Shown: in pieces, positions 1-21,518 of the stretch
Layout of the letters: every line of letters begins with the position of its first letter
How positions within the stretch are numbered: position 1 is the first letter of the stretch
Origin: a virus
IMG/VR virus record: IMGVR_UViG_3300031162_000483
Location: 1 to 21,518 of that record
DNA: 21,518 nt
Direction: 5' to 3' (one strand)
Notes under the pieces: generated by a model
Database searches by the model: none
Told to the model about the DNA's origin: nothing
What the model saw: the letters and a program-made list of their open reading frames with translations, nothing else
Translations under genes and position numbers: made by a program

Positions 1-327
1 AAGTTCATGCCAGCGAAAGATGGTGGTAGACCGTCAATCGTTGAAGGTGAACATCCGATGTTTACAGAGTTCAAAGAGAATTTCGGATATGACACAGGTG
101 GTCGTAAATATCTCAGGCTTGTAACAGGTGCCTTCGGTGAAGGTCAAACTTCTGTTTGGGGATTCATCAACAAAAAAGAATTCACTAAACCGTCAGGTAT
201 TACTTTCAAAGAAGGTGATCTTTTGAAATCAGCTGGATGGAATACACCGGCTCTTAACAAACCAAGAGGTAACATCTTTGACGAAGATTACAAAGTTAAT
301 TGGACAGGACCTAACTACTTAAGATGA
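1..327 (+). CDS. hypothetical phage protein, possibly 5'-partial
   Basis: The first ATG is at position 7, but the two codons before it are in frame with no stop, so the gene may begin outside the window; from that ATG it is 106 residues. The protein is soluble-looking, rich in Gly, Lys and aromatic residues, with no signal peptide or membrane segment. I recognise no catalytic motif. Its stop overlaps the next start (ATGA), so it is translationally coupled to the next gene and belongs to the same operon as the DNA ligase. Function unknown. Confidence 0.7.
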   Translation, partial: KFMPAKDGGRPSIVEGEHPMFTEFKENFGYDTGGRKYLRLVTGAFGEGQTSVWGFINKKEFTKPSGITFKEGDLLKSAGWNTPALNKPRGNIFDEDYKVNWTGPNYLR

Positions 328-641
328 TGTTAGACAGAATACAATATGATGATAACAATCCTCATCCTCATTGGGAAGAAGGTTGGTATTCATCAGCTTT
401 CAAATACGAACCTATGACAGACTTTACAGACTTTGAATGTCTTGAAGAAATAACTGTATGGGATAAAGTTGAATTCGATATGCCAAGTCATACTTATGTT
501 CTTAACAGAGCTGGGTATTGTAATGGATACTTTCCGAATAACATTATCACATTAGAGAATTGGGTTCAGTTCGGAAGATCAAGTAAAGGCTTCAGTAAGT
601 CACATAGAAAATTCAAAAAAGTTAAAATAGGAAAATTATGA
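324..641 (+). CDS. hypothetical phage protein (105 aa)
   Basis: Starts inside the stop of the preceding gene (ATGA at 324-327); a second ATG directly follows (327), so the real start could be either. It is acidic and aromatic in the N-terminal half (several His, Trp and Tyr) with a strongly basic C-terminal tail rich in Lys and Ser, which could touch nucleic acid. No known domain is recognised. It ends four bases into the ligase gene, so the three genes form a tightly coupled unit. The function cannot be given from sequence. Confidence 0.75.
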   Translation: MMLDRIQYDDNNPHPHWEEGWYSSAFKYEPMTDFTDFECLEEITVWDKVEFDMPSHTYVLNRAGYCNGYFPNNIITLENWVQFGRSSKGFSKSHRKFKKVKIGKL

Positions 642-1765
642 TATTTAAATTAAACACACTTTATAAGAGAGACAGTAACGGAAAGATTCGTGAATACACT
701 ATTGAGTATACGCGTGATGGCGTTCTACCTGCTGGGTATAGAACTGTTGCTGGGATACAAGGTGGTAAGTTAGTAACTTCTGAATGGAAACTTACAGAAG
801 GTAAGAACATCGGAAAAGTCAACGCGACCACAGATGGTGAACAAGCTGAGAGAGAAGCGATCGCGAAGTGGGAAAAGAAAGAAGAAAAAGAATACTTCGA
901 ACACATAGATCAAATAGATAACGAACAACCGTTCAAACCTATGTTAGCTCACGATTACACAAAGAGACCACAGTCAAGTGGATTCAGTCAACCGAAGTTA
1001 GATGGTATTAGATGTATCGCGACAAAGAATGGATTGTTTACACGAGCGGGTAAAGAGATCAAGACTTGTAATCACATAGTCGAAGAACTCGCTGATTTCT
1101 TTGAAGCTGAACCTGAGATCAAACTTGATGGTGAGTTATACAATCATAAACTCAAAGCTGACTTTAATAAGATCACTAGTTTAGTTCGTAAAGTCAAACC
1201 GACTGTAGACGAAGAAGCTGAGTGTCGTAGTAAAGTTCAATATCATGTCTATGATATGTTTACTCCGGAACATGAGTTTCCATTTAACAGTCGTAATCAA
1301 TTTTTAAAACAACACAAACACTTTCAAGACTTTGATCATAAATCAAAAGTTCAACTTGTAGAGACTACTCTATGTGCTTCTCAAGATTTACTTGACTCTA
1401 AGTACGCTGAGTATACTGAACAAGGATATGAAGGTCAGATGGTTCGTAACAATGAACCATACGAATGTAAAAGAAGTAAACATCTTCTTAAGAGAAAAGA
1501 ATTTATAACAGAAGAATTCAAAGTCGTACAAGTACTAGAAGGATCAGGTAATTGGTCAGGATACGCTAAACACTTTGAACTAGAACTAGAAGACGGTAGA
1601 GTGTTCGGAAGTGGTGTGAGAGGTAATCAAGCTACACTTAAACATTTACTCTATCAAGAAGAACAACCTACATGGGTGACTTGTCGATACTTCGAAAAGA
1701 CACCTGACGGTATTCCAAGATTTCCGGTCGTAATAGATTGGGGAGTTGGAGAAAGAAATGACTAG
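638..1765 (+). CDS. ATP-dependent DNA ligase with N-terminal WGR-like domain
   Basis: Seals nicks in DNA, joining Okazaki fragments during phage replication. The nucleotidyltransferase motifs are clear: motif I KLDGIR with the adenylated Lys at residue 120, motif III around LDGEL (163-167), motif IV EGQMVR (265-270) and motif V with LLKRKE (283-288). An OB-fold follows from about 290 to the end. Residues 1-95 lie before the catalytic core and resemble a WGR-like DNA-binding domain (TSEW...GKNIGKVNATT, residues 47-65). Such a domain is absent from the T7 ligase, and T4 gp30 has an unrelated N-terminal domain. At 375 residues it is compact. It starts four bases inside the preceding gene. I am sure of the ligase activity and less sure of the N-domain name. 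Confidence 0.93.
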   Translation: MIFKLNTLYKRDSNGKIREYTIEYTRDGVLPAGYRTVAGIQGGKLVTSEWKLTEGKNIGKVNATTDGEQAEREAIAKWEKKEEKEYFEHIDQIDNEQPFKPMLAHDYTKRPQSSGFSQPKLDGIRCIATKNGLFTRAGKEIKTCNHIVEELADFFEAEPEIKLDGELYNHKLKADFNKITSLVRKVKPTVDEEAECRSKVQYHVYDMFTPEHEFPFNSRNQFLKQHKHFQDFDHKSKVQLVETTLCASQDLLDSKYAEYTEQGYEGQMVRNNEPYECKRSKHLLKRKEFITEEFKVVQVLEGSGNWSGYAKHFELELEDGRVFGSGVRGNQATLKHLLYQEEQPTWVTCRYFEKTPDGIPRFPVVIDWGVGERND

Positions 1766-2315
1766 ACCAATCTGTAATACACCTGGCTGTATGAATCCAT
1801 GTCAGAATACTAGAAAGAAAGATAATCCTGTTTGGAGAAAAGTTTGTAGTCCATGTCATAGAAACAATTATCAATCAAAATGGAGTCCTGAAAGATTAGA
1901 AGAAAACAAACTACACTTAAAAGAATATCTACAGGAAAAACATTATAGTAGTTATGAAGCTATAACAAAAAATAAGTGTACAGCTTATTTTAAGAATGAT
2001 AAAAAACAAAATAAATGGAATGGTTATAATTCAGTTAATGAAATGAGTGATGATCTAATTAATCTAGTACATGAGAACATGAAAAGAAATAATGGTGAAG
2101 TAAGATGTGAAGTTACTAATGTCGTACTCTCACATGAACTTAAAGATATCTTTCAGATATCTTTTGACAGAAAAGATAATACTATAGGACACAATAGAAG
2201 TAATATTAGAATTGTTCCAGAACCTGTCAACACAATGATAAAAGATAAATTTACTATCAATGATTTACAAGGTTTTTTTGATGCTGTTTTTGAAGAAAGA
2301 GAAAAAGCAGCTTGA
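1758..2315 (+). CDS. putative HNH-type endonuclease with N-terminal Cys-rich zinc site
   Basis: I chose the ATG at 1758 over an upstream TTG at 1746 because GGAG (1748-1751) sits six bases before it; it overlaps the last codons of the ligase gene. The N-terminus has five Cys (6, 11, 15, 30, 33) arranged like a zinc ribbon. The C-terminal half contains a pattern typical of HNH-like phage nucleases: SFDRKDN then NIRIV then VN (about 135-158), where the family usually has IDRIDN...NVRIV...VN. Such proteins are often homing endonucleases or zinc-binding HNH enzymes. The Lys-rich middle (60-90) fits DNA binding. The -35 box of the next promoter overlaps its stop codon. The HNH assignment rests on motif recall only. 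Confidence 0.6.
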   Translation: MTRPICNTPGCMNPCQNTRKKDNPVWRKVCSPCHRNNYQSKWSPERLEENKLHLKEYLQEKHYSSYEAITKNKCTAYFKNDKKQNKWNGYNSVNEMSDDLINLVHENMKRNNGEVRCEVTNVVLSHELKDIFQISFDRKDNTIGHNRSNIRIVPEPVNTMIKDKFTINDLQGFFDAVFEEREKAA

Positions 2316-2341
2316 TACCGCGGGTACACTTTTAGTATAAT
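2312..2341 (+). promoter_or_regulatory. sigma70-type early promoter P1
   Basis: TTGATA at 2312-2317, an 18-base spacer, then a perfect TATAAT at 2336-2341. The -35 box overlaps the stop codon of the HNH gene. The spacer carries GTACACTTTT, also present in promoter P2 at 6364. The expected start of transcription falls within a base or two of the ATG at 2349. Confidence 0.75.
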
Positions 2342-2348
2342 ATAAACA

Positions 2349-2456
2349 ATGAGAGAAGAAATAATTTTTCGTAAATTGGGTTTCGTAATGATATATGCTG
2401 TAACTGGTGAAATTTCCCTAAGTGAATTTTCTTCTCTCGCCCTTATAGGTATTTAG
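2349..2456 (+). CDS. small ORF (35 aa), possibly leaderless
   Basis: A 35-residue ORF beginning MREEIIFRKLGF, directly downstream of promoter P1; only seven bases separate the -10 box from the ATG, so there is no room for a Shine-Dalgarno site. The middle is mildly hydrophobic but no clear membrane helix is present. It fills the gap between the HNH gene and the following membrane protein almost exactly. It could be a real leaderless peptide or simply the 5' leader of the next gene. Nothing similar is known to me. Confidence 0.4.
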   Translation: MREEIIFRKLGFVMIYAVTGEISLSEFSSLALIGI

Positions 2457-2460
2457 TACA

Positions 2461-2715
2461 ATGACAAAGTTAGAATCAAAAACACCGACTTACACACTAG
2501 ACTGGTATATCAAATGGATAGCTAGTTTCTTTGTGTTATGTGGTATGACAATAAGAGGTACAGAAGGTCTACAAGAATATGATCTTATGTTTTCTACAAT
2601 CGGAGTGTTTCTCTGGTTGATCGTTTCATTCTTATGGAATGACAGAGCTTTGATACTATTGAATGGAATAGGATTAATATTTCTAATTAAAAATACAATT
2701 ATTATGTGGATATGA
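2461..2715 (+). CDS. small three-helix membrane protein
   Basis: Eighty-four residues with three hydrophobic segments at about 19-32, 42-59 and 62-84, separated by short charged stretches (RGTEGLQEYD, NDR). It looks like a small inner-membrane protein; proteins of this kind (I recall the DUF6552 type) recur in marine T4-like phages with no assigned role. It lies four bases after the 35-residue ORF and its stop overlaps the next start (ATGA at 2712), so the two membrane proteins are coupled. A role in superinfection exclusion or host membrane modification is only a guess. Confidence 0.75.
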   Translation: MTKLESKTPTYTLDWYIKWIASFFVLCGMTIRGTEGLQEYDLMFSTIGVFLWLIVSFLWNDRALILLNGIGLIFLIKNTIIMWI

Positions 2716-2930
2716 AAAAATTTTTACTAATATACGCTTTAGGGTTATACACTATGTTTCTAATAAGTACTACTATCGGATCAAGTCCTGATCCGAAACC
2801 GAGAAAAGTAGAAACAGTAGAAAAGATATCAAAAGAACGATACGAATTTTGTAGAGATAAACTTTTTAAAAAGTATCCTCACGAAGTCGATAAACAAGAA
2901 TGGAGTAAATGTTTAAATGGGAATGATTAA
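2712..2930 (+). CDS. small membrane-anchored or secreted protein (72 aa)
   Basis: I chose the ATG at 2712 (ATGA overlap with the preceding stop) over a GTG at 2706. The N-terminus (MKKFLLIYALGLYTMFLIS) is a signal peptide or single anchor helix, followed by a charged soluble tail with two Cys. The tail would lie in the periplasm if the N-terminus inserts as a signal anchor. The two Cys (in EFCRDK and SKCLNG) might form a disulphide there. Function unknown; it is paired with the three-helix membrane protein upstream. Confidence 0.7.
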   Translation: MKKFLLIYALGLYTMFLISTTIGSSPDPKPRKVETVEKISKERYEFCRDKLFKKYPHEVDKQEWSKCLNGND

Positions 2931-3246
2931 TTTAGGATCATCAATGAGGTATGGACCTTCTGGTAAGAAAAGAAAAACGAATGCTTGGAAGACAAAGAAA
3001 AATACTATCATCGCACATCAACAAGGTAAGTACAAACCGAGTTTAGAACAACAACAAAGATTACAAGCTATGAAAGAACACAATGAGAAGTATCCTTCTT
3101 ATAGTGGACCTAACACAGGTAACACTTTAATCGCTGATGATTCATATAAGAAAGAAGCTTCGAAAAACTTTACTGTCGCCATCGGTTACAATAAAGGTGC
3201 TTATCAAGTTATACCTAATAACGAAATTAAACATATCGGAAAATAA
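2917..3246 (+). CDS. basic hypothetical protein (109 aa)
   Basis: Begins within the end of the preceding gene; ATG codons at 2917 and 2923 are both possible. The first 50 residues are very rich in Lys, Arg and Gln and likely disordered or nucleic-acid binding. The C-terminal part (IADDSYKKEASKNFTVAIGYNKG) looks folded. No known family recognised. Confidence 0.7.
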   Translation: MGMINLGSSMRYGPSGKKRKTNAWKTKKNTIIAHQQGKYKPSLEQQQRLQAMKEHNEKYPSYSGPNTGNTLIADDSYKKEASKNFTVAIGYNKGAYQVIPNNEIKHIGK

Positions 3247-3266
3247 AAGTATTATATATAACTAAT

Positions 3267-4400
3267 ATGGCTAGAAAAAAAACAAAATCAACGAGAGCTT
3301 CAAGAAAGACTATAGATGATATGCACTATGGTCCTGAACCGATGGGTGTAGATTATTTTGAAAATAATAACATCAACAACTTCTTTAGTTGGTACACATA
3401 TTTTTACGATAGAAATAGATGTAATCAAATTATAATGGGGTACGCTAAAGAACACGGGTATAAGAATGCTAACAAATTTAAAAAATTATACATTCCGACT
3501 TCTGTGGCCTCAATCATTCGTGGACTAGAAAATGGTTTAGTCTTTCCGGATCATAAAGATTATCCTGATGAGGGATCAGCTGGTTGGCAGAAACATATTC
3601 ACAGCGAATTAAGAAAGTACAATAAGAAAGCTATCGAAATGAAAGCCGAAGACTTAGATAAAGGTAAGATCGTTAAGAAAAGAAAAACAGTTCAAGAAAA
3701 CATGGAAGCTAAAGTTCGTGATCTTCTTGGTGAAGTTGATCATGCTATTGATCTATGGGATACAGATAAGTTCGATATGTATTCATATCTAACAGACAAC
3801 AAAGTATCGTCAGCCGTAGCTAGTAAGATCCCAACACACTATACAGACTTACAACTAGAAATTCAAGATGCTATTCTAGGTACTGATCCTCAACTTAAAG
3901 AAGGATATAGTTTTATGAACATGAGTGAAAAGAAAGGTTTTCTAAACTTCGTTACTAAAATTATATTAGATACTGAAAGATACGCTGATAACAATAAACC
4001 AATTCGTAAGCCAAGAAAAGCTAAAGCGATATCAGCTACTAATTTAGTATCTAAATTAAGTTACTTAGATCATGACCCTATCAATAAAGTTAAGTCTATT
4101 GATCCATCAAAGATTGTTGGATCCAAACAACTCTGGTTGTTTAACAGTAAGACTAATGAGATCATCAAGTATGATCAATTAGATAGAGCCGGACTAAGTG
4201 TTAAAGGTACAACGATACAAAACTTTAACGAGAAAACTTCATCAAGTAAGAAACTTGGTATGAAGACTGAACATTTTATTGATCGTATTTTAGACGCAGG
4301 TTCTATTGTACTAAATAAAGTTATGAGTGAAATAAACTCTAAGGCTAGTAAGGTTACTGGTCGAGTAAATAATAATATGATAATATTAAAGGTGGATTAA
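3267..4400 (+). CDS. conserved marine T4-like phage protein of unknown function (377 aa)
   Basis: A large basic protein. The N-terminal 20 residues are rich in Lys, Arg, Ser and Thr; a central Lys-rich linker (about 237-260, KPIRKPRKAKA) precedes a C-terminal domain. That domain contains SIDPSKIVGSKQLWLFNSKT and GLSVKGTTIQNF, a segment I recall from a protein widely conserved in cyanophages and pelagiphages but without a function. No enzyme motif is evident. It precedes the DUF6433-like gene by three bases, so the two are cotranscribed. The upstream spacer has a TATATAAC-like -10 sequence close to the ATG but no good -35 box. A structural or DNA-binding role is possible; I do not claim one. 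Confidence 0.8.
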   Translation: MARKKTKSTRASRKTIDDMHYGPEPMGVDYFENNNINNFFSWYTYFYDRNRCNQIIMGYAKEHGYKNANKFKKLYIPTSVASIIRGLENGLVFPDHKDYPDEGSAGWQKHIHSELRKYNKKAIEMKAEDLDKGKIVKKRKTVQENMEAKVRDLLGEVDHAIDLWDTDKFDMYSYLTDNKVSSAVASKIPTHYTDLQLEIQDAILGTDPQLKEGYSFMNMSEKKGFLNFVTKIILDTERYADNNKPIRKPRKAKAISATNLVSKLSYLDHDPINKVKSIDPSKIVGSKQLWLFNSKTNEIIKYDQLDRAGLSVKGTTIQNFNEKTSSSKKLGMKTEHFIDRILDAGSIVLNKVMSEINSKASKVTGRVNNNMIILKVD

Positions 4401-4403
4401 ATA

Positions 4404-4880
4404 ATGGCAATCGATTATTCAAGACTAACTAGTGATGCATCAGCTTGTGAGATATTAGAAGCAGCATCTAAGTTAAAATCAAAAAAAGAAAAAATAGAAC
4501 TTCTACAGAAGTATGGTGATAGAGCTGACTTCATGTATATACTTCGAGGAGCATATGCTAATAACATAGAATGGTTAGTACCAGACGGTCCTTTACCTGA
4601 AGGTGTTGTACCTAGTGCAGCTGTTTCAGTTGATACAGCAGAAGACAGATTGATTAGAGCATACAGAAATTTTCAGTATCTAGTCAAAGGTGGTCCAGAA
4701 GTAAACCAAGCTAAGAGAGAAGAAATCTATTTGAATATGTATAGATCACTTTACAACGAGGAAGCGAAACTATTACATTCAATCATCAATAAGAAACTAC
4801 CATATAAAGGGATTACTAAAGCGATAGTCGCTGAAGCTTTTCCTACAGTTTGGCCAAAAGAGAGTAAGGCTTCGTCATAA
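4404..4880 (+). CDS. DUF6433-like conserved phage protein
   Basis: 158 residues, mostly helical. It has the layout I recall for DUF6433 proteins of T4-like marine phages: an N-terminal helix pair (EILEAASKLKSKKEKIELLQKY), a WLVPDGPLP turn, then a helical domain with NQAKREEIYLNMYRSLYNEEAKLL and a terminal ITKAIVAEAFP. No catalytic residues are evident. It starts three bases after the preceding stop and is preceded by AGGTGG (4390-4395). The function is unknown in the family as far as I know. Confidence 0.75.
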   Translation: MAIDYSRLTSDASACEILEAASKLKSKKEKIELLQKYGDRADFMYILRGAYANNIEWLVPDGPLPEGVVPSAAVSVDTAEDRLIRAYRNFQYLVKGGPEVNQAKREEIYLNMYRSLYNEEAKLLHSIINKKLPYKGITKAIVAEAFPTVWPKESKASS

Positions 4881-4883
4881 ATA
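4876..4883 (+). promoter_or_regulatory. late-promoter-like CATAAATA
   Basis: Matches the NATAAATA late motif of marine T4-like phages, at the end of the DUF6433-like gene and five bases before the next ATG. If used, the transcript would start about at that ATG. A single 8-mer in AT-rich DNA is weak evidence. Confidence 0.4.
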
Positions 4884-4888
4884 TATAC

Positions 4889-5197
4889 ATGACAAACAAA
4901 TTAGGATTAACAGACGAAGAACGAGTTGTATTCTATACAGATGCTAGTGGTAAAAAACACCCTAGTGAAGTTAGAAGATATGACCCGATAATTGGTAGTG
5001 CTGTTCTTCGTGATCCTATGTTAAATAAACAAATAGAATTTTTGTGGAATTCAAGTTCTTCTAAATGGGAAGGTCTTGGATTAGATGCTGGTTATATAGC
5101 TCTGTTAGATACAGAAGTATTCGGAACACCGATTACTAAACAGAACGATAGTGCTGTACCAGCTAAGGCCACAACGGTGTCCAGATTTCCAACATAG
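4889..5197 (+). CDS. hypothetical phage protein (102 aa)
   Basis: Soluble, mostly beta-looking protein with no membrane segment or known motif. There is no clear Shine-Dalgarno site before the ATG; instead a late-promoter-like octamer sits five bases upstream, so a leaderless late transcript is possible. Downstream lies the structured non-coding gap 5198-5464. A virion or accessory role cannot be decided. Confidence 0.7.
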   Translation: MTNKLGLTDEERVVFYTDASGKKHPSEVRRYDPIIGSAVLRDPMLNKQIEFLWNSSSSKWEGLGLDAGYIALLDTEVFGTPITKQNDSAVPAKATTVSRFPT

Positions 5198-5464
5198 ATT
5201 ATGAATTGTGGGTGAGAAAGTTACCCGGCAAGGTAGTACATTATGAGGAAGTTTAACTTTAGATAAGGAGGTGATATTGAGTTATCATGAGAGAATTTCT
5301 TTAACTTATTATTTAAGGAGGACACTAAAAAATTGACTTGACAGAAATGCCAAGTCATGAGACAATTAATAGAGTCGAGTAGATTGTGTAAGTCAATCCG
5401 CGTTTCAGAGGAGCGTCAATCTACTCAATTCTTTTAATACCATTTATTATGACAGGAGAAAATA
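5198..5464 (+). ncRNA. structured non-coding gap, candidate RNA
   Basis: No convincing gene in 267 bases. Visible are: hairpin GGGTGA/TTACCC (5210-5226, five-base loop); TAAGGAGGTGAT (5264-5275), a 12-base perfect complement of the 16S 3' end; a second TAAGGAGG exactly 50 bases later (5314-5321); hairpin TGACTTG/CAAGTCA (5334-5357); and a 10-bp stem GAGTAGATTG/CAATCTACTC (5377-5426) with a 30-base loop followed by TTCTTTTAATAC. A 19-codon TTG ORF at 5277-5336 follows the first strong ribosome-binding sequence and cannot be excluded. The region may be a small RNA or the leader of the gene at 5465. Confidence 0.45.
5377..5440 (+). terminator. large hairpin with terminator-like tail
   Basis: Perfect 10-bp inverted repeat (5377-5386 with 5417-5426), then TTCTTTTAATAC (5429-5440). 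The same 12 bases follow the clear terminator hairpin at 5698-5717, which suggests that both are transcript ends. The 30-base loop is long for a classical terminator. Confidence 0.4.
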
Positions 5465-5683
5465 ATGGAAACTAAAATATTAACAGTCCAAGACCTAGCA
5501 GGTGTTGTTTCAATCATTGATGTATGCTCAGCTCGAGGTGCATTCAAAGGTGAAGAACTAGCCGGTGTCGGAAGACTAAGAGAATCTTTTCTTGCTGAAG
5601 TGAAAGAACAACAAGGTGAAGTACCAGCTCCAGAAGCTGTTGAAGCACCAGTTCAAACTACAGAAGACGAGAACTCTGATTAA
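5465..5683 (+). CDS. small acidic hypothetical protein (72 aa)
   Basis: AGGAG ends seven bases before the ATG. The first 46 residues form a compact helical domain (LTVQDLAGVVSIIDVCSARGAFKG) and the rest is a Pro/Glu/Ala-rich acidic tail ending EDENSD, probably disordered. I recall similar short helical proteins in other T4-like marine phages but know of no function. The gene is bracketed by a structured leader upstream and a terminator downstream, so it can be expressed as its own short transcript. Confidence 0.75.
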   Translation: METKILTVQDLAGVVSIIDVCSARGAFKGEELAGVGRLRESFLAEVKEQQGEVPAPEAVEAPVQTTEDENSD

Positions 5684-5697
5684 TAAGCTTATAGATT

Positions 5698-5724
5698 AGA
5701 GGGATTAACTTCCCTCTTTCTTTT
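5698..5724 (+). terminator. rho-independent terminator
   Basis: AGAGGGA (5698-5704), six-base loop TTAACT, TCCCTCT (5711-5717), then TTCTTTT. A perfect 7-bp stem with a U-rich tail, just after the 72-residue gene. Confidence 0.85.
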
Positions 5725-5738
5725 AATACAATAATAAA

Positions 5739-5948
5739 ATGCCAATAAAATTTAAACAATCAGCTACAGTAAGAGATAGACAAACAGGTAAAGTAAAAAC
5801 AGAACACTATTATATTAAGTGTATGTCTCAAACTGAATTATTTTCAGAACTTAACAATTCATCTACTAAACCTAAAGCTAAACAGAAAATCAGAAATGAA
5901 TTAGATCGTAGAGGGATTAAGATTCAATGGGTACCTAAAGTATCATGA
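5739..5948 (+). CDS. conserved marine T4-like phage protein (69 aa)
   Basis: Short basic protein starting MPIKFKQSATVRDR with a central Lys-rich helix (STKPKAKQKIRNELDRRGI). I recall close relatives in cyanophages with the same MPxKFKxSAxxRDRxTGKVKT opening; their function is unknown. The start is 14 bases after the terminator, so expression probably comes by readthrough or an unseen promoter. The last codons overlap the next gene (ATG at 5945). Confidence 0.8.
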   Translation: MPIKFKQSATVRDRQTGKVKTEHYYIKCMSQTELFSELNNSSTKPKAKQKIRNELDRRGIKIQWVPKVS

Positions 5949-6367
5949 CCGACTATAATGATTTCGGATTTACAGCTGTAGATCAAGAAGAACTAAAAAC
6001 AAAAACAGGTGAAGATGCTACTGTTGGAAAAGAAGTTGCAGAACAACTTAAAGCCGTAGCTAAATCATCAGCAGGTCAAGCTAACGCAGCACAGATAGAA
6101 GAACTAGATTCCAAGTTAGACTTACTAACAAAACTAGTCAGTCAATCATTAAATGAATTAGATGATCATAAAGACAATTTATCTCAGATAGATTCTAATA
6201 AAGAATTAGATTATAAAGATAGATTAATCGAATGTGAAAAACTCATTCTACCATTACTACAAAACTTAATGAAGAATGAAGATAAAGAATACATCTATTG
6301 GCCAAATCGAAAAGCCATCATACAACAACAAATAGACAGATTACAAAAAATTACACAAAAGACTTGA
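5945..6367 (+). CDS. conserved marine T4-like phage protein, coiled-coil (140 aa)
   Basis: Starts four bases before the end of the preceding gene. The N-terminus has DFGFTAVDQEEL, a signature I recall in a protein shared by many T4-like marine phages. The middle (about 50-85) is a coiled coil, and the C-terminus has LILPLLQNLMKNEDKEYIYWPNRKAIIQQQIDRLQKI. The order and pairing with the 69-residue gene also look conserved in those phages. No enzyme motif. The -35 box of promoter P2 overlaps its stop codon. A structural or scaffold role is possible but unproven. Confidence 0.8.
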   Translation: MTDYNDFGFTAVDQEELKTKTGEDATVGKEVAEQLKAVAKSSAGQANAAQIEELDSKLDLLTKLVSQSLNELDDHKDNLSQIDSNKELDYKDRLIECEKLILPLLQNLMKNEDKEYIYWPNRKAIIQQQIDRLQKITQKT

Positions 6368-6393
6368 TACCACTAGTACACTTTTGATATACT
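6364..6393 (+). promoter_or_regulatory. sigma70-type early promoter P2
   Basis: TTGATA (6364-6369), 18-base spacer, TATACT (6388-6393). The -35 overlaps the stop codon of the gene upstream. The spacer shares GTACACTTTT with promoter P1 at the same position. The ATG at 6403 is nine bases after the -10 box, so the mRNA should be leaderless or nearly so. Confidence 0.75.
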
Positions 6394-6402
6394 AGATATA
6401 CT

Positions 6403-6636
6403 ATGACTACATTAACTATAATAGAATACTTTTCATATATAGCAATACTATTGTTAGCTATGTATAATGCATTCAAAATCGGAGAGAAATCTGGTTCTGT
6501 ATATATGCTTGACTATTTAAGAACTAATAGTTATGAAGACCCGAACGGTAAAGAACAACCTTTCTTAAGTGATACAGGATTCAATCGTTTTATGTCTCAT
6601 ATAAGAAATGAAAAAAAGAGTGAGTTAAATGGCTGA
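6403..6636 (+). CDS. small single-helix membrane protein (77 aa)
   Basis: The first 22 residues form a hydrophobic helix (IEYFSYIAILLLAMYNAFKI), followed by a soluble tail of 50 residues with acidic and basic patches. It is most simply an inner-membrane protein with the tail in the cytoplasm. It is the first gene after promoter P2, with the ATG at the expected transcription start. The last eight bases overlap the next gene, which has its own start at 6629. Function unknown. Confidence 0.7.
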   Translation: MTTLTIIEYFSYIAILLLAMYNAFKIGEKSGSVYMLDYLRTNSYEDPNGKEQPFLSDTGFNRFMSHIRNEKKSELNG

Positions 6637-7039
6637 CTCAGACTTTACTATTAAAGGTAATATAGGTGATGCTTTCATTCGAATAACAAATGAAGGTAAT
6701 GTAGAATTAATCTTTGGTGAAGATGATGTTTCTCTTGTAAGAGAGTTAGATTGGGATTCACATGAGATATATAAGACGGCAGTACAGTTCGCTCTAATGA
6801 TGGATAGTTATGTTCGTAACTCTAAAGCATTAGACAACTTGATTACTCATTCAGTAACTGGTAGTATACCTGCTGAGTTATTAGATAGTGATCTTATGCC
6901 AATCTCTTTAATGGGTATTGATGATGAAGATGTAGAAGTCAAACATACAGAAGAACCTATAGAAGAACCTTCAACAGAAGTAAAAAAACATGATAATGTT
7001 ATTCAATTTAAAAAAAGGAAAAAAGATGAAGATAAGTGA
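6629..7039 (+). CDS. hypothetical phage protein with acidic tail (136 aa)
   Basis: Overlaps the end of the membrane protein gene. The N-terminal 80 residues look like a small alpha/beta domain (DFTIKGNIGDAFIRITNEGNVELIF). The C-terminal part is a long acidic, Glu/Pro-rich stretch that ends abruptly in a basic Lys-rich patch (QFKKRKKDEDK). No known motif is seen. The downstream gene starts inside its last codons, so the genes are coupled. Confidence 0.7.
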   Translation: MADSDFTIKGNIGDAFIRITNEGNVELIFGEDDVSLVRELDWDSHEIYKTAVQFALMMDSYVRNSKALDNLITHSVTGSIPAELLDSDLMPISLMGIDDEDVEVKHTEEPIEEPSTEVKKHDNVIQFKKRKKDEDK

Positions 7040-7328
7040 ATCAGCGACTAATAATAAAAAGTTGTACAACGGTAAACCTCGAGGGTTTTATGATCCAACA
7101 CCAGTAGAAGTATTCTTCACTAAGGTTGGACAAGAAATATTTAAATTTACAAACGACAATCAACATAAGACATTGATGACAGACGAAGATTGGATTACTC
7201 ATTGTGACGCCGCGAATAAGTGTGTCAGGTTCGGGACATTGTATGGACCGAAAGAACTAAGTGATTTTAAATCAGAAGAATTACAAATCGTCAAAAAATT
7301 TGTGGAGACAAAAAAGAAATGGATTTAG
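7026..7328 (+). CDS. hypothetical phage protein (100 aa)
   Basis: I chose the ATG at 7026 (MKISESATN) because AAGGA lies seven bases before it; an ATG at 6990 in the same frame is inside the previous gene and has no such site. It is a small mixed alpha/beta protein with two Cys (in HCDAANKCVRF) and a basic, helical C-terminus. No family recognised. It overlaps the next start by ten bases. Confidence 0.7.
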   Translation: MKISESATNNKKLYNGKPRGFYDPTPVEVFFTKVGQEIFKFTNDNQHKTLMTDEDWITHCDAANKCVRFGTLYGPKELSDFKSEELQIVKKFVETKKKWI

Positions 7329-7582
7329 AAACAGAAATAAAAATCTTACAAGATAATATTCGATCATTACAGAAACAACTGGGTCAAGCTCATCAAAGAA
7401 TAGGTGAACTAGTAGCTGAGAAGTCACATTCGAATGAAGAAGTAATTAAACACAAACAATTCATTCAAGAGATATCTCTACAATTAAAAGAGAAAGAGAT
7501 TGAAGCGACAACTAAGATGCAAGAGAGAATAGATGGTATCGCTAAAGTAATAGATTCGAAACAAAAGTTTATACAAGACTAA
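7319..7582 (+). CDS. coiled-coil protein (87 aa)
   Basis: Nearly the whole protein is a long amphipathic coiled coil with heptad-like Leu/Ile spacing, rich in Glu, Lys and Gln. No other domain. It starts within the end of the preceding gene and its last base is the first base of the next start. It could oligomerise or serve as an adaptor; function unknown. Confidence 0.7.
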   Translation: MDLETEIKILQDNIRSLQKQLGQAHQRIGELVAEKSHSNEEVIKHKQFIQEISLQLKEKEIEATTKMQERIDGIAKVIDSKQKFIQD

Positions 7583-7914
7583 TGCCGACATACGATTTTC
7601 TAAATACAGAAACAGGTGAAGTAAAAGAAGTCATTATGACTATCTCTGGTAAAGAACAATATCTGAAAGATAATCCTCACATGAAACAACACTACACTAA
7701 AGTAGCTGGTATCGTAAGAAGTAGTGGTACAACAAATGTAGACAATCATGGATTCAAAGAAGTCTTACAGAAAGTCGGTGAAGCTCATCCGTTTGGATCA
7801 GTAGCTGATGAACATACTAGAAAGACTGGTAAAGAAGTTAAGACTAGAGAGGTAGTAAAGAAACACGCTAAGAAACAAGCCGATCAAAAGACACGAGCGA
7901 CAAGAAAAAATTAA
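7582..7914 (+). CDS. conserved phage protein with FmdB-like opening (110 aa)
   Basis: Opens with MPTYDFLNTETGEVKEV, like the start of FmdB-type zinc-ribbon proteins, but the Cys pairs of that family are absent. It continues with GKEQYLKDNPHMKQHYTKVAGIV, a pattern I recall in marine T4-like phages. The last 35 residues are very basic (Lys, Arg and Thr) and may bind nucleic acid. The start shares a base with the preceding stop. I treat the FmdB likeness as descriptive, not functional. Confidence 0.7.
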   Translation: MPTYDFLNTETGEVKEVIMTISGKEQYLKDNPHMKQHYTKVAGIVRSSGTTNVDNHGFKEVLQKVGEAHPFGSVADEHTRKTGKEVKTREVVKKHAKKQADQKTRATRKN

Positions 7915-7927
7915 TAATGGAGAAAGA

Positions 7928-8602
7928 ATGAAATTTAATCACTTAGAAGGGTATGAGTCCGTTACTCTACCGACAGAAACAGTTAACGGAAAACGATACT
8001 ATGTAACACCGAGTGGTAATAAGTATCCTTCAGTTACTACAGTAACAGGTATGCACAACGCGAAATGGGTAGCTAAGTGGAGAGCGAATGTCGGAGCAGA
8101 GAAAGCTGATAAGATATCAGCACAAGCCGCTGGTCGTGGATCACGATATCACTACATGCAAGAAGACTTTCTAAACAATATAGACATTACAGAAAAGTTA
8201 AAGAAAGCTACACCTCTTGATCAAATGATGTTTAATCAGACGAGAGAGATTACAGAAAAGATCGGAGACATTTATATGTTAGAGGGTTCTTTGTATAGTG
8301 ATGATCTAGCGATAGCTGGTAGAGTTGACTGTATAGCAGAGTTCGCCGGTAAAGTATCTGTAATTGATTTTAAGACTAGTACTAAAGCTAAGTCACCGAG
8401 TAAGATTAAATCATACTTCATGCAAGAGACAGCATACGCTAAGATGTTTGAAGAAAGACATGGAGTACCAGTAGAAAGAATAGTAACTATTGTATCAGTA
8501 GAAGAAACAGGACAAGCTCAGTTGTTTGTCGAAAATCCCAACAACTGGATTGACCAGTTGTTGAGTCTTCGATCTCAGTATAAAACTGAATATGGTTTTT
8601 AG
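7928..8602 (+). CDS. PD-(D/E)XK exonuclease, MGME1/RecB-like
   Basis: A single-domain nuclease of 224 residues. The nuclease core is visible: GRVDCIAEF with Asp134, then VIDFKTS with Asp147 and Lys149, then a QETAY motif at 166-170, the QxxxY element of RecB/AddB/MGME1-like enzymes. An upstream GRGSRYH (69-75) fits the helical GxxxH element. Marine T4-like phages carry this protein in the replication region, where it is thought to degrade or process DNA ends. The start is preceded by GGAGAAAGA. A 10-bp hairpin lies in its last codons (8539-8563). Well supported as a nuclease; the exact substrate is unknown. Confidence 0.87.
   Translation: MKFNHLEGYESVTLPTETVNGKRYYVTPSGNKYPSVTTVTGMHNAKWVAKWRANVGAEKADKISAQAAGRGSRYHYMQEDFLNNIDITEKLKKATPLDQMMFNQTREITEKIGDIYMLEGSLYSDDLAIAGRVDCIAEFAGKVSVIDFKTSTKAKSPSKIKSYFMQETAYAKMFEERHGVPVERIVTIVSVEETGQAQLFVENPNNWIDQLLSLRSQYKTEYGF
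8539..8563 (-). terminator. 10-bp hairpin inside exonuclease 3' end, possible antisense terminator
   Basis: CAACAACTGG and CCAGTTGTTG separated by five bases form a perfect stem. On the minus strand it is followed by GGGATTTTCG, a weak T-run, and it lies downstream of the minus-strand small ORF 8633-8761. It may also act only as a plus-strand mRNA 3' structure. Confidence 0.35.
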
Positions 8603-8632
8603 GAGTAGTGCCTAAGGTTCATACACTTCAAG

Positions 8633-8761
8633 TTACATGGTAAAGATGATTATTAAAGCTGGAGAAATAACTCCTAACAATAAAAAACTCATCTCAAACA
8701 AAGTTAATGTTGACGCTTTTACTTCTTCGCCGTGTCTACTCCATGACTGTTTAATATTCAT
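8633..8761 (-). CDS. small membrane protein on the minus strand (42 aa)
   Basis: A 42-residue ORF with a polar N-terminus (MNIKQSWSRHGEEVKAST) and a C-terminal hydrophobic helix of about 20 residues ending at FTM. AAGGA sits seven bases before its ATG, and a minus-strand TATAAATA late-promoter match lies upstream (8828 to 8821). It fills most of the 255-base gap between the exonuclease and iscU. A 47-codon plus-strand ORF covers the same bases (8637-8780) but has no ribosome site. The size and layout would suit a holin, antiholin or other late membrane peptide. No homologue is known to me. Confidence 0.5.
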   Translation of the reverse strand: MNIKQSWSRHGEEVKASTLTLFEMSFLLLGVISPALIIIFTM

Positions 8762-8775
8762 TAGAGTATCCTTGT

Positions 8776-8783
8776 TATAAATA
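8776..8783 (+). promoter_or_regulatory. late promoter TATAAATA, toward iscU
   Basis: Exact match to the T4 late consensus TATAAATA, about 75 bases before the iscU start and in a non-coding stretch. The iscU leader would be about 65 bases, partly complementary to the start of the minus-strand transcript. Confidence 0.6.
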
Positions 8784-8820
8784 GTTATATAAAATGAAAA
8801 TCATTGTGATTTCCAAGTAT

Positions 8821-8828
8821 TATTTATA
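8821..8828 (-). promoter_or_regulatory. late promoter TATAAATA on the minus strand
   Basis: Exact TATAAATA on the minus strand, pointing left toward the small ORF 8633-8761. It faces the plus-strand late promoter at 8776, so the two transcripts would overlap by some tens of bases at their 5' ends. Confidence 0.5.
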
Positions 8829-8857
8829 ACACTTATAACCTCATATACAAAAAAATT

Positions 8858-9280
8858 ATGGCTTATTCAAAAGAAGTAGTAGATAGATTCGAAGCAGTTC
8901 TCAAAGATCCTGCTAAACATTCAGTTGGTAGATTTGATCCGAATGATTCTACAGTTATCTCTGGTATGGTCGGAGCACCATCTTGTGGTGATGTAATGAA
9001 GTTGGATATGAAAATGAATGGTGATGTTATAGAAGATGTGAAGTTTAAAACATATGGTTGTGGTTCAGCGATAGCCTCAAGTACTATGTTTGTAGAAATG
9101 TTAAAAGGTAAAACTATTGAAGAAGCTAAACAGATTAAAGATAAAGATATAGCTGACGCGTTACAGTTACCACCAATCAAATTACATTGTTCTGTATTAG
9201 CAGAAGAAGCTATTAAGAAAGCTATATCAGATTACAATCCTCAGATAGGACACAACAACCCACCAAAACTTGACAACTGA
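8858..9280 (+). CDS. iscU: IscU-type Fe-S cluster assembly scaffold
   Basis: A close homologue of bacterial IscU, the scaffold on which 2Fe-2S clusters are built from IscS sulphur before transfer by HscA/HscB. All the key residues are present: SGMVGAPSCGDVMKL with Cys43 and Asp45, YGCGSAIASS with Cys68, and LPPIKLHCS with Cys111; LPPIK (104-108) corresponds to the HscA-recognition LPPVK. The first 127 residues align end to end with E. coli IscU. The last 13 are an extra tail containing IGHNNPP, a short motif I recall from unrelated phage and proteobacterial proteins. It has a late promoter match upstream, and promoter P3 lies in its last codons. In a phage this is an auxiliary metabolic gene that may sustain or redirect host Fe-S assembly. 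No iscS or hscA is nearby. Confidence 0.95.
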   Translation: MAYSKEVVDRFEAVLKDPAKHSVGRFDPNDSTVISGMVGAPSCGDVMKLDMKMNGDVIEDVKFKTYGCGSAIASSTMFVEMLKGKTIEEAKQIKDKDIADALQLPPIKLHCSVLAEEAIKKAISDYNPQIGHNNPPKLDN

Positions 9281-9297
9281 GCGAACGCTGTTATAAT
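9270..9297 (+). promoter_or_regulatory. consensus sigma70 promoter P3, upstream of gp33
   Basis: Perfect TTGACA (9270-9275), 16-base spacer, perfect TATAAT (9292-9297). The -35 lies in the last codons of iscU. The gp33 ATG begins only six bases after the -10 box, so transcription should start at or next to the ATG. It probably drives gp33, bS21 and gp59 early. Confidence 0.85.
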
Positions 9298-9303
9298 AGA
9301 TAT

Positions 9304-9525
9304 ATGATCTTAACAAAAAAGAAGTTTACTAATTCAGTTGAAGAACTAGTTATCAAAAAAGAATTATCCTATATAGACGCGATCGTTTACTTTTGTCAAC
9401 AGAATCATTTAGAACCTGATTCAGTCAAAGGATTGATAACTCCTCCCTTAAAAGAGAAAATCAAAGCTGAAGCTGTAAGTCTTCGTTTTTTAAAAGAAGA
9501 ATCTAACGCGAAACTACCAATATAA
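9304..9525 (+). CDS. gp33: late promoter transcription accessory protein, gp33-like
   Basis: Seventy-three residues matching the short gp33 versions of marine T4-like phages: an opening LTKKKFTNSVEELV, a central SYIDAIVYFCQQNHLEPDSV, a KEKIKAEA helix and the terminal LRFL segment. In T4, gp33 bridges the host RNA polymerase to the sliding clamp gp45 and, with sigma factor gp55, turns on late genes. T4 gp33 is 112 residues, so this one is shorter. It lies immediately before bS21 and gp59, in the T4-type 33-59-32 cluster. With the ATG at the start of the P3 transcript it is likely read from a leaderless mRNA. Confidence 0.8.
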   Translation: MILTKKKFTNSVEELVIKKELSYIDAIVYFCQQNHLEPDSVKGLITPPLKEKIKAEAVSLRFLKEESNAKLPI

Positions 9526-9528
9526 AAT

Positions 9529-9795
9529 ATGAGACCACAAAAACAAAAAACTTATCAGAACAATAAACATTTCAACAAACCTAAGAGACATGAAGGTCCA
9601 CCGCCGTTTGATGTTATGTTAAGACAGTTTAAAAAGAAGTGTGAAAGAAAAGGTATTGTAGCAGAAGTTAGAGAAAGACAGTATTACGAAAAACCAGCTG
9701 AGAAAAGACAGAGAAAAAAGAAAGAAGCTGTTCGTAGAGAAAGAATTAATCAACTAAACAACAACACATTGGGTAGAGCTAAAAGATATTATTAA
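9529..9795 (+). CDS. rpsU: ribosomal protein bS21, phage-encoded
   Basis: Residues 25-70 carry the bS21 hallmark: [40 protein letters not shown], in two basic helices. Host bS21 is about 70 residues; this one is 88, with an extra 20-residue basic N-terminus and a Lys/Arg/Asn C-terminus. In the ribosome, bS21 sits beside the anti-Shine-Dalgarno end of 16S rRNA and affects initiation. Phage bS21 genes are known in pelagiphages and other marine phages, where replacement of host bS21 to favour phage mRNA is proposed. It is placed between gp33 and gp59 and cotranscribed with them, three bases after gp33. Confidence 0.92.
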
Positions 9796-10400
9796 TGACG
9801 AGTAGAGAAGGATTCGATGCCTACTGTTTGTACTTAGCTATTAACAATCATTTTAATACAGAGTCTTATGACTTCTTCAAGTACAACGGTAAAGTACCAG
9901 TAAAGTTACCAGCGTTTCTAAAAAGAAATGACAAGTATCATTTTGCTAAGTTAGCTAGAGAACATAGAGATGAACTTAAAGATTTTCTAGTCGCTAACTT
10001 ATCTAAACAGAAATACTATGTAAAGAATCTTTTAGATAATGAATGTATTGATAATTATAAAGAGTTTAAAAAGAAGAAACAGAAATTGACATACACTATT
10101 ACAGAAGATATGAGATATTTGTATGACAGGTATGACACTTTAGATGATGTCTTAGAAGTACAGAAAGGTCAACATAGTGTCATACTTAAAGAATTCTTAG
10201 GTAAGAATATACAACCTGAAACATTCATAGCGTTCGATAATATGTTTGGTATCTTTGAAGACTATGATGAAATGATACAAGAACAATTCATTTGGCCGAA
10301 GATAAAAATAAGATTAAATAAATTAAAACCGTTCATAGAATATGAACCACAAAAAATAAGATTAGTAATGAGAGGGATATGGCTACAGCCTACATCATAG
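9795..10400 (+). CDS. gp59: DNA helicase loader, gp59-like
   Basis: A T4 gp59 homologue by its N-terminus (REGFDAYCLYLAINNHFNTESYDFFKYNGKVPVKLPAF), size (201 residues; T4 gp59 is 217) and position between gp33 and gp32. gp59 binds fork DNA and gp32 and loads the gp41 helicase. The protein is all-alpha looking, basic, with aromatic clusters and no zinc site. It starts on the last base of the bS21 stop codon and overlaps the next gene by 22 bases, so its translation is coupled on both sides. Confidence 0.85.
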   Translation: MTSREGFDAYCLYLAINNHFNTESYDFFKYNGKVPVKLPAFLKRNDKYHFAKLAREHRDELKDFLVANLSKQKYYVKNLLDNECIDNYKEFKKKKQKLTYTITEDMRYLYDRYDTLDDVLEVQKGQHSVILKEFLGKNIQPETFIAFDNMFGIFEDYDEMIQEQFIWPKIKIRLNKLKPFIEYEPQKIRLVMRGIWLQPTS

Positions 10401-11104
10401 GTAACGGTCCAAGTAGAGCTGATGTATCTTTACATACATTAGAAGGTACTACATTTGGTTGTAATGCTTTGTATAGAGACTTTGCACCTGACTATTTGAT
10501 ATCTGGTGATTCTACTATCATCAAAGAGATTTGTAAATCAGATTACCCAAGTCATAGTAAATGTATCTTTCCGGACTTTGATCCTGTTCCGAAAGATTAT
10601 AAAGAAATGATTCTTATGGGATTCGATCCGTCTTTCACTATTAAAGAATCAGATTTAGACAGACATAATAATGTCTGGATATTTGGACTTCAAGATGATA
10701 TCTCAAAGATCATGGAAGTTCATGTCATAGGTGTTGATCCATCATGGCAAATACAGAATATGAAAGGTACAGAAGAAGACCCTAGATTTAGTGTTAACTT
10801 CTTTGCCGGAAGTCAAGCTATGGCTCAGGCTTCTATAATGGGTTTTGATGAAGTGTGTCTTGTAGGTTTCGATTCTATATGGAACTTTCAAGAGAATACT
10901 TATCAGAATATCTATGCTGGTACTAACGCCTATAAAAGAGAGAAAGAAACTTCTCGCTTGAGGGTTGGAACTAGTGATCCTAACTCACTATTAGGAACAC
11001 AAGAAGCACAGATAAAGAAAGTGATTGACACATTTGAAAATGTCGATTATACTATATACTATGAAGGAAATAAAAAACCTTTAGAATATAATAGTTTTAC
11101 ATAA
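10379..11104 (+). CDS. DUF115/GT42-like Rossmann-type protein
   Basis: 241 residues. The N-terminus has GNGPSRADV (8-16) and TFGCNALYRDFAPDYLISGD, the opening of DUF115 (MAF/MptE-like) and CstII-type (GT42) sialyltransferase folds. Further along, FAGSQAMAQASIMGFDEVCLVGFDS (about 141-165) matches the second nucleotide-site segment of these families (SG..A...A..LGF..I.L.G.D). Known members transfer sugars such as pseudaminic or sialic acid to flagellin or LPS, or make pterin precursors. In this phage it could alter host surface glycans or DNA-linked sugars; this is inference. It begins 22 bases before the gp59 stop, and AGAGGG lies just upstream. It interrupts the usual gp59-gp32 adjacency. Confidence 0.65.
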   Translation: MATAYIIGNGPSRADVSLHTLEGTTFGCNALYRDFAPDYLISGDSTIIKEICKSDYPSHSKCIFPDFDPVPKDYKEMILMGFDPSFTIKESDLDRHNNVWIFGLQDDISKIMEVHVIGVDPSWQIQNMKGTEEDPRFSVNFFAGSQAMAQASIMGFDEVCLVGFDSIWNFQENTYQNIYAGTNAYKREKETSRLRVGTSDPNSLLGTQEAQIKKVIDTFENVDYTIYYEGNKKPLEYNSFT

Positions 11105-11160
11105 TGAATAAAGTGGATAAAATAATAAAATAATAAAATTAAATATACAAGGAGAATACA
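11103..11160 (+). promoter_or_regulatory. gp32 leader, candidate autogenous operator
   Basis: Unstructured A/T-rich leader with two perfect tandem AAAATAAT repeats (11119-11134) followed by AAAATTAAAT, then AGGAG (11149-11154 area) before the gp32 ATG. In T4, gp32 represses its own mRNA by coating an unstructured A/U-rich leader with short repeats. The same logic fits here, by analogy only. Confidence 0.5.
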
Positions 11161-12066
11161 ATGTCATTTAATGAATTAAAACGAAGTCGCGGTGGCTTCG
11201 ATAAACTACAATCCGCGTTAGAGTCCGAATCCTCGGAAAAGAAATCTTATGGAGATGATCGTTTCTGGAAACCTGAACTAGATAAATCTGGTAATGGTTA
11301 TGCAGTACTTCGATTCTTACCAGCAACTAATGGAGAAGAACTTCCATGGATCCAATATTGGGATCATGGTTTTCAAGGTCCTGGTGGTTGGTTCATAGAG
11401 AAATCTTTAACAACTCTAGGAAATGATTGTCCTGTTTCAGAGTATAATACTACTCTATGGAATAGTGGCGACGAAGCTCAAAAGGATCAAGCAAGAAAAC
11501 AAAAACGAAGACTACACTATGTAGCGAATGTTCTTGTTGTCTCAGATCCAACTCATCCTGAGAATGAAGGTAAAGTAATGCTTTATCGTTTCGGTAAAAA
11601 AATCTTTGAGAAAGTCAAAGATGTAATGCAACCTCAGTTCGAAGATGAGAAACCTATCAATCCGTTTGATATGTGGGAAGGTGCAGACTTTAAACTTAAA
11701 GTCAGAAAAGTAGATGGATATTGGAACTATGATAAATCAGAGTTTTCTAATCCTGCTCCGATCTCAGAAGATGATTCTGTATTAGAGGGTATCTACAACA
11801 AACAACATTCTCTAGCAGAACTAATTGCTCCAGATCAATTCAAATCTTATGATGATCTGAAAGCTCAATTAGACAGAGCGTTAGGTTTGGGTGGTGTTGA
11901 AGTATCTACAGCAACAGCAGAAACAATAGCAGATGATAATACATCAGCTGTTTCAGCGACAGCGAAAGAGACACCTTGGGCTGATTCACCAGCACCTGTA
12001 AGTAATTCAGAAGATAGTAGTGATACAACTATTAGTTATTTTGAAAAACTAGCCAACGACCAGTAA
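11161..12066 (+). CDS. gp32: single-stranded DNA-binding protein, gp32-like
   Basis: A 301-residue T4 gp32 homologue. It has a basic N-terminus (ELKRSRGGFDKL) for cooperative self-binding, an OB-fold core from about 35 to 240 (YAVLRFLPATN, PWIQYWDHGF, VLVVSDPTHPENEGKVMLYRFGKKIFEKV), and an acidic Ser/Thr-rich C-tail (240-301) ending KLANDQ, the part that recruits replication partners. T4 gp32 binds zinc through His64, Cys77, Cys87 and Cys90. Here His69 and Cys90 (NDCPVSEYN) remain but two Cys are missing, so the zinc site looks lost. It coats ssDNA during replication, recombination and repair. AAGGAG precedes the start. It is the last gene of the plus-strand block. Confidence 0.95.
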   Translation: MSFNELKRSRGGFDKLQSALESESSEKKSYGDDRFWKPELDKSGNGYAVLRFLPATNGEELPWIQYWDHGFQGPGGWFIEKSLTTLGNDCPVSEYNTTLWNSGDEAQKDQARKQKRRLHYVANVLVVSDPTHPENEGKVMLYRFGKKIFEKVKDVMQPQFEDEKPINPFDMWEGADFKLKVRKVDGYWNYDKSEFSNPAPISEDDSVLEGIYNKQHSLAELIAPDQFKSYDDLKAQLDRALGLGGVEVSTATAETIADDNTSAVSATAKETPWADSPAPVSNSEDSSDTTISYFEKLANDQ

Positions 12067-12072
12067 GAAAGT

Positions 12073-12080
12073 TATAAATA
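12073..12080 (+). promoter_or_regulatory. late promoter TATAAATA after gp32
   Basis: Exact TATAAATA, seven bases after the gp32 stop codon, in a non-coding gap. It lies inside the imperfect inverted repeat GTTATA...TATAAC (12071-12087). No plus-strand gene follows for over 5 kb; only the structured gap 12081-12262 would be transcribed, then antisense to the tape-measure gene. Confidence 0.6.
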
Positions 12081-12262
12081 CTATAACCTATTAAGGATAA
12101 GGGAAGAGCTCTTCGTGTCAGAGCTTGAACTAACTCATTTTCAGAGTTAGTGGGACGGTTGAGAATGGGGATTCTTAACATTCAATGAGGAAAGATATCT
12201 AAAGCGGCAGGAGATATCGGTATTAACGGCGGGACAGAGGGGCCAGTTTATACACTTTTATT
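12081..12262 (+). ncRNA. structured non-coding RNA candidate after gp32
   Basis: No gene in 196 bases between two convergent genes. The plus strand starts with a late promoter and contains AGCTC/GAGCT (12107-12125), ACTAACTC/GAGTTAGT (12129-12151, 7-base loop), TTGAGAAT/ATTCTTAA (12159-12178, GGGG loop, one G-U pair) and GATATC/GATATC (12194-12218). By count, 12101-12250 is about 46% G+C, well above the rest. A shared motif with the gap at 5198 is described under findings. No tRNA shape or clear terminator was seen; the T-rich run 12250-12265 might end it. Confidence 0.5.
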
Positions 12263-13768
12263 TTATTGGGCTAACGCCATATTACTAGCGAATGAATCTT
12301 GAGGTTCTGTACCTGTTGGTACTATTGTGGTTGTTGAACTAGCTTCATTGACAGTATTGTTATTTTGTTGAACTATTTGATTAGCTCTTTCCATTGTATT
12401 GTCAGCTCTTCTATCAGCTAAAGACTTTTCTCTTTCAGCAAACTCTTGAGCTTGACTAGCTTTCTCAACTTCAAAGGCTGCTCCTTCTTCATCAACTCTT
12501 TGTCTCATAGCTCCAGCACCAATGTCTACAGGATCTAAGTCATATTTCTCACCAGGTATCAGTTTATTAATACCTTTGATAACCATGTTGATACCATTTT
12601 CAAGACCTGTCATGACAGTTGCGAAGAGTGATTTTAATCCTAACCATATAGACTTAAATGTATTACTAATAAATGTTACAGCTTTATCTTTCCATAAGAC
12701 TAATCCATCTAAAGCTATCGCGAAACCTTCTTTAATCACTTCCCATCTGGCCATGATCATATCTTTATTTTCTATGAACTTATCTCTTAAGTACATCACT
12801 CCAAATATTAGAGCTGCTACAGCTAAACCGATTAGAATTACAGGTGCTAACATTGTTATACCCGCTATAAGAATAGAAGCTGCTGATGCTAACATACCAC
12901 CAACAAGACTAGCTACTGAAATAACCATTCTCTTAGCACCTGATAATAAAGTTTTACCAGCGTTCATCATTGAAACACCTATAGATTTTATACCACCCAT
13001 GAAAGCTGTTCCAGCTTTTTTCAATGTTTTAATAGGATGCTTGATTCCATTACCAATACTTTTAAAAGTCTCTCCCATTTTAGTGGTAGATTCTCTTAAA
13101 TTATCCAGAGACTTGTCTAAGAATGATTTATTCTCAGAATATCTTTTATCTGGTGTACCATCGGTTTTGAGTTTCTTCTCTTTCTTATCTTTTTTACCAC
13201 TAAATGGATTAAACTTTTCTTTAATATTCTCCATAGTCTTTTTCTGATCAAAATTACCGTCGTCATCTTGTCCAATCAAACCACTGATTGTCTTACCTAG
13301 TATACCACTATTTTTAATATTAATCAATAAAAGCTTACCGAGAGTTGCACCTATAGCAGTAACGATTGCTAGAATAGATTTAATACCAGGTGCCTCAGCG
13401 ACCAGGCTCATGACTGCAGTAATTTGTTTAAAGTCTTCTTTAAGAGCATCACCCAATTTAGCACTTTGAGATTTTAATACTGATGCTAACTGTTCAAAGT
13501 TAGACATAGCCATAAGGTCTCTTTTTCTTTGAGCTTCAGCTTGTTCTTCTTTAGCTTTATTATCTTTTTCGTCTTGTTTACTTTTTTCTATTTGAGCTGC
13601 AGCTTCTTCTTCAGCAGCCTTGACAAAAGCTGTCTTCATATCATCGGTGCCCATAAGCATCCCTGATAATTTATCAGATAGTGATTCGTGATGTTCACTA
13701 GCTTCTTTACTCTTATAAGCTTCTTGTTGTATCTTTAAGAGTATATTGTCTGCTACAGCTTCTGCCAT
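12263..13768 (-). CDS. tail tape-measure candidate (gp29-like position)
   Basis: 501 residues. The N-terminal 120 are a charged coiled coil (about 45-85). Then come a hydrophobic patch (121-150), a Lys/Gly-rich linker, and a long hydrophobic stretch at 281-327 (MVISVASLVGGMLASAAS...), followed by amphipathic helices and a coiled, Gln/Asn/Thr-rich tail. This layout is typical of phage tape-measure proteins, which set tail length and enter the host membrane with DNA. T4 gp29 is 590 residues; I cannot match it residue by residue. Being directly downstream of the gp26-gp51 pair and the two-helix membrane protein supports the call, since tape measures follow their chaperones. AGGAAT precedes the start (minus strand). 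It ends at the structured gap. Confidence 0.65.
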   Translation of the reverse strand: MAEAVADNILLKIQQEAYKSKEASEHHESLSDKLSGMLMGTDDMKTAFVKAAEEEAAAQIEKSKQDEKDNKAKEEQAEAQRKRDLMAMSNFEQLASVLKSQSAKLGDALKEDFKQITAVMSLVAEAPGIKSILAIVTAIGATLGKLLLINIKNSGILGKTISGLIGQDDDGNFDQKKTMENIKEKFNPFSGKKDKKEKKLKTDGTPDKRYSENKSFLDKSLDNLRESTTKMGETFKSIGNGIKHPIKTLKKAGTAFMGGIKSIGVSMMNAGKTLLSGAKRMVISVASLVGGMLASAASILIAGITMLAPVILIGLAVAALIFGVMYLRDKFIENKDMIMARWEVIKEGFAIALDGLVLWKDKAVTFISNTFKSIWLGLKSLFATVMTGLENGINMVIKGINKLIPGEKYDLDPVDIGAGAMRQRVDEEGAAFEVEKASQAQEFAEREKSLADRRADNTMERANQIVQQNNNTVNEASSTTTIVPTGTEPQDSFASNMALAQ

Positions 13769-13777
13769 GTGTTATTC

Positions 13778-14161
13778 CTAGTTAGGGTTAGTGTCACCGT
13801 GTTCTTTAGCTGCACTAGATGTATACAACCCAAACCATGCTGCTCCTGCTCCGACTAATACAGATATTAAACCTGATTGTTCTAATGTTGGATCAGTTAA
13901 ATCCATAAACCAGAATGTAGCATAGTATAGCAAGTACATATAGATACCTAAGAATGCTCTTGGAATAATTCTCCAAGCATCTATTGTCTTAGCAGCGAAT
14001 ACCCATTTCTGCCACGGGTTCTTTCTATCTTCTTGTGTTAGTTCAAATATCTCTTGTTTTAGTTGACCTATTTCGTCAACCATCTGCATGAACTTTTTAA
14101 GATCAATTTCGACCTCGTTTCTGTCCATATCTCCGTGAAATTGTCCACTTGGATTATTCAT
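13778..14161 (-). CDS. two-helix membrane protein, holin candidate
   Basis: 127 residues: an acidic coiled-coil N-terminus (15-45), then membrane segments at about 65-86 (IIPRAFLGIYMYLLYYATFWFM) and 96-113 (SGLISVLVGAGAAWFGLYT), and a short polar end. Such a protein recurs in marine T4-like phages, often labelled hypothetical or holin-like. GAGGAG lies before the ATG. It is nine bases upstream of the tape-measure gene and two bases downstream of the gp51-type stop, so it is part of the tail operon. Holin function is a possibility based on topology alone. Confidence 0.7.
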   Translation of the reverse strand: MNNPSGQFHGDMDRNEVEIDLKKFMQMVDEIGQLKQEIFELTQEDRKNPWQKWVFAAKTIDAWRIIPRAFLGIYMYLLYYATFWFMDLTDPTLEQSGLISVLVGAGAAWFGLYTSSAAKEHGDTNPN

Positions 14162-14163
14162 TG

Positions 14164-14361
14164 TTATCTCCTCATTTTTTGTTCGTGAGCTTTTTGTCTT
14201 TGCTCTTCTTCTTCTAAATATTTCATTAGAAGTTGAACATATACTTCCCTCTCCCAGGGTATCATATTGTTCAGTTCTGTTAAACTGTACTTATGATGTT
14301 GCATTAAACCGAAGTTTGTATGAATTAAATTATATAGACTTTCATGAGAGAGGGCTAGCCG
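14164..14361 (-). CDS. gp51: gp51-type -1 frame extension of gp26 (tail chaperone-like)
   Basis: Read in the -1 frame from the slippery site at the end of gp26, this gives 65 residues: RLALSHESLY, NLIHTNFGLM, QHHKYSLTEL, NNMIPWEREV and then YVQLLMKYLEEEE with a basic end. The pattern (H...F.LM..H.YSL.EL..M.PWER..Y..LL..) is that of gp51/tail-chaperone T segments. The only ATG (14304) would give 46 residues, has no Shine-Dalgarno site and would drop the conserved LIHTNFGLM part. So I read it as a gp26-gp51 fusion of 299 residues (234+65). T4 gp51 is an essential hub-assembly factor. An independent start at 14304 is the alternative. Confidence 0.7.
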   Translation of the reverse strand, partial: RLALSHESLYNLIHTNFGLMQHHKYSLTELNNMIPWEREVYVQLLMKYLEEEEQRQKAHEQKMRR

Positions 14362-15062
14362 AAAAAATTTCCGATTCCCACTAATTCATATGAATTATTC
14401 TCATTACATTTTTCACAATCATAACTTCCATTAATTCTCAATGTTTTGACATTAACAAAGAACGCTTGAATCTTTTCAAACATATCTAAAGACATGCTAT
14501 CTAAGAAATTCATTAGTTCTTTCTCTGTGAAATCATCTCTAGTATGAATCTCATCTCCGTCAATAATTGAATTAATACATTTAGCTACAACTTCAAAAAT
14601 TACTCTTGGGTCCTCTGAATTGTTTAAATTTACTGAATTAACAACTTGATAACTCGGTACATTTAAATCTATACTAATAGTGTCTGTAACTTTAACTACA
14701 TGATCTATTACTTGTTCAGGTTCCTTTACAATGGTTTGTTCTAACTGTACTGTAACTTTATTAAGTTCGTTACAATTATTACATTCCATTTGTATATCAG
14801 CTGTTTCACCAACTGATTTAATTCTTAATTGTAAAAATAAATATTCTAAATCAATAGTAGCTAAATCTTTAGCATCTATATCATCACAACATATATCAAT
14901 CAATCTAATCATTTCACTAATTTGTTCATTAGTGTTTTCTGATTCTTGTGCTACTAATAACACTTTTTGTTCACCAACTAGAAACGGTCTATAAGTGACT
15001 GTTTCACCAGATGATGGTAAGACACAACTATGTTTAGGTGTGTCAAGTACTGGTAACGCCAT
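14355..15062 (-). CDS. gp26: baseplate hub/tail chaperone protein, gp26-like
   Basis: 235 residues matching the T4 gp26-type baseplate family (T4_baseplate, PF12322 as I recall): MALPVLDTPKHSCVLPSSGETVTYRPFLVGEQKVLLV, then IDLEYLFLQLRIKSVGE (70-86). Two CxxC pairs (Cys94/97, Cys216/219) probably bind a zinc ion. T4 gp26 was listed as a hub subunit, but the baseplate structure suggests an assembly role. The end of the gene carries a U-UUU-UUC slippery heptamer (14361-14367) two codons before the TAG; a -1 shift gives a longer gp26-gp51 product. GAGGAAA precedes the start. A weak late-like CTAAATA lies upstream on the minus strand (15097 to 15091). Confidence 0.85.
   Translation of the reverse strand: MALPVLDTPKHSCVLPSSGETVTYRPFLVGEQKVLLVAQESENTNEQISEMIRLIDICCDDIDAKDLATIDLEYLFLQLRIKSVGETADIQMECNNCNELNKVTVQLEQTIVKEPEQVIDHVVKVTDTISIDLNVPSYQVVNSVNLNNSEDPRVIFEVVAKCINSIIDGDEIHTRDDFTEKELMNFLDSMSLDMFEKIQAFFVNVKTLRINGSYDCEKCNENNSYELVGIGNFFG
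14361..14367 (-). promoter_or_regulatory. candidate -1 ribosomal frameshift site T TTT TTC
   Basis: In the gp26 frame the codons read AAT TTT TTC GGC TAG, so T-TTT-TTC is a classical X-XXY-YYZ heptamer. After slippage the ribosome reads CGG CTA GCC and stays open for 65 codons. GGCTAGCC just after it is a perfect palindrome; no other strong stem was seen. Confidence 0.65.
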
Positions 15063-15102
15063 AATTTATTTCCTCATAATATTATATAACTATTTAGTCG
15101 TT

Positions 15103-15705
15103 CTATCCGAACAACTTATCATTTACTTTCTTATCAAGTTTTGATCTTATATTTCTCATCTTCTTCTTAAACAATCCACCCAGTAATCCACTAGGTGAAT
15201 TATCGAATGTTGAAGACCAAGTTCTGAATGTAAACTCAACATCAAATGTTTGTACAGTAGTAGTCTCTGCTGTAAACCCTACACCTGATACATTCGTTGG
15301 AAAAGCTTCGTGTAACTCTACAGAATAGATTGGTATATTGTCAACACCTAACTGTTCTATTTTTACTTGACCATGATAAGTCTCAGGATATTGAAGATTG
15401 TATGCTTCATCATACATAAAACTCTGCCAGAGTTCCATCATTTGTTTATCTTCGTAAGTTGTATCTAACATAAATGTACAAATAACTTTATTTTCGTATT
15501 CTATACCTGTTACATATTCTCTATTGGGTGTAGCTCCACCGTAATTTTTAGCTGTTGTTACCATAGTCTTACCAGGTGTTGATACAGCTGTACATCTAAG
15601 ACCTCTACTTCTCATCTGTAGTGACTTGGGTCCTCGAATCTCTACATTGAATCTATCACTTCTACTCATAGAATCCATATGATTCATAAATCTGTTTATG
15701 TTCAT
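15103..15705 (-). CDS. gp54: tail-tube-fold protein, gp54-like (baseplate tube initiator)
   Basis: 200 residues with a gp19/tube-type domain over about 15-165: RFNVEIRGPK near the start, then beta strands with KVICTFMLDT, a YEDKQMMELWQSFMY helix, and VEFTFRTW at the end. The basic C-terminal tail (GGLFKKKMRNIRSKLDKKV) is not found in the main tube protein gp19. Tube-fold proteins gp48 and gp54 cap the baseplate and start tube polymerisation; the nearby gp48 and gp53 genes favour gp54. It is larger than T4 gp19 (163) but smaller than T4 gp54 (320). AGGAG precedes the ATG and it abuts the next gene upstream (shared position 15705). Tube fold sure, exact name less so. Confidence 0.7.
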   Translation of the reverse strand: MNINRFMNHMDSMSRSDRFNVEIRGPKSLQMRSRGLRCTAVSTPGKTMVTTAKNYGGATPNREYVTGIEYENKVICTFMLDTTYEDKQMMELWQSFMYDEAYNLQYPETYHGQVKIEQLGVDNIPIYSVELHEAFPTNVSGVGFTAETTTVQTFDVEFTFRTWSSTFDNSPSGLLGGLFKKKMRNIRSKLDKKVNDKLFG

Positions 15706-16283
15706 TAAAATTTACTCCTACTTTCATTCCAGACTGTATTCTTATCAACTTTTCTAAATGATTCTGTTGGTAAGAAGATAGCTATTTCCCAGTCAGCTGG
15801 TTCTATTAATAATAATGGTGATTGTATTTGATTACTCAAATAATGTTTTAAACATGGTTTAAAGAATCTCATTTTTGATGTACTCTTTAAAAGTTGATAA
15901 GTTACATTCATTTTTGTTGTTCTATCGTATTTGTCATTGTTCGTAATGTCATATAACTCATCTAAAAATTGGGCCCTAATTAAAGGGTGTAAGTAATGTA
16001 AATTAAGTCCATAAAAACCACCTTTGGCTTTTTGAACAGGGATACATAATGGAAACCTATCATAGTATGGTAATGTCGCTTTTGTCTTTGGATCATATTG
16101 AAAATTATACATTGACCCATATACTTGTCGTGATCGTGTTGGACCATCTCCAATCAAAGCGGCGCGAGAGACTTTTCTGTTACTTACTGTGGAACGAAAC
16201 CATTCCATTGAAGCTTTTGTTCGAGCGGCTATACCAGCTCTGAACGCTTCTTGTTCAAGTTTGTCGAATAGTCTCCCTGCCAT
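15705..16283 (-). CDS. conserved T4-like marine phage protein (192 aa), unknown role
   Basis: The protein has a basic helical N-terminus, then YDPKTKATLPYYDRFPLCIPV and GFYGLNLHYLHPLIRAQFLDELYD, a pattern I recall as conserved in many T4-like marine phages. FKPCLKHYL and LLLIEPADWEIAIFLPTESF follow. I do not know the function with confidence. Lying downstream of the gp4 gene on the same strand, it might correspond to gp2 (DNA end protector), which neighbours gp4 in T4; this is synteny only. No Shine-Dalgarno site is obvious, only GAG-like bases. It runs into the gp54-like gene with one shared base. Confidence 0.75.
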   Translation of the reverse strand: MAGRLFDKLEQEAFRAGIAARTKASMEWFRSTVSNRKVSRAALIGDGPTRSRQVYGSMYNFQYDPKTKATLPYYDRFPLCIPVQKAKGGFYGLNLHYLHPLIRAQFLDELYDITNNDKYDRTTKMNVTYQLLKSTSKMRFFKPCLKHYLSNQIQSPLLLIEPADWEIAIFLPTESFRKVDKNTVWNESRSKF

Positions 16284-16295
16284 TATTATAAACTC

Positions 16296-16916
16296 TTAAA
16301 ATTTATGAGTGAAATGTAAAGACACAGCGTCTCCAAATTCAACTTCACTTTCTTTAACATCACTCATTACAAGTAATCCTAGAGTCATGCTGTCAGATAA
16401 AGACCAGTCAGCTTTTAACATCTTAACTTCTCTACCATCAGACCATTCTCCAAGTTCTAAGCTGACATCAGCCCATGAAATGAAAGGTAAACCAATATTA
16501 TACCATTCATAATCCATGTCTAAGTCAACACCTTCAGCTTTACCGTATGAGAAAGATTCATATCCGACTTGCCAGATTCTTTCTTCAAAATCTAATCCAT
16601 CAGAATTATCTCCACTATAACGATAAGCTATATATTCACCATTGAACCAGAAACCTGATTCGAATGATTTTGTGAATCCACCGTAAAAGTCAGATTCTAA
16701 CTCTCTATCACCGTCGATATCAACGCTTGAGTTCCAGTTACCTATATAAAAACCTTGACCAAGGTCTTGTTCTATACCAAAGTTCACTGCTAGTCCATGA
16801 TCAGATTGTGTTTGACCACGCCACATATAGTCAGTGCTGATTCCAACATGACCACTCATTGCTAATGTAGATGTACTCAATAGTACACTACTTAATAATA
16901 CTAATAATTTATTCAT
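16296..16916 (-). CDS. outer-membrane porin, TorF/TIGR02001-like
   Basis: Signal peptide MNKLLVLLSSVLLSTSTLA with cleavage probable after Ala19. The mature part is a 187-residue beta-barrel with alternating aromatic and polar strands and Asp/Ser/Gly turns, ending in an outer-membrane-type terminal HFTHKF (C-terminal Phe). GHVGISTDYMWRGQTQSDHGLAVNFGIEQDLGQGFYIGNW (22-61) is a strong hallmark of the bacterial TIGR02001/TorF putative porin family. So this is a host-derived envelope gene in a tail operon. AGGAG precedes the ATG and a late-type CATAAATA lies about 60 bases upstream, so it is made late. It may change uptake or receptor availability, or block superinfection; none is shown. Size is typical for the family (about 200-230). 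Confidence 0.88.
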   Translation of the reverse strand: MNKLLVLLSSVLLSTSTLAMSGHVGISTDYMWRGQTQSDHGLAVNFGIEQDLGQGFYIGNWNSSVDIDGDRELESDFYGGFTKSFESGFWFNGEYIAYRYSGDNSDGLDFEERIWQVGYESFSYGKAEGVDLDMDYEWYNIGLPFISWADVSLELGEWSDGREVKMLKADWSLSDSMTLGLLVMSDVKESEVEFGDAVSLHFTHKF

Positions 16917-16973
16917 ATATTCTCCTATTTTATTTGTATTAACATTATAAAATACATAATGTAGTTTAAATAG

Positions 16974-16981
16974 TATTTATG
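16974..16981 (-). promoter_or_regulatory. late-promoter-like CATAAATA, upstream of the porin
   Basis: NATAAATA match on the minus strand in the spacer between the gp4 stop and the porin start, giving a leader of about 50 bases ending in AGGAG. This is a sensible place for a separate late promoter. Confidence 0.5.
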
Positions 16982-16985
16982 TCAC

Positions 16986-17441
16986 TTAGTAGATGTTTAT
17001 ATCTTTTTCTGTAAGAATTCTCCATTTCCACTTACGATCTTTACAATATGACATAGCTTGAGTCCATTTAGCTTCATTTACCATATAAGTTTGTACTTCT
17101 TTAAGATATCGCTTAGATGTTCTACCTGTCTTTGTAAGTTTCTTCTTTGGATTGGGTGGTGAACATTGACTAAAGGGTTTAACTTCAATCAGTTCTTCTA
17201 CTATCATGCCTTTTGAATTCCGATACTTCATATAGAAGTCTGGAAAGTATCTGTGCACACGATTGTCTACCGGTGATACATAAGGTATAATGATTTCTTC
17301 CGATCCCCATTTAAGTACTGAAGGATTATTGTCTAAGTACACCATGAATCTACGCTCTAATAATGAACGATAAATAATGTTACTAGGGTTTCCTTTGTAC
17401 TTATTTGGATTCTTCGGTCTAAACTTTCCTTTATAAGACAT
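16986..17441 (-). CDS. gp4: head completion protein, gp4-like (TnsA-like nuclease fold)
   Basis: 151 residues, matching T4 gp4 (151) in size. It carries a TnsA/PD-(D/E)XK-like core: a Glu at 29 (YRSLLERRFM), RYFPDFYM with Asp68, and EELIEVKP with Glu86 and Lys88. Basic N-terminus (SYKGKFRPKNPNKYKG) for DNA. T4 gp4 completes heads after packaging, with gp2 and gp50 as partners; loss gives heads that do not join tails. Whether it cuts DNA is unknown, but the core residues are intact here. It is the first gene of the minus-strand block, divergent from gp48 with only 33 bases between. Confidence 0.82.
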   Translation of the reverse strand: MSYKGKFRPKNPNKYKGNPSNIIYRSLLERRFMVYLDNNPSVLKWGSEEIIIPYVSPVDNRVHRYFPDFYMKYRNSKGMIVEELIEVKPFSQCSPPNPKKKLTKTGRTSKRYLKEVQTYMVNEAKWTQAMSYCKDRKWKWRILTEKDINIY

Positions 17442-17446
17442 AAATA
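17439..17446 (+). promoter_or_regulatory. late-promoter-like CATAAATA, upstream of gp48
   Basis: NATAAATA match that overlaps the gp4 start codon and points to gp48 (ATG at 17475). The expected leader is about 20 bases and no Shine-Dalgarno site is obvious. It probably drives the gp48-gp53-gp27-gp5 operon. Confidence 0.5.
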
Positions 17447-17474
17447 ACTATAAAGTATATATTACAATTCAATT

Positions 17475-18677
17475 ATGGCCATATTAAAAAAGACAAAAAA
17501 GACACTTAAGAACCACATAGGTTCTGTTAGTGGTGATCTTAATTCAGCGTTTTCAAAACTAAAAAGTAAGTTTGGAAGTGTAGGTAACTTCTCAAATTCT
17601 TTTGATCAAAGAATATCAGATGGTTTATCTGATTTACTTACAGGTGCTACAGGTATTCGTACATCTAACATACCAGAAATTTCTAGTGAAGTTCTATCTA
17701 TGAAACAAAAGAATAGAGAAGCTAGAGCTCAAATTCTTAATAAAGATCAAAGAACTAGTGGTACTCCGGGAAATAAAATCGCACCAATTACTTTTCCACA
17801 AAACTTTCTTGGAGAGAACAATAAAAATATAGGATTAACAAACTATATTCACTTTCGATCTTTACCTACTAGAAGTGAAGCTAAAGACAATGATCTTGTT
17901 GATATCTTTTTATATGTACCCGAAGAAATGACAGATGGTACTAATCTTACTTACGCAGCTGGTGAGAAATCTTTAAAAGATTCGATCATTGCTAAACTAA
18001 TGACATTCGGTGAAGGTACAGATCAAAATATTTTCGGACAAATAGGTAGAGCGGGTAAAGAAGCTATTATGGGTGATATCGGAAAAGCTTCAGCTGGTAG
18101 AGTTATTAACCCTATGAAATTTCAGTTATTTGAAGGTGTAGAATTTAGAACATTTTCATATAGTTTTATTTTATATCCTAAAGATGAGAAAGATTCAAGA
18201 ATTATTAGAGAACTTTCTCATTACTTTAAAAAACTTTCATTACCAGGTATAGTACCAGATTCAGGTGGAAGAACTTATTCATTTCCATGTGAATGGGCTA
18301 TCAGATATCATGGACCAATCAAAGAGTGGATAGATTATCCAATGACTTCTGTTCTAACTAAAGTAGAGACCAATCAAGCGACAGCGGGTACAGCTAGAAT
18401 GATTGACGGTGCACCAGTAGCCGTTGAGTTAACATTAGAGTTCCAAGAAGTATTAACACTTGATAGAGATAAGTATGAACAAAGAGTTTCAGCATTTACT
18501 CAAGGTAATACTCAGAACAGAGAGAATTCTCAAGAAGGTGGAACAATAAATGATATTATGGGTAGAAACACAAAAAGAAGTGATGGTAGAGGTGATAGAT
18601 CAATTGGTACAAAAATAAATGATGCTACAGGATTAAATTTACCAACTCATTTAGGTGACAATAGAGGGGATGGATAA
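17475..18677 (+). CDS. gp48: baseplate tail tube cap, gp48-like
   Basis: 400 residues, T4 gp48 being 364. The N-terminal third is basic and low-complexity (LKKTKKTLKNHIG, LKSKFGSVGNFS). A tube-type domain follows with FRSLPTRSEAK, NDLVDIFLYVPEEMTDGTNLTYAAGEKSL and FQLFEGVEFRTFSYSFILYPKDEKDSRIIRELSHYFKK, a pattern well known from cyanophage gp48. The C-terminal 60 residues are Gly/Arg/Asn-rich and look flexible. The protein sits between hub and tail tube. It begins the plus-strand baseplate operon, followed by gp53 two bases after its stop. Confidence 0.83.
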   Translation: MAILKKTKKTLKNHIGSVSGDLNSAFSKLKSKFGSVGNFSNSFDQRISDGLSDLLTGATGIRTSNIPEISSEVLSMKQKNREARAQILNKDQRTSGTPGNKIAPITFPQNFLGENNKNIGLTNYIHFRSLPTRSEAKDNDLVDIFLYVPEEMTDGTNLTYAAGEKSLKDSIIAKLMTFGEGTDQNIFGQIGRAGKEAIMGDIGKASAGRVINPMKFQLFEGVEFRTFSYSFILYPKDEKDSRIIRELSHYFKKLSLPGIVPDSGGRTYSFPCEWAIRYHGPIKEWIDYPMTSVLTKVETNQATAGTARMIDGAPVAVELTLEFQEVLTLDRDKYEQRVSAFTQGNTQNRENSQEGGTINDIMGRNTKRSDGRGDRSIGTKINDATGLNLPTHLGDNRGDG

Positions 18678-18679
18678 TC

Positions 18680-19420
18680 ATGGCACAAGGATTTTTTAAA
18701 AATATACCAAATATAAACTATGATTTCAATAGTGACGGAAAGTTTTTTGAAGCTAAGGATTTATTCCGTAAAGTTTCAGTATGGAGTTATCTACAAGAAG
18801 GTGTCTCTGGATATAACTACTATCGTATAGCAGATGGAGAAAGACCTGATGCATTAGCTTCTAGGTTGTATGGTGACGGTACAATGTATTGGACATTCTT
18901 TTTAGTCAATGAAAATTTACAAGACTTTAATGATTGGCCTATGTCACAACAATTATTACATAAATTTGTAAATAGAAAATATTCAGGTACTGTATTAGAA
19001 GCTTCTAGTTCAACAGACATAGTTTCATTTAATCATGATACTAATGTTTCGAGTAAGTTTACATTAGGTGAAAAAGTATCTCAATCATCATCAGGTGCTT
19101 ACGGTTTCGTTACTAAAATTGATCCGACACATAATAGAATAATATTAAATAGTGTACAAGGTACATTTACAAACAATACAGTTGTTGGTAGTGATTCAAC
19201 TAAGAGTTTTACTGTAACTTCTGTAATTGATGAAAAAGACGCTGTACATCATTATACAGATTCTAATGGATTACTTACTACTGTACCTACAAACAACACA
19301 CCAGTTTCTAATGAGAAATACGAAAGAGATTTAAACGAAGAAAGACACTTAATAAGATATATTGAACCGAAATACATAGGTACTATTGTTAGTGAATTTA
19401 AAGAAATAGTAAGAGACTAA
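18680..19420 (+). CDS. gp53: baseplate wedge protein, gp53-like
   Basis: 246 residues. The first 110 match gp53: FFKNIPNINYDF, VSVWSYLQEGVSGYNYYRIADGERPDALASRLYGDGTMYWTFFLVNENLQDFNDWPMS, i.e. the LysM-like domain that clamps wedges together. T4 gp53 is 196 residues; the extra length is a beta-rich insert at about 125-190 (GEKVSQSSSGAYGFVTKIDPTHN...). The end (HLIRYIEPKYIGTIVSEFKEIVRD) resumes the gp53 pattern. The insert resembles small Gly/Val beta modules found in other marine phage structural proteins. It sits two bases after gp48 and three before the hub gene, as expected of a baseplate operon. Confidence 0.88.
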   Translation: MAQGFFKNIPNINYDFNSDGKFFEAKDLFRKVSVWSYLQEGVSGYNYYRIADGERPDALASRLYGDGTMYWTFFLVNENLQDFNDWPMSQQLLHKFVNRKYSGTVLEASSSTDIVSFNHDTNVSSKFTLGEKVSQSSSGAYGFVTKIDPTHNRIILNSVQGTFTNNTVVGSDSTKSFTVTSVIDEKDAVHHYTDSNGLLTTVPTNNTPVSNEKYERDLNEERHLIRYIEPKYIGTIVSEFKEIVRD

Positions 19421-19423
19421 ATT

Positions 19424-20896
19424 ATGCCAGCAGCATTGGATACAGCTTCACCGTTAAGTTATGAATTAGATGTCATGACAATCGTCAATAATGAAGGTGA
19501 TGGATTTGACATTAAAGAAATATTTCAAGAATGTAATATTTATGAATCTATACATAGAAACTTCTTACTCGGAGAAGTTGTCATATCTGATCAGGTAGGA
19601 TTTTTAGAAAACGCTAAACTATTCGGACAAGAATCTATAAGAATAAGATTCAGACAACCTGTTGGATTAACTGGTGATGATATTGATGAAGATGATGTAA
19701 TTGATAAAGTCTTTAGAATATATAAAGTAGACTCAGTAATGAGAATTAAAAATTCAGCTCAAGTCTTTAAAATTAATTTCTGTTCACCAGAAATGTTAAA
19801 ATCAAAAAGAACTAGAATCAGTCAGGCCTTTAGAGGTTCATTTACAGATATAGCAGCTGTTGTAGCAGAAGATTACTTAGGAATAATCAATGAAGATACT
19901 ACTGATAAGTTTCAACCTCATTTTGAAGTAAGAGAAAAATCTCAAGGTGATAATTATCATGTTGTAGTTCCAAATTGGACTGTAGGATATACTATTAATT
20001 GGTTATGTAAACAAGCTCAAGGTATTGATACGAATAGTGGGTTACAAGATTCATTCTATTGGTATCAAACAGCTAATGGTGGTTACAGAATACAATCATT
20101 AGCTAGTATGATGGAAATTCAATACGGTGGTGGTAGACCATTTATTTATTCAGACGCTTTCGGACAAGATGGTAAAGACTTACCATACGATATGACTGAT
20201 GCTGACGGACTAGTAGGTATGGGTCGAAGAATATTAGGATACAAAATTGAAACTCAAGCTGATGTTTTGAGAGGTATTACAGAAGGTCTATTTACATCTA
20301 AACAAACAACAGTTGATAATACATATAAATTTTATACAGAGAAAACATACAACTTCTTAGAAAAACATTTTAGTGGTGACGGTCAATCACTATCTCCACA
20401 CCCATTTATTCGTACACAACCAGAAACACTACATATAGGTAGTGCCGCGTTAGAAGGAGATGTAAATATTGTAGGTAGTATGGAAGACAAAGCTATTGGT
20501 GACTTTCATACAGGATATCAAATATTAACTAGTGATTCATCTTTTGTGAATGATGATAAAGATGATATACATCAAGCTAATCATTTTACACACTTAGGTT
20601 CATCTCAGTTTAGAAACGCTGCTAATCAGTTATTAAAATATAATACTATGAGTGTGGCGTTATCAGCTAGAACAGATATTTCAGTTGGTACATTGATAAA
20701 TTTACAATTACCGTCAGTAAGACCTGGTGAAGAATCTAAAGAACAAAAGTTTCAAGGTGGTAATCATTTAATTACTCAGATTAAATGGTCTATGACTAAA
20801 AATCAGTTGAGAACAGATTTGAAAGTAATTAAAGATTCATTAATGAATAACATTGAAACATCAGAAATGGATTATGGTGAGACAGAAAAAATATGA
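19424..20896 (+). CDS. gp27: baseplate hub protein, gp27-like
   Basis: 490 residues (T4 gp27 is 391). LSYELDVMTIVNNEGDGFDIKEIFQECNIYESIHRNFLLGEVVISD opens a tube-like domain as in gp27. VVPNWTVGYTINWLCKQAQG and FYWYQTANGGYRIQSLASMM come from the second tube-like domain, where the family has similar aromatic-rich segments. gp27 forms the trimeric hub ring on which gp5 sits and through which DNA passes. In T4 the 27 gene is separate from 5; here they overlap by ATGA (20893-20896), which suits one protein made per partner. Order and features agree with cyanophage hubs. Confidence 0.8.
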   Translation: MPAALDTASPLSYELDVMTIVNNEGDGFDIKEIFQECNIYESIHRNFLLGEVVISDQVGFLENAKLFGQESIRIRFRQPVGLTGDDIDEDDVIDKVFRIYKVDSVMRIKNSAQVFKINFCSPEMLKSKRTRISQAFRGSFTDIAAVVAEDYLGIINEDTTDKFQPHFEVREKSQGDNYHVVVPNWTVGYTINWLCKQAQGIDTNSGLQDSFYWYQTANGGYRIQSLASMMEIQYGGGRPFIYSDAFGQDGKDLPYDMTDADGLVGMGRRILGYKIETQADVLRGITEGLFTSKQTTVDNTYKFYTEKTYNFLEKHFSGDGQSLSPHPFIRTQPETLHIGSAALEGDVNIVGSMEDKAIGDFHTGYQILTSDSSFVNDDKDDIHQANHFTHLGSSQFRNAANQLLKYNTMSVALSARTDISVGTLINLQLPSVRPGEESKEQKFQGGNHLITQIKWSMTKNQLRTDLKVIKDSLMNNIETSEMDYGETEKI

Positions 20897-21518
20897 TATA
20901 TCAAGGTAAGACAGGATTCAATTGGTTTACAGGTGTTGTAGAAGACAGAAATGATCCATTGTTTTTAAATAGAGTTCGTGTTAGAATACATGGTTCTCAT
21001 ACACACGATAAACAAATGATCGCTACACCTGATCTACCGTGGTCAGAAGTAATGATGCCTACAACTTCACCATCTCTTTCTGGTTTAGGTACAACAACTC
21101 ATGGTCTAGTTGAAGGTAGTACTGTAATGGGTTTCTACAGAGATCATTTAGAGATGCAAGATCCTGTAGTCATAGGTTCTTTTATCGGAACACCTCAAAA
21201 ATTTTATAGAGTAGATGAAGAAGTAGACAATGAAGGTACTAGAAAATTTACACAAGTTCCAAGATCAACAGAAGACGGATTCAACGATCCACGATTAGAT
21301 AGTGAGTCTTCTTACAAAGGTAAACCAGACGGTCCAAGTCCGAAACATATTAACAGAGCTTACGGATTAACATTAGCTTTAGATAAGTCACCAAAGAATC
21401 AAGGTGGTGACGAAGCTATTAATTATCCAAGAGAATTATATCTTGGTACTTCCGATGTTAATATTCTCGCGAGAGACTATGATGATAAAACATATCCTGT
21501 TATTGAGATAGAAGAAGG
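20893..21518 (+). CDS. gp5: baseplate hub/spike protein, gp5-like (3'-truncated by window end)
   Basis: Starts in the stop of gp27 (ATGA) and runs open to the window end, 208 codons so far. The first 95 residues form the gp5 OB-fold: FNWFTGVVEDRNDPLFLNRVRVRIHG and then MGFYRDHLEMQDPVVIGSFIGTP. After that the protein becomes loop-rich (Pro, Gly and Asp) with INYPRELYLGTSDVN; the lysozyme domain of T4 gp5, if present, is not in view yet. Many marine T4-like phages lack it or carry another enzyme. gp5 forms the trimer that holds the spike at the tail tip. Confidence 0.85.
   Translation, partial: MIYQGKTGFNWFTGVVEDRNDPLFLNRVRVRIHGSHTHDKQMIATPDLPWSEVMMPTTSPSLSGLGTTTHGLVEGSTVMGFYRDHLEMQDPVVIGSFIGTPQKFYRVDEEVDNEGTRKFTQVPRSTEDGFNDPRLDSESSYKGKPDGPSPKHINRAYGLTLALDKSPKNQGGDEAINYPRELYLGTSDVNILARDYDDKTYPVIEIEE

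Follow-up and report, generated by a model that had tools for sequence, protein, structure and literature searches.

Gene pair G/GT of phage lambda was reportedly characterized by Xu, Hendrix and Duda in 2004, who are said to have described a -1 slip shortly before the first frame ends, which gives a short and a long chaperone. The 2022 paper by Vladimirov and colleagues is reported to find frameshifting conserved in several T4-like groups, with the T4 genes being 26 and 51. That study identified the tail assembly chaperones (TAC) of T4-like phages (Vladimirov, Gautam and Davidson 2022, Virology 566:9-15), and it is the source given in a passage of PMC12846349 for the poly-T slippery sequences of TAC-N genes in T4-like phages. 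According to a passage of PMC10885494, some T4-like phages have a short gene plus a longer fusion in place of frameshifting. The frameshift kind of chaperone in T4-like phages is thus already known, and the first-pass annotation of the DNA analyzed here, which saw no sign that it had been described for T4-like gp26/gp51, was mistaken on this point. Passages of PMC12846349 also deal with the TAC frameshift of Vandenendeviridae and Andersonviridae, which are different phage families.

The locus studied here lies in a contig of 21,518 bases from a marine T4-like virus, a partial piece, the whole of which is referred to as the window. With the T4-like TAC-N/TAC-NC pairs it has in common the gp26/gp51 protein family and the short/long scheme, as far as the cited passages describe them. 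T4 itself differs in having two separate genes, with a gene 26 that lacks the run of six U's (U6), whereas the window has the frameshift arrangement. The likeness to lambda G/GT consists in two frames that overlap and lie ahead of the tape measure gene (a putative one in the window), and in the proposed -1 slip towards the end of the leading frame with its short and long chaperone; the differences are the slip sequence (reportedly G-GGA-AAG in lambda, U-UUU-UUC in the window), a predicted zinc-ribbon-like domain in gp26, and an extra gene before the putative tape measure gene. We consider it very likely, judging from sequence comparisons, that a -1 frameshift at U-UUU-UUC produces, alongside TAC-N, the longer TAC-NC, which would be equivalent to lambda gpGT and T4 gp51. 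The grounds for this are the slip site, the open -1 frame, selection on both, and colinearity with gp51, together with a TAC-like model of the N-terminal part of gp26.

The gp26-type gene of the window (positions 14355-15062, minus strand), the proposed TAC-N or short chaperone form, encodes 235 aa with a calculated mass of 26.6 kDa, and matches PF12322 (T4_baseplate; E 1.7e-53) and phrog_150 (E 2.9e-57). Its 3' end reads GGA AAT TTT TTC GGC TAG and, as the first-pass annotation had pointed out, contains the slippery heptamer T-TTT-TTC (14361-14367, minus strand) two codons ahead of the stop. The -1 frame (14164-14361, minus strand) is open for 65 codons and ends with a TAA at 14166-14164; the peptides originally quoted from it, including PWEREVYVQLL, are present. 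This TAC-C segment, of the gp51/T type and below called the T segment, matches phrog_634 ('baseplate hub assembly catalyst') with an E of 4.7e-25 over profile positions 58-120 of 121. It also weakly matches positions 237-280 of 282 of phrog_150 (E 5.5e-4), which shows that some phrog_150 members carry both parts as a single protein. Joining gp26 residues 1-234 to the T segment gives a TAC-NC of 299 aa with a calculated mass of 34.6 kDa, and not the gp26 form of 33 kDa that had been anticipated. The predicted junction peptide of the frameshift product is CNENNSYELVGIGNFFR, while the C-terminal peptide of unshifted gp26 ends NFFG. Three in-frame U6 heptamers were found in the 6530 codons of the window (35 CDS listed), and only behind that of gp26 does a long conserved -1 frame open. 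The other two are located in genes 1755-2315 and 9304-9525 (both plus strand), 13-14 codons from the gene ends; behind them, the -1 frame reaches a stop after 0 and 4 codons, so that they look like chance occurrences.

Under the proposed mechanism, most gp26 translation would run to the stop codon and yield the short chaperone TAC-N, while a minority of ribosomes would slip back one base at U-UUU-UUC, bypass the stop of gp26 and translate a further 65 codons, the shifted product being the 299-aa TAC-NC. The C-terminal segment may coat the tape measure protein or recruit it, with the short form filling the scaffold. The slippage itself, its efficiency, the binding of the tape measure protein and any stimulation by an upstream Shine-Dalgarno (SD)-like element are inferred.

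To follow the heptamer across relatives, 90 loci were gathered from IMG/VR, 10 via gp26 and 80 via the T segment, none of them picked for the heptamer. In all 91 loci including the window, the T segment was found by tblastn in the -1 frame of gp26. The addition of 12 phage genome records and four distant IMG/VR loci (KVP40, PhiW-14 and Rhizobium types) gave a set of 107 loci, in which L006 and L011 represent the same contig and KVP40 and PhiW-14 each occur twice; the non-redundant set comprised 78 loci (<85% identity). IMG/VR searches with gp26 of the KVP40, PhiW-14 and Y68 types returned only 2, 1 and 1 loci, respectively, so the sampling beyond the cyanophage-like group is thin.

The U6 heptamer was present in the gp26 phase in 107/107 loci, window included, in the spellings TTTTTTC (86), TTTTTTT (11), TTTTTTA (8) and TTTTTTG (2), and the -1 frame remained open for 164-206 nt beyond the gp26 stop. 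In the non-redundant set all six U's were invariant (78/78), at synonymous positions too: the codon preceding the Phe pair always ended in T, though C is possible (the background of T among gp26 NNY codons is 74%), and the first Phe codon was always TTT (background 66%). No probability is attached to this invariance, because the loci share ancestry.

The -1 frame itself is conserved as a coding sequence. In nine close relatives, dN/dS was 0.073 over the 19 codons ahead of the first ATG and 0.205 for T codons 20-60, and the variable sites before the first ATG were distributed over the first, second and third T-frame codon positions as 4, 0 and 11. On these substitution patterns, the codons ahead of the first ATG are under purifying selection (dN/dS about 0.07). 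The Arg directly after the slip, ahead of the gp26 stop, was kept in 56/78 loci, and near-invariant blocks of the T segment are NF (positions 16-17), QHHKYSL and PWER. When the 16 annotated or added loci were withheld from the building of a T model, that model reported all 16 of them, with L100 and L101 scoring weakly. The T segment of Yut3 (L100) had no phrog_634 match. In Acinetobacter phage SH-Ab 15599, an unannotated T-like segment was observed in the -1 frame behind gp26 (L101, 3684-3850).

The alternative adopted in GenBank treats the T segment as a gene in its own right, translated by internal initiation or by reinitiation coupled to the gp26 stop. Among the 12 phage records of the frameshift type, the T segment is annotated as its own gene in nine, KVP40 being such a case, is unannotated in three, and is joined to gp26 in a single CDS in none. 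The gp26 stop overlaps a T-frame ATG in 10/107 loci, and a T-frame ATG lies within -3 to +15 nt of the stop in 23/107 (31/107 when ATG, GTG and TTG are counted), so coupled or separate initiation is possible in those 23 relatives. In the window, however, the first ATG of the -1 frame (14304-14306, minus strand) comes after 19 conserved codons and has no SD-like sequence ahead of it by eye; we do not take it for the true start, in agreement with the first-pass annotation, which had objected that it lacks a ribosome site and would drop part of the conserved stretch. The same holds more widely, since the first ATG falls within the conserved segment, at T codon 20 in 63/107 loci and at codon 19 in 11/107, and only 3/107 loci have an SD-like 4-mer ahead of their first ATG. 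A separate gene would also leave the invariant U6 and the post-slip Arg codon (56/78) unexplained, and we regard this explanation as very improbable. With frameshifting as the preferred reading, the annotation is to be corrected: the small gp51 gene of these records would be the tail of the frameshifted chaperone and not an independent protein.

T4-type phages provide a comparison in which both parts occur in one frame. In T4 gp51, a single frame, PF12322 is matched at residues 1-201 and phrog_634 at residues 147-246. A profile of the 78 spliced products matched nine T4-type gp51 proteins with a probability of 99.7 and an E of 2.9e-25, and the alignment of the spliced G+T profile with that of gp51 was colinear over columns 1-294, through the slip site. 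Nine of ten T4-type gp51 proteins were used for this alignment, L111 being left out since it was readable only to 120 aa. The gp51-type frame of L111 (4001-4746) is interrupted at 120 aa, yet its tblastn match spans 1-247. The T model matched T4 gp51 at its C terminus (residues 206-245) and gave no match to T4 gp26; in a comparison of 14 proteins (E-values for 14 sequences) it found 11/12 gp51 proteins and neither gp26, the one gp51 missed being a truncated read. The PF12322 domain, the gp51-type C terminus and colinearity with full-length gp51, as expected of the gp26/gp51 family, are present.

In phages with a separate full-length gp51, the U6 was found in 0/11 copies of gene 26 (11/12 were readable to the stop), while Phe-Phe, spelled TTC TTT, was retained in 8/11. 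By this sequence comparison, gene 26 of the T4 relatives is a natural negative control: it has no slip site left in phages whose second gene encodes the fusion outright. Comparing the frameshift type with the T4 branch, with its single-gene fusion and lost slip site, makes the evolution of the recoding signal directly testable.

In -1 frameshifting of the dnaX type, slippage is stimulated by an SD-like element situated some 10 nt ahead of the slip site. Anti-SD pairing in the 78 loci was strongest from -20 to -12 relative to the YYZ codon, with a mean of -5.96 kcal/mol versus -4.93 in synonymous recodings (z about -5); lesser dips (z about -3) were seen near -36 and -26. The SD-like site ranked in the top tenth of its own gene in 59/78 loci, and the Glu preceding Gly at this site was encoded by GAG in 30/50 cases, versus 6/35 elsewhere in the same genes. 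In the window, the proposed stimulator (14375-14383, minus strand), whose conserved GG is located 9 nt upstream of the heptamer, is weak: it pairs with -4.2 kcal/mol, a strength equalled or surpassed at 8% of the positions of that gene. No SD-like element was present in SH-Ab 15599 and Yut3.

The RNA downstream of the slip site was on average more stable than synonymous controls (mean z about -1.5). A z below -1.5 was obtained for 33 to 38 of the 78 loci in segments from +8 to +68, versus 10 to 18/78 further downstream. Against dinucleotide shuffles, no excess stability was observed for +3 to +43 (mean z -0.15), while +8 to +78 showed an excess (-1.97). The helices pairing in 60% or more of the loci were short and at differing places. 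No stable hairpin was detected immediately downstream in the window (z +1.3 versus synonymous controls). A consensus downstream hairpin was considered and rejected, the RNAalifold energy being 0 on an in-register alignment of 71/78 loci. The SD-like element 9 nt upstream and the lineage-specific hairpins, which the window lacks, are the predicted additions made here to the known frameshift. A wider scenario, to which we give somewhat less than even credence, is that gp26 of the cyanophage-like group and its relatives carries a three-part dnaX-like signal (an SD-like element 9 nt upstream, mostly in a Glu-Gly codon pair; the invariant U6; and, in about half of the lineages, a downstream hairpin whose shape differs by lineage), from which the T4 branch escaped via a separate full-length gene 51, erasing the slip site and mostly keeping Phe-Phe.

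Polymerases slip on long A/T runs, and the fusion might accordingly be made from an mRNA altered by transcriptional slippage on the U6/U7 run, given that U runs occur in 107/107 loci, with seven U's in 11. The run is interrupted as TTTTTTC in 86/107 heptamers, though, and the X-XXY-YYZ phase fits every locus; nor would transcriptional slippage need the upstream anti-SD pairing, which exceeds the synonymous controls, and this route to the fusion seems highly improbable. That a sequencing or assembly error in the poly-T run has split a single gp26-gp51 gene, a suspicion raised by the error-prone nature of homopolymers and by the uninterrupted gp51 of T4, is refuted by the occurrence of the arrangement in 107/107 loci, among them 12 phage genome records that were deposited independently, and is almost certainly wrong.

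The identity of gp26 was further examined with an AlphaFold2 model (mean pLDDT 90.8). The top three VIA matches of this model were 3fgx, 3klu (YqbN) and 2ob9, the HK97 tail assembly chaperone; 3fgx and 3klu/YqbN are presumably TAC relatives as well. These rows had Z of 7.1-7.3 over model residues 1-94, and the following row had a Z of 4.0; values below 8 are moderate and may reflect merely a common arrangement. Residues 1-84 of the model align with HK97 gp13 (2ob9) over 82 residues (Z 7.1, rmsd 4.1). The two proteins differ in that identity is 11% and gp26 beyond about residue 85 resembles zinc ribbons. When the model was compared with the PDB by Foldseek, no match reached E <= 0.001, and 2ob9 ranked eighth (probability 0.80); solved structures searched with the gp26 sequence yielded no hit at E <= 1. 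The closest predicted viral structures were T4-type baseplate hub proteins. Taken together, the colinearity with gp51 and the HK97-like model of gp26 make a chaperone pair of the lambda G/GT kind the most likely identity of gp26 and its frameshifted product. The first-pass proposal of a -1 frameshift, a gp51/T-type segment and a lambda G/GT analogy has thus come through the analysis intact, and would tie the abundant marine T4-like phages to a lambda-type logic of tail-length control.

The part of gp26 from about residue 85 on matched the zinc ribbons of NrdR and ZPR1 (Z 3.8-4.0), which is consistent with the CxxC pairs in the gp26 sequence. The gp26 protein (14355-15062, minus strand) thus has a predicted zinc-ribbon-like extra domain on a TAC-like fold.

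On the minus strand of the window, the gene order is DNA end protector (15705-16283), tail tube, gp26, the -1 segment, a 127-aa gene and a tape-measure-like gene. The tail tube gene (15103-15705, minus strand; phrog_45 E 2.3e-28, and PF06841 E 4.8e-6, slightly under the cut-off) lies directly upstream of gp26, as for a TAC pair. The putative tape measure gene (12263-13768, minus strand; 501 aa) is named from its position and from weak PHROG matches (phrog_1272 E 1.6e-4, phrog_167 E 1.9e-4); weak tape-measure matches were likewise obtained for 1/5 genes scanned at the equivalent place in other phages. The statement that a tape measure gene follows gp26 needs correcting: the tape-measure-like gene does not directly succeed it, since the 127-aa gene (13778-14161, minus strand; phrog_10198 E 4e-19, no function given) intervenes between it and the chaperone. 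No T4-style separate full-length gene 51 was found among the ORFs of the window, itself a 21.5-kb piece.

Two other genes of the window deserve mention. Among the tail and head-completion genes, a Gcw_chp family protein (16296-16916, minus strand; PF09694 E 1.2e-15) has a signal-peptide-like start and no PHROG match; we take this family to be putative outer-membrane proteins. A NifU/IscU-like Fe-S scaffold gene is located at 8858-9280 on the plus strand (PF01592 E 4.6e-39; phrog_8429).

Follow-up and report, generated by a model that had tools for sequence, protein, structure and literature searches.

Phage-borne outer-membrane porins as such are already known, and several described systems come close to the gene reported here. 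A published viral cassette, glnK-amtB-ompL, places an outer-membrane porin gene beside amtB, as do some of the marine phages considered below; its porin is OmpL, however, its genes were traced to Bacteroidetes and amtB precedes the porin (PMC8115048), whereas the porin comes first in the phage contigs L095 and L146 and has no adjoining amtB in the window, i.e., in the whole 21.5 kb IMG/VR virus record analysed, which carries T4-type genes. Among bacteria, the TorF protein of S. oneidensis is listed as a porin of the TMAO system (PMC5955497). Regarding phage genome records, a convincing TorF porin was found in one Acinetobacter lineage only. The T4-sized phage AB1I1M-1 (168 kb; L016) encodes a porin of the same Pfam family, which is only 33.7% identical to the window protein, over 39% of the latter, and which differs also in lying in an accessory region, beside a UTP-glucose-1-phosphate uridylyltransferase gene. 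In the porin tree it falls on the bacterial side with a long branch, and it is probably an independent gain. Matches under the name "Acinetobacter phage MD-2021a" were rejected as phage, since they look like bacterial contigs. The outer membrane protein of Aeromonas phage phiAS5 (E1A206) is a predicted barrel of similar size (TM-score 0.60, 10% identity). The open-access literature searched yielded no example of a putatively late, TorF-type porin that is kept at a single site throughout a marine T4-like clade and has been acquired at several further sites.

The porin gene and its setting

The porin and its neighbours, all on the minus strand, are listed in the order in which they are read:

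16986..17441 (-), gp4-like head closure protein with a TnsA-like endonuclease domain (phrog_218, E 4.3e-58; PF08722), upstream neighbour
16973..16981 (-), late-type promoter CATAAATAC, shortly downstream of the gp4 stop
16941..16961 (-), inverted repeat ACATTATG...TATAATGT, which may form a hairpin close to the 5' end of the porin transcript
16921..16926 (-), Shine-Dalgarno AGGAG before the porin ATG (position within a base or two)
16296..16916 (-), open reading frame of the TorF-type outer-membrane porin, 206 aa, ATG start, complete; predicted parts: signal peptide at about 1-19, 12-strand barrel 20-206, C-terminal Phe206
15705..16283 (-), gp2 DNA end protector (phrog_429, E 5.3e-55), downstream neighbour
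15103..15705 (-), gp19-like tail tube protein (phrog_45, E 2.3e-28)
14355..15062 (-), gp26-like baseplate hub protein (PF12322, E 1.7e-53)

That this open reading frame encodes a phage porin is well supported. Its scores exceed the curated cut-offs of both TIGR02001, the TorF family putative porin (E 1.3e-21, 77.3 bits, cut-off 47.15), and PF09694 or Gcw_chp (E 1.2e-15, 58.6 bits, cut-off 24), the best-scoring stretch of the TorF-family profile match being residues 16-128 only; no PHROGs family matched it. On reading, the N-terminus displays the features of a Sec signal peptide (K3, a hydrophobic stretch and TLA at 17-19), and A19 is kept in 17 of 18 phage porins. The AlphaFold model, computed with 16 phage homologues (pLDDT 85.6, pTM 0.76), predicts a helix at residues 2-19 and 12 strands, with the first barrel strand starting at residue 20. 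Phe is the last residue, as in 17 of the 18 phage homologues. The complete signal peptide, TIGR02001/TorF-type barrel and terminal Phe claimed by the first-pass annotation are hence all retained, the first two as predictions, and the combination expected of the family (barrel, signal peptide and C-terminal aromatic or hydrophobic residue) is predicted to be present. Moreover, the window porin bears the conserved residues of the TorF family: eleven positions are invariant across 18 phage and 29 bacterial proteins (Y30, R33, Q37, Y57, E74, D76, G80, Y98, Y100, E112 and G156).

With the bacterial family, phage porins share the profile match, the loop-1 motif Y-x-x-R-G-x-x-Q (G34 in 28 of 29 bacterial proteins), E74, D76, E112 and an acidic character. 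They are, however, shorter (199-215 aa, against mostly 210-260 among the bacterial ones compared), lie behind a late-type promoter and form their own branch. Loop 1 (residues 28-42) is the most conserved extracellular element, common to phage porins and bacterial TorF, and loops 3, 4 and 6 vary more. The mature window porin has a net charge of -24; such a strongly acidic porin fits a cation preference, as acidic residues facing the lumen would favour cations. By fold, the solved structure nearest to the model is KdgM (4pr7; Z 17.0, rmsd 2.7 over 163 residues, 10% identity), followed by two other 12-strand channels, VhGalP (Z 15.5) and NanC (Z 14.8). The model has the 12-strand monomeric barrel of KdgM-type porins, a likeness of fold only: no sequence in the PDB matched the window porin profile at E <= 1, Pfam and NCBIfam give TorF only, and assignment as a KdgM porin was rejected for want of sequence kinship. 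KdgM, NanC and VhGalP channels take acidic sugars, as stated in part by the titles of their entries; the window porin is itself strongly acidic.

The porin is placed between two head-completion genes, gp4 and gp2, the latter being the 192-residue gene of the first-pass annotation, which had rightly called this place unexpected. The "tail operon" to which it had assigned the gene is in fact mixed (gp4 and gp2 of the head, gp19 and gp26 of the tail). The same position had been suggested as worth searching for in other marine T4-like phages, and the order gp4-porin-gp2 was indeed found, by a gp2-based search and a profile scan, in 35 IMG/VR contigs besides the window; another six are cut by a contig end. 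Among the contigs found through gp2, a porin precedes gp2 in every informative one whose gp2 is at least 73% identical to that of the window, except L042, and no porin was found in more distant ones. In L042, a close relative, gp4 and gp2 lie 21 bases apart by their aligned ends, and in Phage C48C1, Stenotrophomonas phage DLP_6 and Sinorhizobium phage phiM12 both genes are adjacent or nearly so, without a porin.

Elsewhere in the window, on the plus strand, positions 8858-9280 hold an IscU/NifU-like iron-sulphur scaffold gene (PF01592), which is also present in Phage C48C1 and adjoins the porin in L188. Positions 10379-11104 encode a 241-aa protein with no Pfam match, between gp59-like and gp32-like genes, and positions 18680-19420 encode a gp53-like wedge protein, a later stretch matching DUF5074 and a tail fibre family.

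T4 late promoters have the consensus TATAAATA. Exact copies of TATAAATA in the window are no commoner than chance, so that support for the promoter comes from its conservation across loci and not from a motif count: the core ATAAATAC is identical in all gp4-gp2 porin loci compared (19 sequences aligned). As ATAAATAC follows the gp4 stop, and stands directly before the gp2 start in the porin-less L042, the porin sits between a late-type promoter and gp2. Its late use would be expected from T4 biology and the motif. The porin also has its own leader and Shine-Dalgarno sequence, which agrees with the late-type promoter and ribosome site initially described. Within the leader, between promoter and ribosome site, the inverted repeat keeps its place across loci and has changed in sequence. 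A hairpin is predicted at about the same place in seven of eight folded leaders, weak against shuffles by single-sequence z-scores, and the repeat may serve as a hairpin in the mRNA leader or as a site bound by protein.

Selection and exchange of porin alleles

The porin is under purifying selection. All 27 gp4-gp2 porins examined read through with no premature stop, dN/dS is mostly 0.1-0.3, and the dN/dS analysis gave no sign of positive selection. The histories of the porin and of its flanks differ, porin alleles having moved between phage lineages. The porins of L003 and L005 are the same except at about two sites, with gp2 74-85% and gp19 60% identical, whereas the window and L020 are about 90% identical in gp4 and gp2 and only about 50-60% in the porin. 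A clade uniting the window, L005 and L020-L023 is rejected on porin data (p 2e-7), and one uniting the window, L005, L003, L007 and L008 is rejected on gp4 and gp2 data (p 6e-51). Since each allele combination occurs in several contigs from different samples, chimeric assembly is unlikely. In another pair, L024 and L026, tail genes have been exchanged around a constant gp4-porin-gp2 core: these three genes are 98-100% identical, gp19 60-63% and the stretch before gp4 about 60%. As gp19 and the gp48 side have been exchanged too, the pattern corresponds to ordinary T4-type mosaicism and is no proof of special selection on the porin, for which no special diversification is claimed.

Related porins and the amtB neighbourhood

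In marine T4-like contigs, related porin genes were found at five or more further positions, two of which lie immediately ahead of amtB:

L095, 3675-5460: porin after gp55 and 25 bp before amtB (gp55-porin-amtB)
L146, 4350-6170: porin 12 bp before amtB, between SbcCD-like and exonuclease phage genes
L147, 4077-5897: porin-amtB arrangement as in L146
L188: porin between an IscU-like gene and a tail tube gene, amtB about 4 kb on
L097, L099 and L274: porin after peptide-deformylase-like and oxygenase-like genes (named by eye from the sequence)
L101 and relatives: porin after nrdB

A related porin gene is thus linked to a nitrogen transporter gene in L095, L146 and L147, and porin and amtB also lie on one record in L188, in a 129 kb record whose porin is at the deformylase site and in a 110 kb record. 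A 29 kb phage contig (G1117) holds two different TorF-like porins (L276:3495-4121 and L146:4350-4988), one of them beside amtB. On the gp4-gp2 contigs of the window clade that were searched for amtB, all of them fragments, none was found. Viral amtB is common in this contig collection (the Amt query gave matches in 180 viral contig stretches), and a porin lay within the fetched stretch at 4 of 80 phage amtB loci only.

Some bacterial members of the family adjoin amtB, as do these phage relatives. Among 40 bacterial TorF loci, drawn mostly from top-scoring matches, five had an Amt gene in the retrieved sequence, 10.6 kb at most in total, where chance would give 0.1-0.3 (P 1e-7 to 2e-5); four of the five have a P-II signature. 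In both of the two best-matching genomes of the G001 class, TorF is followed by amtB on the same strand, and their Amt is about 50% identical to the phage Amt of L095. The other 35 loci had no Amt nearby; the family is therefore not confined to ammonium.

Regarding the host, phylogeny with bacterial TorF proteins had been expected to reveal its identity. It named none: the marine phage porins group apart from the bacterial proteins, with an SH-aLRT of 86, short of the 95 mark, in a tree whose bacterial sample is limited (29 proteins). A single-sequence scan of genome contigs found no close homologue of the window porin, and an alignment scan gave two matches, 35% identical over part of the protein, in Pseudaquidulcibacter and a Hyphomonadaceae MAG. 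The best bacterial score was 115 bits among 398 genomes of the G001 phylum, 385 of the G001 class and 369 of the G350 class. With the phage porins on their own branch and no close bacterial homologue, host naming from phylogeny was dropped.

Possible roles of the phage porin

We propose, with a probability of about 0.5, that the window porin is a late phage cargo (auxiliary) gene for the uptake of small, mainly cationic nutrients, e.g., ammonium. Late in infection, the phage late-transcription machinery would read the gene from the ATAAATAC promoter, the product would be exported by Sec with loss of its signal peptide, and the host BAM machinery would insert it in the outer membrane, folded to a TorF-type channel of 12 strands. 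During virion production, such a channel would maintain or increase the entry of small nitrogen nutrients of cationic or zwitterionic character, above all ammonium, across the host outer membrane, and in some related phages its inner-membrane partner would be an AmtB encoded by the phage itself. It speaks against this reading that a late stage of infection is not an obviously favourable time for raising uptake. Among the roles put forward by the first-pass annotation, altered uptake gains indirect support from the repeated amtB neighbourhood; nothing specific was found for hiding or flooding of a receptor or for a block of superinfection.

Superinfection exclusion is the main rival, and we consider it rather unlikely. 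By hiding, replacing or mimicking the phage receptor, a late porin could keep related phages from injecting or reduce the binding of released virions to debris. Phage PA-2, for instance, encodes the Lc porin, which alters host porins. An outer-membrane protein encoded by a phage is consistent with such a role, and so are the passage of its alleles from lineage to lineage, which would be expected were surface types important, and the greater variability of loops 3, 4 and 6 compared with loop 1. However, the conserved loop 1, common to bacterial TorF, fits a channel loop rather than a decoy, positive selection has left no sign, and in L024 and L026 neighbouring tail genes are swapped as freely, so that exchange is not special to the porin. 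The amtB link, moreover, is left unexplained by exclusion. A role in lysis or egress, in which the porin would loosen or mark the outer membrane together with late lysis genes, agrees with the late-type promoter and is quite improbable: the predicted fold is that of an ordinary channel, nearest to KdgM and NanC, nothing in it resembles a spanin or holin, none of the adjacent genes is a lysis gene, and the residues common to bacterial TorF are preserved.

That the porin is a structural protein of the virion could be suggested by its position between head-completion genes, behind a late-type promoter; this is very improbable in view of its signal peptide, its barrel with a C-terminal Phe, its membership of the TorF family, the near relatives (L042, L012-L014) that lack it and have gp4 and gp2 adjacent or nearly so, and the related porins at unrelated places in other phages. 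Finally, a functionless hitch-hiker, or bacterial DNA joined to phage contigs by assembly, might be considered as all marine records are metagenomic contigs, and is already contradicted by the same junction in 36 contigs, by intact frames with dN well below dS and by a phage-specific branch in the tree.

Returning to nutrient uptake, the phage probably remodels the host outer membrane, most likely to admit small nutrients. A broader proposal, which we advance tentatively and hold to be doubtful as it stands, is that, in bacteria and marine phages alike, TorF barrels form the outer-membrane half of an ammonium route completed by AmtB. T4-like phages would have acquired, relocated and exchanged this half, and a viral outer-membrane channel would bring ammonium into infected cells where seawater is poor in nitrogen. 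Should the uptake reading be right, marine T4-like phages would change the permeability of the host outer membrane, beyond inner-membrane and enzymatic auxiliary genes, and would encode this change in one constant genomic position under a late promoter. The Gcw_chp/TorF family, large in bacteria and of unknown substrate, would gain a testable function as the channel partner of AmtB, and models of viral effects on ocean nutrient uptake would gain an outer-membrane step.
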